Positions 1 to 64,000 of a DNA stretch of 64,000 bases are shown piece after piece. Made by a program: the position numbers and the translations under genes. The stretch comes from Oceanobacillus timonensis (lineage in GTDB: Bacteria; Bacillota; Bacilli; Bacillales; Amphibacillaceae): positions 4,078,344 through 4,142,343 of the forward strand of contig NZ_LT800497.1 of the NCBI RefSeq assembly GCF_900166635.1, read 5' to 3'. Position 1 is the first letter of the stretch. Every line of letters starts with the position of its first letter. The notes under the pieces were generated by a model. It did not search any database and was not told the origin of the DNA. It worked only from the letters and a program-made list of their open reading frames with translations.

Positions 1-802
1 AAAGATAACTCGCCATGTGTCCCTCTTCTTTGGACTTTTCAAAATACATTTCCCCGCCGACGTATTGATCATGAATCGGCACTAATTCTGTAAAAGCAGG
101 CCGCTTCGGCTGAAAAGCTTTATGCGCATGAATGGTCATATCATCTGGTTGGAGGTATAAAGAATATGGTGTCGCGGTTACCTGCAGATAAGCGGCATCA
201 TCTAACCTTGATCGAATCTGGTCAATTTGCCCCGCGATGACTTTTAAATCGATGATATTCTTATCCTTCACATTGTCATAGGCAACGGAAGCGAAATCTG
301 CTTCATCATCAATAAATAAAATTTTTCTTGCGGTCAAGTCGGGATACATGTCAAATAAGAGATTTTCTAACCGCTGCATATTTTTCTTCTCTTTTTTCAA
401 GACAAATGCCAGCTTTTTCTTCAATTCAAATTTACGCAGCTTCACCGGCATTTTCATAATGTCATAAACTGCTAATTCATCTTCTTCCATACACTCCGTA
501 AATTCACTTTCTAACCTCTCGAATGTCTGTTTGACTAGTGCATTTGAGTTTTTGGTTAAAATAATGACCACGTCAAAACCATTATCCAAACCTAACCCCA
601 TTGAACCGAGAAAAGATCTTGTCTTTCCGGATTGGATATGCCCTAAAAGCATTCCCGGCTTTTTGGAGGTAGTCGATGTTTTTAATAGGTTCGAAACGGT
701 ACGCTGCATCACGTTTTTTTCTTCTTGTTTGTAGTTGTTCTTCTGAAACAATGGTGTGAAAAACATCCCATTTGTTTTTAATTCTGATTCAACAGTTTCC
801 AT
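1..802 (-). CDS. Z1-like superfamily II helicase/NTPase, N-terminal part (cut by window edge)
   Basis: About 267 residues are visible; the gene continues beyond base 1. Seen: ATG at 802-800 behind an AAGGAG site, a Walker A-like GHIQSGKT about 60 residues in, a Walker B-like motif LFIDDEADFAS near residue 180, and QVTATPY, a motif III-like segment, near residue 220. This set (QSGKT, DDEAD, TATP) is typical of the Z1 family, helicase-derived ATPases often found in restriction or MORC/MutL-linked defence cassettes. Role in defence is inference; no partner gene lies on the visible side, because the next gene is a sugar regulator. A plain DEAD/DEAH helicase is the alternative. Confidence 0.65.
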   Translation of the reverse strand, partial: METVESELKTNGMFFTPLFQKNNYKQEEKNVMQRTVSNLLKTSTTSKKPGMLLGHIQSGKTRSFLGSMGLGLDNGFDVVIILTKNSNALVKQTFERLESEFTECMEEDELAVYDIMKMPVKLRKFELKKKLAFVLKKEKKNMQRLENLLFDMYPDLTARKILFIDDEADFASVAYDNVKDKNIIDLKVIAGQIDQIRSRLDDAAYLQVTATPYSLYLQPDDMTIHAHKAFQPKRPAFTELVPIHDQYVGGEMYFEKSKEEGHMASYL

Positions 803-852
803 AAAGTGACTCCTTGTGCTTCTTTCATACTTTCTATCATTTTACTAAAAAT

Positions 853-1626
853 CTATGATTCCTTTTTGGATACATAGGATACATATTCCTGGAAAAAGAG
901 ATCCATTAAGACGTTTAGTGTTACAAAAGATAATTTTGATATATTGCCTTTCTTCGCTATTCCCGTTGGATGATAATACAAATTATTAGGGGAATAATTA
1001 GCTAATTTATTATTTTTTATATCCGTAATCGACAAAGTGGGTATATTTTTCAGCTTCAACATTCGCATTGGATGTTCCAAATCATTCGTATCTCCGCTTA
1101 AGGATACGATAATCAGCAAATCTATATCTGAGGCAAGGCTCGATACCATTTCCAATTCACTGTAGCTTGGAATGATGATTAAATTCTTATTGATAGAAAG
1201 CATATATCTATTTAACTCATCTAACATATTTTTTTGTGCTGTGCCTGTTGCATACGCATAGATATTATTCGATTCATGGATGAGCTCGAATTGTTCCGTC
1301 AGGTCTGTTTGTTTGAATAGTTTAACCGTTATATTAATGTCATTTTGTAATTCGTCTAAATAAGTAGAGGTATCGAATGTAATCTGACTTTCCTCATCTA
1401 TCTCACTTTTAATCTGATATTTTAACTCACTAAAACCCGAATAACCTATTTTCTTTGACAGTCGGACAATAGAAGCAGGAGAAGACATACTTCTTTGCGC
1501 TAACTCAGAGACATTCATATATTGGCAAATTTCTTTATTTTGAAGTATATAATTTAAAACGAATTTATCATTTTCACTTAATTGATGATAGTTTTGATTA
1601 ATTTGTTTACTCAAATTATCAGCCAT
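853..1626 (-). CDS. MurR/RpiR family regulator of the alpha-glucoside genes
   Basis: 257 residues. The N-terminal 80 residues form the HTH_6 domain (recognition region around SMSSPASIVRLSKKIGYSGF), followed by a SIS sugar-phosphate-binding domain (residues 105-240, with LLIIVSLSGDTND as the phosphosugar loop). ATG is preceded by GGAGG. It is divergent from the GH4 and PTS genes. B. subtilis places an RpiR activator (GlvR/MalR) between glvA and glvC; here the regulator is outside and divergent, so the same role is likely but not shown. The effector is probably a phosphorylated disaccharide. Confidence 0.85.
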   Translation of the reverse strand: MADNLSKQINQNYHQLSENDKFVLNYILQNKEICQYMNVSELAQRSMSSPASIVRLSKKIGYSGFSELKYQIKSEIDEESQITFDTSTYLDELQNDINITVKLFKQTDLTEQFELIHESNNIYAYATGTAQKNMLDELNRYMLSINKNLIIIPSYSELEMVSSLASDIDLLIIVSLSGDTNDLEHPMRMLKLKNIPTLSITDIKNNKLANYSPNNLYYHPTGIAKKGNISKLSFVTLNVLMDLFFQEYVSYVSKKES

Positions 1627-1735
1627 CTAAAAACGCCTCCATAAATAAAAGCTATATATTGATACTTTTCAACTAAAAGACTTCTTTCTTAGAAAATGGT
1701 ACATTATTTTATTATACCAAAATGCGATAGCTCAC

Positions 1736-1749
1736 AGAAAGCATTTTCA
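1736..1749. promoter_or_regulatory. cre-like site (CcpA) between rpiR and glvA
   Basis: AGAAAGCATTTTCA differs from the cre consensus TGAAAGCGTTTTCA at two positions, one of them the central CG. It lies in the divergent intergenic region, so catabolite repression of either gene is possible. It is weaker than the site ahead of glvC. Confidence 0.35.
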
Positions 1750-1832
1750 TTTCCTAAGCTCGAGGTAAATTTTTTTCATCAGATGAAATTTATATCAAAC
1801 TGTTAAACAAAAACCTAAACCCCTGAATTCCA

Positions 1833-1862
1833 TTGTCTTCTCAAAAATTACTATGTTATAAA
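1833..1862 (+). promoter_or_regulatory. Possible sigma-A promoter of glvA
   Basis: TTGTCT and TATAAA are separated by 18 bases, placing transcription start about 30 bases before the chosen glvA start codon. The match is moderate. Confidence 0.35.
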
Positions 1863-1871
1863 TTATTTTAG

Positions 1872-3236
<1,365 letters not shown>

Positions 3237-3267
3237 AGATTGGTTAATTCCCATGTATTTATAAGTG

Positions 3268-3306
3268 GGCTCCAAACAAAGCTTCCAGTAACCAACGTTT
3301 GGAGCC
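3268..3306 (+). terminator. Terminator between glvA and glvC
   Basis: A perfect 10-bp stem (GGCTCCAAAC / GTTTGGAGCC) is followed by TTTCTTTC. It suggests partial uncoupling of glvA and glvC. Confidence 0.7.
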
Positions 3307-3391
3307 TTTCTTTCATAGGTCATACAGAATCGTTGTTTCTATTTCTATATGAGAAAAGAATCAGATTACTTGCCTTTCCTTTTAACATCTT

Positions 3392-3405
3392 TGAAAACGC
3401 TTAAA
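3392..3405 (+). promoter_or_regulatory. cre site ahead of glvC
   Basis: TGAAAACGCTTAAA matches the CcpA operator consensus except for the penultimate base. It lies 22 bases before the glvC start, just ahead of the ribosome-binding site, where bound CcpA could act as a roadblock. Confidence 0.55.
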
Positions 3406-3427
3406 ACAATAAGAGGAGGAATTTTAG

Positions 3428-5035
3428 ATGTTACAAAAAATTCAACGGTTCGGAGGGGCCATGTTTACTCCTGTACTGTTATTTGCATTTGCCGGTATCA
3501 TGGTTGCATTAGCTTCCGTGTTTCAGAACCCTCTTATCATGGGGTCATTGGCTAACGAAGATACACTATGGTTTCAATTATGGGATATCGTCGCATCAGG
3601 GGCTTGGACAGTATTCCGACAAATGGAGCTGTTATTTGTCATCGGACTTCCCATTGGGTTGGCCAAAAAAGCACATGCCCGAGCAGTCATGGAATCTTTG
3701 GTCATCTACTTAACCTTTAATTACTTTATATCCTCTATTTTACAATATTTTGGAGGTTCATTTGGGGTTGATTTTTCTGCTGATCCAGAAGCCAGTGAAA
3801 CAACAGGTCTTACATTGATTGCAGGAATTAAAACATTAGACACCAGTATCATTGGATCTATCGCAATAGCCGCTTTAGTCGTATGGCTTCACAATAGATA
3901 TTTTGATAAAAAACTTCCGGAATGGCTCGGAATTTTCCAAGGTTCAGCTTATGTGGTCATCCTAGGTTTTATTGTCACTTTACCTTTGGCTTTTCTGACA
4001 TGCTTGATATGGCCAATGGTGCAAAATGGAATAAATTCTTTACAAGCATTCTTTATCAGTTCTGGATCAGTTGGTATTTTTGTGTATAGCTTCCTTGTCC
4101 GAATATTGATTCCAACAGGATTACACCATTTCGTCTATGCACCTTTTATGTTAGGGCCTGCAATTGTCAGCGAAGGAATTCAGGTGAACTGGTTAAATCA
4201 TCTTTCTGAATTTGCCCAGTCACAAGAATCATTAAAAACCTTATTTCCTGCCGGAGGTTTTTCTCTATATGGATGTGTAAAAATGTTTGCTCCTCCAGGC
4301 ATTGCCTTTGCCTTTTATAAAACGGCAAAACCGGAGAATCGGAAAAAAGTATTAGCGCTAGTGGTTCCAGCAACCATCACAGCTGTTGTCGCAGGAATTA
4401 CAGAACCAATTGAATTCACGTTCCTTTTCATAGCTCCTGTTCTCTTTGTGGTTTATTCTCTATTAGGGGCAATTATGGCTGTTGTTATGTACCAATTTGG
4501 GGTCAGCGGAGATTTTAGCAGCGGTCTGATTAACAGTGCTGCCAGAAACTGGATTCCACTATTTGGAAACCATTGGGATACTTACGTTATTCAATTTATA
4601 ATAGGTATTGCTTTTGTCTTTATCTATTACTATGTCTTTAAGTATCTTATTTTAAAGATGAAATTGCAGACACCTGGACGAGAAGATACAGGAAATGTCA
4701 AATTATATACTAAAAAAGATTATAAAGAGAAAAAGAATGAAACAGAGGATGATGGTCCAAAACCGAAACCATCGGAAAACAAAGAAAAGGCAATGTTATT
4801 TTTAGAAGGTCTGGGCGGTGCAGAAAATATTGAATCTGTCACCAACTGTGCTACCCGTTTAAGACTAAACGTAAATGACCCTTCCCTTGTAGAAGATGAT
4901 GCCTTTTTCAAAGAGGCAGGAGGTATGGGTCTGGTAAAAAATAACAACGCTATTCAAATTATTGTGGGACTTTCCGTTCCAAACGTCAGAGAAGAATTTG
5001 AAGCATTATTGAATCAACAAGACTCTACTGAATAA
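3428..5035 (+). CDS. glvC: PTS alpha-glucoside (maltose) permease, EIICB
   Basis: 535 residues. It imports and phosphorylates maltose-type sugars. The N-terminal EIIC domain (residues 1-415) has about ten hydrophobic segments and the conserved TGLHHFVYAPF and GITEPIEFTFLF blocks. A charged linker (about 420-455, rich in Lys/Glu) leads to an EIIB domain with the phosphorylated Cys in ESVTNCATRLRL. There is no EIIA domain, so EIIA must be supplied in trans, as for B. subtilis MalP/GlvC. ATG is preceded by AGGAGGA. Product would be the substrate of the adjacent GlvA. Confidence 0.92.
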   Translation: MLQKIQRFGGAMFTPVLLFAFAGIMVALASVFQNPLIMGSLANEDTLWFQLWDIVASGAWTVFRQMELLFVIGLPIGLAKKAHARAVMESLVIYLTFNYFISSILQYFGGSFGVDFSADPEASETTGLTLIAGIKTLDTSIIGSIAIAALVVWLHNRYFDKKLPEWLGIFQGSAYVVILGFIVTLPLAFLTCLIWPMVQNGINSLQAFFISSGSVGIFVYSFLVRILIPTGLHHFVYAPFMLGPAIVSEGIQVNWLNHLSEFAQSQESLKTLFPAGGFSLYGCVKMFAPPGIAFAFYKTAKPENRKKVLALVVPATITAVVAGITEPIEFTFLFIAPVLFVVYSLLGAIMAVVMYQFGVSGDFSSGLINSAARNWIPLFGNHWDTYVIQFIIGIAFVFIYYYVFKYLILKMKLQTPGREDTGNVKLYTKKDYKEKKNETEDDGPKPKPSENKEKAMLFLEGLGGAENIESVTNCATRLRLNVNDPSLVEDDAFFKEAGGMGLVKNNNAIQIIVGLSVPNVREEFEALLNQQDSTE

Positions 5036-5060
5036 ATGAAAATTATCATTTCGTTTATTA

Positions 5061-5096
5061 AACGAAGGGAGGAGCACGAATCTTCCTTCCTTCGTT
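5061..5096 (+). repeat. Inverted repeat between glvC and the downstream membrane gene
   Basis: A 12-bp stem (AACGAAGGGAGG / CCTTCCTTCGTT, one G-U pair, 12-base loop) overlaps a shorter hairpin (TTCGTTT ATT AAACGAA at 5051-5067). The two cannot form together. No T-run follows, so this is more likely an RNA stability or translational element than a terminator. Confidence 0.5.
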
Positions 5097-5122
5097 CATT
5101 CTAAACAGGAGGTATTTACACT

Positions 5123-5578
5123 TTGAAAAATCAACACGCTGTCCAACATCCAAAAAGATATATCAACTCTTTGATCATTTTCTATCTCCTTCTTCCTTTT
5201 GCCTATCTAGGTTATGTCATGTTTTCAATGAGTCAAACCAATAACAACTATTATGATTTCCTTTATAGCGATCCATTAAATCCCATTCTTTTATTATCTG
5301 TCATGATATGTCTCATTTGGGCTTATATACTATGGAAACTAAAAGAACAAAACCAATATACGGCACTTCCATCTTATTTAATGTGTATAGCTATATCACA
5401 GCTATTTATTGGTAATATTGTTGGAGTGGTCTTTACGTTTATTACAAGAGTAAAAACAAAATCATTCCATTCAGATTCAAGTACGCAAGAAGGAATGCTG
5501 CAATGTAAACTGCTCGCACTCTTAAATATCGTTCTAACCCTTATTGTAGTTATCGCCTTTATTAGATTATCTTTCTAG
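5123..5578 (+). CDS. Four-helix membrane protein of unknown function
   Basis: 151 residues from TTG at 5123, ten bases after AGGAGGT. Hydrophobic segments are near residues 13-35, 50-70, 84-110 and 125-150. No known family was recognised. It follows glvC by 87 bases in the same direction and precedes a terminator, so it may belong to the same transcript; a link to sugar uptake is only positional. Confidence 0.7.
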   Translation: MKNQHAVQHPKRYINSLIIFYLLLPFAYLGYVMFSMSQTNNNYYDFLYSDPLNPILLLSVMICLIWAYILWKLKEQNQYTALPSYLMCIAISQLFIGNIVGVVFTFITRVKTKSFHSDSSTQEGMLQCKLLALLNIVLTLIVVIAFIRLSF

Positions 5579-5646
5579 CTTACCTTAGTAGTTATACTCC
5601 TATCACTTATTCTTTCGTCCATTCTATAATCATTTCAAGCACATTT

Positions 5647-5671
5647 TGTCGGCCAAAACCGGCATTTTTTG
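5647..5671 (+). terminator. Probable terminator after the glv-linked genes
   Basis: TGTCGG / CCGGCA stem with a CCAAAA loop, followed by TTTTTTG. Confidence 0.55.
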
Positions 5672-6078
5672 TTGATAACAGAAGAAATAACTGGACATAT
5701 GATTTTTATGCTTTCTATTGATTTCTCCAATAAAGCGAAAGTTAAATTCCTTAAAAAATAGATTTTATTCAAAGATGATGTCTCCAAAAGAATATGAAAC
5801 GTTTAAACTATTTTATGCTCTTTTAATCATGTTCTTGCGAGATTGGAAAAGAAAAGCTACAATGAAAAGCGGACATAGAAGCTAACTTGTATCACCACGA
5901 TAGATTTTTTAAGTAATGAGGATGATTAAAAATCGAATCTTTTTCTCTTTTAAAATAAAAAATACGACAATGAAATCCTTCTATTTAGATAATAGAAGGA
6001 TTTCATAAGGCTATATTGACAAGGATACAGTAATAAACTTTATCCTTTTTTGACCGTAAATAATGAGGAGTTATCAAT
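5672..6078. other. Intergenic stretch with a perfect 15-bp inverted repeat
   Basis: No gene is seen. The notable feature is a perfect 15-bp stem with a five-base loop at 5971-6005 (arms 5971-5985 and 5991-6005). A moderate promoter (TTGACA at 6016-6021, TTTATC at 6039-6044, 17-base spacer) follows and probably serves the J-domain gene. Confidence 0.5.
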
Positions 6079-7425
6079 ATGAGTACAGTAAAGAACGAAA
6101 GCTATTATAAGATTCTTGGCACAACAGCAAATATTGGCCAGGCAAGAATTGAAGAAAAGTATCTGGAGGCTTTGGAGAAACATCCGCTGGAAACAGATCC
6201 TGAAGCCCATAATAAAATACAGGAAGCTTACGACGTTTTAAAAGATCCTGAAAAAAGAGCTGCCTATGATGAGGCGCGTAAAAATAACAAGAACAAAAAG
6301 ACACAAACAAAACAAGTGGAAACGGATGCCCCTGCAAAAGCGGAGCAACACCATATAGAGGAAGCAGAAACCGAAGCAAGCGATACAACACAGCATCATG
6401 AAGCAGAACAATTAATTATCGATGCGAAAAAAGCTATGGATAACGAAGACAATCAAACAGCATTTGAACTTTATAAAAAAATAAATCAACTTGTACCTGA
6501 CAGCGGAGAAGTAAAGTTCAAGCTATTAAAGCTTGCTAGTCTAAATGATGATGTAGACGAGATGGAAAAAGTATTTTCGGAGATTCTGCCTCTTGCTGCA
6601 AGTGATGAAGAATTGCAAGTGATTTATAATTTAAAAGCTGGTATATATCGAGATAATGGCTATCTGGATAAAGCCATTGAAACCTACGAGCAATTATTTC
6701 AAATTTTTCCTGAACAAACCGTGATGTTTGTTCCAGCTTTAGCAGATTTGTATATTCATACAGGCCAATCAGACCAAGCAATGCAGCTGATGGAGCAGTC
6801 ACAACCTCGGGAAGAAGAAGATACAAGAACGATCACATCCTTCTATCTGTCTTGGATTAACCTGATTATTACCACAGAAAAATGGTCTCTCTTATCTAAA
6901 GTGATATCCAAATTAAAAAAACACATCAAGCATATCTCAGACGATGTGGAACAAAATGAATTAAAAAATGAACTAATGGAGCAGTATAGGTATTTTCATC
7001 AAGAAGCACTTTTTCAAGAGGCTGAAATCTATATCAGTTTGGCAAATGCTCTCAAACTGCCGGAAAATAATGATATAAAAAAAGCGCATCAGGAAACGAA
7101 AAAACAAGCAAATCTGCAGAAAGATATCCGCAAGTTGTTTCATGATAAAAATGTCCATCAGTTGCTTTACTATAAAGCATATGAATGGTTCTATACCGGG
7201 AAAATAGCACCTGCCAAAATATTGACTGTCACCAAAGAGTTACCTATTTCTGTAAGGCAGCAACTTGAAAGCGACAAAGAGAGCTACGCTGCAGGCATTC
7301 TGCAATTGAAGAAGAAGTATCCGCTTATTTATAAATCGTATCAGGATAAATGGAATAGCCTGTTTGAGCAGTTGACTGCAGGGCTCAGCAGACAGGAAAA
7401 AAGAAAATTAGGTAAGAAGAAATAA
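6079..7425 (+). CDS. Degenerate J-domain protein with TPR-like repeats
   Basis: 448 residues. Residues 9-70 follow the J-domain pattern (YYKILG..., EAYDVLKDPEKRAAYDEAR), but the Hsp70-stimulating HPD triplet is replaced by HPL in the expected loop. A low-complexity Lys/Gln/Glu linker (70-110) is followed by helical TPR-like repeats (about 110-260) and a helical, basic C-terminus ending in Lys-rich sequence. Canonical DnaJ needs HPD to stimulate Hsp70 ATPase, so a scaffold or adaptor role is inferred. Single gene with its own terminator. Confidence 0.75.
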   Translation: MSTVKNESYYKILGTTANIGQARIEEKYLEALEKHPLETDPEAHNKIQEAYDVLKDPEKRAAYDEARKNNKNKKTQTKQVETDAPAKAEQHHIEEAETEASDTTQHHEAEQLIIDAKKAMDNEDNQTAFELYKKINQLVPDSGEVKFKLLKLASLNDDVDEMEKVFSEILPLAASDEELQVIYNLKAGIYRDNGYLDKAIETYEQLFQIFPEQTVMFVPALADLYIHTGQSDQAMQLMEQSQPREEEDTRTITSFYLSWINLIITTEKWSLLSKVISKLKKHIKHISDDVEQNELKNELMEQYRYFHQEALFQEAEIYISLANALKLPENNDIKKAHQETKKQANLQKDIRKLFHDKNVHQLLYYKAYEWFYTGKIAPAKILTVTKELPISVRQQLESDKESYAAGILQLKKKYPLIYKSYQDKWNSLFEQLTAGLSRQEKRKLGKKK

Positions 7426-7442
7426 GGAATTTCCAAAGGAAC

Positions 7443-7488
7443 AAAGCTGTCACTTTCATCTATTATGTCATGAAGGTGGCAGCTTTTT
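7443..7488 (+). terminator. Terminator after the J-domain gene
   Basis: A 17-bp stem with two G-U pairs (arms 7443-7459 and 7470-7486) ends in TTTTT. Confidence 0.85.
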
Positions 7489-7684
7489 ATAAGTACAAAT
7501 TTATTGGTTTTTATCTTAAATAATTTAAAATAAAATGCTAATATATTAAGATAAATTTCAAAATTATATTCTGGTTACTTCAATTTGTTTAGTATAATAA
7601 GATTAAACTCGGACAATCATTTTACCAATCAATTGCAGCAGTCGTATATTTTCTCAGATATTTTGGAAGGAGCGGGTTTCATTC

Positions 7685-8374
7685 ATGGAATATCCACTGT
7701 ATAAAATCAAAGAAAACATTGATCATATTGATGATTATAAATTACCTCAACAAGCGTATTTAATACTTAAGTCAGCTATTCGAGAGTTAATTCTATCACC
7801 AGGAAGTATGTTTTTAGAACGTGAAATAACTACATTTCTAGAAATGAGCAGAACGCCCGTGAGAGAAGCATTTGTACGTTTGGAAACAGAAGGATTAATC
7901 CGTTTAGTCCCGCGTAAAGGATTTGTTGTAGAACCAATACGCCCAGAGGATTTACAAGAAATTTATAGTGTTATCGTAGCACTTGATGGAATTGCTGCAG
8001 AAGCGGCAACCCGACAGGCTACAAATAATGACATACAACAACTGCAAAGTATGATTGAAGAACAGCTGGAAGCTTTGCATAATAAAGATTTAGAACGTTG
8101 GTCAAAACTGGATGATGTATTTCATCGCCGCATTCTAAACTTAGCTTCGAACCAGCGGCTATCTAATACCTATGAAACATTCGATGACCAATGCCACCGT
8201 GCAAGGCTTTATACGATTCATCAAAGACCTTTGCCAACACATTCCATTCAAGAACATAAAGCCATCGTCGCCTGTATGATTGCTAAAAATGAACAAGCAG
8301 CAAAATATGTTATGCAAGAACATCGAAATAGATCACACGCTGAGATTTTAAATGTACTACGTAAAGAAAACTAG
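7685..8374 (+). CDS. GntR/FadR-family (FCD) regulator of the tartrate-type module
   Basis: 229 residues. The N-terminal winged helix (residues 20-85, with LEMSRTPVREAFVRLETEGL) is followed by an all-helical FCD ligand domain (about 90-220) containing metal-site His residues (VFHRRI, EHKAIV). FCD regulators usually sense small organic acids. It precedes the tartrate dehydrogenase-like gene, whose promoter overlaps a palindrome of the GntR type. It has its own terminator. Target assignment is inference from position. Confidence 0.85.
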   Translation: MEYPLYKIKENIDHIDDYKLPQQAYLILKSAIRELILSPGSMFLEREITTFLEMSRTPVREAFVRLETEGLIRLVPRKGFVVEPIRPEDLQEIYSVIVALDGIAAEAATRQATNNDIQQLQSMIEEQLEALHNKDLERWSKLDDVFHRRILNLASNQRLSNTYETFDDQCHRARLYTIHQRPLPTHSIQEHKAIVACMIAKNEQAAKYVMQEHRNRSHAEILNVLRKEN

Positions 8375-8409
8375 CAGAGAAGGTTATCACGCCTATCTGC
8401 TAGTTTTTT
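8371..8409 (+). terminator. Terminator overlapping the gntR stop codon
   Basis: A perfect 8-bp stem (CTAGCAGA / TCTGCTAG) followed by TTTTTT; the left arm contains the TAG stop. Confidence 0.8.
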
Positions 8410-8412
8410 ATT

Positions 8413-8424
8413 AATGAATACATT
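8413..8424. promoter_or_regulatory. Upstream operator-like site (AATGAATACATT)
   Basis: It matches 11 of 12 bases of the palindrome at 8476-8487 and its centre is 63 bases away, close to six helical turns. It could be an auxiliary GntR operator. Confidence 0.45.
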
Positions 8425-8467
8425 AAATACTATATAAGGCATAAATAAATATTTTTTTAATAAAATA

Positions 8468-8496
8468 TTGACTTTAATGTATACATTGTATAAGAT
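8468..8496 (+). promoter_or_regulatory. Promoter and GntR-type operator of the tartrate-type genes
   Basis: TTGACT (8468-8473) and TAAGAT (8491-8496) are 17 bases apart. The perfect palindrome AATGTATACATT (8476-8487) fills the spacer, so a bound repressor would block polymerase. The sequence fits the GT-N(2)-AC core of FadR-type operators. Confidence 0.75.
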
Positions 8497-8525
8497 GTAA
8501 ATAACTTAATAAAGGGGGAAGCATG

Positions 8526-9602
8526 ATGACAAAAACGTTTAATCTTGCAGTGATTCCAGGTGACGGTATTGGAAAAGAAGTAATTGCAGCAGGGATGAAA
8601 GTTTTAACTTATTTGGAAGAACAGTCAAATGGTAAGTTTAGATTTGAAAGCGATTACTTCGATTGGGGAAGTGATTACTATTTGGAACACGGAAGTATGA
8701 TTCCAGAAGACGGAGTAGAAACTTTAAAAGATTATGACGCCATTTATTTTGGAGCTGTAGGCGATCCTCGTGTGCCTGACCACGTTAGTTTATGGGGACT
8801 TCGTATAGCAATTTGTCAAGGGCTGGATCAATGGGCCAATATCAGACCAGTTGAATTCCTACCTGGAATTCAACATCGAATCGCCCACCCAGACCCAGAA
8901 AGCCTTAACTGGATACTAGTACGTGAAAATTCGGAAGGTGAATATTCTGGAATTGGAGGCAGAAACTTTAGCGCTCGTCCGGATGAAAGAGAAGTAGCTA
9001 TTCAATCTTCTATTTTTACAGAGTATGGGTGTGAACGTATTATCCGCTTTGCATTTGATCTTGCTCGTAACCGGAAGCGCAAGAAAGTAACTAGTGTTAC
9101 AAAAAGTAATGCACAACAATATGGAATGGTTTTATGGGATGAAGTATTTGAGCGTGTTAGCAAAGAATATCCAGATGTTGAGACCGACCAATGGCTAGTA
9201 GATGCTATGGCTGCCCAATTTGTGCTTCACCCTGATGATTTAGAAGTAGTAGTTGCATCTAATCTATTCGCTGATATTTTATCTGATTTAGGAAGTGCTC
9301 TAGCAGGGAGTCTAGGCATTGCCTCTAGTGCTAATTTACAAATTGATAAACGTTTCCCAAGCATGTTCGAATCTGTACACGGATCAGCTCCGGATATTGC
9401 AGGAAAAGGAGTTGCAAACCCCATCGGAACTATTGCCAGTGCTGCTTTAATGCTGGAAGACATAGGGTTACATGAAGAAGCAAATAATGTCCAACAAGCT
9501 ATTCGCCGTACAACTGAACAGGGTATTATTACGCGAGATATTGGCGGTTCGAGTAACACAGAAGAGATTACGAATGCCATTATTCAAAACCTGACAGTTT
9601 AA
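8526..9602 (+). CDS. Tartrate dehydrogenase/decarboxylase-family enzyme (YcsA/TtuC/DmlA group)
   Basis: 358 residues from the second of two tandem ATGs (seven bases after AAGGGGG; 8523 is also possible). It belongs to the isocitrate/isopropylmalate dehydrogenase fold: IPGDGIGKEV at the N-terminus, FGAVGDPRVPDHVSLWGL, RENSEGEYS in the substrate loop, catalytic TSVTKSNAQQYGM and the metal/NAD site GSAPDIAGKGVANPIG. The LWGL loop and ENSEGEYS fit tartrate/D-malate enzymes rather than LeuB or Icd. Family members convert meso-tartrate to D-glycerate plus CO2, which the next gene product would phosphorylate. D-malate decarboxylation is the alternative. Confidence 0.85.
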   Translation: MTKTFNLAVIPGDGIGKEVIAAGMKVLTYLEEQSNGKFRFESDYFDWGSDYYLEHGSMIPEDGVETLKDYDAIYFGAVGDPRVPDHVSLWGLRIAICQGLDQWANIRPVEFLPGIQHRIAHPDPESLNWILVRENSEGEYSGIGGRNFSARPDEREVAIQSSIFTEYGCERIIRFAFDLARNRKRKKVTSVTKSNAQQYGMVLWDEVFERVSKEYPDVETDQWLVDAMAAQFVLHPDDLEVVVASNLFADILSDLGSALAGSLGIASSANLQIDKRFPSMFESVHGSAPDIAGKGVANPIGTIASAALMLEDIGLHEEANNVQQAIRRTTEQGIITRDIGGSSNTEEITNAIIQNLTV

Positions 9603-9636
9603 TTTATCCATTATTTTTGATGTTCGTCATGGAAAA

Positions 9637-9682
9637 AGGTACTGAGATAGATTTATCTGAGTACCTCTTTTCAAAAGGAGGT
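9637..9682 (+). promoter_or_regulatory. Competing hairpins ahead of the glycerate kinase gene
   Basis: A stem at 9637-9648/9655-9666 (AGGTACT/AGTACCT plus AGAT/ATCT, one G-G mismatch) is followed by CTTTTC. Its 3' arm can instead pair with the ribosome-binding site (ACCTCTTTT with AAAAGGAGGT, one bulge). A weak terminator or translational control element is possible. Confidence 0.4.
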
Positions 9683-9686
9683 AATT

Positions 9687-10814
9687 ATGAAAATATTAAC
9701 TGCCGTGGACTCTTTTAAAGGAAGTATAAGTTCTTCAGAAATTAATAACATTGTAGCAAAAGAATTAAAGTTAAAAGGATTGGAAGTCATTCAAAAGCCA
9801 TTAGCTGACGGCGGTGAGGGCACAATAGATGCTTTGATCGATTCAACGAATGCAAACAAAATAGAATGCACAGTTACTGGCGGTTTAGGAGAAAAAATAA
9901 AAAGCTACTACGCTATGATGCATAATGGTACTGCAGTAATTGAAATTGCTCAAATTTGCGGACTGCCTATGCTTCCTTCAGATAAAAGAAGTCCATTGTA
10001 CACGACTACATACGGTGTCGGAGAAGCAATAATCCACGCGCTGCATAAAGGCGCAAAGCATATTGTCATAGCCCTTGGAGGGAGCGCGACAAATGATGTA
10101 GGGATTGGGATGCTGCAGGCTTTAGGAGTTACAGTTTCAGATGCATTGCATCAGCCTGCTTCATTCGGAGCTAGTTCCTTGGAAAATATTACGCATATAG
10201 ATTTTTCAACACGTTCCCCTGAACTTAAAAACATTCCTATATCCGTTATAACAGACGTGCAAAATTTGCTCTGTGGTGAGGAAGGTGCCACTTTCGTCTT
10301 TGGACCACAAAAAGGACTGTCACCTGATGATTGCATAAAAGTCGAAAAACAAGTACAACGATTATGCTCCTTAACGCCTCTTCTGCAAAAGTATAAAAAC
10401 ACCCCAGGCGCAGGTGCAGCTGGTGGTTTAGGCGTTGCATGTTTGGCGTTAGGAGCAAAAATATATGAAGGTGCAGAATGGTTTATGAAGACACTTCAAT
10501 TAAAAGAAACCATTCAACAAGTTGATGCCATTATTACAGGAGAAGGAAAATTAGATTCTCAGACATTGTCCGGTAAAGCGCCAATAAGTATAGCACGTTA
10601 TGCCAAAAGCATAGATAAGCCTGTGATTGCGATAGCTGGAAGTATAGACATTCAGTTATTATCAGCGTTTTATGAAAGCGGTATCAAAATATGTTTATCT
10701 GTTCTACCCGGTATTCAAACTTTAGAGCAGGCAATAACATTATCACAATCACAACAAAATATAACATATATATCACAACAAATTGCTACTTTTTTAACAT
10801 GGCCGAAGGAATAA
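9687..10814 (+). CDS. Glycerate 2-kinase, GlxK/GarK family
   Basis: 375 residues, starting after AAAAGGAGG. It phosphorylates D-glycerate to 2-phosphoglycerate for entry into glycolysis. Family signatures: VDSFKGSISS at the N-terminus, KPLADGGEGT, IALGGSATNDVGIGMLQALG, TPGAGAAGGLG and ITGEGKLDSQTLSGKAP. Length matches the family (about 375-380). It lies 84 bases after the tartrate dehydrogenase-like gene, completing a two-step route from meso-tartrate to a glycolytic intermediate; that pathway reading is inferred from context. Confidence 0.92.
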   Translation: MKILTAVDSFKGSISSSEINNIVAKELKLKGLEVIQKPLADGGEGTIDALIDSTNANKIECTVTGGLGEKIKSYYAMMHNGTAVIEIAQICGLPMLPSDKRSPLYTTTYGVGEAIIHALHKGAKHIVIALGGSATNDVGIGMLQALGVTVSDALHQPASFGASSLENITHIDFSTRSPELKNIPISVITDVQNLLCGEEGATFVFGPQKGLSPDDCIKVEKQVQRLCSLTPLLQKYKNTPGAGAAGGLGVACLALGAKIYEGAEWFMKTLQLKETIQQVDAIITGEGKLDSQTLSGKAPISIARYAKSIDKPVIAIAGSIDIQLLSAFYESGIKICLSVLPGIQTLEQAITLSQSQQNITYISQQIATFLTWPKE

Positions 10815-10949
10815 ATTGTCATATGTTTAGTCAATAAAAATGAAGATTTAATAATGGGATTTCCGCTTTCTTCTAATGAGTACTGCGATTACTTGCCCAT
10901 TAAAATCGGCGTAGCCAGGTAGAATTGTTATACATTTAGGGGGAATAGT

Positions 10950-12224
10950 ATGAGTCCTGAGATAATCACTTTGTTATTTTTAGTATTTGCTATTGTTATG
11001 TTTGCCTGGGAAAAGATTCCTTTACCAATAACAGCAATGCTTGTAGCTGTAGGGTTAATTTTAACAGGTGTATTGAATCCAGAAGAAGCTTTCGAAGGTT
11101 TTGTTAATACAAATGTATTACTATTTATTGCCATGTTTATTGTTGGGGGAGCATTTTTTGAAACGGGGATGGCACAAAACTTTGGGAGCGTTATTACAAA
11201 GTTTGCAAAATCAGAACGCATGTTGATCGCTATTATTATGATCATCACAGGTCTTATGTCAGGTCTGTTATCGAATACAGGTACAGCGGCTGTATTCATA
11301 CCTGTCATTATCGGCATAGCAGCTAAATCTGGTTTCGCCAGATCCAGATTACTTCTTCCGTTAGTATTTGCAGCTGCTATGGGAGGAAATTTAAGTTTAA
11401 TTGGAGCTCCCGGAAATATGATTGCTCAATCAGCATTACAGGATATCGGCCTTTCATTTGGATTTTTTGAATATGCAAAAGTTGGTTTGCCTATATTAAT
11501 CATTGGTATCTTATATTTTTGCTTTTTTGGCTACCGCCTTTTACCCACTCGAAAGGACGAAGCATTAGATGAAGATTCTATTTTTAACCAGCAAGTAGAT
11601 TATTCAAATGTCCCAAAATGGAAGCAATATCTATCGCTAATTGTTTTAGTATTAACTGTACTAGCGATGATTTTTGAAGAGATGATAGGTGTACCGCTAC
11701 ATGTTTCCGCTTGGGCAGGTGCATTGATTTTAGTAGCAACACGGGTTATTTCAGAAAAAGATGCAATGAGATCCATTGATATGAATACGATCCTTTTATT
11801 CGTTGGCTCTTTAGCAATGGCAAAAGCGATTGATACAACCGGTGCAGGTGCATTAATTGCACATTCACTTGTTGACTTTTTGGGAGATGCACCCTCCCCA
11901 TATTTATTATTATTCGTCATTTTAGCATTATCTGCCGTGATGACAAATTTTATGTCCAACACTGCCACTACCGCCTTATTAGTACCAATAAGTCTATCCA
12001 TTGCAACTTCCATTGGAGCGGATCCAAGGGCAGTACTGATGGCAACAGTAATTGGCGGTTCTTTGGCTTTCGCAACGCCAATTGGGATGCCTGCAAATAC
12101 AATGGTTTACAGTGTAGGTGGCTTTAAATTTATGGATTATGTGAAAGCTGGAGTTCCAATGATTGTAGTTGGAATTATTGTTTCCATGATCTTACTACCT
12201 ATTTTCTTTCCTTTTTATCCTTAA
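10950..12224 (+). CDS. SLC13/DASS-type anion transporter, probable tartrate or dicarboxylate uptake
   Basis: 424 residues with about eleven hydrophobic segments. Two SNT signature segments (LLSNTGTAAVFIPV near residue 110 and MSNTATTALLVPI near 335) mark the two inverted halves of the DASS/ArsB-like fold. GGGGG precedes ATG. It ends the tartrate-type module. The half site TATACATT at 10929-10936 resembles half of the operator at 8476. Substrate is inferred from the neighbours; sulfate or arsenite is less likely. Confidence 0.8.
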   Translation: MSPEIITLLFLVFAIVMFAWEKIPLPITAMLVAVGLILTGVLNPEEAFEGFVNTNVLLFIAMFIVGGAFFETGMAQNFGSVITKFAKSERMLIAIIMIITGLMSGLLSNTGTAAVFIPVIIGIAAKSGFARSRLLLPLVFAAAMGGNLSLIGAPGNMIAQSALQDIGLSFGFFEYAKVGLPILIIGILYFCFFGYRLLPTRKDEALDEDSIFNQQVDYSNVPKWKQYLSLIVLVLTVLAMIFEEMIGVPLHVSAWAGALILVATRVISEKDAMRSIDMNTILLFVGSLAMAKAIDTTGAGALIAHSLVDFLGDAPSPYLLLFVILALSAVMTNFMSNTATTALLVPISLSIATSIGADPRAVLMATVIGGSLAFATPIGMPANTMVYSVGGFKFMDYVKAGVPMIVVGIIVSMILLPIFFPFYP

Positions 12225-12258
12225 GGGAAAATAGCTTATTCTATAGAAAACTTGTAAA

Positions 12259-12325
12259 AATAATGAAAGAAGAAGACATGATTCTCTGATATACTTTAGA
12301 AAATCAGACTTCTTCTTTCATTATT
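12259..12325 (+). terminator. Large hairpin after the transporter gene
   Basis: A perfect 17-bp stem (arms 12259-12275 and 12309-12325) with an inner TGATT/AATCA pair. Only a short T-run follows, so termination is likely but not certain. The remaining bases to 12548 show no gene. Confidence 0.55.
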
Positions 12326-12548
12326 CAAAAGAGAACCCCTTTCCCCTCTTTCCTGTTTATCCCGATTATTTAACAGACTAATTCGCCTTCCACTATACTA
12401 GGCCCTTTCGACATTCACAATACAGTAACATTTCCCAAAATTCACATAAAAATAAACAGGTATCTGTATACTTCTATTAGGCATCAATGTATCATTAAAC
12501 TATCTAAATAGAAAAAAGGATTTCCATTTCACAAAGGAGGTTTCATCG

Positions 12549-13586
12549 ATGTACATCGTTCAAAAAGGGAAATATCTTTGGCTCCTAATGCTCGGTCTCA
12601 TTTTAAGTGCGAATTATATGTTGTATCAAACAGCCATCGGAACAACTATATTACCGCCAGAAGCGAGTCCTGTTGTACTGGGGTCACTAATTGATTTGAT
12701 TATTATGGGGCCATTGTTTTTTATGCTGTATCGAAAAAATTTCTCCATGAAAACAGCTATTTTATTGGCAGCAGCAGGGTGTGTACTAGCAAGAATCCTT
12801 ATCCCATCTCATTTACTAGCTCCGTTTGCGACCATTACCTGGGCTGGAATCGCTGCCGAAGCTGCCTTGATTGTTTTTGAGCTTTTATTTGTGTTTGCCT
12901 TTTTCAGATACCTGCCCAAAATAGTAGAAATGGTGAAAACAAACACTCTACCGGTTATTTTCTCTTTTCCAAAAGCAGTAGATAACTATGTAAGGAATAA
13001 CCCGATTGTTCATGTCATCTGTTCGGAATCCTTGGTATTTTACTATGCCCTTTGCAGCTGGAGAAAGACGCCTCCGGATGGAATAACGCTGCATAAGAAA
13101 TCCAGCTTTATTGCCTTACAAATCATGATGATCCATGCCATTATCGTAGAAACATTTGCCATTCACTGGTGGCTTCACAACCATTTTCCTGTTCTTTCCA
13201 TTGTATTATTAATACTGAACGTTTACTCTGTGATTTTTTTAATAGCTTCCATTCAATCTATCCGTCTTAATCCGGTATATACAGATGAAAAAGCGATATA
13301 CATTTCATTTGGAATATTAAAACGAATAAAGATTGATTTTCAGGATATCGAGCACTTGATAGAGGATGAAACTGCTTTAAAAAGCAAACTATCCAAGGAT
13401 ACAATTGACTTTATCGCTAAGGAATTTGACGCAGGTAATCCGGATATGATTATAAAAATGAAGAGACCTGTCACTGCAACTTTATTTATGGGGATTCAAA
13501 AAGAATATGCTAAAGTTGCCATTAAATCAGATAACCCGAATAGGCTGAGAGCGATTATTTTAAATAAAATCAATCATGATACCTAA
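12549..13586 (+). CDS. Membrane protein of unknown function with a cytosolic C-terminal domain
   Basis: 345 residues after an AAAGGAGG site. About seven hydrophobic segments lie in residues 10-150 and 185-240; the last 100 residues are soluble and basic (KAIYISFGILKRIKIDF..., ending in a Lys/Asn-rich tail), resembling a PH-like domain that follows transmembrane helices in some Bacillaceae proteins. Databases have in the past labelled similar proteins beta-carotene monooxygenase, which nothing in this sequence supports. Single gene, convergent with the next one. Confidence 0.7.
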   Translation: MYIVQKGKYLWLLMLGLILSANYMLYQTAIGTTILPPEASPVVLGSLIDLIIMGPLFFMLYRKNFSMKTAILLAAAGCVLARILIPSHLLAPFATITWAGIAAEAALIVFELLFVFAFFRYLPKIVEMVKTNTLPVIFSFPKAVDNYVRNNPIVHVICSESLVFYYALCSWRKTPPDGITLHKKSSFIALQIMMIHAIIVETFAIHWWLHNHFPVLSIVLLILNVYSVIFLIASIQSIRLNPVYTDEKAIYISFGILKRIKIDFQDIEHLIEDETALKSKLSKDTIDFIAKEFDAGNPDMIIKMKRPVTATLFMGIQKEYAKVAIKSDNPNRLRAIILNKINHDT

Positions 13587-13628
13587 AACAACCGTACCTC
13601 TTATATACGTTAAGAGGTACGGTTGTTT
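13586..13628. terminator. Bidirectional terminator
   Basis: A perfect 18-bp stem (13586-13603 / 13611-13628) with a seven-base loop lies between convergent genes. Confidence 0.9.
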
Positions 13629-13635
13629 ATCTTTT

Positions 13636-14073
13636 TCATTCTTCCTCTTCCTCAGCTCTTTTCTTTTTTCTTAACCCAAACAGAAAGAAAACTGGGACCA
13701 TCCCGCATATAAATAATATGCCACCGAACAGAACACCGTCGATGATAGCAAAATCATCACTCCATGCCGTAAAGATAATAATGGCTATGCAAATTAGCGC
13801 CAATAAAGTAAGTGAAATAGCTAACCCTTTATTTGGAAATTTATCATCACTTTCATGATCTACGCTAATATTCATCGATAAAAAAGCTAATACCATTGTA
13901 GAGACAATAAATATAATCCATATTGGGTTTTCTGTCATGCCATTAAAACCTTTTGTTACAAAATCATAGCCCAATACTGCGAGTATCCCTAACGTTTGTA
14001 TGGCATATGCAATCCGGATATTTTGTAAATTCTTTAATACCAAACGTTCATCATTTATTCTTTGTATTTGCAT
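13636..14073 (-). CDS. Four-helix membrane protein paired with an Xre regulator
   Basis: 145 residues from ATG at 14073, chosen for its AAGGAG site; a longer frame reaches 14130. Four hydrophobic segments and an acidic/basic tail (RKKKRAEEEEE). It overlaps the end of the Xre gene by 23 bases, so translation is coupled. Small Xre-plus-membrane-protein pairs are common in Firmicutes, with mostly unknown roles. Confidence 0.7.
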   Translation of the reverse strand: MQIQRINDERLVLKNLQNIRIAYAIQTLGILAVLGYDFVTKGFNGMTENPIWIIFIVSTMVLAFLSMNISVDHESDDKFPNKGLAISLTLLALICIAIIIFTAWSDDFAIIDGVLFGGILFICGMVPVFFLFGLRKKKRAEEEEE

Positions 14074-14290
14074 CTTCTTCACTCTCCTTTTCCACCCAAA
14101 AAATTTCGTCCAAGCTTTTATGAACAACATAGCAAATATTAAGACATAATTTTAAAGTTGGATTGTATTTTCCTTTTTCAATTAGACTAATGGTTTGGCG
14201 CGTCACCCCTACTTTCTCAGCTAATTGCTGTTGCGTTAGATTTTCTTGAACACGAGCAACCTTAAGTTGATTTTTCACAAGTTTTAACAC
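14051..14290 (-). CDS. Small Xre-family HTH regulator
   Basis: 79 residues. The helix-turn-helix spans residues 8-62 (VARVQENLTQQQLAEKVGVT, ISLIEKGKYNPTLKL). It is the compact type found upstream of small membrane proteins. The promoter region carries an 18-bp inverted repeat, which suggests autoregulation. Confidence 0.85.
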   Translation of the reverse strand: MLKLVKNQLKVARVQENLTQQQLAEKVGVTRQTISLIEKGKYNPTLKLCLNICYVVHKSLDEIFWVEKESEEDANTKNK

Positions 14291-14298
14291 CTCAATAA

Positions 14299-14361
14299 TG
14301 TAATCTATATATTACATTATACAATATATATTCCATTTTGCAATATATACATTACATTTTG
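14299..14361 (-). promoter_or_regulatory. Promoter with operator for the Xre/membrane gene pair
   Basis: On the minus strand TTGCAA (14338-14343) and TATAAT (14316-14321) are 16 bases apart. An 18-bp inverted repeat TGTAAT-N6-ATTACA (14299-14316) covers the start region. Two near-identical tandem units, CAATATATATTCCATTTTG (14322-14340) and its 21-base relative (14341-14361), fill the promoter. Confidence 0.6.
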
Positions 14362-14477
14362 TCTTATTTTTTAGTATAAAAAGAACCTCACCAAAAACGG
14401 TGAAGGACAATCGTAACTTTTCCTCATGATTGCTATAATGGACGAATAAGATGCTCAAAGGAGAGAGGAACAAAACA

Positions 14478-15161
14478 ATGAAATACGATGTCATATTTTT
14501 TGATATGGATGATACCTTGTTTGATTTTGGTAAATCCGAACAAGCAGCTTTACAAAAAACATTTGAAACCTTTGGATTGCCGAATGGACTTGTAGATTAC
14601 CGGAGCAGCTATCGGGAAATCAGCCAAGTACTCTGGGGCGAATTGGAGCAAGGAAAGCTATCGATAACAAAATTAGGATCCGAACGTTTTAGAAGATTAT
14701 TCGAAAAGCATGGTTTATCAATGGATGGCGCAGTATTTAACCATGCTTATCTTGAAAATTTAGGGAAAGAAATATATCTAGTGGATGGTGCTGACACATT
14801 ATTTGATTCGCTTCCTAGACAACGTTCAGCGATTATCACAAATGGGTTTAAGCATGTGCAATTACCTAAGATAGGAAATTCACCGCTTCAGCACACGTTT
14901 GAAGCGGTAATTATTTCAGAGGAAACGGGTTTTCAAAAACCAGATCGTCGCATATTTGATGATGCTTTTTCCAAGCTTGGACTCACCGATAAAGCGAGCG
15001 CATTAATGGTCGGGGATTCTTTAACTTCGGATATGCAAGGCGGAATAAACTATGGAATCGACACATGCTGGTTTAACCCTGACCATAAGGAAAATACGGC
15101 AGGAATAGCGCCAACATATGAAATTAACCATTTAACAGAGCTTATTCCAATTGTTAAATGA
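14478..15161 (+). CDS. yfnB: HAD hydrolase of the YjjG/YfnB type
   Basis: 227 residues from ATG at 14478, behind GGAGAGAGG. HAD motifs are in order: FFDMDDTLFDF (motif I), ITNGF (II), FQKP (III) and MVGDSLTSDMQGG (IV). Matches B. subtilis YfnB across its length; E. coli YjjG in the same group dephosphorylates nucleoside monophosphates. Substrate here is not shown. Convergent with the dioxygenase gene. Confidence 0.82.
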   Translation: MKYDVIFFDMDDTLFDFGKSEQAALQKTFETFGLPNGLVDYRSSYREISQVLWGELEQGKLSITKLGSERFRRLFEKHGLSMDGAVFNHAYLENLGKEIYLVDGADTLFDSLPRQRSAIITNGFKHVQLPKIGNSPLQHTFEAVIISEETGFQKPDRRIFDDAFSKLGLTDKASALMVGDSLTSDMQGGINYGIDTCWFNPDHKENTAGIAPTYEINHLTELIPIVK

Positions 15162-15164
15162 TAA

Positions 15165-15210
15165 ACAGCAAAGAAGGAAGGTTCCATATGAAACCTTCCT
15201 TCTTTGCTGT
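15165..15210. terminator. Bidirectional terminator
   Basis: A perfect 19-bp stem (15165-15183 / 15192-15210) with an eight-base loop between convergent genes. Confidence 0.9.
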
Positions 15211-15216
15211 CATTTT

Positions 15217-16155
15217 CTATTCTATTGGAGTTAGTTTTGCTTCAATTTCGGAACGCTTCTCCTCTAAAAAGGGTGGTAAATCAAGTTTTTCTCCCAAATG
15301 CCCCACATCTCCATCTACCGTGAATCCCGGGCCATCTGTTGCAATTTCAAATAAAATACCATTGGATTCACGGAAATATAAGCTTTTAAAGTAGAAACGA
15401 TCTACAATACCGGATGTTCGGAATCCACGTGCTTTTACTTGCTCTTCCAAATAGAAAAGTTCCTCATCATTTTTTACACGAATGGCTAAATGATGGATGC
15501 TGCCGCGACCTGGTCTTTCCGTTGGCCCGTCTAAATATTTCACAACGATTTCTCCAAAAGCCTGACCCGGAACAGATTGAAAAATCACTTCCCGCTCGCT
15601 GCGGCTGACCTCTGTATAACCAAACATATCCGTCAATGTGGTTGCCAGTTTATCCAGTAGTCTTACGGTTATCTCCACGGATCCCATCCCTTGGATTTGA
15701 TGTTCAGCAGGCACTTCTGACTTTTCCCATGTTTCCCAGTGGTCTGCTTTTTCTCCATTTGCAACGAGCAGTACCATTTGCAGTCCTTCTGGATCTTCAA
15801 ATTTCATTGCGGTTCGATTAGCATAGGTTGTTATTCCGCCGTGTAAAACATTGTACGTATCAAAGCGTTTTTCCCAATAATGCAGACTCTCTTCCGATGG
15901 AACCAATAGACCAATTCGAGTAATGGCATTCGTCCCTCGATATGTGTTGCCGACCATCGGTATTTCAAAAAAGGTTAACTCTGTACCTGGACTGCCAGTT
16001 CGATCACCATAAAATAAGTGATACATGGAAGGATCATCTTGGTTCACCGTCATTTTCACACGGCGTAAACCTAATACATCCCGATAAAAACGATTATTTT
16101 CATTTGCATTTTTTGTAACCATCGAAATATGATGGTGTCCTGGAATGATATACAT
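15217..16155 (-). CDS. Ring-cleaving dioxygenase-like VOC protein (MhqA/MhqO/MhqE type)
   Basis: 312 residues with two vicinal-oxygen-chelate modules (residues 5-130 and 150-285). Metal ligands fit HHHISMVT, the HHLAIRV His in the second module, and the GILFEIATDGPGF glutamate. B. subtilis relatives (MhqA, MhqO, MhqE) are induced by hydroquinones and quinones under MarR-type MhqR control, matching the neighbour here. The exact substrate is unknown. Confidence 0.8.
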   Translation of the reverse strand: MYIIPGHHHISMVTKNANENNRFYRDVLGLRRVKMTVNQDDPSMYHLFYGDRTGSPGTELTFFEIPMVGNTYRGTNAITRIGLLVPSEESLHYWEKRFDTYNVLHGGITTYANRTAMKFEDPEGLQMVLLVANGEKADHWETWEKSEVPAEHQIQGMGSVEITVRLLDKLATTLTDMFGYTEVSRSEREVIFQSVPGQAFGEIVVKYLDGPTERPGRGSIHHLAIRVKNDEELFYLEEQVKARGFRTSGIVDRFYFKSLYFRESNGILFEIATDGPGFTVDGDVGHLGEKLDLPPFLEEKRSEIEAKLTPIE

Positions 16156-16176
16156 AAATCATCTCTCCCTTATCAG

Positions 16177-16190
16177 TTTACTAGTCAAGT
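16177..16190. promoter_or_regulatory. MarR operator-like motif before the dioxygenase
   Basis: TTTACTAGTCAAGT lies 22 bases before the dioxygenase start. It matches 13 of 14 bases of the motif before the marR gene (16682-16695). Confidence 0.55.
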
Positions 16191-16215
16191 TATCGCTAAA
16201 AAAATAATAAGCATA

Positions 16216-16653
16216 TTATTTTTTTAATTTGTTTTCTGTATGCTTCTGCAGTTTCGACATAAGCGTATATAGTGTCCGCTGTTCATCTTCTGTTAAACAG
16301 TCGTCGACCACAGACGTTTGAAAAGCCAGCTGGTGTTCAAAAACTTCTTCTATCTTGGTTTCTCCCTTTGACGTCAAACGTATCCATTTCGTTTTCCAAT
16401 CCTGTTTGCGCTGGATATATCCTTCCTGCTCCAGCCGGGCAAGCATCCGGGAGATACCTCCCTCTGACACGGTCACTCGGGCAGCAAGTTCACTCTGCGT
16501 GAGAGGCTGATAAGACCAAATCTGGTTTAATACATCAAATTGGGAAACGGTAATATCAAATTGCTTTAGAAAGTCATTGGACAGCAGATTGCTCTGATGC
16601 ATAAAGCGGGCAACTCGCAGCCAAATCAAGGAACCAAGGGTGTTCTTTTTCAT
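16216..16653 (-). CDS. MarR-family regulator, MhqR-like
   Basis: 145 residues from the second ATG (16653); an ATG at 16662 is also possible. The winged helix covers residues 35-105 ([30 protein letters not shown]). Length equals B. subtilis MhqR, and the adjacent gene is an Mhq-type dioxygenase. There is no conserved sensing Cys in the N-terminal helix. Likely role: repressor of the dioxygenase and of itself through the shared motif. Confidence 0.8.
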
Positions 16654-16681
16654 TCGCCTCATATCCTTTCTATATCATCAT

Positions 16682-16695
16682 TTTACTACTCAAGT
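16682..16695. promoter_or_regulatory. MarR operator-like motif before marR
   Basis: TTTACTACTCAAGT is close to the copy at 16177-16190 and sits at nearly the same distance from its gene, which suggests autoregulation. Confidence 0.5.
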
Positions 16696-16751
16696 GATTT
16701 AAAAACAACACTATATATTTAGTTAAATATATTTTGCATGAATCATTGATA

Positions 16752-16780
16752 GAAGGCTACCCTCGATATGGATAACCTTC
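16752..16780 (-). terminator. Probable terminator of the riboflavin operon
   Basis: On the minus strand an 11-bp stem with two G-U pairs (GAAGGTTATCC / GGGTAGCCTTC) lies 12 bases after the ribH stop; the T-run is poor. Confidence 0.45.
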
Positions 16781-16792
16781 CTCTCATGTACA

Positions 16793-17266
16793 TTAAGCAT
16801 GCATCAATTTATTCAGCGAAATCATTTCTAGCAAACCTAACGCAGCTTCTCCGCCATTATTCCCGGCTTTCGTGCCAGCTCTTTCCAATGCTTGTTCGAT
16901 CGTTTCTGTTGTCAACACACCAAACATCACCGGAATGTCTGCATGCAGACCAATTTGTGCAATGCCTTTGGCCGCTTCATTACTAACAAGCTCATAATGT
17001 GTGGTTGCTCCTCGAATCACTGCTCCAAGTGAAATAATGCCATCGTATTTTTGGGTCTTTTCTACTTTTTTTGTGATATATGGAAGTTCAAATGCGCCGG
17101 GTACCCAATAAACATCGATATCTTCTTCTTTCACCCCATGTCTTTTGAGGATATCCTTGGCACCTTCCAATAATTTCGAAGTAATCAGCTCATTAAACCT
17201 TGCAATGGTAATAGCTACTTTTAATTGCTCTCCTTGAAACATTCCTTCATATACAGCCATAATCAT
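16793..17266 (-). CDS. ribH: 6,7-dimethyl-8-ribityllumazine synthase
   Basis: 157 residues. It condenses ArP with 3,4-dihydroxy-2-butanone 4-phosphate to lumazine. Seen: [25 protein letters not shown], the [14 protein letters not shown] active-site loop and [21 protein letters not shown]. The ATG overlaps the ribBA stop as ATGA, so translation is coupled; an in-frame ATG two codons on is the alternative start. Last gene of the operon. B. subtilis carries ribT next, which is absent here. Confidence 0.95.
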
Positions 17267-18462
17267 TCTCCCTCCACAGATAATAAATGATGAAATTTAT
17301 CTTTTTTTACTTTTAAATAATGTTTATTTTCATGATAAACCGTTGTTTCTATCGGGATCCGTTCCACTACATCAATACCATATTGCTGCAACTCGCTTAC
17401 TTTATCCGGATTATTTGTCAGCAGACGGATTATTGATATCCCTTCTTTTTTCAATAACCACGCAGCGATATCATACTGCCGTTCATCTGGCAGAAAACCC
17501 AGCGATACATTTGCTTCATAGGTATCTGCGCCTTGTTCCTGCAATTCATAGGTTTTCAGTTTATTAAGCAGCCCGATTCCTCTTCCTTCTTGTCTTAAAT
17601 ACAGAATCGCACCGCGTCCTTCCGCTGCAATCATTTGCATAGCGCGATCCAGCTGCTCCCCGCAATCACAGCGATGAGAACCAAAAATATCACCGGTCAA
17701 ACATTCTGAATGCACCCTGACCAGAATAGGTTCTTCACTATCTTTCACCTCTCCCATTGATAACACAAGCTGATCTTTTCCTTCTTTATCCTGATAAAGA
17801 GACAAATCAAATTCGCCATGTTGGGTTGGTAATTTCACTTTGGCATTTACTTTCATATTGGAATAAGCTACATAATCAGCAAGCTCTTCCACGGTTATCA
17901 ACGGCATATGCCATTCCGCTGCCAGCTGCCTTAAATCCTGCAGCCGGGCCATTGTTCCGTCTTCCTTTAAAATTTCGCAAATATAAGCGGCCTCGCTATC
18001 TCCCGCCAGTTTTGCCAAATCCACTGCTGCTTCCGTGTGTCCTCTGCGTTCTAATACACCGCCACTTTTGGCTATTAACGGGAAAATATGACCTGGTCTG
18101 TTGAAATCAGCCGCTTCCCTATTCTTATTTGCCAGTTCCTGAATCGTTTTTGCTCGTTCAAATACAGAAATCCCTGTAACTGTTTCCTTATGGTCCACAC
18201 TGATGGTAAATGCTGTTTGATACTCATCTGTATTTTCTTTAGTCATTTCCCATAAATTTAAATTCCTGGCAATTTGTTCAGAGACCGGAGCACAAATTAA
18301 CCCCCGGGCATGTTTTGTCATAAAGTTGATGGTTTCCGCAGTAGCTTTACTGGCAAGACCGACTAAATCGCCTTCTGCCTCTCTATTCTCATCATCCGCA
18401 ACAATAATCAGCTTTCCCTGTTGCAACGCAGTAACCGCTGCTTCAATATGTTGTATCGTCAT
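17263..18462 (-). CDS. ribBA: Bifunctional DHBP synthase / GTP cyclohydrolase II
   Basis: 399 residues from ATG at 18462, behind AGGGG. The N-terminal RibB domain (residues 1-200; [34 protein letters not shown]) makes dihydroxybutanone phosphate from ribulose 5-phosphate. The C-terminal RibA domain (205-399) opens GTP; its zinc site is [18 protein letters not shown] and its catalytic segment [11 protein letters not shown]. Length matches B. subtilis RibA. Both pathway branches for RibH substrates are thus supplied by this protein and RibD. Confidence 0.95.
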
Positions 18463-18472
18463 GATTTCCCCT

Positions 18473-19099
18473 CTATTCTCCAATGTATTTACGCAACATC
18501 TGATTCTTTTCCGTACCTACCATGGCTTTGATATATTTTCCGAGTATATCCGTTTCTACATTTACAAATTCCCCTTGTTTTAACTGCCCCAAGTTCGTAT
18601 GATTCATGGAATAAGGAATAAGCGAAATACTAAATGACCCTGGCGTCACAGCTGACACCGTCAAGCTTGTTCCATTAATTGCGACAGAACCTTGGGCTAC
18701 AATTTCTCCTTGGATTTGCGGCGGATAATAAAACGTGAGAACGATGGAATTCTCCTTTTTTACTTTTTTGATCAATCGCGTTGTTGTGTCGACATGACCG
18801 GAAACAATGTGTCCCTCCAAGCGCGCACTCGCAGATAACGCTCGTTCCAGATTCACCGGTGCATGTACTTGCACATCAGCGAAAATCGATTTTTGAAAGG
18901 TTTCCGGCATAATATCCACGGTGAAATCAGAATCAGTCACGCAAGTAGTGGTTAAGCAGACACCATTCATTGCCATACTGTCTCCAACATGATAGTCCTG
19001 CAACAGCTCTTTCGAGGCAGAACATGTCAATTCGATATGACGACTTGCTTTCTTGATTTGTTTGACTGTCCCTACTTCTTGAATGAGTCCTGTAAACAT
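18473..19099 (-). CDS. ribE: Riboflavin synthase, alpha subunit
   Basis: 208 residues. Two lumazine-binding barrels (residues 1-96 and 97-200) show the paired MFTGLIQEVG start, MNGVCLT and INGTSLTV motifs. It dismutates lumazine to riboflavin. The start overlaps the ribD end by 28 bases. The C-terminal 20 residues form the usual trimerisation helix region (GKYIKAMV). Confidence 0.94.
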   Translation of the reverse strand: MFTGLIQEVGTVKQIKKASRHIELTCSASKELLQDYHVGDSMAMNGVCLTTTCVTDSDFTVDIMPETFQKSIFADVQVHAPVNLERALSASARLEGHIVSGHVDTTTRLIKKVKKENSIVLTFYYPPQIQGEIVAQGSVAINGTSLTVSAVTPGSFSISLIPYSMNHTNLGQLKQGEFVNVETDILGKYIKAMVGTEKNQMLRKYIGE

Positions 19100-20160
19100 G
19101 CTTCTTCCTCCCTTCTGCTGACCATTCGAACATCTTCTCCAACGGCTTCCACACGTTGAAAAACTAAAGGTGTTGTTGCTGAAACGTCTCTATTGCTAGC
19201 AAACGCAGGAACGCCATTGCTGCCAATTAATTTCGGTGCGATATACGTAATTACTTCTTCAAACATGTTTTCTGCCAGAAATGCATCATGCATCTTGCTT
19301 CCACCTTCCACATAAACCGATTGAATCCCCTCTTTCCGTAAGTAATCAACTACTTTTGGAATGGTCCAATCTTGATTTGAGATTAATCGGACATGGGGAG
19401 GAATATTCGCGATGGAATCGGTTTTTGTAAACACCCAGACAGGTGCACCTTCTCCAAAAATGTGATATTTTCCAAAATCCAGTGTTTGCCCGCTCCGGTC
19501 TAAAATGATTCGCACCGGCGGAAAATCGGTAACGGTTTCCGGCAATAACGTTGGATTATCAGCTAAAACAGTCCCACTGCCTATTAAAATAGCCTGATAA
19601 TATTGTCGCTCTTCATGAACTTTTTTATAGGTTTCTTCTCCAGTAAGATATGTGCGTTGACATGGATTAGCAGAAAGCTTTCCATCCAAGCTGATAGCTT
19701 GTTTTAATACAATATAAGGCTGCTGTCTGCTGTGAAAATAATTATAATGCTCATTCAAAGCTTCCGCCTTTTCCTGCAATATACCGGATTCAACCTGTAT
19801 CCCTTGTGATTCTAAATAAGCTTTCCCTTTGCCTGCCACTACAGGATTGGGGTCAAGCTGTGCAATCACAACTTTGGAAATACCGCTATTTACAATTATT
19901 TCGGTACAAGGGGGCTGTTTTCCTGTATGGTTGCATGGCTCCAGCGTCACATATAACGTTGCATCGAATATATCTTCGGGGGTTTCACATTTTTCGATAG
20001 CCATTTTTTCTGCATGCCTATCACCATATTTCGGATGATAGCCAGTAGCCAAAAGGCTATCCTCTTTCACAATTACTGCGCCGACTAATGGATTCGTGTA
20101 TGTTTTTCCTTTTCCTAACTTTGCTAGCTCTATCGCTTTTTCCATGTATCGTTCATCCAT
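19072..20160 (-). CDS. ribD: Bifunctional pyrimidine deaminase / reductase
   Basis: 362 residues from ATG at 20160, chosen for GGGAGG seven bases upstream. The N-terminal deaminase (1-145) has the zinc motif HAEKMAIEKC with PCNHTGKQPPC. The C-terminal NADPH reductase (150-362) has LKQAISLDGKLS and VEGGSKMHDAFL. It performs the second and third steps from GTP. First gene of the operon, just after the riboswitch terminator. Confidence 0.95.
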   Translation of the reverse strand: MDERYMEKAIELAKLGKGKTYTNPLVGAVIVKEDSLLATGYHPKYGDRHAEKMAIEKCETPEDIFDATLYVTLEPCNHTGKQPPCTEIIVNSGISKVVIAQLDPNPVVAGKGKAYLESQGIQVESGILQEKAEALNEHYNYFHSRQQPYIVLKQAISLDGKLSANPCQRTYLTGEETYKKVHEERQYYQAILIGSGTVLADNPTLLPETVTDFPPVRIILDRSGQTLDFGKYHIFGEGAPVWVFTKTDSIANIPPHVRLISNQDWTIPKVVDYLRKEGIQSVYVEGGSKMHDAFLAENMFEEVITYIAPKLIGSNGVPAFASNRDVSATTPLVFQRVEAVGEDVRMVSRREEEACLQDSFKK

Positions 20161-20191
20161 GTGTTTCCTCCCTTTCTGCAAACGTCAAAAA

Positions 20192-20217
20192 GCCCCGTGA
20201 AAAATATTTCACGGGGC
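20192..20217 (-). terminator. Riboswitch-linked terminator before ribD
   Basis: A GCCCCGTGAAA / TTTCACGGGGC stem followed on the minus strand by TTTTTG, right before the ribD binding site. A second hairpin (AAGCCTGT / ACAGGCTT, 20232-20258) lies just upstream in the transcript. This is the off-state of an FMN attenuator. Confidence 0.85.
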
Positions 20218-20310
20218 ATACTTAAATAAAGCCTGTCCAATTCACTTAAACAGGCTTTTGTATACGCAAAAAAGAATACACTTTACCTATTTATGTGTTG
20301 ACGTTCGTTT

Positions 20311-20440
20311 TCTTCTCCCATCCAGACTATTACTGTCGGCTCTAGAATCGCACTAGATCCACCGCTCAACGCGGGTCACGGACTTCAAACTTTATCTGTT
20401 TGTCACCGCCGGTCGGGAATTGCACCCTGCCCCGAAGAAT
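20311..20440 (-). ncRNA. FMN riboswitch (RFN element)
   Basis: The minus strand shows the conserved aptamer blocks in order: CGGGGCAGGGTG, CCCGACCGGCGGT, GTCCGTGACCCGC, GCGGTGGAT, GCCGACAGT and CTGGATGGGAGAAG. It senses FMN and switches off the rib operon by transcription termination at 20192-20217. Confidence 0.96.
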
Positions 20441-20498
20441 AATATTAAATTTTGTTATTACCCTTTGTTACTTTAAATACTCTAACATGTTAAAAATG

Positions 20499-20527
20499 AT
20501 ACTATCAGTAAAAAGTGTAAAATGCAA
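20499..20527 (-). promoter_or_regulatory. Promoter of the riboflavin operon
   Basis: On the minus strand TTGCAT (20522-20527) and TAGTAT (20499-20504) are 17 bases apart, about 50 bases before the aptamer. The stretch from here to 20933 shows no gene. Confidence 0.65.
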
Positions 20528-20933
20528 GACATTATTTTTATCACGATGTAACCGTTAATTGAAAAAGAAGACTATTCTTTAATATTTTTTATCCTTTATT
20601 TCATGCTTTAAATCCCCAAAAAAATAATCAATAAATCACCCTGATCCACCACCTATAATAAGCCCCACATCGGTTATTATTCCCAATATAAATCTTATTC
20701 CACCTAAGAACATGACATACCAAAAGTATAATTAAAAAACACTATATACAAGATAAGGAAGTCATTTCACGTTCTAATCCAGCGCAATCAAACGATATAC
20801 TTATGCAACATTGACGTATGCTAAAGAGAAAATGACATGTTTTTCACAGAGTTATGGCGGGTATAGTAAAATTCAATATTTTTTTGATTTTCACTTGAAA
20901 ATCCGCTAAATTTTTATGGAAAGGAGTTTATCT

Positions 20934-22340
20934 ATGTCCTTACAAATTGTCGGTTTTGCTGTTATTATACTAGCCGCTCTCCTCGTAATTGGGAAGCTCA
21001 TCCGATTGAAAATCCCCATCCTTCAAAAACTCTTCTTACCTACATCTTTGATAGGTGGTTTTTTAGCACTCTTATTGGGACCAGAAGTATTAGGCCGTCT
21101 AACTACAGATGGTTTTCTTGATGCTGGTTTCTTTACGGAAGAGATGGTAGAAGTTTGGGCAGGTTTACCTGAGCTATTGATTAATATTGTTTTTGCATGT
21201 TTATTTATTGGATTTATCTTACCAAAACCTAAAAAGATGTGGCGGGTCGGTGGACCGCAAATAGCCTTAGGCTATACAATGTCCTGGGCTCAATATGTAG
21301 TAGGCATATTACTAGCGCTTACCGTATTAACCCCCTTTTTTGGACTTAGTCCTGCAGCAGGAGCACTCATTGAAATTAGCTTTGTTGGTGGCCATGGCAC
21401 AGCTGCAGGGTTACAAAGCACATTTCAAGAACTCGGATTTTCCGAGGGTTACGACCTTGCTATTGGTTTAGCAACGATAGGAATACTGTCCGGCGTAGTA
21501 ATTGGTATGATTATGGTGAATTGGGCTGCGCGTAAAGGGAAATCGCAGACGTTACATCATCCCGATGAGATTTCTTTTGAACAACAAACGGGAATTATTA
21601 ATAAAGAACATCGTCATTCAGCAGGTACGAAAACTACCTCCCCGCTATCGATTGAACCATTTGCTTTTCATTTAGGGCTAATTGGTATTTCGATATTTAT
21701 TGGTTATGTACTATTGGAAGCGCTTGTTTGGTTAGAAGCTGTAACGTATGGAAGTGCGCTGGATATTTATTTATTTGAGTATGTTCCTTTGTTTCCATTT
21801 GCAATGATTGGTGGAATAATTGTCCAAATCTTTATATCCCGTTTTGATTACCATGAATTAGTTGATCGAGATACGATTAACACCATACAAGGAGTAGCAC
21901 TAGATTTTCTAATTATTAGTGCCATGGCTTCACTAAGCTTACAAGTAATTGGAGCTAATATCATTCCATTTATTTTACTTGCCGTTGTTGGTATAGCTAT
22001 TAATGTCTTCCTCTTCCTCTATCTCGGACCTAAAATGATTCCGAGTTACTGGTTTGAACGAGGAATTGGGGATTTTGGTCAAAGTACCGGAGTTGCAGCG
22101 ACCGGAATAATGCTTATGCGTATCGTGGATGCAGAGAATCAATCGCCTGCACTCAATGCGTTTGGTTATAAACAAATATTATTTGAACCAATGGTTGGTG
22201 GTGGACTTGTAACTGCTGCTTCTGTACCATTTATCATCCAATTTGGAGCAATTCCTGTATTAATAGCAGTAATTTTATTAACCACTGCATTTTGGTTATT
22301 AGGTACCCTATACTTTGGAAAAATGAAAGAATCCGATTAG
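20934..22340 (+). CDS. GltS-type sodium/glutamate symporter family protein
   Basis: 468 residues from ATG at 20934, seven bases after AAAGGAG; that site lies inside the longer frame from 20916. About twelve hydrophobic segments in two halves. The glycine-rich SFVGGHGTAAGLQSTFQELG and GIGDFGQSTGVAATGIMLMRI blocks are typical of the two re-entrant loops of GltS. Substrate is not certain, since the family also includes carriers for other dicarboxylates. Single gene. Confidence 0.8.
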   Translation: MSLQIVGFAVIILAALLVIGKLIRLKIPILQKLFLPTSLIGGFLALLLGPEVLGRLTTDGFLDAGFFTEEMVEVWAGLPELLINIVFACLFIGFILPKPKKMWRVGGPQIALGYTMSWAQYVVGILLALTVLTPFFGLSPAAGALIEISFVGGHGTAAGLQSTFQELGFSEGYDLAIGLATIGILSGVVIGMIMVNWAARKGKSQTLHHPDEISFEQQTGIINKEHRHSAGTKTTSPLSIEPFAFHLGLIGISIFIGYVLLEALVWLEAVTYGSALDIYLFEYVPLFPFAMIGGIIVQIFISRFDYHELVDRDTINTIQGVALDFLIISAMASLSLQVIGANIIPFILLAVVGIAINVFLFLYLGPKMIPSYWFERGIGDFGQSTGVAATGIMLMRIVDAENQSPALNAFGYKQILFEPMVGGGLVTAASVPFIIQFGAIPVLIAVILLTTAFWLLGTLYFGKMKESD

Positions 22341-22346
22341 CATATG

Positions 22347-22380
22347 AGCAACAGCATGCGTACTATTTCATGCTGTTGCT
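22347..22380 (+). terminator. Terminator after the GltS-type gene
   Basis: A perfect 12-bp stem (AGCAACAGCATG / CATGCTGTTGCT) followed by TCTTCTCATTT. Confidence 0.65.
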
Positions 22381-22393
22381 TCTTCTCATTTGA

Positions 22394-22515
22394 AAGATTG
22401 TTATTCTAAGTTTCGTGGTCTTGTTCATTGCTGCTTGTAACTCTAAGCCAACCAGCAGATAATACCTCTAACGAGAAAAGCCAAGATACGGAGATGAAGG
22501 AGATTCTTCCATGAC
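22394..22515 (+). pseudogene. Lipoprotein N-terminus remnant
   Basis: The frame from 22394 reads a classic lipoprotein signal with lipobox FIAAC (Cys codon at 22436-22438) and then SKPTSR before a stop at 22460. A one-base shift restores an acidic, Ser-rich spacer (DNTSNEKSQDTEMKEIL) typical of the region after a lipid-modified Cys. No start codon is left. This is the relic of a substrate-binding lipoprotein or similar. Confidence 0.6.
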
Positions 22516-22574
22516 TGAAGTGAGTAGTCTTTTAGCATTTCAATCTATTCCATCACTAGATCCAAATGATGATG

Positions 22575-22900
22575 GCAATGCAGTTTCTTCCAGTGTCTCT
22601 GTACCATGTGTGATTACGACACCATCTATTTCTTCATCTTCCAAAGTTTCATTTATTTATTTACTTAACGCCAATAATCTTTCTGTTGTTAAATCCGCAC
22701 TCTTAATATTAAACAACTGTTTAATATTTATATTTGCAACATTTGCTAAATCCGGGACCTCTTTTAATAATGCATCAATAGACAAAGCGCCGGGTTGATA
22801 ACCCGTAGCCATTATACTTGAAGTACCAGCCCTGCAATTATTCCTCCAGTTGCAATAACTTTTATCGTTGACTTATTTCTATTGTTACCTCTCCTGCATT
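22575..22900 (-). pseudogene. Decayed type II L-asparaginase fragment
   Basis: Read on the minus strand: VIATGGIIAG, then a one-base deletion near 22830, then AGTSSIMATGYQPGALSIDA, VPDLANVANI, an in-frame TAA at 22657-22659, and IDGVVITHGTETLEETA. These are the N-terminal catalytic Thr loop and the THGTDTLEET motif of type II asparaginases in the right order and spacing. Similarity stops after the ETA of that motif. The open frame on the plus strand here is only its shadow. Confidence 0.85.
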
Positions 22901-22995
22901 TTCTTTAACAGATAATCATTATTGCAAGAATGAGATAATTTCAAATAAGAAAAGAGGATTGACAATTATACCAAAGTGATTTAGGGTATAAAACG

Positions 22996-23044
22996 GTGGA
23001 ATTATACTTCATACGTTTGGAGTATGATTCCACTTTTTATTTTT
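22996..23044 (+). terminator. Strong terminator-like hairpin before the BCCT gene
   Basis: GTGGAATTATACT / AGTATGATTCCAC (one mismatch) followed by TTTTTATTTTT. No intact gene lies upstream on this strand. A possible TTGACA box is at 22960, so a short transcript is conceivable. Confidence 0.65.
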
Positions 23045-23201
23045 CTGCGTTTCTGTTTGTCTTATTTTATGATTAAAAATGACATGTCGGGGCTTTTTCG
23101 CATTTCCCCTCGTATCAAAACAATCTATTCATAGAATATAATTTAGATTCGGAGAAAGAATAATATCAAAGAATAATTAACAAACTGGAGGAAAAGAAGT
23201 A

Positions 23202-24737
23202 ATGCAAGCTTCAAATAAAAAGAAGAAGTCTTTAGATTTACCTACTTTTATAATAAGTGGCGGTGCACTCATCTTATTTGTTGTAGCCGCACTCGTTAGT
23301 GCAGACTTTGTTGCAGATATGGTGGATACTTTATTTGGATGGTCAGCTACTTATTTTGGAATGATTTATCAAATCGTCATACTTGGAACATTTTTTATTG
23401 CACTGATATTAGCCTTTTCGAAATATGGAAAAATACGACTGGGTAATGTTGATAAACCGGAAATGAGCACATTTAAATGGATTGCCATTATCATGTGTAC
23501 TTTATTAGCTGGAGGTGGCGTGTTTTGGGCAGCCGCAGAACCCCTTAGCCACTTTTTAGAGGTTCCGCCACATTTTTCCGGTATTGAAAATGCATCACCG
23601 GAAGCCGTTTCGCCTGCACTTACCATGAGCTTCGTTGATTGGGGCTTTCTATCATGGGCAATTTTAGGGACACTCGGTACCATTGTGCTAATGTATGCCC
23701 ACTATCATAAAGGGATGCCATTAAAACCGAGATCGCTTCTCTACCCAATCTTTGGGGAGAAAGTCATTCATAAAAGCGTATTTGGTACCATTGTTGACTC
23801 GTTTGCAATTATTTCCGTTGCAGCCGGAACAATTGGTCCGATTGGATTTTTAGGGTTGCAGGCTGGTTATGGGATTAGCTCTCTCACAAACCTGCCAAAC
23901 AATTTGACCCTTCACATTATCATTATTATTTTACTCGTGATTGCCGCAGCTATATCTGCTGTGACAGGCCTTCACAGAGGGATTCAATTTTTAAGCAGCT
24001 TTAATGTCATTTTAGCGGTTGTATTAATTATTGGCGTACTGATACTTGGTCCAGGATACTTTATTTTCAATCATTATTTGGAAGCATTCGGACTTTATGT
24101 GAATGAACTTATTCCATTCAGTACTTATCGTGGTGATGAGGCTTGGCTCAGCTTATGGACAGTATTTTTCTTTGCCTGGTTTATTGGTTATGGCCCAATG
24201 ATGGCGATTTTCTCTGCCCGCATTTCACGTGGACGTACCATTCGCGAGCTTGTTGTGGCAGTTGCTATTATTGCTCCTGTCGTTGCAACTATCTGGTTTG
24301 CCGTTATCGGCGGAACAGGAATCTTTCAGGAATTAGAAATACCAGGTTCCATATCAACTGCATTGAATGAAGCCGGACAACCTGCTGCCATGATGGCGAT
24401 TACGGAACAATTACCGCTAGGAACGATTTTCAGTTTCTTATTCTTGTTAGCCACTGTTATCTTTGTATTAACGACAACAGACTCTATGTCACTAACCATA
24501 TCTATGGCTATTTCTGGTAATGGACACCCGCCAAGATGGTTAAGAGCTTTCTATGCCTTGGTTATGGGCTTAGTAGCGATTGTTCTGGTATCACTTGGCG
24601 AAAGCAGTATCGACGCATTACAATCATTTATTGTAGTTACTGCTGTCCCAGTTGTATTCTTACTGCTGACTACTTTCTGGACAGCACCAAAAGCAGTGAA
24701 AGATTTATATGAAAATCATAAAAAAGAGACGTTATAA
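23202..24737 (+). CDS. BCCT-family transporter with a reduced aromatic box
   Basis: 511 residues, about twelve hydrophobic segments, behind GGAGG. Family core near residue 325: WTVFFFAWFIGYGPMMAIF followed by ARISRGRTIRE. In betaine carriers this helix reads WAWWISW; here two of the tryptophans are Phe and Tyr. Uptake of a trimethylammonium compound or a related osmolyte with sodium is likely, but glycine betaine is not assured. N- and C-terminal sensor extensions are absent. Confidence 0.88.
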   Translation: MQASNKKKKSLDLPTFIISGGALILFVVAALVSADFVADMVDTLFGWSATYFGMIYQIVILGTFFIALILAFSKYGKIRLGNVDKPEMSTFKWIAIIMCTLLAGGGVFWAAAEPLSHFLEVPPHFSGIENASPEAVSPALTMSFVDWGFLSWAILGTLGTIVLMYAHYHKGMPLKPRSLLYPIFGEKVIHKSVFGTIVDSFAIISVAAGTIGPIGFLGLQAGYGISSLTNLPNNLTLHIIIIILLVIAAAISAVTGLHRGIQFLSSFNVILAVVLIIGVLILGPGYFIFNHYLEAFGLYVNELIPFSTYRGDEAWLSLWTVFFFAWFIGYGPMMAIFSARISRGRTIRELVVAVAIIAPVVATIWFAVIGGTGIFQELEIPGSISTALNEAGQPAAMMAITEQLPLGTIFSFLFLLATVIFVLTTTDSMSLTISMAISGNGHPPRWLRAFYALVMGLVAIVLVSLGESSIDALQSFIVVTAVPVVFLLLTTFWTAPKAVKDLYENHKKETL

Positions 24738-24748
24738 AATATAATGCT

Positions 24749-24786
24749 GCTAGCCTTTCTTTATTGTTGAAGAAAGGCTGGCTTTT
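24749..24786 (+). terminator. Terminator after the BCCT gene
   Basis: A 13-bp stem (24749-24761 / 24770-24782, one G-U pair) followed by TTTT. Confidence 0.8.
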
Positions 24787-24884
24787 ATATATTGAATTCA
24801 CTTTTATAACATCACCTTGCATATAGCGTTTTGAAAAAACAACTAAGGAACAAAATAATTCATGAAATCATATGATGCCTCTAA

Positions 24885-26230
24885 TTATTGAACTTTTTGC
24901 TTTGTTATTTTCAAACCCAGGTTCTCCAACAAGGAAAAATATTGCGGGAATGTTTTAGAAACACACCCCGGATCCTGTAACTGCATTCCGTCCACTCTTG
25001 AACCAATCAATGCTAATGCCATTGCAACCCGATGATCATCATACGTATTTAATAAAGCAGGCTCTGGATTTCCTGGATACACCTTTAACCCATCATCCAA
25101 TTCTTCCACTTCTATACCCAACGTGGCTAACGCTTCACAAATAACACTCATCCGATTCGATTCATGGTGACGGATGTGTGCAATATCTTTTATTGTCACG
25201 GGCCCATCTGCGAAAGGAGCAATTGCCGCTAAAGTTAAAGCCTGATCGGACATTTCCTTCATAGATATAACAAAATCACCTTTTAATTGGGAGGCGCCTT
25301 CTAATTCAATAAAGGCAGCGCCCCTTGTCACTTCACAGCCCATCCTCTCCAATACTGCTACCAGCTGAATATCCGGCTGCTTTGTTTTCTCCGTTAAACC
25401 GTTTATCCGTATCTTTCCGTTTGTCACTGCTGCCAGCGCCAAAAAGTAACAGGCTGCAGATACATCTGGCTCCAGTTGGATATCTTTCTCTCTGTATGGC
25501 TGAGGATGTATAAGAGTGTTTTATCATATTGCACATCTGCACCAAATTCTTTCATTAAATCAAGGGTTAAATACACATAAGCATGTTGAACAATTTCATC
25601 CTCGAGTCTTACTGTTGTTGTCTGATTAAAATATGGTGCAGCGATTAATAAGCCGCTGATAAATTGACTGGAAACAGCGCCTGAAAGACTTACTTCACCG
25701 CCCGTCATTTCTGTTCCTTTCACCCGCAATGGATAATAATTTTTATTATCCAAATAATTAATATCTGCACCCAGTTCTTTTAAAGCCTCAACAAGCGGAG
25801 CAATCGGCCTTTTACGCATACTTTGACTCGCCTCCAGCTTCCACTCTCCGTCGCGACAAGCTGCCAACGCTCCTGGCAGAAATCTTGCAATCGTCCCTGC
25901 TGAACCTATATATAAATCATTCGATTTCCAATTTTTAATGCTTCCCTTGATATATGCTGTATTATCCTGAAGTTCGATATCCACTCCTAATTGTTTTAAA
26001 GCCTCGATACACCAGTATGTATCATCACTTTTTAACATACCGCTCAATCGGGATTTCCTATCTGCCAAAGCACTCATAATAAGCGCTCTGTTCGTCAGAC
26101 TTTTACTTCCTGGAATCGTGATAGAAGCATCTATTCTTTGCTTCCCGGGTGAAACAGTTACCCTTTCTACCCCGTGTAAAGAAGTCCAGGGACTTCTGGC
26201 TTTGCTATCAAACAAATCATTTTCCTCCAT
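24885..26230 (-). pseudogene. aroA: Frameshifted EPSP synthase (3-phosphoshikimate 1-carboxyvinyltransferase)
   Basis: Two overlapping frames together give a complete AroA. The first (26230 to about 25514) has TIPGSKSLTNRALIMSALA, the GSAGTIARFLPG loop and MRKRPI; the second (about 25510 to 24885) has IRHHESNRM in place of the usual KESDR-type motif, DDHRVAMALAL and a normal C-terminus. One extra base in CTCTTA (plus strand 25511-25516) breaks the frame: DKTLLYILSH should read DKTLIHPQPYR. It could be a real mutation or a sequence error. ATG follows AAAGGAG. No other aro genes are near, and a divergent LysR gene adjoins. Confidence 0.85.
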
Positions 26231-26270
26231 CTTTATCTTCTCCTTTAATCGTTGCTATTGGTTATTCATT

Positions 26271-26284
26271 ATAATTTGAATTAT
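26271..26284. promoter_or_regulatory. Possible LysR box between aroA and lysR
   Basis: The 14-bp inverted repeat ATAATTTGAATTAT in the divergent spacer contains the T-N11-A pattern of LysR operators. Confidence 0.4.
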
Positions 26285-26336
26285 GATATAAATGAAATTA
26301 CTATTTTGAATAAAAGCTATAGGTGGTGTCTATATC

Positions 26337-27212
26337 ATAAACGTAGACTTATATCGTGTATTTTATGTCACAGCGATTGAACAGAACTTTAGTAAAGCAG
26401 CAAACCGACTTTTTATTACGCAACCGAGTGTGAGTCATTCCATTAAACAGCTGGAGAATGAACTGACAATGCAGCTATTCACCAGAACATCAAAAGGAGT
26501 CCTGCTGACAAAGGAAGGTAAAGTATTATTTGATTACCTCAAACAAGCGTTTGATTTAATTCATCGTGCAGAACAAAAACTGACAGAAATGAAAACATTG
26601 CAAAGCGGTTCTGTTACGGTTGGAGGAAGTGATTCCACATGCAAACATTTTCTTCTGCCATATGTGCAAACCTTTCAGGAGTTCTATCCTGATATTCAAA
26701 TTAAATTACAGCATGGCTCGACACCACAGATTTTAGAAAAACTGGCAAACGGACAGATTGATATTGGTATCGTTCACTTACCAGTCAGTCAAAGCAATGT
26801 TTCTATAACGGAATTTTTAGATATTCACAGTACTTTTGTTGTCGGGAAGAAGTTTCAGCATCTATCCAAAGAAAAGCTTTCCCTGTCAGCAATCCAGGAA
26901 TATCCGCTTATTTCTTTTTCAGAAGCAAGCAGTTCCAGAAAATTTCTAAATCAACTTTTTCTTAAACAAAAGATAGATGTTAAACCCGACATGGAAGTTG
27001 GCAGTGTGGAATTATTAATCGAATGTGCGAAAATTGGGATGGGTATTGCGTTTGTTACAAAAGAGCTCGTCTTAAAAGAGTTGGCTGATAAAGAATTATT
27101 TGAGGTGAGCATCGATGAGGTTATTGAAAAAAGACAGGTTGGATTAGCCATGAAGAAAGAAGCTTCCTTATCCTTGGCAGCTAAAACATTTTTACATCAT
27201 TTGTTAACATGA
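26337..27212 (+). pseudogene. LysR-family regulator lacking a normal start codon
   Basis: The reading frame encodes a full 291-residue LysR protein: winged helix (NVDLYRVFYVTAIEQNFSKA, TQPSVSHSIKQLENEL) and an effector domain (residues 90-290). AGGTGG stands eight bases before an ATA codon at the expected start (26337), where relatives have ATG. The frame has no ATG, GTG or TTG between the stop at 26307 and GTG at 26430, inside the recognition helix. So either ATA/ATC is used very weakly or the gene is dead. It is divergent from the frameshifted aroA. Confidence 0.7.
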
Positions 27213-27245
27213 CAAAGCGCAGATAAATATAACAAAACAGAAAAT

Positions 27246-27298
27246 TACACATTATTTACATTCTATTTATCCTTCGTTAACGTTCACCACCTACAATG
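27246..27298 (+). promoter_or_regulatory. PhoP-box-like direct repeats and -10 of the phosphatase gene
   Basis: Four hexamers at an exact 11-base period: TTACAC (27246), TTACAT (27257), TTATCC (27268) and TAACGT (27279). A TACAAT -10 box (27293-27298) follows nine bases later. This is the layout of PhoP-activated promoters (TT(A/C/T)A(C/T)A repeats with five-base gaps). Confidence 0.7.
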
Positions 27299-27331
27299 AT
27301 GTTAGATTCAATTTTGAAGGAAGATGATGGA

Positions 27332-28840
27332 ATGATAAAGAAGCTTGGAATGACAGCATTGAGTGCAGGAATCATTTTTTCAGGAGTCGGTACCACAACA
27401 GCTAGTGCAGATGAAAACAGTCAAATGAATAACGATAGGGGAATTGGTACGGAAGCAAAGAATATTATTTATATGATTCCAGATGGTTTTAATGCAGATT
27501 ATGCAACGAATTATCGACATTTCAAGGGAGAGGATGCTGTATGGGACCATCACCAGCAAGGGATGTATACTACATATTCCGCTGATTCCAATATTACAGA
27601 CTCCGCCGCAGCAGGTACAGCAATGGCAACAGGAGTAAAAACCAATAATGGCACCATTGGGATCGACCCGGAAGGCAACACACAGCAAACTATTTTAGAA
27701 GCATCTCAAGATAAAGATATGGCAACTGGTCTTGTTGCTACGTCTACCATCACCCATGCGACGCCTGCTGCATTTGGTGCCCATGTAGAAGATCGGGGAA
27801 ACGAAACAGAGATTGCCAACCAATTAATAGAAAACGAGATTGACGTTCTCCTCGGCGGCGGTAAAAATAATTTCCTTCCTGAATCAGAAGGCGGGAACCA
27901 GGAAGAAGCCAATGTGCTTCAGCAAGCAGAAGCGCAAAATTATCAACTTGCAGAAAATCGAAATCAATTATTAGAAGCAGATATCGATTTAGATAACGAA
28001 AATTTACTCGGTTTGTTTGCAGAGGATGCGATGTCACCTGAACTGCATCGTAACGCAGAGGAAGAACCGAGCCTTGGGGAAATGACACAAACGGCCATTG
28101 ATACCCTAAACAAAGATGACGACGGATTTTTCCTGATGGTAGAAGGAAGCCAGATTGACTGGGCTGGTCACGATAATGACGCTGCATGGGCAATGACAGA
28201 TGTAGCTGCTTTTGAAGCTGCTGTTCAAGAAGCCATTGATTTTGCGGAAGAAGATGGTAATACCTTGGTCGTTGTCGGCGGAGATCATGAAACAGGCGGT
28301 ATGACTGCAGGTGCCAATGGTTCAGAATCTGCCAATCCAGAACTGCTTCACAGTATAACGGCAACTGGGGAAAACATCGCTGCAGCGTTAAATGAAGATC
28401 GTTCCAACGTCAGTGAAGTAGTCCATCAATATACGGATATGGAATTGTCAGAAGAAGAAGTTCAAACGATTCAGGAAGCAGAGGATCCTAAAGTGGCTAT
28501 CAATGCCGTCATCAGTGCGAAAGCAAATGTTGGATGGACAAGCTCAAATCACACAGGAGTGGATCTCCCTGTCTATGCATACGGTCCAGGAGCGGATCAA
28601 TTTACCGGATTCCATGATAATACCGATTTACCAAAAATTATCGCTGCAGCTGCAGGAATAGAATTCGGTGGAGAAGTCAGCCAAAACCAACCGGATGGTT
28701 CGGTTTATACCGTTCAACCAGGAGATACACTCTTTGAAATTGGTCTGAAATATAATTATTTATGGACTACCCTGCAAGAAATCAATCAATTTCCCAATCC
28801 AGATTTGATTTATCCAGGGGATGAAGTATATTTTAAATAA
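27332..28840 (+). CDS. Secreted alkaline phosphatase with C-terminal LysM domain
   Basis: 502 residues from ATG at 27332; the upstream ATG at 27296 lies before the predicted transcription start. A signal peptide (MIKKLGMTALSAGIIFSG..., cleavage after TASA) leads to an alkaline phosphatase domain: MIPDGF, the nucleophile Ser in ADSNITDSAAAGTAMATG, VEGSQIDWAGHDND and VGGDHETGG as metal ligands, SSNHTGVDLPVYAYGPGA near the end. Residues about 455-502 form a LysM (VYTVQPGDTLFEIGLKYN), which should anchor the enzyme to peptidoglycan. It is strongly acidic, as in halotolerant secreted enzymes. Role: release of phosphate under starvation. Confidence 0.92.
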   Translation: MIKKLGMTALSAGIIFSGVGTTTASADENSQMNNDRGIGTEAKNIIYMIPDGFNADYATNYRHFKGEDAVWDHHQQGMYTTYSADSNITDSAAAGTAMATGVKTNNGTIGIDPEGNTQQTILEASQDKDMATGLVATSTITHATPAAFGAHVEDRGNETEIANQLIENEIDVLLGGGKNNFLPESEGGNQEEANVLQQAEAQNYQLAENRNQLLEADIDLDNENLLGLFAEDAMSPELHRNAEEEPSLGEMTQTAIDTLNKDDDGFFLMVEGSQIDWAGHDNDAAWAMTDVAAFEAAVQEAIDFAEEDGNTLVVVGGDHETGGMTAGANGSESANPELLHSITATGENIAAALNEDRSNVSEVVHQYTDMELSEEEVQTIQEAEDPKVAINAVISAKANVGWTSSNHTGVDLPVYAYGPGADQFTGFHDNTDLPKIIAAAAGIEFGGEVSQNQPDGSVYTVQPGDTLFEIGLKYNYLWTTLQEINQFPNPDLIYPGDEVYFK

Positions 28841-28871
28841 AGTGGCAGATATAAATGCATCAATTCTATAA

Positions 28872-28909
28872 GAAAACCCCTGTGCTAACGCAAACGCACA
28901 GGGGTTTTC
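28872..28909. terminator. Bidirectional terminator
   Basis: A perfect 14-bp stem (GAAAACCCCTGTGC / GCACAGGGGTTTTC) between convergent genes. Confidence 0.88.
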
Positions 28910-28954
28910 CATATCTTGCACTGCATATCAAAAGCAGACGCATATTCCCGAAAA

Positions 28955-29647
28955 TCAATGCCCTCTTCGCAAGCGCATTTCGTACTTGTTCGCCAGAAAA
29001 GTAAGCAGCGAACAGATAAGCCAATACATTAATGCTGCCGCTGCGAAGGCTTCCAGGTAACGGAAACTCATAGCACCGATGATTTTTGCCTGCCCAAAGA
29101 TATCTACTACACTAATCAGGAATGCCAAAGACAGTGCCTTAAGAATAACCATATACGAATTGATAAAATCCGGCACTGCTTCTACAAATGCTTGTGGTAT
29201 AATCACACGCCTTAACGACTGGGAAAAACTATATCCCAGTGAATTCGCAGCTTCTATCTGTCCATTGCTTACCGACTGAAAAGAACCTCGTATAATTTCC
29301 GATTGAAAGGCGGAAAGTGTAACCGAAAACGTCACAATCACGATGATGACAGGAGGCAAGCTATATGGATTAAATTCTATTCCCACCAGCGATAAAAGAA
29401 ACTGGATCGCAGCAGGTAACGCATAATACATCAGATAGAGCATAATGACCATCGGTGTACCCCGTAAAAAGGATTTCACCACAGTGATCAGTGTGGTAAG
29501 TACTGGAACTTTCAACCGTTGAATCAGTGCAATGACTCCTCCAAGCAGCGTTGATAAAACCAGAATAATAACTGCCAAACCCAATGTTTTAGGAACCACG
29601 GTTAATATATCAAAAAAATCAGTTACAAGTACATCAAATTCAAACAA
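28955..29647 (-). CDS. Amino-acid-type ABC transporter permease (second)
   Basis: 230 residues from TTG at 29647 behind GAGGG. About five hydrophobic segments and the EAA loop EAANSLGYSFSQSLRRVIIPQA. HisM/GlnP-type polar amino acid permease, most like the TcyL/TcyM pair of cystine importers. Last gene of the minus-strand cluster; pairs with the permease just upstream. Confidence 0.88.
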   Translation of the reverse strand: MFEFDVLVTDFFDILTVVPKTLGLAVIILVLSTLLGGVIALIQRLKVPVLTTLITVVKSFLRGTPMVIMLYLMYYALPAAIQFLLSLVGIEFNPYSLPPVIIVIVTFSVTLSAFQSEIIRGSFQSVSNGQIEAANSLGYSFSQSLRRVIIPQAFVEAVPDFINSYMVILKALSLAFLISVVDIFGQAKIIGAMSFRYLEAFAAAALMYWLICSLLTFLANKYEMRLRRGH

Positions 29648-29672
29648 ATCCGATCCCTCTTCCTATTATTAT

Positions 29673-30368
29673 TCACGATCCAAAAGTATCCAGTCCATAA
29701 CGCTTCATTCGTTTTTCCAATAAGCGGACAATAAAATCCGTTGTTAAGCAGATTGCCCAGAAGATAAGCGCAATCGTTAAATAAATTTCAATCTGATTGG
29801 ATCCATACGTCGTAGAAATGAGTGTGTTCGCATATCCCATCATATCCATGACGCCAATTGTAAAAATGAGCGAGGTATCATGAATTAAATATACAATCGC
29901 ATTTCCCCAACCAGGAAGCGCAATTGGTATGACTTGCGGAATAATAATTCTGACAAGCTTCTTAAATGGGGAATATCCTAAACTATCAGCCGCTTCATGC
30001 TGCCCACGGTCCACAGCCAAATATGCCGGCCGCAATACCTCAGACATATATCCTGCATTATAAAAGGTTAAAGCTACCACAGTAGCTGTGATGGCACTTA
30101 TATCACTGATATTGATACCAATTAACGACAAAAGAAATGGTATAGCATAATAGACAAGAAATAATTGCAGAACAATAGGCACGCTTCTGGCAAATGAAAT
30201 ATACATTTCCATTAACCGGCTAAGAATAAATATTTTTTTCACTCGAACGATCGTTACAAATACACTAAAAAATAATCCAAGTACGGCAGATATAATAATA
30301 ATGAATACAGTTATATGTAGAAGGCTTAAAAATTCGGGCAATATTTCTAACATATACATAAAATCCAT
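29673..30368 (-). CDS. Amino-acid-type ABC transporter permease (first)
   Basis: 231 residues with five hydrophobic segments and the EAA loop EAADSLGYSPFKKLVRIIIPQV. It forms a heterodimer with the following permease (25-base gap), as for other polar amino acid importers. A 203-base spacer with a hairpin separates it from the binding-protein gene. Confidence 0.88.
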   Translation of the reverse strand: MDFMYMLEILPEFLSLLHITVFIIIISAVLGLFFSVFVTIVRVKKIFILSRLMEMYISFARSVPIVLQLFLVYYAIPFLLSLIGINISDISAITATVVALTFYNAGYMSEVLRPAYLAVDRGQHEAADSLGYSPFKKLVRIIIPQVIPIALPGWGNAIVYLIHDTSLIFTIGVMDMMGYANTLISTTYGSNQIEIYLTIALIFWAICLTTDFIVRLLEKRMKRYGLDTFGS

Positions 30369-30502
30369 AATAACGGCAACCCTTCTATTTATTCATACGG
30401 ATGACGTAACACCTGAAGGAAAAGTCCCCTTCCCCGGCAAGTGTCGATTAAAAATAATTTCCGTAATCGTACAATTTATTGTCAGAGACTATTCAAAAGG
30501 TC

Positions 30503-30539
30503 ACCGCAAGACAGAGAATCCGATTGTTTGTCTTGTGGT
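30503..30539. repeat. Hairpin between binding-protein and permease genes
   Basis: ACCGCAAGACA / TGTCTTGTGGT (11 bp, one wobble, 15-base loop). Such intercistronic hairpins often stabilise the binding-protein mRNA relative to the permease mRNA; that role is inferred. Confidence 0.4.
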
Positions 30540-30571
30540 ATAAATGACGTACGTAAAAAGAAAAAATACGT

Positions 30572-31405
30572 TTATTCATACTCAAATATATCCTCATCAA
30601 AATACTCTACGGATAGCTCTGAAAGCTCGCCTGACTCTTTCAATTCTTTTAAGACGCTGTTCACTTCTTCCACTAATTCCACATTTTCCTTTTCTTGATG
30701 AAACATAAAATACGTCGGTGTAACGTCTACCGGCTCTGTTTCCCGGATATCCAGGTTTTCATTTTCTATAATTTCATTTTGACCCACATTGGAAGGATGA
30801 ATAAAAACATCGAATCTCCCGGCTTCTACCTGCTTTAAGATATCTGCGTACGAAAAAGCAGCATCTGACGGAGTAAAATCAATATGATAATCTGGATTTT
30901 CTTCATTCCAAGTCATCAAAAAATTGAATACACCACCGGATGGAGTCGGGTGATAAATATCTTTGCCAACTAAATCTTCCATGCTATTAATGCGGACATT
31001 ATCCCCCATGTTATTTGCATAAATTCTCATAAGGCTAAAACCATTGCTTTCTTCCGGAACTAAATACTTGTCTTCCCGTTCTGCTGTTTTAAATAGCCCC
31101 TGGGCAATCATGTCATACTTCCCTGTATCCAGTCCTACTTCTGCAGCACTGTCGGCAACACCAACCATTTCAAATTCATAATCATCCAGCGCTTCATCTA
31201 CTAATCTGATCACGCCGGGTTCATATCCTTGCAGTTCGCCATCTTCTTCCCAGCTTAACGGCTTCGATGTCGGCGGGACAGCAACAACCACTTGCCGTAC
31301 TCCCGGCTCTGTTGCGCCATCACTGGATGGCTCCTCCTCATTTCCGCATGCAGTTAACAACAAAAGAAACCCCAAAAATAGGATATATCCTGTTTTTTTC
31401 ATCAT
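30572..31405 (-). CDS. ABC transporter substrate-binding lipoprotein
   Basis: 277 residues. Lipobox LLTAC at residue 20, then an acidic Ser-rich linker and a SBP_bac_3-type domain (GYEPGVIRLVDEAL..., DMIAQGLFKTAERED). The family binds polar amino acids, amines or opines. It starts four bases after the ATPase stop, so the two are coupled. Cargo is not determined; the linked oxidase genes suggest an N-substituted amino acid. Confidence 0.88.
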   Translation of the reverse strand: MMKKTGYILFLGFLLLLTACGNEEEPSSDGATEPGVRQVVVAVPPTSKPLSWEEDGELQGYEPGVIRLVDEALDDYEFEMVGVADSAAEVGLDTGKYDMIAQGLFKTAEREDKYLVPEESNGFSLMRIYANNMGDNVRINSMEDLVGKDIYHPTPSGGVFNFLMTWNEENPDYHIDFTPSDAAFSYADILKQVEAGRFDVFIHPSNVGQNEIIENENLDIRETEPVDVTPTYFMFHQEKENVELVEEVNSVLKELKESGELSELSVEYFDEDIFEYE

Positions 31406-31408
31406 GAT

Positions 31409-32179
31409 TTATTGCCCACTTTCTGTTTCTGTCGTCTGCTCTTCATCACGATAAATACTCCTTAAGAACTCTCTTGTACGCTGATGCTCGGAATGTTCAA
31501 AAATTTGCGAAGGAGGTCCTTCTTCGACAATATTTCCTTTATCCATAAAAACAACCTTTGTGGAGATCTTTTGCGCAAAGCTCATTTCATGCGTTACCAG
31601 CAAAATTGTCATCCCGATTTTTGCTACCGTTTCAATCACTTTCAACACTTCACCGACCAGCTCGGGATCAAGCGCGGAGGTTGGTTCGTCAAATAAAATC
31701 ACCTCGGGCTCTAAAGCCAAGGCACGAGCTATACTGACCCGCTGCTGTTGACCGCCGGATAGTTGAGAAGGGTATACATCTTTTTTATCTAATAAACCTA
31801 CTTTTTTTAATTCTTCTATACTCTTGTCATAAGCCTCTTTTTTCTTTTTTTTCTGAACAGCTATTTGTGCATCCATCACATTTTCCACAACGGTCTTATG
31901 TTTAAATAAATGAAACTGCTGAAAAACCATTGCTGATTTTCTGCGCAGTTGAAGAATATCTTTCTTATGAATCGACTTGTAATCCAGTTTGATATCTCCA
32001 ATGCTTATCTCGCCATCTTCCGGTTTTTCTAAGTAATTAATGCATCGTAATAAAGAGGTTTTCCCTGTGCCGCTCGGACCAATAAATGTTACGACATCTC
32101 CTTTATTAACATCTAAGTCTATCCCTTTTAAAACCGCATGATTTCCGAATGATAGCTTTAAATTATGAACCGTTAACAT
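31409..32179 (-). CDS. Polar amino acid ABC transporter ATPase
   Basis: 256 residues from ATG at 32179, chosen for GGGAGA upstream. Walker A GPSGTGKTS, Q-loop MVFQQFHLFKHKT, signature LSGGQQQRVSIARAL, Walker B VILFDEPTSALDPELVG and H-loop VTHEMSFA are complete. GlnQ/TcyN type. Confidence 0.92.
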   Translation of the reverse strand: MLTVHNLKLSFGNHAVLKGIDLDVNKGDVVTFIGPSGTGKTSLLRCINYLEKPEDGEISIGDIKLDYKSIHKKDILQLRRKSAMVFQQFHLFKHKTVVENVMDAQIAVQKKKKKEAYDKSIEELKKVGLLDKKDVYPSQLSGGQQQRVSIARALALEPEVILFDEPTSALDPELVGEVLKVIETVAKIGMTILLVTHEMSFAQKISTKVVFMDKGNIVEEGPPSQIFEHSEHQRTREFLRSIYRDEEQTTETESGQ

Positions 32180-32287
32180 CTGTAGTCTCTCCCATTCAAC
32201 CAATCATTGATAATGTATTTCTTGCATATTTCTTCTGCTTACCTCTACGTTTAAAAACAGCGATTTCATGTTTCTGATCTTGCGTTT

Positions 32288-32330
32288 TGATGACGATTTA
32301 TCAAGTGAAAAACCCGATAAATCGTAATCA
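32288..32330 (-). repeat. Hairpin separating the enzyme genes from the ABC genes
   Basis: A 15-bp stem with one mismatch (32288-32302 / 32316-32330) starts six bases after the stop of the small iron-sulfur gene. No clear T-run follows; partial termination or mRNA processing is possible. Confidence 0.45.
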
Positions 32331-32335
32331 AACAG

Positions 32336-32584
32336 CTACATATCCTTCATTAACGTTGGACGGACAGGGGTTTGTGCACGCTGCAGGTGTGGTTTGAAGT
32401 CTTCTCCTAATTCAGAAGCAAAAATCTCATTCAGGATTGGCTGACAAACACGCCCCTGGCATGGCCCCATCCCGACACGGGTACGCATCTTCACACCGGG
32501 AACAGCGTTTGCTCCCTGGTTGATCGCTTCTTTAATTTCCGATAAATAGACACCTTCACAACGACAGACAATACAGTCTTTCAC
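32336..32584 (-). CDS. BFD-like [2Fe-2S] subunit (separate gene)
   Basis: 82 residues from GTG, overlapping the previous stop as GTGA. Four cysteines in the BFD pattern: CIVCRCEG near the start and GPCQGRVCQP near residue 40. In HcnB, opine oxidase A and related dehydrogenases this domain is fused to the end of the FAD subunit; here it is a free-standing protein. It would relay electrons within the complex. Confidence 0.82.
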   Translation of the reverse strand: MKDCIVCRCEGVYLSEIKEAINQGANAVPGVKMRTRVGMGPCQGRVCQPILNEIFASELGEDFKPHLQRAQTPVRPTLMKDM

Positions 32585-33810
32585 GATAATACCCCTTTCT
32601 CATTTTGGTGCTCCTCCCAATATTGACGCATTTTCTGGCGCCCTTTCGCTATATTCGGGAGAAAGTGGATCGGCGAACGAGCACGAGCTTCATCTACATC
32701 ACGCATGGCATCTTTTTTGGGCAAAAGCGGTTTCTGATCAAGCGATTCCGCTATTGATGCTGCTGCAAGCTTTCCTTGGGCAATGGCCACTTTTGCACCT
32801 TCAATTCCAGTAATATTACCGGCGATAAATAAACCAGATACCGGCGTTGATAAATCCGAATCATGCAACGGAACCGTCCCTCCCAATTCAGGAATATCCA
32901 CTATCGGACAATGTGCCACCTGTGCAAGATCGACTAATGGATATAACCCGGCAGAAAGACACACTGTATCCACATCAATTTTCTCCGTATGACCATTTGG
33001 TTCACCATCAACAGTTACAGGTTGCAACGTTACAGATTCTACTTGCTTATCACCTTCTATACGGACAGCCGCTTTACGCATGTATGCTGGAACACCTTCT
33101 ATTTTTAATAGATTCAGACTCAGCGCACGTGTTGCCAGGCCGCTTAATTTCCCTGTTGCTAAACGTCCCATCATGCGGAGCAAGGGATTAGGAGCCAGGT
33201 CTGCTGCTTCACCAAGTCTTTCTACACTTTCAACTGGGGAGGATAGATGCTTGTTAACCATGGAAGATGCAGGAGGCAATACTACGCCCGCCACATCGAT
33301 ACCGGCCTGCTTCATCTCCATCACCACGGAAAGCGCAAGCGGATCTGCACCTACAACCAGCACACGTTGACCAATGGCTACGTTATGTACATTTGTAAAT
33401 GTTTGGGCAGCTCCTATACTGAAAACGCCAGGCAGTGTCCATCCCGGAATCGGCAATGCTTTTTCAGCGGCTCCGGTAGCTAATAATAAAGCATCAGAAG
33501 TTAATGATTGCACTTCCGAACCCGAAAGTTTGATATGCCATCTGTCGCTTACAGTCCACGAAGTAACCCCGCAAAGCATCGTGACCCCCAGTTTCTCTGC
33601 TTCCTGCGCTAACTCCCCGGCACGCTTTTTCCCATCCCAATGTCTTTCTTCAGGCGGAGCTTTCCGGTCCTCATATAGTTGGCCGAGCAATCTGCCTCCC
33701 GGACGATAATATTCATCGATAACGACTACAGAAATTCCTGTTTTGGCCAAATCAATTGCGGCGGATAACCCGGCCGGCCCTGCGCCCACAATGGTTACAT
33801 TGCTTTTCAC
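32581..33810 (-). CDS. NAD(P)/FAD-dependent oxidoreductase, HcnB/OoxA/SoxA-like subunit
   Basis: 409 residues from GTG, overlapping the previous stop as GTGA. N-terminal Rossmann motif VTIVGAGPAGLSAAIDLAKTG, second dinucleotide site VLVVGADPLALSVVMEMKQAG, and C-terminal GLFIAGNITGIEGAKVAIAQG. It matches the pyridine-nucleotide-oxidoreductase subunit of heteromeric amine dehydrogenases (hydrogen cyanide synthase, opine oxidase, D-hydroxyproline dehydrogenase). It would pass electrons from the amine-oxidising subunit to the [2Fe-2S] subunits. Confidence 0.85.
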   Translation of the reverse strand: MKSNVTIVGAGPAGLSAAIDLAKTGISVVVIDEYYRPGGRLLGQLYEDRKAPPEERHWDGKKRAGELAQEAEKLGVTMLCGVTSWTVSDRWHIKLSGSEVQSLTSDALLLATGAAEKALPIPGWTLPGVFSIGAAQTFTNVHNVAIGQRVLVVGADPLALSVVMEMKQAGIDVAGVVLPPASSMVNKHLSSPVESVERLGEAADLAPNPLLRMMGRLATGKLSGLATRALSLNLLKIEGVPAYMRKAAVRIEGDKQVESVTLQPVTVDGEPNGHTEKIDVDTVCLSAGLYPLVDLAQVAHCPIVDIPELGGTVPLHDSDLSTPVSGLFIAGNITGIEGAKVAIAQGKLAAASIAESLDQKPLLPKKDAMRDVDEARARSPIHFLPNIAKGRQKMRQYWEEHQNEKGVLS

Positions 33811-34142
33811 GATTTACTTCCCTCCCCGCTTACATCGGATACCGTATTCACGTTCGTTCCTTTTTTTAACGGTGTCAGACAGGTTCTAACATTGGATATA
33901 CCATCCACTTCCGCTCTGCATTCAAAACAGTGCCCGATTCCGCAATAAACACCCCGCGGTTCTCCTGTTTTCTCATCCACACGGACTGTACGAATCCCAT
34001 TTGCCATTAAAGCACTCGCAATTGGTTCATTCTCATATCCGTATAATTCTTTATTATTAAAGTAGAAGGCTACCTTTTCTTTTTCTTGGTTTGTTTCGTT
34101 TAGACGATATGGTACCGACACTATTCCTTCACTTCCTTTCAC
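33807..34142 (-). CDS. (2Fe-2S) ferredoxin-fold subunit, HcnA/SoxA N-terminal-like
   Basis: 111 residues from GTG, overlapping the previous stop as GTGA. The cluster cysteines are in GVYCGIGHCFECRAEVDG and a later CLTP. Equivalent to HcnA or to the N-terminal domain of sarcosine oxidase alpha, here as a separate protein. Confidence 0.85.
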   Translation of the reverse strand: MKGSEGIVSVPYRLNETNQEKEKVAFYFNNKELYGYENEPIASALMANGIRTVRVDEKTGEPRGVYCGIGHCFECRAEVDGISNVRTCLTPLKKGTNVNTVSDVSGEGSKS

Positions 34143-35308
34143 ACAACTCCGGAATTCTGAAATCGATCGAATAAAAATGGACGGATATCCACGCTGGAAT
34201 GTTGGCCAGATATCACATCCGCCATTAATTTTCCAGTTATAGGAGCCAGCGCAATCCCGTCTCCTTCATGACCAGCAGCTAAATATAAGCCTGGAATATT
34301 TTCCACAGGTCCCATAATGGCTTTTCCATCCGGTGTATTGGGGCGGAGTCCGGAGAAAGAACGGATAATGCGCACGTTGGCCAATTCAGGAAAAGTTTTC
34401 ACTGCAGCTTGTCCGATAGCACTCGTTACTTCACTTGTCGTTTCTGTATTAAATCCGACAAATTCACGGGAACCGCCGATTAATAAATTTCCGCTCTCCG
34501 TCTGTTCCATCACAAGACCCACTCCTGCAGCATCTGCTCCGTCACTTGGCTCGGCTGTATTTTTCCCTTTTGCGGCGATATAAGCATAGCTTAAAACGCT
34601 CCGTTTCAGAAAAGGCGGAATTTTTTCGGAAACTAATATTTGTCCGCGCCGTGGAACAATAGGAACATCAATCCCTAAAGGCTTTGTTAACGCAGGCGTC
34701 CATACCCCAGCTGTTACCAGTACAGCATCAGCATACAATTTCTCTCCATGGACCTTCACGCCGATGACACGGTCTTGCTCGGTAATCAGTTCCGTTACCG
34801 GTGAGCCCAGACGAATCGTTGCCCCTAACCGCTCTGCAGCTTGGGCCATACTAAAACATACGTTAAATGAATTCACTTTCCCTTCATCCGGACACCAGGT
34901 AGATCCCAGGATATGATTCGCTAAACCTGGTTGCTTTTCTTTGGCTCCTTGTGCAGACAACGTCGTCACATCGACACCATATTCCTGCATCTGCGCAACC
35001 TTCTGCGTCAGCAATTCTCTTTCTTTCTCTGACTCCATCAGTATTATTCCGCCGCCGCTACGATACTCCAAGTCTGTATGTAATTCCGCTTCCAGTTCCG
35101 GATAGAGTTTTTTCCCTTCCACAGCAAGCTCTAAAACCGGACCCGGCTTCTTCGATTGCAGCAATACATGCTGATCACAGGCACCTGATGTGCCGGAAGC
35201 AATATCTTTTGCTTCAAGCAGCGTGACATCCGCCCCTGCTTTCGATAAATAGTAAGCGGATGATGTCCCGATAATTCCGCCGCCGACCACAATAACACTG
35301 TAACTCAC
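34139..35308 (-). CDS. FAD-dependent amine/amino-acid oxidoreductase (DAO family, HcnC/OoxB-like)
   Basis: 389 residues from GTG at 35308, eight bases after GGAGG. FAD-binding VIVVGGGIIGTSSAYYLSKAG at the N-terminus; C-terminal GLRPNTPDGKAIMGPVE and AAGHEGDGIALAPITGKLMADV are typical of the beta subunit that oxidises sarcosine, glycine, opines or D-imino acids. This is the catalytic subunit of the complex encoded by the next three genes. Substrate cannot be told from sequence. Confidence 0.87.
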   Translation of the reverse strand: MSYSVIVVGGGIIGTSSAYYLSKAGADVTLLEAKDIASGTSGACDQHVLLQSKKPGPVLELAVEGKKLYPELEAELHTDLEYRSGGGIILMESEKERELLTQKVAQMQEYGVDVTTLSAQGAKEKQPGLANHILGSTWCPDEGKVNSFNVCFSMAQAAERLGATIRLGSPVTELITEQDRVIGVKVHGEKLYADAVLVTAGVWTPALTKPLGIDVPIVPRRGQILVSEKIPPFLKRSVLSYAYIAAKGKNTAEPSDGADAAGVGLVMEQTESGNLLIGGSREFVGFNTETTSEVTSAIGQAAVKTFPELANVRIIRSFSGLRPNTPDGKAIMGPVENIPGLYLAAGHEGDGIALAPITGKLMADVISGQHSSVDIRPFLFDRFQNSGVV

Positions 35309-35329
35309 GTTGTACACCTCCAGGCTGTA

Positions 35330-36148
35330 TTACTTTGCATTCCTTTTTATTTGATAACGTCCACCGCTAAACTCGAATAAATCAGCTATCTCTTTACTCG
35401 AAAGATTCACTTGGAACGGTGCTTCTCCCTGCTGCTCCAGCGCTTCTGAGACAACACCTGCACCGAGCGGACTGCAAAACACGATATCTCCTCCAGAAAG
35501 AAGCAGCTTTTGACATGTTGCCTGAAGTTCTTCATCCACATAAGGTTCTTCTGTTTCCAGTCCCAATAAATCGGACCATTTATCGACGGTTCTCTCCAAA
35601 TCATTCACCGCAATATTTATATGGGAGAAGCTGGCCTCTGCCGGATGAGAAACAATCATTTCTCGTTCGGTTAATGCTTTTTTCCGTTCCTCATCACTCT
35701 CATTCCACTGGATAAAGTAAGGCAGTTCCAATTCATCCTTTTCATCTCCAATAAATAAAAGCTGCCATTCCAAGAGACTCCCGTCAGGCTGTTCCCGACT
35801 TAAATAGACCGGTCCATTTACTGTTAATCCCTTATCAGAAAAACGTTGTGCAGCCGCTTCAATATTATCTGTCCGGATGATAAAACGGACAAAACCTTCT
35901 TGAAAACCTTTCTTCATAATCGTCTGTATCATACTGTGCTGCGGGTGCTCCATCTCTTCAAGCGCTTGTCTGTCGGACGTGCCCAAGTATTCTATATAAC
36001 TTAAATCAAAATGACTTAAAACGTTGTATGTAGGACGATTTTTATGTGCGCCTCCTTCTACTGCATGTATTCCTTTACTCTTGAGCGTTCGAATTGCTTC
36101 TTCCGGATTCTCGATAAAATGGACGATATGATCAAAAGCAAAATGCAT
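35330..36148 (-). CDS. Glyoxalase_3-like VOC protein, first gene of the amine-oxidase/ABC cluster
   Basis: About 272 residues; start uncertain among ATG 36154, ATG 36148 and an upstream TTG. Two VOC-type modules: HFAFDHIVHFIENPEEAI with LSHFDLSYIEYLG, and a second starting FSHINIAVNDLERTV. It may act on the aldehyde or keto acid released by the oxidase, but this is inferred from position. The 460 bases upstream (to 36614) hold no gene that can be supported. Confidence 0.7.
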   Translation of the reverse strand: MHFAFDHIVHFIENPEEAIRTLKSKGIHAVEGGAHKNRPTYNVLSHFDLSYIEYLGTSDRQALEEMEHPQHSMIQTIMKKGFQEGFVRFIIRTDNIEAAAQRFSDKGLTVNGPVYLSREQPDGSLLEWQLLFIGDEKDELELPYFIQWNESDEERKKALTEREMIVSHPAEASFSHINIAVNDLERTVDKWSDLLGLETEEPYVDEELQATCQKLLLSGGDIVFCSPLGAGVVSEALEQQGEAPFQVNLSSKEIADLFEFSGGRYQIKRNAK

Positions 36149-36614
36149 GTACATCACTCTCAACTTTCTATCATTCTATTTTTATTCCTTTTCTTCATCT
36201 TCTATTAAAATCATTTTCATGTATATTAGAAAAAATCGTATGCAATCACCTTTTAACCATTCTTTATTGATACAATATTTTTGCAATAAATTTCGTATTT
36301 TCTCAACATGAGAAATAACCCCTTTTTCAATATAAGAAGAGGTGCAGATAAATCACTTCTGTTTTTACTTCTCTCTTCTTATCTTTCCAAACCCGCTATT
36401 CGACTTGCTGAAATGGACACCGTGCTAATAAGGTCTATTGCCAGCGTATCCAAGGGTCAGTCCCTCTGCCTCTCTGGAAAAAATGATTTATTGCATGCTA
36501 TAATTAAATTAATCCAATCAAAAAACTAAGGTTTAAATTAGTATTTAGATTATCTTATATAAAATAAGTTGTCAATTATTATTTTTCTTTTTTCTTGTAA
36601 TCAAGAAAAGAGTA
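36149..36614. other. Intergenic region without a recognised gene
   Basis: AT-rich upstream region of the cluster; a short plus-strand frame at 36308 has no ribosome-binding site or recognisable product. No clear promoter could be fixed. Confidence 0.5.
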
Positions 36615-37073
36615 TCAAACAGGATGTTGTTTTTCTGCTGAAGCAAAATAACAAATCCCGCCAAACATCCAGAATGGTTCCCAAAATACCAATCTCCAAA
36701 AGATTGCATGCGTTTCCAAATCCATATCTAAAATGGCAAATGCACTCAGCGAAATAGTGATAACATTTAATAACCCATATACAAATAAACCTACCCCTGC
36801 AATCTTTGTAAGGTAGTAAAGTACTGTAGAGATACGTGTATTTTGCCATGAAACAAGCAACAGTAATAACAATAATGCACCTAATAGTTTTACAAATCCC
36901 GTTAGCCATACTATCAAAATAAAGGAAGGTTCCGGATCAAGAGACATTTCGTAAATAGCCCCGCCCAAAGATTGGACGCCAAACATTCCGCCTAACGCCC
37001 AATAAAAGCTTATACCGGCAAAAAGAACTGTCCAAACAACACCTGAGGTAAGCCATCCTTTGTTAGTTTGCAA
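36615..37073 (-). CDS. DUF3995-type membrane protein
   Basis: 152 residues from TTG at 37073, chosen because GGGAGGAG stands seven bases upstream; the longer frame from 37148 lacks a good site. Four hydrophobic segments and the WALGGMFGVQSLGGAIYE block of the family. Function unknown. Confidence 0.75.
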   Translation of the reverse strand: MQTNKGWLTSGVVWTVLFAGISFYWALGGMFGVQSLGGAIYEMSLDPEPSFILIVWLTGFVKLLGALLLLLLLVSWQNTRISTVLYYLTKIAGVGLFVYGLLNVITISLSAFAILDMDLETHAIFWRLVFWEPFWMFGGICYFASAEKQHPV

Positions 37074-37179
37074 ATAAATGCTCCTCCCTGCATTACTAGC
37101 CTTTTTCATAACAATTAAAAAAGAATCAAGAACTGCTGGTTTACACATATTCCTGATTCTCTATCTCTCTAGCTTGTTC

Positions 37180-37749
37180 CTATACTTTTAACATCCCCCG
37201 GAATCCTCTGGAACCATAATAAGATTCCGCACCATTATGATATAAGAAAACATGCCCAAAACGAAAATCACAAAAGAGCGCACCGCCAAGACTTCTAATA
37301 TCCGCAGGTGTCTGCACCCATGTCGATGTTTTCGCATCAAACGGTCCAAACTTCTGCAGCGCTCGATATTGTTCTTCCGTTAATATTTCAATGCCCATGT
37401 CTGCTGCCATATCTACTGCACTATTCTCTGGTTTATGTTTTTTTCTAGATTCCAGCGCTGCCCGATCATAGCAGATACTTCTGCGTCCTTCAGGGCTTTC
37501 TTTGGAGCAGTCAACAAAGATATATTCTCCATTCTCCTTATCGTATCCCACTATATCCGGTTCACCCTCTGTTTTCTCCATTTCATATAGAGAAATCAAT
37601 TTTTCAGCGTTATCGTTCAACTTTGCCTGAACTTGTTCCCAGTCTAAGTCTGGATGACGATCCATATTCTTTTCAAAACGTGCTTTTAATGTAATGATTA
37701 ATTCTTCCTGTTCCTCTTGAGAGAGCTCTTTTTTATCTTGGTTTGGCAT
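37180..37749 (-). CDS. DUF4256-family protein
   Basis: 189 residues, soluble, mixed alpha/beta. Family blocks: MEKTEGEPDIVGYDKENGEY, CSKESPEGRRSICYDRAALE, GIEILTEEQYRALQ and a Phe/Gly-rich C-terminus (GALFCDFRFGHVFLYHNGAE). Function unknown. Transcribed in the direction of the membrane protein gene, 106 bases away. Confidence 0.8.
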   Translation of the reverse strand: MPNQDKKELSQEEQEELIITLKARFEKNMDRHPDLDWEQVQAKLNDNAEKLISLYEMEKTEGEPDIVGYDKENGEYIFVDCSKESPEGRRSICYDRAALESRKKHKPENSAVDMAADMGIEILTEEQYRALQKFGPFDAKTSTWVQTPADIRSLGGALFCDFRFGHVFLYHNGAESYYGSRGFRGMLKV

Positions 37750-37869
37750 GTTTATTCTCCTTTAGCTGTTGTGTAATTAAAACAGTTTCTTATTGATTAT
37801 TATATCCATTGAAGTGGATAATTTCATTGTTGAAACTAGATTTTTAGTTTTTTAAGAGCAGAAAAAATT

Positions 37870-37894
37870 GTTCCATGTGAAATAAACATGGAAC
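37870..37894 (-). terminator. Terminator of the thiazole operon
   Basis: A perfect 9-bp stem (GTTCCATGT / ACATGGAAC) followed on the minus strand by AATTTTTTC. Confidence 0.85.
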
Positions 37895-37965
37895 GATGAG
37901 ACAATGTCGCTATGATATTTGCTTTTGGATTAAAAAAGAATCCTTACATCGCTTTGCTTTGTACT

Positions 37966-38988
37966 TCACCCCAGATAGCGATGATACACATTTTTTGCTT
38001 CCAGATGATTCATTGTGCCATGAACTAAAGTTCGCCCGTCCTGAAAGAGCACAATCCGGAAAGAATCCACTTCAAACGAAAGCAAATACGGATTTTGAAA
38101 AAGCTTGATTTTTTTATTCTTCTGCAGTTCTTTTGCTACTTCATCCAAATCGGTCTGTTTTCGCTGGGGACGTAATTGCACCGTATTCCTCCCGCATAAT
38201 ACAGCTGTTTTCAAATGAGAATTCTGATCCAAATTGGGATAACTTCTTTTTTCTGAGCACGATGGACAATCTGCTTTACGCAAGGAAGCTACTTCTATTT
38301 CTGTATGCTCATTATTCCAAAGGTCAAAGGACATAAGCTTTCCTGACAAAGCAGCTTCGTTTCCTGTTAATAGCTTTAACGCTTCTGTTACTTGCTGGGA
38401 TACGACTTTTTGTATCACAGGCTGAATAATGCCAACACTATCACAGGTAGCACCATTTGCCGGAATATATGCTTGCAAACATTGCAAGCAAGGTGTTTTA
38501 TCAGGAAGTACAGTGAATGTTACTCCATAACTGGCTACAACAGCTCCATAAATCCATGGTTTGCGGTATTTTTGTGCCATATCATTCAGTAAAAGTCTTG
38601 TATCAAAATTATCTGTGGCGTCAATGATGATATCTGTTTCAGGTACGATTTGCCGCAGTATATCTATCTCAGCATCCCCGACAATCGCATCGATTTGGAC
38701 ATGACTATTCACTTCAGAAAGTCTTTGTTTAGCAGCAATCGCTTTGGGCATCTTTTGTTTCATATCCTCTTCACTAAATAACTGTTGCCGCTGCAGATTA
38801 CTTTCTTCTACATAATCCCGGTCGATTAATGTTATATGGCCAACACCAGCACGAGCCAACGCTTCCGAACTACTTGATCCCAATGCACCTGCACCGACAA
38901 TCAACACATGACTGTGGCTCAGTTTTTCTTGACCGGTTTCTCCTATCGGTGCAAATAACATTTGGCGATGATAACGACTAGTTTCCAA
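37966..38988 (-). CDS. thiF: ThiF/MoeB-type sulfur-carrier adenylyltransferase
   Basis: 340 residues from TTG, overlapping the thiG end by 11 bases. Adenylates the C-terminus of ThiS so that it can accept sulfur. ATP site [21 protein letters not shown], zinc cysteines in CLQC and CPSC, and a conserved [11 protein letters not shown] segment with the reactive Cys. C-terminal 80 residues are a short extra domain, as in B. subtilis ThiF. Confidence 0.9.
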
Positions 38989-39748
38989 TGCTGATCCCTT
39001 CCTCCGGGCTGCTGGCTACAGCATAACCTTTCACAGGAATCCTGCCTGCTTCATATCCAAGTCGTCCTGCCTCTACTGCATATTTCATTGCTTCTGCCAT
39101 TTTCACAGGGTCCTCTGCTCCGGAAACGGCTGTATTTAGTAACACACCATCCGCTCCCAATTCCATAGCATAAGCTGCATCCGCCGGCGACCCGATACCG
39201 GCGTCTACAATCACAGGCACTTTTGACTGTTCAATAATAAAGGATAGATTTAACGGATTGATAATTCCTTGTCCACTGCCAATCGGAGAAGCGCCAGGCA
39301 TCACAGCATGCGCTCCTGCTTCTTCCAGTTTTTTAGCCAATACGACATCATCTGATGTGTAAGGCAGTACCGTAAAACCTTCTGCTACCAGTTCTTCGGT
39401 AGCTTTTAATGTCTCTACAGGGTCTGGAAGTAATGTCTTAGCACAGCCAATGATCTCCACTTTCACCATATCACATCGTCCCGAAGCAGCAGCCAGTTTA
39501 GCGGTTCGCACAGCTTCCTGGGTATCTTTTGCCCCCGCTGTATTCGGTAAAAACGTATAGCGGTCTACATCAATTTTTTCTAAAAAATTCGGCAACGAAG
39601 GATCGTAAATATTCATCCTTCTAACAGAAAAGGTGAGTACCTCTGTTTCTGATTTATCTACTGCCTGCTTTTGCATATCGAAATCCGGATATTTTCCAGT
39701 TCCTAAGAATAACCTGGATGTAAATTGATAGTTTCCAACTTGAAGCAT
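38978..39748 (-). CDS. thiG: Thiazole synthase
   Basis: 256 residues. It joins DXP, glycine imine and ThiS-thiocarboxylate to form the thiazole. Seen: [17 protein letters not shown] with the Schiff-base region, [29 protein letters not shown] and [20 protein letters not shown]. Four bases separate it from thiS. Confidence 0.95.
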
Positions 39749-39752
39749 TTGC

Positions 39753-39956
39753 TTAACCCCCTTCTACAAAATGAACAATCTCAATCTTGTCTCCACTCTC
39801 TAACACCGCTTGTTCATGCTCTTCCTTCTGTAATATTTGCTGGTTATGCTCGATAATCAACGGTTTATCTTCCAATTCCAGAAAAGCCATTAAATCTTTG
39901 ATATGCTTGACCTCTTCCTGCACCTCTAATCCATTGCCATTCACGGTTATTTTCAC
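39753..39956 (-). CDS. thiS: Sulfur carrier protein ThiS
   Basis: 67 residues with a ubiquitin-like fold, starting MKITVNG and ending in the required di-glycine (HFVEGG). Its ATG overlaps the thiO stop by four bases. Confidence 0.95.
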
Positions 39957-41089
39957 TTTGACTCACCTGCCTTTTCCAATTTGTTGGCTTGACGGCTCGC
40001 GCGAAAGCAATCGTTATACAGCGGGGAAATCGGCTTATTTTCTAGTAAGTCTGCCATATAGATTCCTGTGATTGGTGATAATAATATCCCGTTTCGATAA
40101 TGTCCCTTTGCTGCATATAACCCAGCTATATCCGGAATTTCTCCCAAATAAGGCATTTCATCCGCAGTTCCAGGTCTGACCCCTGCCCAATGATTTCTAA
40201 TCCTTGCCTCCGCAAGCTGTGGAACCATTTTTTGTGCGCGTGCCAACAACTTCTGGACGCTTGCAGCATGAACATGCTTATCGGTTTTACCAGGTATAGA
40301 GGATGCTCCAACAATGACTTTCTTTCCCTGCTTCGGAACGAGATAACAGCCATCCATCCAAAGCGTGGATTGAAATAATTCCTGTTCCAATTCTAATAGC
40401 AGACACTCGCCCTTTACAGGGATTGTGCTGTAATCTGCAGGCAGCAGCTCATCTCCAAACGCCCCTGTAGCAACAATGACTTGACCAGCATAATACGTTG
40501 CCTCTGTAGTCCGGACTCCATAAACTTTTCCTGCTTCCATTAACAGTTCGCTTACTTTCTCCTGCTCATGCAAAATTGCGCCATGATGACAGGCAGCCAG
40601 GCAGAATGCTTTGGTAAGATGGCGGGCAGAAACTTGTCCATCATTTGGCAGATAAAGGATAGCGCGAAGATTATCCGTCAAACTTGGTTCCATCTTTCTT
40701 GCTTCTTCTACTGACAGCAAATAGGCAGCATTATCCGCTTCTCGTTGAAACGCTGCGACGGTTTTCAGCTTGTTATATTGTTGCTGATGAAAGGCAAGCT
40801 TCATGATTCCCTTATGCCTATACTGGATATCAATTCCTGCTTCTTCCCGCAGTTCCTCGGATAAATCCTGAAATAACGCCCTGCTCTCCTGCGCAAATTG
40901 GAATAAAGGACTATCTTCAGCAAACTCACCTTGCGCCCCTAGCATACCCGCTGCGGCACTGGAAGCTTCACAACCAACTTGATTTCTCTCTATAATCAGT
41001 ACCCGATAACCTCTTTTCACCAGCTGATAAGCAATGGAACAGCCAATGACTCCGCCGCCTACAATAATTTGATCGAATTGTTTATTCAC
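39953..41089 (-). CDS. thiO: Glycine oxidase
   Basis: 378 residues from GTG at 41089, six bases after AGGAGG; this gives no overlap with tenI. FAD motif QIIVGGGVIGCSIAYQLVKRG, SSAAAGMLGAQGE, HWAGVRPGTADEMPYLG and KGHYRNGILLSPITG fit ThiO, which makes the iminoglycine used by ThiG. Confidence 0.92.
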   Translation of the reverse strand: MNKQFDQIIVGGGVIGCSIAYQLVKRGYRVLIIERNQVGCEASSAAAGMLGAQGEFAEDSPLFQFAQESRALFQDLSEELREEAGIDIQYRHKGIMKLAFHQQQYNKLKTVAAFQREADNAAYLLSVEEARKMEPSLTDNLRAILYLPNDGQVSARHLTKAFCLAACHHGAILHEQEKVSELLMEAGKVYGVRTTEATYYAGQVIVATGAFGDELLPADYSTIPVKGECLLLELEQELFQSTLWMDGCYLVPKQGKKVIVGASSIPGKTDKHVHAASVQKLLARAQKMVPQLAEARIRNHWAGVRPGTADEMPYLGEIPDIAGLYAAKGHYRNGILLSPITGIYMADLLENKPISPLYNDCFRASRQANKLEKAGESK

Positions 41090-41091
41090 TG

Positions 41092-41703
41092 TTAACCTCC
41101 TTCCCAAGTATTCAACACGTGGTGGTAAGCTTTGGCCATTTGGATCGGATCATCTGCCTGCCAAATCCCAGACATCACCGCTATTCCAGCTGATCCAGCT
41201 GCAATTACTTCTTTCGTTCGCTCGGGCGTCATCCCGCCAATCGCGTATACCGGCACAGATAACGTGCTGGTAATCTCCTGAAGTTCAACTAATCCCCTGG
41301 GGTGCTGATTTGGCTTAGACATACTGGAATAAACATGACCGTATAATAGATAATCTGCTCCCTCTTGCTGTGCCTGTTCTGCTTCTCGTAAAGAATGGAC
41401 AGACTTTCCTACTTTCAAGCCAGGGAAGTTTCCTTTCACAAGGGAAACAGGAGGGCTGTGATATGCCAGCTGAACCCCTGCACACTGCTTCATAACAGCA
41501 ATATCTATCCTGTCATTGACAATTATTTTTGCTAATGGAAATCCGATGTTTTTTAATGCTCTAATGATTTCCAGCATGTCTTTGGCTGTTTTGTTCTTTT
41601 CTCTGATGTGCAAATAATCAATACTCTTGTAAATCCGCTTTATTATTTGCAAATGGTGGTTGGAAAAATTGCCATCACTGATCAGATGCAGCTGTTTGCT
41701 CAT
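41092..41703 (-). CDS. tenI: Thiazole tautomerase TenI
   Basis: 203 residues from ATG at 41703. ThiE-like barrel: LHIREKNKTAKDM, VNDRIDIA, KVGKSVHSLREAEQA, YLLYGHVYSS and YAIGGMTPE. It lacks full ThiE features, and its place before thiO-thiS-thiG-thiF matches B. subtilis tenI. tenA and thiD, present in the B. subtilis operon, are missing here. Confidence 0.9.
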   Translation of the reverse strand: MSKQLHLISDGNFSNHHLQIIKRIYKSIDYLHIREKNKTAKDMLEIIRALKNIGFPLAKIIVNDRIDIAVMKQCAGVQLAYHSPPVSLVKGNFPGLKVGKSVHSLREAEQAQQEGADYLLYGHVYSSMSKPNQHPRGLVELQEITSTLSVPVYAIGGMTPERTKEVIAAGSAGIAVMSGIWQADDPIQMAKAYHHVLNTWEGG

Positions 41704-41756
41704 CCTCTGTTGCCCTCCTTTACTCAATTCCTCCAGGCTGATGGAAGAAACGAAAA

Positions 41757-41787
41757 AGACCACTTATCCGAGTAGGACAAGTGGCCT
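41757..41787 (-). terminator. TPP riboswitch expression-platform terminator
   Basis: On the minus strand AGGCCACTT / AAGTGGTCT (one wobble) followed by TTTTTCG, between the aptamer and tenI. Confidence 0.8.
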
Positions 41788-41834
41788 TGATTGTATAAAA
41801 ATTCAACGATTGAATGATATATCATCATGTTCCT

Positions 41835-41920
41835 GCCACTTCCCTACGCTAGTGTTAACCAGATCAGGTTCAAAGGGTCCGAAATATTCGTCTCAGCCAA
41901 AGGCTCCCCTAGTGTTGCTT
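41835..41920 (-). ncRNA. TPP riboswitch (THI element)
   Basis: Conserved blocks on the minus strand: ACACTAGGGGAGCC, GGCTGAGA, ACCCTTTGAACCTGATCTGG and TTAACACTAGCGTAGGGAAG. It turns off the thi operon when thiamine pyrophosphate is plentiful. Confidence 0.96.
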
Positions 41921-42083
41921 ATTTAATTTTCAGATTACAATTAAAGCATAACATATTATTTTTTATTTTCAAATATATTTTTCCAAAAGTGTTTGGAGGA
42001 TTTCAAGAGATACAATTGTTGTGTCCTCCATACCTGACACCTTTTTCGAAACACAAAACAAGTTGGTCAAATAATGTAATATC

Positions 42084-42115
42084 ATCCCCTATTGCCATTT
42101 TAAACAATAGGGGAT
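42084..42115. terminator. Terminator-like hairpin after the 570-residue protein gene
   Basis: A perfect 11-bp stem (ATCCCCTATTG / CAATAGGGGAT) 22 bases from the stop codon; the T-run is poor. Confidence 0.55.
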
Positions 42116-42136
42116 TCATACATATATTTCTTTCTG

Positions 42137-43849
42137 CTATTCCGTCAATCCTTCAATTTCCATCTCTTCAATGGTCGCTGTTTCATTATCATCCATCACC
42201 TGTGCTTCTGCATTAATATGATCTCCTTTTTCCAGAAAGATTGCCAATGGAACCTTGCTAGAGTTTACAGTGTAAATGGTGGTATCATCTTCCAGTAAGA
42301 ATTGAACCATTTGACCTTGTTCTGTTGAGCTTATTTGCACACGGTCAACCGTTCCTTGCACAGATTCGGTAACAGTCTCATCCGTAGCCTCTGCATTTCC
42401 AGGATCCTGTGACAAAGCCATCCGATAGGATTCCAGAGCAGCATTCGCCGTATCTCCAAATACAACAAAATCAGAATCATCCGCCTTAATATATGCATAC
42501 TGCTTGTGCAGACCGTTCGGATCCAGTACATTGACGACCCAAGTCGGGTTCCCATCAATATTATACAGTACAGGCATAGAACCTTCCCATTTCTTCTCCG
42601 GAAATTCCTTATTAACGATTTGTTTTGCTCCGTCACTATCCATAATGCCGTTATTCTTCTCCCCACCAAAGTAGGTAAGCTCACCGGTACGTGCGTTAAT
42701 AAGTGTATAGCCCAGTGCTGAATCAACGTTTTCTTTCGGAGAGGTCATATCAGTAAAATAAAACATATCCCCATTCTCATCAAACATTGGTGTAACACCA
42801 GATTCTGTTCCAGACTCATTTGGCAGCTTCACATCTCTTTTTCCAAACATACTGTTTAACCACCCGTGGATATACTTTCCGAAATAATCATTCGTCACCG
42901 AAGCCATTTCCGAACTCACAGATCCATCAATAAATGCTGGTGCTTCATCTGTCTGATAGGCATTCATATCTCCAGTGACCGGATCAATGACGACGACACG
43001 AAGTGCATCCAGATTTGGTTTATTCGTAATGTGCATCGGTTTATAGATGGTCTGCACATACCATGGTTTCCCATCATCATCCACTTCTATTTGCGCATCT
43101 CCACTTTGTATATATTGCGGGAACTGATTATAAATCACACGTTTAACATACTTATGGAAATAGCTGGAGTTTGTATATTCCATCGGCTCTTCTTCAAATG
43201 AGGGTTGAGCATTCACATCGGTAGCAGAAATCGTAAAATAGCCTGCTATTTCTTTTCCACGGATAAACTTCCAAAAACTAGAGAATTCAACTGGTGCCAC
43301 GTAAACAATTTCATCCCCCACCTGTTGCACCTGTAATTTCCCTAAATCATAAAACTGCGCATTGGGTACAACACTCATGGATTTTTGGATCTTATTACGT
43401 GCAAATTCCGGGGCAACTGTAATTGGGGTTTCGTCCTTTGATAGCGGTTCTGCTTCAGGCTCTTCATGCACGGTAATCGTATTATTGGCATTATCCAATA
43501 CCGTAAAACTTGTAATGATAGATACTACAAGGATGATTAATCCCAATCCATACATACCTGCTAAGGGAGTAACTACTTTTTTCTCCATAAAATGTTTCGG
43601 CTTCAGAACAAATAGAAGCATTGGTAAAAGAATAATTGCTGTAATTAAATTAATCAATAACATGTTTGGAACAGTAACTGCCGGCATCACAAAATAGTTA
43701 ACAACGGCCATCACTATATATCCAAAAATAAATAATCCTAATGCAAATTTAAGCACTCTTCCTGTCGATACAGATGAAACAACAGCGATGATGCCTGCTC
43801 CAATCATGTATAATATCAAACTAATCAACGTTGCTAATAAAATTCCCAT
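42137..43849 (-). CDS. Large membrane-anchored protein of unknown function
   Basis: 570 residues. Four hydrophobic segments in residues 1-120 are followed by an extracytoplasmic region of about 450 acidic residues with PepSY-like phrases (VVVIDPVTGDMNAY, YTLINARTGELTYFGG) and a C-terminal small beta domain (VQGTVDRVQISSTEQG..., like an OB fold). No family was recognised with confidence. Single gene. Confidence 0.7.
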   Translation of the reverse strand: MGILLATLISLILYMIGAGIIAVVSSVSTGRVLKFALGLFIFGYIVMAVVNYFVMPAVTVPNMLLINLITAIILLPMLLFVLKPKHFMEKKVVTPLAGMYGLGLIILVVSIITSFTVLDNANNTITVHEEPEAEPLSKDETPITVAPEFARNKIQKSMSVVPNAQFYDLGKLQVQQVGDEIVYVAPVEFSSFWKFIRGKEIAGYFTISATDVNAQPSFEEEPMEYTNSSYFHKYVKRVIYNQFPQYIQSGDAQIEVDDDGKPWYVQTIYKPMHITNKPNLDALRVVVIDPVTGDMNAYQTDEAPAFIDGSVSSEMASVTNDYFGKYIHGWLNSMFGKRDVKLPNESGTESGVTPMFDENGDMFYFTDMTSPKENVDSALGYTLINARTGELTYFGGEKNNGIMDSDGAKQIVNKEFPEKKWEGSMPVLYNIDGNPTWVVNVLDPNGLHKQYAYIKADDSDFVVFGDTANAALESYRMALSQDPGNAEATDETVTESVQGTVDRVQISSTEQGQMVQFLLEDDTTIYTVNSSKVPLAIFLEKGDHINAEAQVMDDNETATIEEMEIEGLTE

Positions 43850-43945
43850 TCTTACTCTTCCTTTCTATGTACTGCAATTGGTATTACGATATATATACAA
43901 AAAAGTTTCACTTATGATGTGAATCAACATTTAAGAGCATCAAAA

Positions 43946-43980
43946 AAACGGCTCCCCTTTCATAAAAAGAGAAGCCGTTT
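43946..43980 (-). terminator. Terminator of the wrbA-like gene
   Basis: AAACGGCT / AGCCGTTT stem with an inner extension, followed on the minus strand by TTTTTTT. Confidence 0.8.
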
Positions 43981-43995
43981 CTATATAGTAGTTGC

Positions 43996-44664
43996 TTATT
44001 GATTTCCTTGTTTAACCCATTCAGCAGTTGTTACTGTACGTTGTGCCTGATGTTTTACAGCTGCTTCTACATCTTCAACCATTTTTCCGTCTTGGTCCAC
44101 GGTAACACTTGTGCCATATGGATTTCCGCCAGACGAGAATGCACTTGAATCAGAGTAACCAGGAGGTACAATGATTGCTCCCCAGTGCATCATGCTGGTG
44201 TATAGTGAAAGAATAGTTGCTTCCTGCCCGCCATGCGGATTTTGTGCAGAGGACATCGCGCTGACAACTTTGTTAACTGTTTTTCCACTGCCCCAAAGTC
44301 CACCTTGAATATCTAAGAATTGCTTCATTTGTGAAGGTACGTTACCAAAACGTGTTGGTGTACTAAAAATGAGTGCGTCTGCCCATTCGATATCCTCTGA
44401 AGAAGCTACAGGAACATCTTTGGTTGCTTCCACTGTCGCTTTCCATGCCGGGTTTCCTTCAATAACGGATTCTGGTGCTAATTCCTGTACTTTTAATACT
44501 CTTACTTCCGCACCTTTCGCTTCCGCTGCTTCTGCTGCCCATTTTGCCATTTGGTAGTTGGTACCACCCATGCTGTAAAAAATAACTGCTACGTTTGTGT
44601 TTGCCATATTCTCTATCTCCTTTGATTCATTTGTTTTCCCAAATAATTTATTTAACAATCCCAT
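43996..44664 (-). CDS. wrbA: WrbA-type NAD(P)H:quinone oxidoreductase
   Basis: 222 residues from ATG at 44664 (GAGGTG upstream). An internal ATG at 44607 also has a strong site (AAAGGAG) and gives the usual WrbA length of about 203, so a short N-terminal extension (MGLLNKLFGKTNESK) may be optional. FMN-binding YSMGGTNYQMAKW, PTRFGNVPSQMKQFLD and SAQNPHGGQEATILS are present. Reduces quinones by two electrons. Confidence 0.88.
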   Translation of the reverse strand: MGLLNKLFGKTNESKEIENMANTNVAVIFYSMGGTNYQMAKWAAEAAEAKGAEVRVLKVQELAPESVIEGNPAWKATVEATKDVPVASSEDIEWADALIFSTPTRFGNVPSQMKQFLDIQGGLWGSGKTVNKVVSAMSSAQNPHGGQEATILSLYTSMMHWGAIIVPPGYSDSSAFSSGGNPYGTSVTVDQDGKMVEDVEAAVKHQAQRTVTTAEWVKQGNQ

Positions 44665-45017
44665 TTGCTGCACCTCTTTCAAATAAATTCCTTTTCTTTG
44701 CCATAACCATCTCCTTTACGGAAGTGCTGCCTTCCAATATCTAACTGTTCTTTTTATGCCTCATTACAGCTTTTTTATACTGGATATTATGCACTTCTTT
44801 GAAACAGAAAGCGTTATGCCATGCTTAAACAATAAACACGCTTCTTTCTAAAAGACATTTAATTAAATAATGTTTAATTCATTAATTTTTAATTCAATAT
44901 AAATAATAAACTGCATTGTTACGTTTGTCAATAAAAATATTCGTATAATCTACGAACAATCAGAGAAAATACAACTAAGACGCCTTCAACAATAATAAAA
45001 TAATCGAGGTGTATCAT
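44665..45017. other. AT-rich intergenic region
   Basis: Divergent spacer with runs of TTTAATT; TATAAT at 44945 could be a -10 box for the zinc-ribbon gene but lacks a good -35. Nothing else recognised. Confidence 0.4.
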
Positions 45018-45257
45018 ATGAATCAGCCATATCAATGCCCCAGATGTAAAACAAACCGTTCGCGCTTCAATGTTATTGAACAGGTAGCAAAGCCGGTTAA
45101 ATTAGATGCGGGCACAGGAGAAGTGTTAAATGATTACCAGCAGGATCCGTTAGAAGTCTTTCATATCGCCTATAACGGACCTGAACGAAGGATACAATGC
45201 GGCGCATGCGGTTTAATCGAGGATGAAAATACGTTTATAAATAAGAAGGCACAATAG
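45018..45257 (+). CDS. Small zinc-ribbon protein
   Basis: 79 residues from ATG at 45018 behind GAGGTG. Two CxxC pairs (CPRC near residue 8, CGAC near residue 63) should bind one zinc. The middle is acidic. No known function. It precedes the spore protein gene by 24 bases, so both may be on one transcript. Confidence 0.75.
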
Positions 45258-45281
45258 CCACACGACGGAGGATGGATAAAG

Positions 45282-45434
45282 ATGACAAAAAATCGAAAAG
45301 GACCAAAACAACAGGAGAAACCTGATTTACCTCAAAGCCCAAAACAGCCTTATGGTGAGCCATTAGCAGGTTCTCATAAAGTGAAGAATAAAAATCATTC
45401 CAGACAAAAAAATGATGCGTCACATGATATGTGA
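45282..45434 (+). CDS. sspP: Small acid-soluble spore protein P-like
   Basis: 50 residues, ATG behind GGAGG. The C-terminal half ([20 protein letters not shown], then ASHDM) is the hallmark of SspP, a minor spore-core protein made in the forespore under sigma-G. The N-terminal half is basic and Pro/Gln-rich as in relatives. It marks the organism as a spore former. Confidence 0.88.
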
Positions 45435-45447
45435 TGCATGAATGTTG

Positions 45448-45508
45448 TATGCAAAGCAAATGAAATAAAATCTTGTACGTATCGATTTGATGACGTTTGC
45501 TTTGCATA
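45448..45508 (+). repeat. Perfect 13-bp inverted repeat after sspP
   Basis: TATGCAAAGCAAA / TTTGCTTTGCATA with a 35-base loop and no T-run. Confidence 0.45.
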
Positions 45509-45621
45509 AGGCAGAGAAATTTCAGGCTTTTGTTCCTGTCATTGTACGTTTTCATCTTTATTTTCTTCATCATTTTGCTTCTGAACCATCAGCTTTTATG
45601 ACTTCTTTTAACGTCAAAACA

Positions 45622-46575
45622 TTATTTTGTATTGTTCATTAAAAATTGTAATGTTTCTTCAAGTCCTTTTTGAAAAGGGGTTGCTGGAATGACTCCGATT
45701 CGTTTTTCATATTTTTCGCCACTTAAAATAAAACCTTCCTTGGTAAGATACATGATTTCAACAATTTCTCTCATAAATGCATCAAACAAGCCAATGAAGC
45801 GGATAACATTTTTATTCAAAGGAATGACTGTCTTCTGATTTCCTGTTACTTTCCGAGCGATACGAATAATCTCTTTACCTGAAATCAATCCAGCGCCTGG
45901 TATATTCCAATTTTCACCATAGGCGTCATCTTTTTCTGCAATGTTTGCAATCATCCTAGCAGCATCTGGTAAATAAACATATTCACGAGGCGTTTTTAAA
46001 TTTCCAATAAAAATGGATGTTTTACCTGCAGCCATTCCATCGAGTGTAGGCTGCAAGTAAGAATTTTGTGAAGTTGGACCATAATAATCCGGCAATCTGA
46101 CAATTAAAGCTTTTGCCCGCTTCCATTTCCGGCTAAATATTAATTGCTCGAACGCTACTCGAAGTTTTCCTTTTTTCGTATGCGGGTGTTGCGGATGATT
46201 TTCATCCCCTTTTGCAACTTGATGACCATATACATAAATACCATCAACAATCACGATTCTTTTTCCTAAAGTGTCTGCTGCTTTCATCACACTCTCTCCC
46301 AATGGTATTAATTTTTCCGCCATTTCTTGGTACTTAACATTAGCACATTGAAAGATAACATCTGCATTTTTAGCAGCATCTACAATCGATTGATAATCAA
46401 ATATATCTCCCAGCTGATAGATAAGATTCCTATGATGATTGTGAGCTGCCATTAATGCTTCCAATTTACGTTGGGAGCGTCCGAAAGCAATCACCTCTAC
46501 TCCTCTGTTTAATAGTTCCGAAACCATAGCTTGGCCAGTACCGCCAGTTGCGCCTAATACAATCGCTTTTTTCAT
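45622..46575 (-). CDS. NAD(P)-binding epimerase/reductase-like protein (atypical SDR)
   Basis: 317 residues. Rossmann motif AIVLGATGGTGQAMVSELL at the N-terminus; DGIYVYGHQ and RLPDYYGPTSQNS mark the extended/atypical SDR fold. Substrate unknown. One copy of the TetR-type palindrome lies 27 bases before its start, so it belongs to the regulon described below. Confidence 0.82.
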   Translation of the reverse strand: MKKAIVLGATGGTGQAMVSELLNRGVEVIAFGRSQRKLEALMAAHNHHRNLIYQLGDIFDYQSIVDAAKNADVIFQCANVKYQEMAEKLIPLGESVMKAADTLGKRIVIVDGIYVYGHQVAKGDENHPQHPHTKKGKLRVAFEQLIFSRKWKRAKALIVRLPDYYGPTSQNSYLQPTLDGMAAGKTSIFIGNLKTPREYVYLPDAARMIANIAEKDDAYGENWNIPGAGLISGKEIIRIARKVTGNQKTVIPLNKNVIRFIGLFDAFMREIVEIMYLTKEGFILSGEKYEKRIGVIPATPFQKGLEETLQFLMNNTK

Positions 46576-46601
46576 TTTAAATCTCCTTTCTATCCAATTA
46601 G

Positions 46602-46611
46602 TGATTAATCA
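46602..46611. promoter_or_regulatory. TetR operator candidate, copy 1 (SDR gene)
   Basis: Core TGATTAATCA within TTAGTGATTAATCAATAACT, 27 bases before the SDR start. Confidence 0.65.
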
Positions 46612-46691
46612 ATAACTAAATAGTAAAAATAATAATCATGTTACACCTAGTAAGGAATCGCCTTCTACATAATCTTTATAAATACCAACAT

Positions 46692-46787
46692 TTAGTCCCA
46701 ATATGTGAATAATAGAATGATAAGAGAAGCAATACCCAATCCAACAGTTAAGGGAGAAACAGCATTTTCCTTTTTATTCTTCCTCAT
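46692..46787 (-). CDS. Micropeptide B: 31-residue membrane peptide
   Basis: ATG at 46787 behind AAGGAGG. A basic start (MRKNKKENAV) is followed by one hydrophobic stretch (VGLGIASLIILLFTYW) and a final Asp. Too short for usual gene finders. It follows micropeptide A by 40 bases and precedes the SDR gene. Confidence 0.6.
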   Translation of the reverse strand: MRKNKKENAVSPLTVGLGIASLIILLFTYWD

Positions 46788-46827
46788 CGTTTTTTCAACC
46801 TCCTTGCGTTAATGGAATAGGACATAA

Positions 46828-46899
46828 TTAATCCAACCAGCTTATGATACAAACAGTAATCACTCCAATAAAAGCAAAGTCAACTTTGTTTCGTTTCAC
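46828..46899 (-). CDS. Micropeptide A: 23-residue membrane peptide
   Basis: GTG at 46899, seven bases after GGAGG. Basic start (MKRNKVD), one hydrophobic segment (FAFIGVITVCIISW) and ending in Leu-Asp, much like micropeptide B. An operator copy lies 28 bases upstream of its start. Confidence 0.55.
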   Translation of the reverse strand: MKRNKVDFAFIGVITVCIISWLD

Positions 46900-46926
46900 T
46901 TTTTCACCTCCAAACGGATTATTTAT

Positions 46927-46936
46927 TGATTAATCA
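46927..46936. promoter_or_regulatory. TetR operator candidate, copy 2 (micropeptides)
   Basis: Core TGATTAATCA in the perfect 14-bp palindrome ATTGATTAATCAAT, followed by CACTAAT. Confidence 0.65.
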
Positions 46937-46981
46937 ATCACTAATTACGATAAAAAATAAATAATCAAATTTATTGATTAC

Positions 46982-47500
46982 TTATTTTCCTTTCTCATCA
47001 ATTAGCTCGGGAAGGTCTAAGAAATAAGATATATTACATAGCATTCCTCGTGCCAAAAACGTACTGGCTTCTCTTTCTGCATCCTCTATTCCAGCAGACT
47101 TGAACCTTTCTAAAGTATAGTTTCTGATACGGGATAAACCTTTTTTGGCAGTGTCTTGTATCGGCTTTTCTGTTACAGAAATACCTATTACTTGCAATGC
47201 AATCTCATTAGGATACCATTCGGACAGCTCCTCATACGCATCAATCATTTTTTCAACGAGCTGTTCTGGATCTGATTCCACATTTTTAAATGTTTGAAGG
47301 ATTCTTTCAAATGCTCTGTCCAAAGCAGCGATGAATAATGCTTCCTTTGTTTTATAGAACCGAAAAACATACGGTTGAGAAATGGCTGCTCTTTCTGCAA
47401 CATGAGCAGTAGTTGCATTATAATACCCCTTTTCCGCAAATACTTCCAATCCAGCTTCCAGAATCTCTTCTTTACGATTTTCTTTTTTTGATCTTGCCAT
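46982..47500 (-). CDS. TetR-family regulator
   Basis: 172 residues from ATG at 47500 behind AGGTG. HTH at residues 8-55 (RKEEILEAGLEVFAEKGYYN, AAISQPYVFRFYKTKEALF). The C-terminal helical domain should bind an unknown ligand. An operator copy lies 25 bases upstream, suggesting autoregulation. Confidence 0.87.
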   Translation of the reverse strand: MARSKKENRKEEILEAGLEVFAEKGYYNATTAHVAERAAISQPYVFRFYKTKEALFIAALDRAFERILQTFKNVESDPEQLVEKMIDAYEELSEWYPNEIALQVIGISVTEKPIQDTAKKGLSRIRNYTLERFKSAGIEDAEREASTFLARGMLCNISYFLDLPELIDEKGK

Positions 47501-47524
47501 ATCCGTGCACCTACCCAAATTTAG

Positions 47525-47534
47525 TGATTAATCA
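47525..47534. promoter_or_regulatory. TetR operator candidate, copy 3 (tetR itself)
   Basis: Core TGATTAATCA within TTTAGTGATTAATCAATTAC. Confidence 0.65.
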
Positions 47535-47656
47535 ATTACAAATTATCCTACCTCTTTTTTTAAATCAAAGCAAGTACTTTGCAATAATTTTTAATAAACA
47601 TGTTAATAAGTAATAGACATGCACCGCTGAAAGTCTTCCATATTTCCTACAATGAA

Positions 47657-47703
47657 TCTTTAGAAAGAGCTTTATGAGCGTCGAATGAAGCTCTTTCTAA
47701 AGA
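47657..47703. repeat. Perfect 16-bp inverted repeat
   Basis: TCTTTAGAAAGAGCTT / AAGCTCTTTCTAAAGA with a 15-base loop between the TetR and acetyltransferase genes; possible terminator for the latter, without a T-run. Confidence 0.5.
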
Positions 47704-47806
47704 TAAATTACATGTTCATTATTTCATTTGAACCACGCCTACTCCTATGGTTGAACATTTCCTTTAAAATAGTGAACTTCTGAAATCATCTCATCATCCA
47801 CTACTT

Positions 47807-48319
47807 TTATGCTTCCGTGGGTTTTTCTGGTCCGTTAAACTCTAATTGATAAAAAGCCAAATCCCTCCATTGTTTAAATTTAAAACCAGCATTTTTTATC
47901 GTCCCTGCATGCTCAAAACCAAATTTCTTATGCAAGGCAATACTTTTCTCATTCGCAGCATCAATACCAGCGATCATTGTCATATATTCCCTTTCACGGG
48001 CAATGGCAATAATTTCTTTCATCAATGAGCTGGCGATACCCTTTTTACGATACCTCTTGTCTACATAAACGGAATGTTCAATCGAATATTTATAAGCTGG
48101 CCAGTCTCTAAAAGGACCAAACGTTGCAAATCCCGCGACATTACCATCTTGTTCATTCACTAATATTGGATATCCTGCATCCTTTTTCTGCTTAAACCAG
48201 GCTTCCCTGTTCGCCAATGTTTGCGGTTGATAAGAATAAACGGCCGTAGTGTGCAAGATAGCATCATTATAAATTTCTAAAATGGCTGGTAAATCTTTTG
48301 AAGTTGCTTCCCTTATCAT
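47807..48319 (-). CDS. GNAT N-acetyltransferase, phosphinothricin/methionine-sulfoximine type
   Basis: 170 residues. MIREATSKDLPAILEIYNDAI at the N-terminus, acetyl-CoA loop RYRKKGIASSLMKEI, and AGIDAANEKSIALHKKFGFE at the C-terminus. This is the PAT/YwnH pattern; such enzymes acetylate glutamate analogues or toxic amino acids. Substrate not proven. Confidence 0.83.
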   Translation of the reverse strand: MIREATSKDLPAILEIYNDAILHTTAVYSYQPQTLANREAWFKQKKDAGYPILVNEQDGNVAGFATFGPFRDWPAYKYSIEHSVYVDKRYRKKGIASSLMKEIIAIAREREYMTMIAGIDAANEKSIALHKKFGFEHAGTIKNAGFKFKQWRDLAFYQLEFNGPEKPTEA

Positions 48320-48499
48320 TTCATACTTCCTTTCACAACTGTCTTGATTTGTAACTTAAAGATTGGAACAACTCCACCAATCAACTTCCTATTATTTTGA
48401 ACATGCATCCATTATTTTATTTTTCATTATAAGCTAAATTCCATATAATACAATTAATACTCACAAATTTAATTCATTATATTTTAAGGAGGAGCAACC

Positions 48500-49288
48500 A
48501 TGGAACACCATGCAAAAGATAATTGGAATGCAAATTTGTATGATGGAAATCATTCCTTTGTATCAAAATTCGGAAGTGATCTACTAGAACTTTTATCTCC
48601 TTTAGAAGGAGAACAGATTCTTGATGTTGGATGCGGTACAGGAGATTTAGCAAATAAAATCGATCAGCAAGGCGCAAATGTAATCGGTGTTGATAAATCA
48701 GAGAATATGGTGCATCAAGCAAACCAGAAATATCCAGAATTAACGTTTATGAAGAAAGATGTTTTAGAGCTCGAATACAACAATGATTTTGACGCCGTTT
48801 TCTCTAATGCAACCCTTCATTGGGTAAAGCATCCTAAAGAGGCACTTCAGCATATCTACAGCAGCCTGAAACCCGGCGGAAGATTTATTGCAGAGTTTGG
48901 TGGTAAAAGCAATGTTCAAACGATTACAAATGAAATCATCAATCAGATTAAAAAAGCTGGAATCCCCTATACATCAGAACAGTTTCCCTGGTACTTCCCA
49001 AGCATAGGAGAGTACGCAGCATTAATGGAGGAGACGGGATTTAACGTAACCTTTGCCCAGCATTTCAATCGGCCGACGCCCTTAGAGGGAGACAATGGCC
49101 TGAGAAATTGGATGGAAATGTTCTGCGGAAATATCTTTGAAAATCATCCGGAATCTATCAAAGAACGTGTGATGACACAGGTAGAAAATAACTTAAAGGA
49201 TGTCCTGTACCAAGATGGACAGTGGATAGCAGATTATAAACGACTTCGTGTCATTGGGATAAAACAAGACGGTATATCTACTAAATGA
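48500..49288 (+). CDS. Class I SAM-dependent methyltransferase
   Basis: 262 residues behind AAGGAGGAG. Motif I ILDVGCGTGDLA (residues 40-52), motif II VIGVDKSENMV, and FDAVFSNATLHWVKHP. The HW pair and overall length resemble trans-aconitate methyltransferase-type enzymes. Substrate unknown. Confidence 0.82.
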   Translation: MEHHAKDNWNANLYDGNHSFVSKFGSDLLELLSPLEGEQILDVGCGTGDLANKIDQQGANVIGVDKSENMVHQANQKYPELTFMKKDVLELEYNNDFDAVFSNATLHWVKHPKEALQHIYSSLKPGGRFIAEFGGKSNVQTITNEIINQIKKAGIPYTSEQFPWYFPSIGEYAALMEETGFNVTFAQHFNRPTPLEGDNGLRNWMEMFCGNIFENHPESIKERVMTQVENNLKDVLYQDGQWIADYKRLRVIGIKQDGISTK

Positions 49289-49309
49289 GTTTTGATTAAA
49301 TAGACAGGA

Positions 49310-49344
49310 CAGGAATCTGTAATAAGGGGCCATATAGATTCCTG
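49310..49344. terminator. Hairpin between convergent genes
   Basis: CAGGAATCT / AGATTCCTG, 9 bp, 17-base loop. Confidence 0.5.
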
Positions 49345-49375
49345 CCTTCCCTTACACTTCTCACCACTCCTCTAT

Positions 49376-50659
49376 TTAACGAAACGAAAAAGATTCTACC
49401 GTCTCTTTTCCCGAAAACATATCCTTCACGTTAAACTGATTATTCCTGACTTCCCCATCGCCAATGATGATTACGTTTCGTATTTTTTCTTTATTCGCCC
49501 TGTCAAGCGCCTTATCGACCTTTTTATTGCCTAATTCCACCTCTACGTTATATCCTTTCTCCCGGAAATATGTTGATACAGACAGCGATTCTTTTTCTCT
49601 CCCTAGAGGAATAATATAATAATCCACCTCTTTTCCAACAGACTGAATTCCTTCCCCAGCGGCCATCGCGGTATAAATCACATCCAGCCCAAAAGAGATT
49701 CCAACGGTAGAGAAAGTTTCATCTGTTCCTATCAGTCCGCCGATTGCATTATCATATCTTCCTCCGCTCCCGATGCTGGACTTCAACGAATCATCCGCTA
49801 AAAACATTTCATAAACCGTACCTGTATATATTTCTAGCCCTCGTGCCAGAAACGGATTAAATATACATTGGTCGCTAATATCCAAATAATCAAGATATGA
49901 TTTCAGCTCTTTTAGTTCCTGCAATCCCTGTCTGACTTGTTCATTTTGATTAGATAATGATTCAAAACGGGTAAAGTCAGTATGATAGTCAGCCGTCAAA
50001 AATTGTTTAATGGAGCAGACCGCATCATCTGACACTCCTAGTTCAGCAAGCTCGGCTATAACTGCGTCCATCCCTATCTTCTCCAGCTTATCCAAAATCA
50101 GCACCACTTTATTGATTTTCACATCCGCTACACCAAACACTTCCAATGCTCCGGTTAATAATTTCCTATTATTATATTGAATATTCACCTGCATTCCAAG
50201 CTTGTCAAAGCCATCCAGCGCCATCATCATTAATTCCGCTTCAGCCAATTGTGAATCTACACCGACAATATCCACATCACACTGAGTAAATTCACGCAAT
50301 CTGCCTGTTTTTATTGGCCCATCCCGAAATACTTTACCAATTTCATACCGCTTAAATGGCATTTTTAATGTCGGGTTCATTGCCGCCACTTTGGCGAAAG
50401 GAATGGTAAGGTCGTAGCGTAAAGCCAGGTCTCTTTCTCCCCTGTCTGTTAAGGTGTACATCTCCTCTAGTATTTCTGCTCCACCGCCATACTTTGAAGC
50501 AAGCAATTCCGTATAATTTAAGATCGGTGTTTCCAGCGGTTGACATCCATATTGAATAAATACATCTTCTAATGTTCTCCGGATATTTCTGCGCATACTT
50601 TCTGACTCCGGCAAATAATCTCGTGTTCCTTTTACATTTTGATAATCCATTTTCTTCAT
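49376..50659 (-). CDS. hisS: Histidyl-tRNA synthetase, second (archaeal/eukaryal-like) type
   Basis: 427 residues, ATG behind AGGAGG. Class II motifs: ALRYDLTIPFAK and FKRYEIGKVFRDGPIKTGRL with REFTQCDVDIVG (motif 2), HisA segment RGLEIYTGTVYEMF, and SSIGSGGRYDNAIG with VGISFGLDVI (motif 3); an anticodon-binding domain covers about 330-427. The LRYDLTIPFA and REFTQCD wording differs from the housekeeping B. subtilis HisS and fits the second HisRS found in some bacilli. The leader carries a His-codon attenuator instead of a T-box. Confidence 0.9.
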   Translation of the reverse strand: MKKMDYQNVKGTRDYLPESESMRRNIRRTLEDVFIQYGCQPLETPILNYTELLASKYGGGAEILEEMYTLTDRGERDLALRYDLTIPFAKVAAMNPTLKMPFKRYEIGKVFRDGPIKTGRLREFTQCDVDIVGVDSQLAEAELMMMALDGFDKLGMQVNIQYNNRKLLTGALEVFGVADVKINKVVLILDKLEKIGMDAVIAELAELGVSDDAVCSIKQFLTADYHTDFTRFESLSNQNEQVRQGLQELKELKSYLDYLDISDQCIFNPFLARGLEIYTGTVYEMFLADDSLKSSIGSGGRYDNAIGGLIGTDETFSTVGISFGLDVIYTAMAAGEGIQSVGKEVDYYIIPLGREKESLSVSTYFREKGYNVEVELGNKKVDKALDRANKEKIRNVIIIGDGEVRNNQFNVKDMFSGKETVESFSFR

Positions 50660-50690
50660 TTTTCCTTACCTCCTATTTTTAAATACAAAA

Positions 50691-50736
50691 AAATCGCATT
50701 ATGAGTTAAGTGATTTACTTAATTCAAATGCGATTT
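50691..50736 (-). terminator. Attenuator terminator ahead of hisS
   Basis: A long hairpin (AAATCGCATT / AATGCGATTT plus inner TGA/TCA and TTAAGT/ACTTAA) followed on the minus strand by TTTTTTTG, 20 bases before the hisS ribosome-binding site. Confidence 0.88.
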
Positions 50737-50792
50737 AATGTATAATAGCCTTCCTCATTCGATTTTTTAAATTAAATCGATCAGCAAGGCTA
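50731..50792 (-). ncRNA. Antiterminator and pre-emptor hairpins of the hisS leader
   Basis: The leader can fold a pre-emptor (TAGCCTT/AAGGCTA, 50746-50752 with 50786-50792, inner TCGATTT/AAATCGA) or an antiterminator (CGATTTAAT at 50771-50779 with ATTAAATCG at 50731-50739). The antiterminator uses bases of both the pre-emptor and the terminator, so the structures exclude one another. Confidence 0.65.
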
Positions 50793-50846
50793 GTTGATAT
50801 GATGATGGAATTGTGAGAAGGAATCATTTGTTTTAACGAAAACCAT
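50790..50846 (-). CDS. His-rich leader peptide (hisS attenuator)
   Basis: 18 residues, MVFVKTNDSFSQFHHHIN, with GAGGTG six bases before ATG. Three consecutive CAT codons (50799-50807) lie just before the stop, and the stop lies inside the 5' arm of the pre-emptor hairpin. A ribosome held at uncharged His codons would cover that arm. Confidence 0.75.
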   Translation of the reverse strand: MVFVKTNDSFSQFHHHIN

Positions 50847-50870
50847 TTTGCTCACCTCTGATTTCGAATA

Positions 50871-50899
50871 AGTTTAGCATAACCAATTGATATTTTCAA
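50871..50899 (-). promoter_or_regulatory. Promoter of the hisS leader
   Basis: On the minus strand TTGAAA (50894-50899) and TAAACT (50871-50876), 17 bases apart, about 20 bases before the leader-peptide start codon. Confidence 0.6.
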
Positions 50900-50902
50900 A
50901 AG

Positions 50903-50937
50903 AAAAACCTATACCTTTAATTAAAGTACAGGTTTTT
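50903..50937 (-). terminator. Terminator of the EamA transporter gene
   Basis: AAAAACCTGTAC / GTATAGGTTTTT on the minus strand (one wobble pair) followed by C-TTTT. Confidence 0.75.
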
Positions 50938-50948
50938 TCTACATAGCC

Positions 50949-51815
50949 CTATTCCTTCGCTTCCTTCAAATCCCGATTATTTCGCAGGAACATGTAAAAC
51001 GATGCGCCAAAGATAGCAAGATAGCCAAAGATACTCCATATATCTGGAATTTGCCCAAAGAAGACAATGCTAAAGATTCCTGAATAGACGACTGTAGAAT
51101 AGAAAAAGATAGATATCTCTTTTGCAGGTGCAAATTTATAAGCAACGGTAACACCGAACTGCCCGACGGTTGCGAACACGCCTGCTGCAAGCAAATACAA
51201 CCACTGCGTTCCAGTCATCGGTTCATAAAAAAAGATAACTGGCGGTAATAGAATCACCGTGGAAAAGGCTGAAAAATAAAATACAACCGTATAGAACTGT
51301 TCTTTATTGCCAAGTACTCGTAAAACGGTGTAAGCCCCTCCGGCAAAAACAGCGGATAAAATCCCCGCTGCATAAGGAACTATATCCAAATTGAAAACAG
51401 GCTTAATAATAAACAATGTTCCAAGAAACGCAATAATAACAGAAACCACCTGAAACCGCATCACGTACTCTCTTAGAAAAATCGCAGCAAAAATAATCGT
51501 TATAAATGGACTCATTTTATTCAGCATATCCGCATCGGAAAGAACAAGGTGGTCGATTGCATAGAAATTCAACAAGACCCCTATCATGCCCAAAGCGGAG
51601 CGCAAGAGTAAGTATTTTTGGTTTTTCTTTTTCCCAAAAAGCCGCTCTCTATGATATAGCACAAAACCTAACGCAATCAACATTGCTACTCCATTACGAA
51701 ATAATGTTTTTTGTATGGTAGGTACGTCCCCTGACAACTTTACAAACATTGCCATCAACGCAAAACCTAACGCAGACAATAATAACAATAAGATTCCTTT
51801 ATTTCTGTCACTCAT
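50949..51815 (-). CDS. EamA/DMT-family transporter
   Basis: 288 residues with ten hydrophobic segments in two EamA repeats (residues 5-135 and 148-280). Drug/metabolite transporter superfamily; cargo unknown. Single gene. Confidence 0.83.
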   Translation of the reverse strand: MSDRNKGILLLLLSALGFALMAMFVKLSGDVPTIQKTLFRNGVAMLIALGFVLYHRERLFGKKKNQKYLLLRSALGMIGVLLNFYAIDHLVLSDADMLNKMSPFITIIFAAIFLREYVMRFQVVSVIIAFLGTLFIIKPVFNLDIVPYAAGILSAVFAGGAYTVLRVLGNKEQFYTVVFYFSAFSTVILLPPVIFFYEPMTGTQWLYLLAAGVFATVGQFGVTVAYKFAPAKEISIFFYSTVVYSGIFSIVFFGQIPDIWSIFGYLAIFGASFYMFLRNNRDLKEAKE

Positions 51816-51967
51816 GATTGTATTATTTCCTCCTCATTCTTTGCTGTTCCATTTTATATTTTACCAAAACGTGTATATCATAATACAAAAATGCTTTGTG
51901 TGCCAACATACTGCTTTTATGATGGTTTTCTCACCCAAAGCAATCATACAAAAGAAAAGCATGATAA

Positions 51968-51996
51968 AAGCCCATTTCTAAATATAAAATGGGCTT
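51968..51996. terminator. Terminator-like hairpin
   Basis: A perfect 10-bp stem (AAGCCCATTT / AAATGGGCTT), followed on the minus strand by TTATC; probably serves the flavoenzyme gene that ends at 52091. Confidence 0.6.
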
Positions 51997-52090
51997 CCAC
52001 CTGGCAGGTAATCTCACTTTTGACTATCTATTTACAATATCATCATACGTACGTTTAACGCTATAAAAGTAGCTATTCCCCGGTACCCTC

Positions 52091-53260
52091 TCATTCCGTT
52101 TTTCTTAACAACGATGCGTCTAAGTTACTCACGGAGCTTTGACCAGCCAGTCCCATCGTAATGTCCAAATCAGCAAGCAGATGTTGCATTACTTCTTTGA
52201 CGCCCTCCTGACCTGCAACTGCAAGACCATACATAAGCGGTCTTCCAACAAGTACCGCTTTCGCACCAAGCGCCATGGCCTTCATAATGTCGGATCCTCT
52301 CCTGATTCCGCTATCCATGAATATTTCCGTTTTATCCCCTACAGCAGCTACAATATCAGGGAGTACTTCCAAAGCCCCAACCGCACCGTCTACCTGGCGT
52401 CCGCCATGGTTTGATACGATAATACCATCCACACCTTTTTCTACAGCAAGTTTGGCATCTTCCGGGTGTAAAATCCCCTTTAAAATAATCGGCAGACTAG
52501 TATGTTCACGCAAAAAGTCGATACTCTCCCAGGTCAATCCTGTATTCCCAAAAATCTTCGTCCAATGCATAATGGCAGATTGCGGGTCTTCCTGCGGTGG
52601 TTTATCCAACTTAGCCAAGAATGCTGGATCCGTAAAATAATTTCCGACACCTTCGCCTGCCAAGAATGGCAAATAAACATTTTTTAAATCATGCTCTCTC
52701 CACGCCATCATGGGAGTATCTAAAGTCACTACAATCGCAGAATACCCCGATTTTTCAGCACGCCTTAAAAAGCTTGCTGTGATTTCAGGGTCTCTGCTCC
52801 AATACAGTTGAAACCAGCGTGGCGCATCTCCCATCGCCTCTGCTACTTTTTCCATCGGCACAGAGGAAGCTGAACTTGCTATATAAGGAACGCCTATTTC
52901 AGCAGATGCCTTTGCAGAGCCAATCTCTCCTTCTTCATGTATGATCGACTGTACGCCAATAGGTGCTTGTAATATAGGAAAAGGGTATTTTTGGCCCAAT
53001 AAACGAACCGATAAATCACGTTTATCTACATTCCGCAGCATACGCGGAACCATCCTTTGATTGGAAAATGCTTGCAAATTGGCTTGCATGGTTTTCTCAC
53101 CGCCAGCCCCACCTGCAATATAGTAATAAGGGCCATCCTGCAATTTTTCACGAGCTACATTTTCCCACTCCTCATGTATTACTGGAAGTCGATTAGGGTC
53201 TGGATTATGCATTGTTGCATAAATTTGGTATTGAATATCATTCCCGATATTATTCTCCAT
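52091..53260 (-). CDS. FMN-dependent lactate 2-monooxygenase-family enzyme
   Basis: 389 residues. Alpha-hydroxy-acid oxidase fold: YYYIAGGAGGEKTM, PRMLRNVDKRDLS, APIGVQSIIHEEGE, WFQLYWSRDPEI, catalytic SNHGGRQVDGAVGALE and DSGIRRGSDIMKAMALGAKA. The long loop with LPFLAGEGVGNYFTDP is typical of lactate monooxygenase rather than lactate or glycolate oxidase. It likely oxidises L-lactate or a related hydroxy acid with O2. Confidence 0.85.
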   Translation of the reverse strand: MENNIGNDIQYQIYATMHNPDPNRLPVIHEEWENVAREKLQDGPYYYIAGGAGGEKTMQANLQAFSNQRMVPRMLRNVDKRDLSVRLLGQKYPFPILQAPIGVQSIIHEEGEIGSAKASAEIGVPYIASSASSVPMEKVAEAMGDAPRWFQLYWSRDPEITASFLRRAEKSGYSAIVVTLDTPMMAWREHDLKNVYLPFLAGEGVGNYFTDPAFLAKLDKPPQEDPQSAIMHWTKIFGNTGLTWESIDFLREHTSLPIILKGILHPEDAKLAVEKGVDGIIVSNHGGRQVDGAVGALEVLPDIVAAVGDKTEIFMDSGIRRGSDIMKAMALGAKAVLVGRPLMYGLAVAGQEGVKEVMQHLLADLDITMGLAGQSSVSNLDASLLRKTE

Positions 53261-53410
53261 CGCTTATTTCTCCTCCATTTCTTATATTTATATATACTAT
53301 TATCATATACCATATTTTATTAATTTTGCATTATCAGAAAATAATTCTTTTCTCCCTCATATTTTATATGTAAACATTAAGGCTTAATGAAACATTGAAT
53401 CACACAAAAA

Positions 53411-53453
53411 AACGTCTTCTAAAAGGAATATTATATTCCTTTTAGAAGACGTT
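53411..53453 (-). terminator. Strong terminator of the peptide transporter gene
   Basis: A perfect 20-bp stem (53411-53430 / 53434-53453) with a three-base loop, followed on the minus strand by TTTTTTTG. Confidence 0.9.
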
Positions 53454-53556
53454 CAGGACAAATAAGTACGCAGCAAAATTCCAGTTCCATATAGCATTTT
53501 CAAATCTTTTCTATTCTTAAAACAAGAGTCTTACTGTCCGTTGCCCTGTAATAAAC

Positions 53557-55038
53557 TTATGCTCTCTTCTTAATTACAGAAGAAACCACAAACAGGATTA
53601 CACCCAGCAACACAGCAATTCCGCCTATAATTCCAAAATAGAGAATCTCTGTTTCAGGGCTGTACAATTTAACAATTTGCGCATTAATCGCCTGAGCTGA
53701 AGCATTAGATAAGAACCAGAGACCCATAGTCTGTGCAGAAAATGCTGCAGGAGCCATTCTTGTTGTCGCTGCTAATCCAACTGGTGATAAACATAGTTCA
53801 CCAAGCACAACAATCAAGAAGCTTAGTATAAGCCATATTGGACTGACAAGTGCATCAGGACCTGCGTAAATAGCTGGAATAATCATGATTAAGAAAGAAA
53901 GACCAGCAAAAATCAAGCCAAAGGAAAATTTCTTATTCGTAGATGGCTGTCTCTTGCCAAGTTTCATCCATAATGCTGCAAATACCGGCGCTAGCAATAC
54001 AATAAATAATGGGTTGAATGATTGGAACCAAGACGATTGCAAGGAAAATCCAGCTAATGATAATTTGATTCGTTCATCCGCATATTGAGCTAGAATAATA
54101 GAACCTTGTTCCTGAATGGCCCAAAACATCATTGCTGCAACAAATAACGGAATGTAGGCCAATAGATTTTTCTGTTCCGTTTTCGTAGTTTTCTTACTGA
54201 AATACATCACTAAAAAGTACATAACGGGAATGATAATCCCTAAAACACTGACAGTCATAATAAATCCGTCAATCGTTAATATACCATTGGAAATCAGAAT
54301 AGCACCAACAATGACAATGATTAACGCACCGATTCCAAATTTCAGAAATACGGATTTTTTTTCATCAGCGGATAATGGATTGGGCACATAAGAACCAGCA
54401 AGTCCTAAATATTTCTTTCTGGTAGCCAAAAATACAATGAGCCCAATAACCATCCCAAGAGCCGCTATACCAAATCCAAGATGAAAATTATATTTTTGCC
54501 CAAGTGTTCCGACAATAAACGGCGCTATGAAACCACCAAGGTTAATACCCATATAGAATATACTAAAACCAGAATCAATACGCATATCTTCCTTATCATA
54601 TAAATCCCCGACAATATTGGATACATTTGGTTTTAATAGTCCAGTACCAATAACAATTAAGCCCATGGATACAAATAAAGCCGTTACTCCTCCTGGGAAG
54701 GACAAGGCAATATGACCTGCCATTATTAATATTCCGCCATAAAAGACGGTTCTTTTCATGCCAAGCAACCGGTCTGCAATCCAGCCGCCGATAATCCCTG
54801 ACATATAAACAAGCGAACCATAAATAGCCATGATGGAAGCTGCTGTTCCTCTATCCAGCCCCAGTCCGCCATCTTTTATTGCATAATACATATAATAGAT
54901 TAGGATAGCTCTCATCCCGTAATAGGAAAATCTTTCCCAAAACTCTGTGAAAAATAATGTAAATAAGCCTTTAGGATGTCCGAAAAAACCTTTTTGCGGA
55001 ATACTCTCAAGGATCTCTTGTGAATTCTTCGTTGTCAT
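53557..55038 (-). CDS. dtpT: POT/PTR-family proton-coupled di/tripeptide transporter
   Basis: 493 residues, about 14 hydrophobic segments. Family signatures: FSYYGMRAILIYYMYYA (EFWERFSYYG), GGWIADRLLG and FYMGINLGGFIAP. It imports short peptides. A 420-base 5' leader with a structured terminator-like region precedes it. Confidence 0.92.
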   Translation of the reverse strand: MTTKNSQEILESIPQKGFFGHPKGLFTLFFTEFWERFSYYGMRAILIYYMYYAIKDGGLGLDRGTAASIMAIYGSLVYMSGIIGGWIADRLLGMKRTVFYGGILIMAGHIALSFPGGVTALFVSMGLIVIGTGLLKPNVSNIVGDLYDKEDMRIDSGFSIFYMGINLGGFIAPFIVGTLGQKYNFHLGFGIAALGMVIGLIVFLATRKKYLGLAGSYVPNPLSADEKKSVFLKFGIGALIIVIVGAILISNGILTIDGFIMTVSVLGIIIPVMYFLVMYFSKKTTKTEQKNLLAYIPLFVAAMMFWAIQEQGSIILAQYADERIKLSLAGFSLQSSWFQSFNPLFIVLLAPVFAALWMKLGKRQPSTNKKFSFGLIFAGLSFLIMIIPAIYAGPDALVSPIWLILSFLIVVLGELCLSPVGLAATTRMAPAAFSAQTMGLWFLSNASAQAINAQIVKLYSPETEILYFGIIGGIAVLLGVILFVVSSVIKKRA

Positions 55039-55163
55039 AATCTTCCTGTCCCTTTCTTTTTAATTTCTTTCGGATTTTGCAATATATCTGGCTTCTATCA
55101 ATGCCGCAGCATTCAATCAGATTAAATTAATGCTCTTACATAAATATTCAAACAATTAAAAAA

Positions 55164-55222
55164 TACCTCGCCATTTGTGTTCTGGTTTACTGAAATCGTA
55201 AAACCGCCAAACAGAAGAGGTA
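55164..55222 (-). promoter_or_regulatory. Terminator-like structure in the dtpT leader
   Basis: On the minus strand TACCTC / GAGGTA closes a structure with TTCTG/CAGAA and TTTAC/GTAAA helices and is followed by TTTTTT. It lies about 125-180 bases before the start codon and would end leader transcripts, so the leader may be an attenuator or unknown riboswitch. Confidence 0.5.
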
Positions 55223-55465
55223 CCTGTAATTGATGAGCCTTATAAGCAAATACTGCATGAAATAAACACAACTTTCACAGAAATAAACGGATTTAAACAA
55301 TCATCATGCAAGTATGACAAAGCCTTTCTGACATTGCTTCCTTTTATTTTCAAATACATTATTTATTTCTGCTTTGAAAATAAAGGTTTATTTTATGCTT
55401 ACCTTTGGTTCGTCAGGGTACTGCTTCTTTTGTTTATTTCCATATATAAAAGTTGAATACTATAT
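55223..55465 (-). other. Long untranslated leader of dtpT
   Basis: About 240 transcribed bases upstream of the terminator-like structure, with local helices such as TTTTCAAA/TTTGAAAA and AAAGGT/ACCTTT. It does not fit T-box, TPP, FMN, SAM, purine or lysine classes by eye. Confidence 0.4.
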
Positions 55466-55494
55466 ATCATACCACTCTGAAACCATAATGTAAA
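55466..55494 (-). promoter_or_regulatory. Promoter of the dtpT leader
   Basis: On the minus strand TTTACA (55489-55494) and TATGAT (55466-55471), exactly 17 bases apart. The remaining bases to 55799 contain only AT-rich sequence ahead of the DUF2294 gene. Confidence 0.6.
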
Positions 55495-55799
55495 TTGACT
55501 GGGAAGTGGTTATTTTTTCAAATTTTATATAGTATCCTTTGAGAGATTGAAAACAGTTATTGTTATTAAGAAGTCATTATTTATAAATATGACAGAAATA
55601 TAACAATATTTTTAAAATCAAATCAATTTTCAAAATAGATAAACAATGGTATAGTAGTAGGGGGATTGTAAAATAATGTACGGTCCTTATAATGTTTTTT
55701 CAAATACTACTCAATCATATTAACAGCTATGGAAACAAAATTTATTTTCGCAGGCGAATATAGCTATATTACTTATAACATCAAAAAAGGAGAAACCAA

Positions 55800-56489
55800 G
55801 TGGAAAAAACAGTAGAATCCGGAATATCCAGTGCAATCGGAAGATTATTTCGAGATAATTTCGGAAAAGGACCCGAATCGATTTTTGTATCTATTGCAAA
55901 ACCTTACATCACCATATATTTACGTAATTTTTTAGCACCGATGGAAAAAGTTCTGTTGAAACAGGAAAATGAATTAAAATTTCAAGAAACCCGTGACTTA
56001 TTAATGAAGGAGCTCACACCTGAGATACAATCTATTATCTCTTCGCAGGCAGGAGTACAGGTAGATAAAATCTATTATGACTGGTCTACGGAGAATAGAA
56101 GCGGAATTCTCTTTGCGGAGCTGCATTCGGGTATTGATGAAACAACAGCAGATTATTTAAATTATCCAGCTAAAGAACAAGTTCACGAAGAAATCAGCCG
56201 TTTCACTCAAAAAGCTCAAAAGTCTCCCAGAAAACTGCAGTCATTTATGTTAAATTCCCGAACGCTGGTTTCCAGGCGAGAGGACATATTTGTTTTAATT
56301 GAGCAGGAACTTATTCAATCCGGTTTTGAAAACCAACTTCGGTTGTCGAAACGAAAATTGGAAAAGAGCTTAATTGATAAAGTTTTCTTAGAATCCGTAC
56401 TTGATCAGGAAATACAAGATTTATTTGTGGATTGGGATTTTAATAATGATACAGGATTTGTTATATTCATACTTAAGCCAAAAAAATAA
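55800..56489 (+). CDS. Tandem DUF2294-domain protein
   Basis: 229 residues from GTG behind AAAAGGAG. Two related halves (residues 5-115 and 122-229) each end in a similar strand region (VDKIYYDWSTENRSGILFAE and IQDLFVDWDFNNDTGFVIFI), the DUF2294 pattern seen in B. subtilis YbcI. Function unknown; often linked to inorganic carbon or stress genes in other bacteria. Confidence 0.78.
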   Translation: MEKTVESGISSAIGRLFRDNFGKGPESIFVSIAKPYITIYLRNFLAPMEKVLLKQENELKFQETRDLLMKELTPEIQSIISSQAGVQVDKIYYDWSTENRSGILFAELHSGIDETTADYLNYPAKEQVHEEISRFTQKAQKSPRKLQSFMLNSRTLVSRREDIFVLIEQELIQSGFENQLRLSKRKLEKSLIDKVFLESVLDQEIQDLFVDWDFNNDTGFVIFILKPKK

Positions 56490-56525
56490 GATGGCAGGAA
56501 TGTCTGGACAATAGTGCCAAGACAT

Positions 56526-56563
56526 AAGCCGAAGAGGGCGTTCGATCCTTTTCGGCTTTTTTT
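56526..56563 (+). terminator. Terminator after the DUF2294 gene
   Basis: A 12-bp stem (AAGCCGAAGAGG / CCTTTTCGGCTT, one wobble) followed by TTTTTTT. Confidence 0.9.
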
Positions 56564-56864
56564 CGTACATAGCTTAAGATCAGATATCAAAAGTAACTAA
56601 AATCGAAAAATAATGTATTCGGTTATACCTGATTATACTTTCAACAATATCTATTCCTTACTTCTTATTTAGCGAATATACTCGCTTTTTATAAAAGCTT
56701 TCCTGAAAGTATCCTTTCTTATTTATATAGGTAGTTCCCATAGGTAAGAAGTTTATGATTTCGATAAAGTTGATTGGTTTAGATATCCATCTCCAAAAGT
56801 TTCCGATTGTGATGAATTTGAAGCATAAAATTATAAAAATTAACAGAAACTGGAGGAATAGAAT
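56564..56864. other. Intergenic region before rsbT
   Basis: A small GCGA/TCGC hairpin with a T-run at 56671-56690 is the only structure seen; no sigma-B-type promoter was found. Confidence 0.4.
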
Positions 56865-57263
56865 ATGAAAACACAATCATATGTGCACATCGATAAGGAA
56901 TTGGATATCGTTCACGCTAGACAGATTGGCCGAGATATAGCAAAGCAGATTGGTTTTGGTACAGTTGATCAGGCACGTATCACTACTGCAATATCGGAAT
57001 TGGCCCGTAACATTTATTTATATGCAGAAAAAGGAAGAATTTCTTTTGAAATCATTGATACATTTGGTCGTAAAGGTATCATTATGACTGCAATCGACGC
57101 AGGACCAGGAATAAACGATATCAGATTAGTACTGCAGGATGGCTACACTACTTCGGGAGGGCTTGGAGCTGGTCTTCCTGGAGTAAAGCGTCTAATGGAT
57201 GAATTCGAGATTCAATCAAACAGCGGACAAGGTACAACCGTTAAGATAGCTAAATGGATTTGA
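56865..57263 (+). CDS. rsbT: RsbT-like serine kinase, orphan
   Basis: 132 residues. GHKL ATPase fold: ARITTAISELARNIYLYA (N-box), MTAIDAGPGINDIRLVLQDG (G1) and SGGLGAGLPGVKRLMDEF (G2), nearly identical to B. subtilis RsbT. RsbT phosphorylates RsbR/RsbS in stressosomes and activates the phosphatase RsbU. None of rsbR, rsbS, rsbU, rsbV, rsbW or sigB is nearby. Confidence 0.9.
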   Translation: MKTQSYVHIDKELDIVHARQIGRDIAKQIGFGTVDQARITTAISELARNIYLYAEKGRISFEIIDTFGRKGIIMTAIDAGPGINDIRLVLQDGYTTSGGLGAGLPGVKRLMDEFEIQSNSGQGTTVKIAKWI

Positions 57264-57267
57264 TTTT

Positions 57268-57292
57268 TCAGCATCTCTAAAAATGATGCTGA
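57268..57292 (+). terminator. Hairpin after rsbT
   Basis: TCAGCATC / GATGCTGA, 8 bp, nine-base loop. The rest of the spacer to 57664 holds no gene that can be supported. Confidence 0.45.
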
Positions 57293-57664
57293 TGTTGTCA
57301 ATAAATAACATAATACTCGCTTTTGTTTATGCCCATGATTTTAAACTTGCACCTTTTATAGTTCCTGCGCTTCATTTTTTTATTGCTCAATTTACATAAG
57401 ATAGATTCGAGAAATTGCTACCCGTCTTATATCCATTCACGTCATAGCTATCTCCTGCTGTTAGATATAACGAGCATTTTATTTCTTATACAAAAAGCGC
57501 CAATTCTGATTGTTTATGCTCCGCTACTCCAGGAGTTGTATGCAATTGCTTCTCATATAAGCTGAATGGATTCATCCGGTATTTTATTTTCCGGCGAATG
57601 TATTTACCTCATCGTAAATGAATGGTAAGATATTCTAAATTTAACTTTAAAGGGAGAGGAAAAA

Positions 57665-58357
57665 ATGGAAACAAATAACCAAATCGTCTGTGAAAAAAGA
57701 ACCTATTCAAAAGAATTCCATTCACATGCGCATGCATTTGGACAATTTCTTTTCCCGCTGCAAGGCTCTCTGGATATCCAGACAAACCAGCAGGAACTCC
57801 AACTTGGGCCGGATGACGGTTTCTATCTTCCCCCAAACTTTCATCATCATTATCGTTCTATGGACAGAAATGAATTTCTGATATTAGACATACCTATGCA
57901 TTATCTGCCGCATGATACCAAAAGCACGCACATTAGATTGGATAAACAATGGAATGCTATCCGCTATTTATTAATGGAGGAAGCTGATAACAAGGATGAC
58001 TTAACTTCTTTAACAGACTTAACCCGCTATGTAACAAAAAAACTGCAGACTTCCAATCCTCCCTCCATTGACTACATTCACAACCATTTCAAGGAGCCGA
58101 TTCGTTTGGAAACACTGGCAAAAATAGAGCACTATCATCCAGTCTATTATTCGGAATGGTTTAAGAAAAGAACTGGAAAAAGTCCGAAAACATATATTTC
58201 AGAGCTTCGTTTACAAGAGGCTGCACATTTATTACTGTCAACTGGATGGTCTATATCCCGGATTAGTGAGGAATTGGGTTTCGAGAATGCCTCCTCTTTT
58301 ACAAGATGGTTTGCACGGCATAAAGGCGTAGCACCGAAAAAATATCGTTACCTTTAA
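57665..58357 (+). CDS. AraC-family regulator with N-terminal cupin
   Basis: 230 residues, start after AGGGAGAGG. A short cupin sensor (residues 10-90, HSHAHAFGQFLFPLQG, PDDGFYLPPNFHHH) and an AraC HTH domain (130-230, YHPVYYSEWFKKRTGKSPKT, LGFENASSFTRWFARHKGVAP). It stands 93 bases before an EamA exporter that it probably controls. Confidence 0.87.
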   Translation: METNNQIVCEKRTYSKEFHSHAHAFGQFLFPLQGSLDIQTNQQELQLGPDDGFYLPPNFHHHYRSMDRNEFLILDIPMHYLPHDTKSTHIRLDKQWNAIRYLLMEEADNKDDLTSLTDLTRYVTKKLQTSNPPSIDYIHNHFKEPIRLETLAKIEHYHPVYYSEWFKKRTGKSPKTYISELRLQEAAHLLLSTGWSISRISEELGFENASSFTRWFARHKGVAPKKYRYL

Positions 58358-58450
58358 AATGGATAAAAGAAATATTAAATCTGGTATAGAAATAAGAGCA
58401 ATTATTTTCTATGATGCATTTACAATCCTTTTTATTTCGGAGTGAACAAC

Positions 58451-59362
58451 ATGCAAGGAAAACTATCTGCCTTTCTTATCCTGTTTGCTGCTGTACTTTG
58501 GGGGACAACTGGTACAACGCAGGCTTTTGCACCAGAAAATGCACATCCTATTGCAATTGGTACCATCCGATTGGCTGTAGGCGGTCTTTTTTTATTATCC
58601 CTTGTTCTCTTATTTGGCAAGTTGGAGTTGAAAAATTGGCCAATGAAAGCGACTATCCTGGCTGCTCTAAGTATGGCCTTATACCAGCCGTTATTTTTCT
58701 CTGCTGTTACCGTCACTGGTGTAGCTATTGGAACAGTTGTCGCCATTGGGAGTGCACCAATTTTATCAGGCCTCTTGGAATGGTTGTTTTTTAAAACGCG
58801 GCCGTCAAAAATTTGGTGGTGCTCTACTTTTCTTTCCATTTCCGGCTGCACCTTGCTATTTATAAATAGAGAATCTACTTATGTCGACCCAATCGGTGTC
58901 GTGATGGCATTAGGTGCAGGACTTTCGTTTGCCAGTTACACTCTTGCGAGCAGAGATATGGTTCAAAAATTTTCTTCCTTAAACGTAGTTGCCATTATTT
59001 TTACACTTAGCGCTATTTTCTTAGCCCCCTTCCTTTTTATCTTTGATATGTCGTGGGTGGCGAGCTTGCAAGGTGTTGGTGTGAGTATTCAGCTTGGAGT
59101 CGTAGCTACAGGAATCGCCTATTTCCTTTTTGCCAAGGGACTGGCTAAAGTCTCTTCTTCAACAGCAGTAACGCTTGCTTTAGCAGAGCCTTTAACAGCG
59201 GCATTACTAGGAGTATTCCTATTAGGGGAAAGCTTAAATACTATTGCTTGGCTTGGTATCGGTCTTTTGATTACGGGAATTGCGATATTGATTGGATCGT
59301 CCCGATCGTCTAAACGGAAAAATGAAGCTGCGGGGACGGTTTCTTCCCAGGTAAATAATTAA
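58451..59362 (+). CDS. EamA/DMT-family transporter
   Basis: 303 residues from ATG at 58451 (GGAG eight bases upstream). Ten hydrophobic segments in two EamA repeats: AAVLWGTTGTTQAFAP..., then GVVMALGAGLSFASYTLASR and ALAEPLTAALLGVFLLGE. Likely an exporter or importer of a small metabolite under the AraC regulator upstream. Confidence 0.86.
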   Translation: MQGKLSAFLILFAAVLWGTTGTTQAFAPENAHPIAIGTIRLAVGGLFLLSLVLLFGKLELKNWPMKATILAALSMALYQPLFFSAVTVTGVAIGTVVAIGSAPILSGLLEWLFFKTRPSKIWWCSTFLSISGCTLLFINRESTYVDPIGVVMALGAGLSFASYTLASRDMVQKFSSLNVVAIIFTLSAIFLAPFLFIFDMSWVASLQGVGVSIQLGVVATGIAYFLFAKGLAKVSSSTAVTLALAEPLTAALLGVFLLGESLNTIAWLGIGLLITGIAILIGSSRSSKRKNEAAGTVSSQVNN

Positions 59363-59369
59363 AATAGCT

Positions 59370-59404
59370 AAAGGGCAGAGAGAATGCTATCTTTCTTGCC
59401 CTTT
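59370..59404. terminator. Bidirectional terminator
   Basis: AAAGGGCA / TGCCCTTT with an inner AGAGA/TCTTT helix, followed by TTAATC. Confidence 0.75.
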
Positions 59405-59408
59405 TTAA

Positions 59409-60008
59409 TCATTTCGTGCTTGTGGCGATAAATAAAGAGGCGTCCTGCTTCATAAAGATATTACTTCCATAATGAAAAGTATGCTTGTTTATGTCCCGAA
59501 AACCGGCATAACTTAATGCATCTTTTACTTCTGCTTCCGTAAAACCATTATGCACTTTCGGATGTTGTATCTTTTCATTTTTATCAAAATCTACAATAAT
59601 AAGCAGACCGCCTGTATTCAGCCGCTTGTTTAATCTTTGCAGAAGCGGTTCGATATCTGGAACATGCAGTAAAACTAATGATAAGACGATGACATCTGCT
59701 TTTATATCCAAACGGTCATCTTTCGCTAAATTGAACGCCATTGCTTCGAAGTGTTTCAATTGGTTCTGCTCTATTTTACTTTGCGCAACTTGAATCATTT
59801 CCTGAGAAGAATCAACTAGCCATCCTTTTTCAAACTGATCAGCTAGTTGAAAGGTAACCAAGCCAGTCCCTCCACCATAATCCAGAATAGAATGATACTG
59901 CTTTCCTGCCAGGGTTTTCTTGATTTCATCGGCAATGATATTGGCTAGCTCTTTTCGATTTTCTGTATCATATTTTTTTGCCATTTGATTAAATACATTC
60001 TCTTCCAT
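59409..60008 (-). CDS. Class I SAM-dependent methyltransferase
   Basis: 199 residues from ATG at 60008, behind AGGAGG. Motif I ILDYGGGTGLVTFQLA, then WLVDSSQEMIQVA and DVIVLSLVLLHVPDIEPLL. The VFNQMAKKYDTENR start is common in small bacterial methyltransferases of unknown substrate. Confidence 0.82.
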   Translation of the reverse strand: MEENVFNQMAKKYDTENRKELANIIADEIKKTLAGKQYHSILDYGGGTGLVTFQLADQFEKGWLVDSSQEMIQVAQSKIEQNQLKHFEAMAFNLAKDDRLDIKADVIVLSLVLLHVPDIEPLLQRLNKRLNTGGLLIIVDFDKNEKIQHPKVHNGFTEAEVKDALSYAGFRDINKHTFHYGSNIFMKQDASLFIATSTK

Positions 60009-60218
60009 CCTCTTTCCTCCTGCCATGGGCACGTTGGGCTTTTTTAACTTGAAGTTTCTTGATTAACCAATATACCATCATTCCAGACATGCACAATACA
60101 TAAGCAAAAGGTTATCGCTTTCGAAGCTAGTACCATTTTTATCAGTTGTTCCTCTCATCATTCAAACAAACGATTGATTTATTTTATAAGGAAGATTTAT
60201 AAAGGGCTGATATCTAAG

Positions 60219-60689
60219 CTAATATTCCGCTTTATTATCAGCGTCTTTCCAAATTCGAAAAGGCATATCATATTGGTTCGGACAAATTTGTTTCATTCTT
60301 ATATCACGATTTTCTACCGGAAGCGCAATTTGTTCATAAATAAATTGATCATCAAATCCTGCTTCTGCAGCTTCTGTTTTGGAAGCAGCGTAATAAACCG
60401 CTTTTGGTCTGGCCCAAAAGATGGCACCGATACACATAGGACACGGTTCACAGCTGGTATATATTTCACAATCGGTTAATTGAAAACTATCCAAAGCTTT
60501 ACAAGCCTCCCGAATTGCCTGTACCTCTGCATGAGCTGTGGGATCGTTCGTTGCTGTAACTTGATTCCTCCCCGTGCCAACAATTTCTCCATTTTTTACA
60601 ACGATTGCTCCGAATGGGCCGCCGCCAGTGACTGCACTTTTTTGTGCAATTTCCACTGCCTTTTCCATCAACTCCTTATTTTCCATCAT
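60219..60689 (-). CDS. guaD: Guanine deaminase
   Basis: 156 residues; the second of two tandem ATGs (60686) may be the true start. Zinc site HAEVQAIREAC and TSCEPCPMCIGAIFWARP; C-terminal AAEAGFDDQFIYEQI matches B. subtilis GuaD, including its domain-swapped tail. It turns guanine into xanthine. Confidence 0.9.
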   Translation of the reverse strand: MMENKELMEKAVEIAQKSAVTGGGPFGAIVVKNGEIVGTGRNQVTATNDPTAHAEVQAIREACKALDSFQLTDCEIYTSCEPCPMCIGAIFWARPKAVYYAASKTEAAEAGFDDQFIYEQIALPVENRDIRMKQICPNQYDMPFRIWKDADNKAEY

Positions 60690-60934
60690 GATCCCTCCCT
60701 TTCAGTTCCAATCTATAATGAAAACGCGTTCGTCATTATAACATAAAAAGCCTTTTATTTTGGAATATCTGTTACTGATAAGGAAGGTCTCCATTTATTA
60801 CATTCCATAAACATACTCCTTCTCTGCTCTTTTCATTACGATCCCTTTTACTAGTTATATCATGTCCAATTCCTTGATTAAAAAAACTGCTGTGTTATTA
60901 TTGCTTCAGTATTGAAATAAAGGAGTTATTACCC

Positions 60935-61603
60935 ATGAATGTTCCCATTCTTTACGAGGACAATCATTTACTTTTTGTGGAAAAACCAGTCAATGTCCCT
61001 GTTCAAGAGGACCAATCAAAAGACCAGGATTTGTTGAATTTCTTGAAAGAGGATATAAAAGTACGCTATCAGAAACCGGGCAATGTCTATTTGGCATTGG
61101 TGCACCGCTTGGATCGCCCTGCTGGAGGTGTCATGGTGTTTTCGAAAACATCTAAGGCAGCATCCCGCCTCTCTGATGCGATTCGCAGGCAAGCTGTAGA
61201 AAAGAAATATTTGGCTATCGTTCGAGGCGTCCCTGATAAAAAGCAGGACTTGTTAGAAGATTATTTAGTCAAAGATAAACAAGAAAACAAAGTTCACACA
61301 ACACATGCAAATAATAAAAATGCTAAAAAAGCAAAGCTAGAATATGAAGTAATTGGAAGTAAAGACAATATGAGTTTGCTCTCCATTAAACTGCATACCG
61401 GCAGACCGCATCAAATTCGTGTACAATTCTCTTCCCGCAATTTACCGCTTTACGGAGATCAAAAATATGGGGAAAAAGTGAACCAGGCCGGCGAACAGAT
61501 TGCGTTATGGTCCGAAACACTTGCAGTGGAACATCCAGTCAAAAAAGAGGAAATTAAAATCCAATCGCAGCCACCAAATAAATTTCCTTGGAACTTGTGG
61601 TGA
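60935..61603 (+). CDS. RluA-family pseudouridine synthase
   Basis: 222 residues behind AAAGGAG. The catalytic Asp lies in LVHRLDRPAGGVMVFSKT, with KLHTGRPHQIRVQFSS near residue 155. There is no S4 domain, unlike RluD. RNA target unknown. Confidence 0.87.
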   Translation: MNVPILYEDNHLLFVEKPVNVPVQEDQSKDQDLLNFLKEDIKVRYQKPGNVYLALVHRLDRPAGGVMVFSKTSKAASRLSDAIRRQAVEKKYLAIVRGVPDKKQDLLEDYLVKDKQENKVHTTHANNKNAKKAKLEYEVIGSKDNMSLLSIKLHTGRPHQIRVQFSSRNLPLYGDQKYGEKVNQAGEQIALWSETLAVEHPVKKEEIKIQSQPPNKFPWNLW

Positions 61604-61778
61604 CAAGTCGAGAGCCAATTCCCCACTTTCTGACAGGTTACTCTTCAGTTAACCATGCTGGAAAACCTAGCTTGTAATGTGATGGTAGAAAAAGTTCGTC
61701 CATTATCATGATTTCCACTCATAGATTCCTTCGTTATTCCTCATAATAAACAGGAAATATCATAAGGAGGTATCTGTA

Positions 61779-61994
61779 ATGGGTGAAATCAGTCAATTCA
61801 AAGGCGGAGAGAAGGCTCCCAATAACGGGGTCTATATTGAAGTTGGTGAAACGGGCAGCAGTGTAGAAGATCCACAACAAGTCACCATGAAATCTGGAGA
61901 AAAATTTCCAGAAACGAAGAACAATGACCGTGTTTGGAAAAACAAACGCAACCAATCCCACCCAAGTCCGCGAAATAGTAGAAGTACGAATTAA
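61779..61994 (+). CDS. YjzC-like protein
   Basis: 71 residues behind AAGGAGG. The core (FKGGEKAPNNGVYIEVGETG, then KSGEKFPETKNNDRVWKNK) matches the YjzC family of small Bacillaceae proteins. A basic Ser/Arg/Asn tail follows. Function unknown. Confidence 0.82.
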   Translation: MGEISQFKGGEKAPNNGVYIEVGETGSSVEDPQQVTMKSGEKFPETKNNDRVWKNKRNQSHPSPRNSRSTN

Positions 61995-61997
61995 TAT

Positions 61998-62040
61998 AAA
62001 GAAGCAAAGGAATTCCTCAACTATATTCCTTTGCTTCTTT
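61998..62040. terminator. Bidirectional terminator
   Basis: A perfect 16-bp stem (61998-62013 / 62025-62040) between convergent genes. Confidence 0.88.
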
Positions 62041-62053
62041 GCATATCCCCCAA

Positions 62054-62206
62054 TTACAACTCCTCCCCTTCTGACTCTTTTCCAAACTTCTGAAATAACG
62101 CTTCGCCAACCAGACCTAACCCTATTCCTATCATCGTTCCCGCTGCAACATTTCCTGTAAATAAACCAACACCGATTCCCAAACACATCAAACCGCCAAC
62201 AACCAT
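62054..62206 (-). CDS. Small glycine-rich membrane protein
   Basis: 50 residues, ATG at 62206 six bases after AGGAGG. Two short Gly-rich hydrophobic segments (GGLMCLGIGVGLFTG and AGTMIGIGLGLVGEALF) with a glycine-zipper pattern, then an acidic tail. Below the usual length cut-off. Function unknown. Confidence 0.7.
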   Translation of the reverse strand: MVVGGLMCLGIGVGLFTGNVAAGTMIGIGLGLVGEALFQKFGKESEGEEL

Positions 62207-62368
62207 CTTATCCCTCCTATATTGAATCAAAATCGCACCCTTGCATCATTTTTTGAACCAGACTTCGTTAACATTTAATAAATATTTAATAAACGGTTTA
62301 GATTTCTTTAAGCTCTTCCTCTTATGATATGAACTGCAAGCGAAAAAATTGTATATAAAGTGAAACTT

Positions 62369-62554
62369 CCTTCAGTGGGGTTTTTCGACGCACATGGATG
62401 TGCTAGTGCAGACGTTACGACACGACGTCGCGAATTTAGTCTGCTCCCCCCAGTGAAGGTTAGTTGAACGAATCGGGCCGTTACTGGCTGTTGGATCTCC
62501 CACTTAGAAATAAAATTTTCACTCATTTCTTGAAGTGGGAGTCTTATAGCCAGT
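62369..62554 (+). mobile_element. Structured RNA-like element, possible IS200/IS605 (TnpB) right-end remnant
   Basis: Nested helices: CCTTCAGTGGGG / CCCCAGTGAAGG (62369-62380 / 62448-62459, one mismatch) enclosing GCACA-TGGA-TGTGC and GCAGAC/GTCTGC, then ACTGGCT/AGCCAGT (62483-62489 / 62548-62554) enclosing CTCCCACTT/AAGTGGGAG. It is richer in GC than its surroundings. The pattern recalls the structured 3' region of TnpB-coding IS200/IS605 elements, but no tnpA or tnpB is present. Confidence 0.5.
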
Positions 62555-62589
62555 TACACTGCGATAAAAAATAGAAAGGAGTTCCCTGG

Positions 62590-63045
62590 ATGTCCGTTCA
62601 AAAAATAAATGAATACTTAGGTATACCAGTACTTACGTTAATATTCCTATCTTTGTTAGGTCTTCCTCGTGTCATTGCCCATGATTTATCGATGGTTGAG
62701 GAAGGCAGTCTGGTAAACAGTATATTGGTCTTTGCACCAATTATCATTTGGATTGTATTTCTCGTGATAAAAAATGTAAAAAAGACCTTTTTGTCTCTAT
62801 TGCTCATCGGTTTTTTCTACGGAATATGTTTAGCAATGGTTCACCAACTTTTTTGGAACACCGCCTTAGATACACCTATTCAATTTGGTGGTAACTTAAG
62901 CAATCTGCCACCAGTTGCAGTAAATATTATTGCGCGTATATTTGCATTCTTCAGCAGTGTAACAACTGGTATTGCTTTAGGTGTAATAACAGGAGCAGTC
63001 GGTTCTCTCGTACATTTTATTAAGAAAAAATTCATGTCGGCATAA
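62590..63045 (+). CDS. Four-helix membrane protein of unknown function
   Basis: 151 residues behind AAAGGAG. Hydrophobic segments near residues 12-30, 43-62, 66-90 and 110-140. No family recognised. It starts directly after the structured element at 62369-62554. Confidence 0.7.
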   Translation: MSVQKINEYLGIPVLTLIFLSLLGLPRVIAHDLSMVEEGSLVNSILVFAPIIIWIVFLVIKNVKKTFLSLLLIGFFYGICLAMVHQLFWNTALDTPIQFGGNLSNLPPVAVNIIARIFAFFSSVTTGIALGVITGAVGSLVHFIKKKFMSA

Positions 63046-63079
63046 GCTAATGAAGATTGCAGAACTTGAAAATTGCGGG

Positions 63080-63117
63080 GGTGGTTCTTGTATAAAAGGC
63101 GGAGAATGCCATCCACC
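63080..63117 (+). terminator. Possible terminator after the membrane protein gene
   Basis: GGTGG/CCACC with an inner GGC/GCC helix, followed by TTATATATA. Weak. Confidence 0.35.
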
Positions 63118-63245
63118 TTATATATAGGTATTCCTATCTTTAAACATTCTTTTTTCGTTTATGAAGCAAAAGGTTTAAAAAAATGAGGAGCCTCTTTGAG
63201 TCCGAGTTAGCGGATAGCACAAATCGATGGACAGACTTCACGTTA

Positions 63246-63282
63246 AATAATAGGCGTGCGCGGGATGCTCACGCCTATTATT
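63246..63282. repeat. Perfect 13-bp inverted repeat
   Basis: AATAATAGGCGTG / CACGCCTATTATT, 11-base loop. The rest of 63046-63374 shows no gene. Confidence 0.55.
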
Positions 63283-63374
63283 CAACTCAAACTTTATTCC
63301 TTTTTATTGTTTTCTATATTAGGATGAAAAACCGGTACCTTAAAGTTTTATCCTTTGTGTAATGAAAAGTATTG

Positions 63375-63911
63375 TCACATACTCTTTTCTTCCAAATCAG
63401 AATACAGCATTCCATATACTATACTATCTGTCCATTCCCCTTTATTCCAAAAATCTTGAATGAAATGTGCTTCTTTTCCCATCCCTATACGCACACATAA
63501 TTTTTGTGATGCTTCATTTCTCGCATCCAAATTCGCTTGGATACGATGCACATTAAATACCGAAAATAATATCTTCACTAAATCGCGCACTGCTTCTGTT
63601 GCATAGCCTTTTCCCTTAGCTTCTTGCGAAAAGCTATAACCAATTTCAACCGTATCCTTCATTTCTGTATACCATACAGCTAAATCACCAATTACTTCTG
63701 TACCCCTTACTACTGCCAAATTTAAGGGCGTCTCTTTTGTGAGTGCGTTATTCTCCAATTTTTTATGAAACTCCTCTTGTTTATTTTCATCGGTCCACTT
63801 ATCATGCAAAAGATATTTACAAGTAGCATCATTATTGTAAATATGAAATACATCCTCTAAGTCACCGTCATTAAACGGTCTAATAAGTAACCTGCCTGTT
63901 TTAAATTCCAA
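63375..63911 (-). CDS. GNAT N-acetyltransferase, RimJ/RimL type
   Basis: 178 residues from TTG behind AGGGGGG. N-terminal FKTGRLLIRPFNDGDLEDVF, acetyl-CoA loop EAKGKGYATEAVRDLVK, and C-terminal NVHRIQANLDARNEASQKLC are typical of RimJ/RimL-like enzymes. Target unknown. Confidence 0.85.
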   Translation of the reverse strand: MEFKTGRLLIRPFNDGDLEDVFHIYNNDATCKYLLHDKWTDENKQEEFHKKLENNALTKETPLNLAVVRGTEVIGDLAVWYTEMKDTVEIGYSFSQEAKGKGYATEAVRDLVKILFSVFNVHRIQANLDARNEASQKLCVRIGMGKEAHFIQDFWNKGEWTDSIVYGMLYSDLEEKSM

Positions 63912-64000
63912 AGAGATCCCCCCTATTTAAAATTTTGAATCATTCTTACTCCAACAGTCTATCCAATTGTATCAAACGCTTTTAAAAATTACCGATTTTT

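Follow-up and report, generated by a model that had tools for sequence, protein, structure and literature searches.

His-codon leader peptides have been described, as predictions, in several groups of Firmicutes. In the hisS section of Naville and Gautheret 2010 (PMC2965389), the 5' regions of hisS* and hisZ in bacilli are presented as highly similar, short ORFs with a stretch of His codons are noted there, a T-box is placed on hisS, and His leader peptides are predicted for both hisS* and hisZ. Ashniev et al. 2022 (PMC9413887), in the parts that concern His-leader attenuators, assign these to the his operons of the B. cereus group, of Peptostreptococcaceae with Lutispora and of Erysipelotrichales. 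The locus described here lies on the minus strand of a 64,000-nucleotide stretch of the Oceanobacillus timonensis genome (the window). Its initial annotation had regarded his-type attenuation as best known from Proteobacteria, a view that needs widening, as such attenuation has already been predicted in Firmicutes, also for a hisS paralog (PMC2965389, PMC9413887). The kind of switch is thus already known in prediction, from the His leader peptides ahead of hisS*/hisZ in bacilli (PMC2965389).

With the predictions of 2010 our locus shares a bacillar hisS paralog, a short ORF with His codons, a premature terminator and a T-box on the ordinary hisS; the hisS section of that paper names no Oceanobacillus leader and contains no covariation test (PMC2965389). 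It also resembles the leaders of 2022, likewise from Firmicutes, in which three to five His codons in a row stand directly before the attenuator and terminator hairpins, but those leaders control biosynthesis operons and have reported antiterminators, and the term hisS is absent from the main text (PMC9413887). Control codons, hairpin and terminator recall E. coli hisL and trpL, although the stall-specific blocking of the terminator arm that marks these two was not seen in the window's clade. The Rfam model His_leader (RF00514) scored 19.0 bits at the window leader, below its gathering threshold of 49. T-box leaders have in common with this locus the gene class (aminoacyl-tRNA synthetases), the signal and transcription termination; unlike them, hisS2 is preceded by no T-box match, and the T-box is found on the ordinary gene, hisS1. 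New here are the breadth and covariation of the hisS2 leader, four Gln-codon versions preceding a gene for an rRNA methyltransferase, and the T-boxes predicted for the ordinary hisS in the same genomes. Also new is a clade of the second-type HisRS (which we label HisRS2) that is devoid of the motif-3 arginine; in 10 of the 23 genomes of another family, no other HisRS was found. Overall, we consider it quite probable that the leader is a ribosome-sensing transcription attenuator of hisS2, raising its expression when charged tRNA-His is short.

Layout of the hisS2 leader

The features of the locus are, in the direction of transcription:

50871..50899, minus strand: promoter TTGAAA-17-TAAACT with TG before the -10 (extended -10), from a promoter scan
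50851..50859, minus strand: Shine-Dalgarno sequence AGAGGTGAG of the leader ORF, with similar sites in most aligned relatives
50790..50846, minus strand: leader ORF MVFVKTNDSFSQFHHHIN, 18 codons plus TAG (ATG at 50846, TAG at 50790)
50799..50807, minus strand: CAT CAT CAT, three consecutive His codons
50746..50792, minus strand: hairpin P1, 5' arm TAGCCTT (holding the stop codon) and 3' arm AAGGCTA, by fold and covariation
50687..50736, minus strand: intrinsic terminator, hairpin 50736-50691 plus a seven-T run at 50693-50687, by fold and covariation
50669..50674, minus strand: Shine-Dalgarno sequence AGGAGG of hisS2
49376..50659, minus strand: hisS2, second-type histidyl-tRNA synthetase, 427 aa (NCBIfam NF009085, 608 bits, cut-off 540)

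Several parts of the initial annotation were confirmed, namely a promoter ahead of the leader, an 18-codon leader with three consecutive His codons, a stop codon inside the 5' arm of the first hairpin (TAG opens the P1 5' arm), a terminator with seven T just before hisS and a second-type HisRS downstream. The 501 bases contained 4 promoter-like sites, where shuffles had 2.7 on average; because this count is barely above the shuffles, the promoter call is carried by the recurrence of the block in relatives, most of the aligned ones having a TTGAAA...TATGATAC-type block similar to that of the window (by eye). An ORF on the same strand (50949-51815) lies upstream of hisS2. Past its 3' end, at about 50940-50901, an inverted repeat resembling a terminator can be seen by eye, so that hisS2 is probably transcribed separately from that ORF. 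A 9-nt linker separates P1 from the terminator hairpin. Elsewhere, the minus strand of the window also holds an FMN riboswitch (20306-20443), a TPP riboswitch (41824-41920) and a Bacillaceae-1 RNA (62389-62455).

The leader folded at -48.1 kcal/mol compared to -27.6 in shuffles (z -5.6; 0 of 200 shuffles as good), and P1 and the terminator were formed together in the minimum-energy structure. A simple consensus scan for terminators listed none in the leader region; the premature intrinsic terminator before hisS2 was identified by fold and covariation.

Conservation of the leader and its Gln-codon variant

A protein scan of genome contigs gave 143 HisRS2 relatives, the best 80 of which were kept as named loci. 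At 79 of these 80 (the best 80 of 143), hisS2 was preceded by a short ORF with two or more His codons at its end, the stop codon lying mostly 120-155 nt before the gene. The run consisted of three His codons in 70 leaders, two in 5, four in 2 and five in 2 (L013 and L018 are outside the leader counts), and 230 of the 235 His codons in the runs were CAT (79 leaders: the window, L015 and 77 named loci). Of 82 upstream regions (the window, the 80 named loci and L015), 75 contained a short ORF with an ATG start and HHH close to its end, compared to 3 of 1640 dinucleotide shuffles. We infer translation of the leader from its start, Shine-Dalgarno sequence, stop and His run, because variability at the three codon positions in the eight codons before the run (0.556, 0.523 and 0.562) revealed no third-position excess and no coding signature. 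Extra DNA separates terminator and gene in L040, L045, L048 and L015. The one named locus without a leader, L029, is a second hisS2 copy of Oceanobacillus sp. J11TS1, situated about 12.7 kb from L026, in which a piece resembling the 3' part of the terminator is still present.

Covariation was evaluated in an alignment (A1) of 78 rows, 77 of them distinct, comprising the window and 77 named loci and leaving out L029 (no leader), L099 and L100 (too diverged) and L015. P1 was paired in 90.0% of cells (85.7 in shuffles), with 60 two-sided changes over 17 pairs (19.3 in shuffles) and a covariation of 0.171 (0.093 in shuffles); the corresponding values for the terminator were 89.1% (84.1), 81 (27.8) and 0.230 (0.145), and none of 500 shuffles reached any of these six values, with the proviso that the tested structures were drawn from the same sequences, which favours them over slid versions. 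The outer helix of P1 was paired in 98.3% of cells and the inner helix in 74.8% (78 rows). At the foot of P1 the stop was kept as TAG, TAA or TGA with the other arm compensating, TAG/GGCTA being replaced by TAA/GGTTA in 10 of the 77 distinct rows and TGA standing with GGTTA in L175. A nearly invariant G.G mismatch in P1 is not required by pairing. In most leaders the stop codon stands two codons past the His run. Judging from these compensatory changes, P1 and the terminator are real. The expectation that relatives would share the His run and the paired arms held for the run, P1 and the terminator; the antiterminator candidates (see below) did not covary.

A covariance model built from A1 (R1) was run on 397 genomes of the order and matched 67 places in 66 genomes, with hisS2 as the next gene at 61, the window's own place included; three of these 61 (L126, L152 and L171) have a broken or short frame, and named loci recur in some of the genomes. 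The six places without hisS2 next to them were L174 and L178 (the Gln variant described below), L138, L151 and two weak matches. In L138 (genome G136), a leader with HH stands directly before a HAD-family hydrolase gene, and the 3.1-kb locus contains no hisS2, while L151 (G022, of the same genus as the window) holds decayed hisS2 pieces and a leader that looks decayed too. Decaying hisS2 genes, as fragments or with an in-frame stop, were also observed in L019/L020 (G110) and L018 (G083). The weak R1 matches L181 and L182, together with L187 of the own genome, lack a leader ORF and were regarded as chance matches. R1 gave no second good match in the own genome, and no His run was seen by eye upstream of its hisZ-like gene. 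In G280 (L118/L190), the His leader precedes a 338-aa HisRS2-like frame, and a full HisRS2 follows after about 2.8 kb.

In the family of genome G583, R1 gave 16 matches in 14 of 35 genomes. Four genomes (G583, G606, G533 and G449; loci L202, the same as L174, L204, the same as L178, L205 and L206) carry leaders with Gln codons in place of the His run. The leader peptides end in QQQN, QQQQ, QQQK and QQQQI, and the stop codon, at the foot of P1, follows the run directly or after one more codon; AACCGCA is invariant, and the terminator end is TGCGGTTTTTT. The P1 G.G mismatch was kept in L174 and L178, the two that were folded. Each of the four lies directly before an RlmI-type rRNA methyltransferase gene; the L174 protein stayed below the cut-offs of the 23S rRNA m5C methyltransferase families that it matched (E 4e-62 and 2e-52), and the other three proteins are 58-69% identical to it. 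The ATG frame found for the G606 gene starts late, and an alternative 400-aa frame begins at a GTG 42 nt downstream. Among 30 rlmI loci scanned over 350 nt (L240-L246 left out), a Gln leader was found only at L209, which is the same place as L206, and none was found upstream of the own rlmI. Because four relatives have Gln codons where the others have His, it seems to be the repetition of one amino acid, and not the bases of the run, that is read. Our literature search found no report of a leader peptide with glutamine codons and attenuation.

HisRS2 and the ordinary synthetase

The hisS2 product passed the cut-offs of both NF009085/PRK12420 (608.2 bits, cut-off 540) and TIGR00442 (356 bits, cut-off 287). 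In addition to HisRS2 in the window, the own genome encodes an ordinary hisS, about 30% identical, with a frame behind it that by eye reads as aspS, and also a gene (21%) that was called hisZ-like by eye. The initial annotation had named T-box RNAs as the usual control of such genes in bacilli, and the ordinary gene indeed carries an Rfam T-box (135.5 bits). A T-box at hisS2 was rejected: the T-box model (RF00230) reached its gathering threshold nowhere in the window, and close to hisS2 it listed no match even with E values up to 10. In 24 chosen genomes, 19 of 22 ordinary hisS loci had a T-box, the three others (G280, G363 and G168) all being outside the order. The 19 T-box genomes included 16 with hisS2 (one with an in-frame stop), two with a broken copy (G110 and G022) and one in which it was not found (G136).

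The motif-3 arginine was replaced in all 77 HisRS2 frames that reach motif 3 (the window and named loci, leaving out the early-stopping frames L034, L075, L087 and L098), with DV in 76 and DA in 1, compared to GLER in E. coli and in the own HisRS1. To our knowledge, this arginine is otherwise near-invariant in class II enzymes. The same R versus V difference is visible in the PDB alignments 6nhi and 3net, and the other active-site stretches of HisRS2 look kept (by eye). In the family of G203 (23 genomes), ten genomes, 69-98% complete, had exactly one HisRS match, of the GLDVI type; the other thirteen had higher-scoring ordinary-family matches instead, two of them with a second match, and were of the GVER type in seven where the motif was read (in G802 and G806 on the second match). 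No HHH leader was found in up to 450 nt upstream of the ten GLDVI-type genes. As the only HisRS match in ten genomes, HisRS2 still seems to be a working synthetase. No report of motif-3 arginine loss in a HisRS was found in the titles and abstract openings among the matches listed. Part of one paper on Lactobacillus reuteri says that its hisRS2 holds the catalytic residues (PMC4122935), and the HisRS passages of an overview of duplicated synthetases list HisZ alone (PMC9437257).

Ribosome position and predicted relief of the terminator

A ribosome usually covers about 12 nt from the first base of its A-site codon. By that footprint, a ribosome at the first His codon of the window leader ends 3 nt before P1, one at the third His codon covers the first three bases of P1, and one at the stop codon covers the whole P1 5' arm. 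A ribosome waiting at the first His codon should therefore stop short of P1, and only one at the stop codon should open it, which is the reverse of the masking of the 5' arm by a waiting ribosome that had originally been proposed.

We then determined the paired share of the terminator 5' arm just before its 3' arm emerges, with the ribosome blocking 12 nt from its A site. The trpL control behaved as expected (0.06 naked; 0.33, 0.69 and 0.71 at the first control codon and the next two; 0.06 at the stop), as did hisL (0.35 naked; 0.59, 0.62 and 0.66 stalled; 0.36 at the stop). Compared to these positive controls, the 78 Bacillaceae leaders displayed no stall-specific pairing (0.35 naked; 0.40, 0.42 and 0.40 at the three His codons; 0.43 at the stop), His1 exceeded the stop by more than 0.2 in only 2 of 78, and footprints of 9 to 18 nt gave nearly the same means. 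When everything on the 5' side of the ribosome was omitted, as in an earlier version of the test, the 78 leaders averaged 0.25 naked, 0.25 at His1, 0.32 at His3 and 0.44 at the stop (naked, two stalled positions and stop: 0.30, 0.62, 0.62 and 0.05 for trpL; 0.13, 0.57, 0.58 and 0.27 for hisL); in this version, the higher pairing of the arm at the stop than at His1 and His3 would favour the opposite sign of response. With the 5' bases included, the two Gln leaders tested were likewise free of a stall-specific pattern (L174: 0.47 naked, 0.60/0.47/0.43 stalled, 0.51 stop; L178: 0.42 naked, 0.44/0.48/0.65 stalled, 0.68 stop).

More distant leaders differed in this fuller test. The terminator arm was blocked more at a stall than at the stop, less sharply than in trpL and hisL, in L099 (0.34 naked; 0.60/0.70/0.54 stalled; 0.42 stop), L100 (0.51; 0.80/0.84/0.91; 0.52) and L118 (0.73; 0.80/0.77/0.81; 0.55), the naked RNA of L118 being blocked nearly as much as the stalled one; the effect was weak in L105 (0.51; 0.61/0.52/0.51; 0.45). 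Folds of L099, L105 and L118 suggest five segments, in which a wait at the His codons would keep P1 (1:2) and let 3:4 form, while a ribosome at the stop would open P1, allow 2:3 to form and free the terminator; one of the fold runs behind this view misplaced the L099 terminator. The geometry in which the stop-codon ribosome covers P1 fits these relatives. In the Bacillaceae leaders, the window included, no RNA antiterminator like 3:4 was found. The expected signal thus appears absent from these models, which is not proof of absence, as nearest-neighbour energies miss proteins, ribosome contacts and kinetics.

A classical three-hairpin attenuator, in which the waiting ribosome masks the P1 5' arm and the freed sequence pairs with the terminator 5' arm to block termination, was the mechanism initially proposed and is, in our view, unlikely. 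The pairings concerned are CGATTTAAT with ATTAAATCG, or AAUCG..AUAGG with CCGUAUUUGAUU. Complementarity is present in the window, where the third hairpin (CGATTTAAT with ATTAAATCG) contributes -8.2 kcal/mol as part of a duplex, and this pairing had 26 cells with two-sided changes (16.8 in shuffles; reached by 4 of 500). However, it was paired in 65.8% of cells (66.7 in shuffles) with a covariation of 0.106 (0.104 in shuffles; 204 of 500), and it was rejected as an antiterminator for the window's clade. The 2:3 candidate, chosen from the consensus, was paired in 78.4% of cells compared to 17 to 39% for slid versions, but its covariation was not above shuffles either (0.062 against 0.073, 491 of 500 as high), and a small hairpin of linker and terminator arm (78.0% paired against 77.8; covariation 0.046 against 0.058; mean fold energy of the stretch -0.9) was also discarded. 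Opening P1 did lift terminator-arm pairing, from 0.25 naked to 0.44 at the stop when 5' bases were omitted, and one relative of the same order, L180, has a strong 2:3 antiterminator (-21 kcal/mol), which was paired alike at stall and stop (0.83 naked; 0.84/0.83/0.96 stalled; 0.97 stop). Against this reading, folds up to the terminator loop with P1 masked averaged -4.7 kcal/mol compared to -19.2 for the terminator, and a His-stalled ribosome barely reaches P1 by the usual footprint. A mutual-information scan for extra helices showed nothing helix-like beyond P1 and the terminator (by eye), the top pairs being those of P1 and the terminator mixed with apparent lineage signal. Of the three mutually exclusive hairpins first described, P1 and the terminator thus exist, but both fold together and the third pairing is not maintained in relatives, and a freed antiterminator found no backing in the 78 leaders.

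Alternatively, the ribosome itself might act as the antiterminator: an opened P1 would expose its 3' arm AUAGGAAGG, which is rich in purines and resembles a Shine-Dalgarno sequence placed 8-9 nt ahead of an AUN triplet at the terminator foot, and a 30S subunit bound there would block the terminator 5' arm. AGGAAGG or AGGAAGA occurs in 73 of 78 leaders, the P1 G.G mismatch is kept without being needed for pairing, and the triplet is ATG in 29 of 78 and GTG in 5 of 78, with 6 AAT rows that may hide an ATG one base on. On the other hand, the triplet is a poor start in many leaders (ATT in 27 of 78, ATA in 7 of 78), the purine tract is altered in diverged ones (ACAGGG in L180, GGGAAAG in L178), and readthrough would be linked to ribosomes at the stop and hence to sufficiency rather than shortage; we regard this version as distinctly unlikely. 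A fixed leaky terminator, constitutively lowering hisS2 without sensing histidine, would agree with the lack of a stall-specific fold, but it leaves unexplained both the His run before P1 in 79 of 80 loci and its change to a Gln run in four relatives, and appears very improbable.

His-codon attenuation of hisS2 is therefore well supported, while the three-hairpin mechanism is not. When charged tRNA-His is ample, ribosomes would reach the stop codon and leave, and most transcripts would end at the terminator; when it is short, ribosomes would wait at CAT CAT CAT and more RNA polymerase would enter hisS2, providing a backup HisRS. In the distant relatives, the prediction is that P1 stays intact while the ribosome waits, which allows a separate antiterminator (3:4) to fold. 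For the Bacillaceae leader, a speculative and rather unlikely proposal is a codon-programmable attenuator without an RNA antiterminator, in which P1 reads the position of the ribosome and the terminator is relieved not by a competing hairpin but by a protein or by a ribosomal subunit sitting on the P1 3' arm; the cassette would also have found a second use, with Gln codons, before an rRNA methyltransferase gene.

The folds predicted for this family of leaders range from antiterminator designs to one without, and this range makes the question of what relieves the terminator testable in ordinary laboratory bacilli, in which transcription is generally considered to outpace translation. HisRS2, in turn, questions the indispensability of the class II motif-3 arginine. 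Within one cell, two paralogous synthetases would respond to the same shortage through predicted sensors that differ: a T-box binding uncharged tRNA-His for hisS1, and a ribosome at His codons for hisS2.
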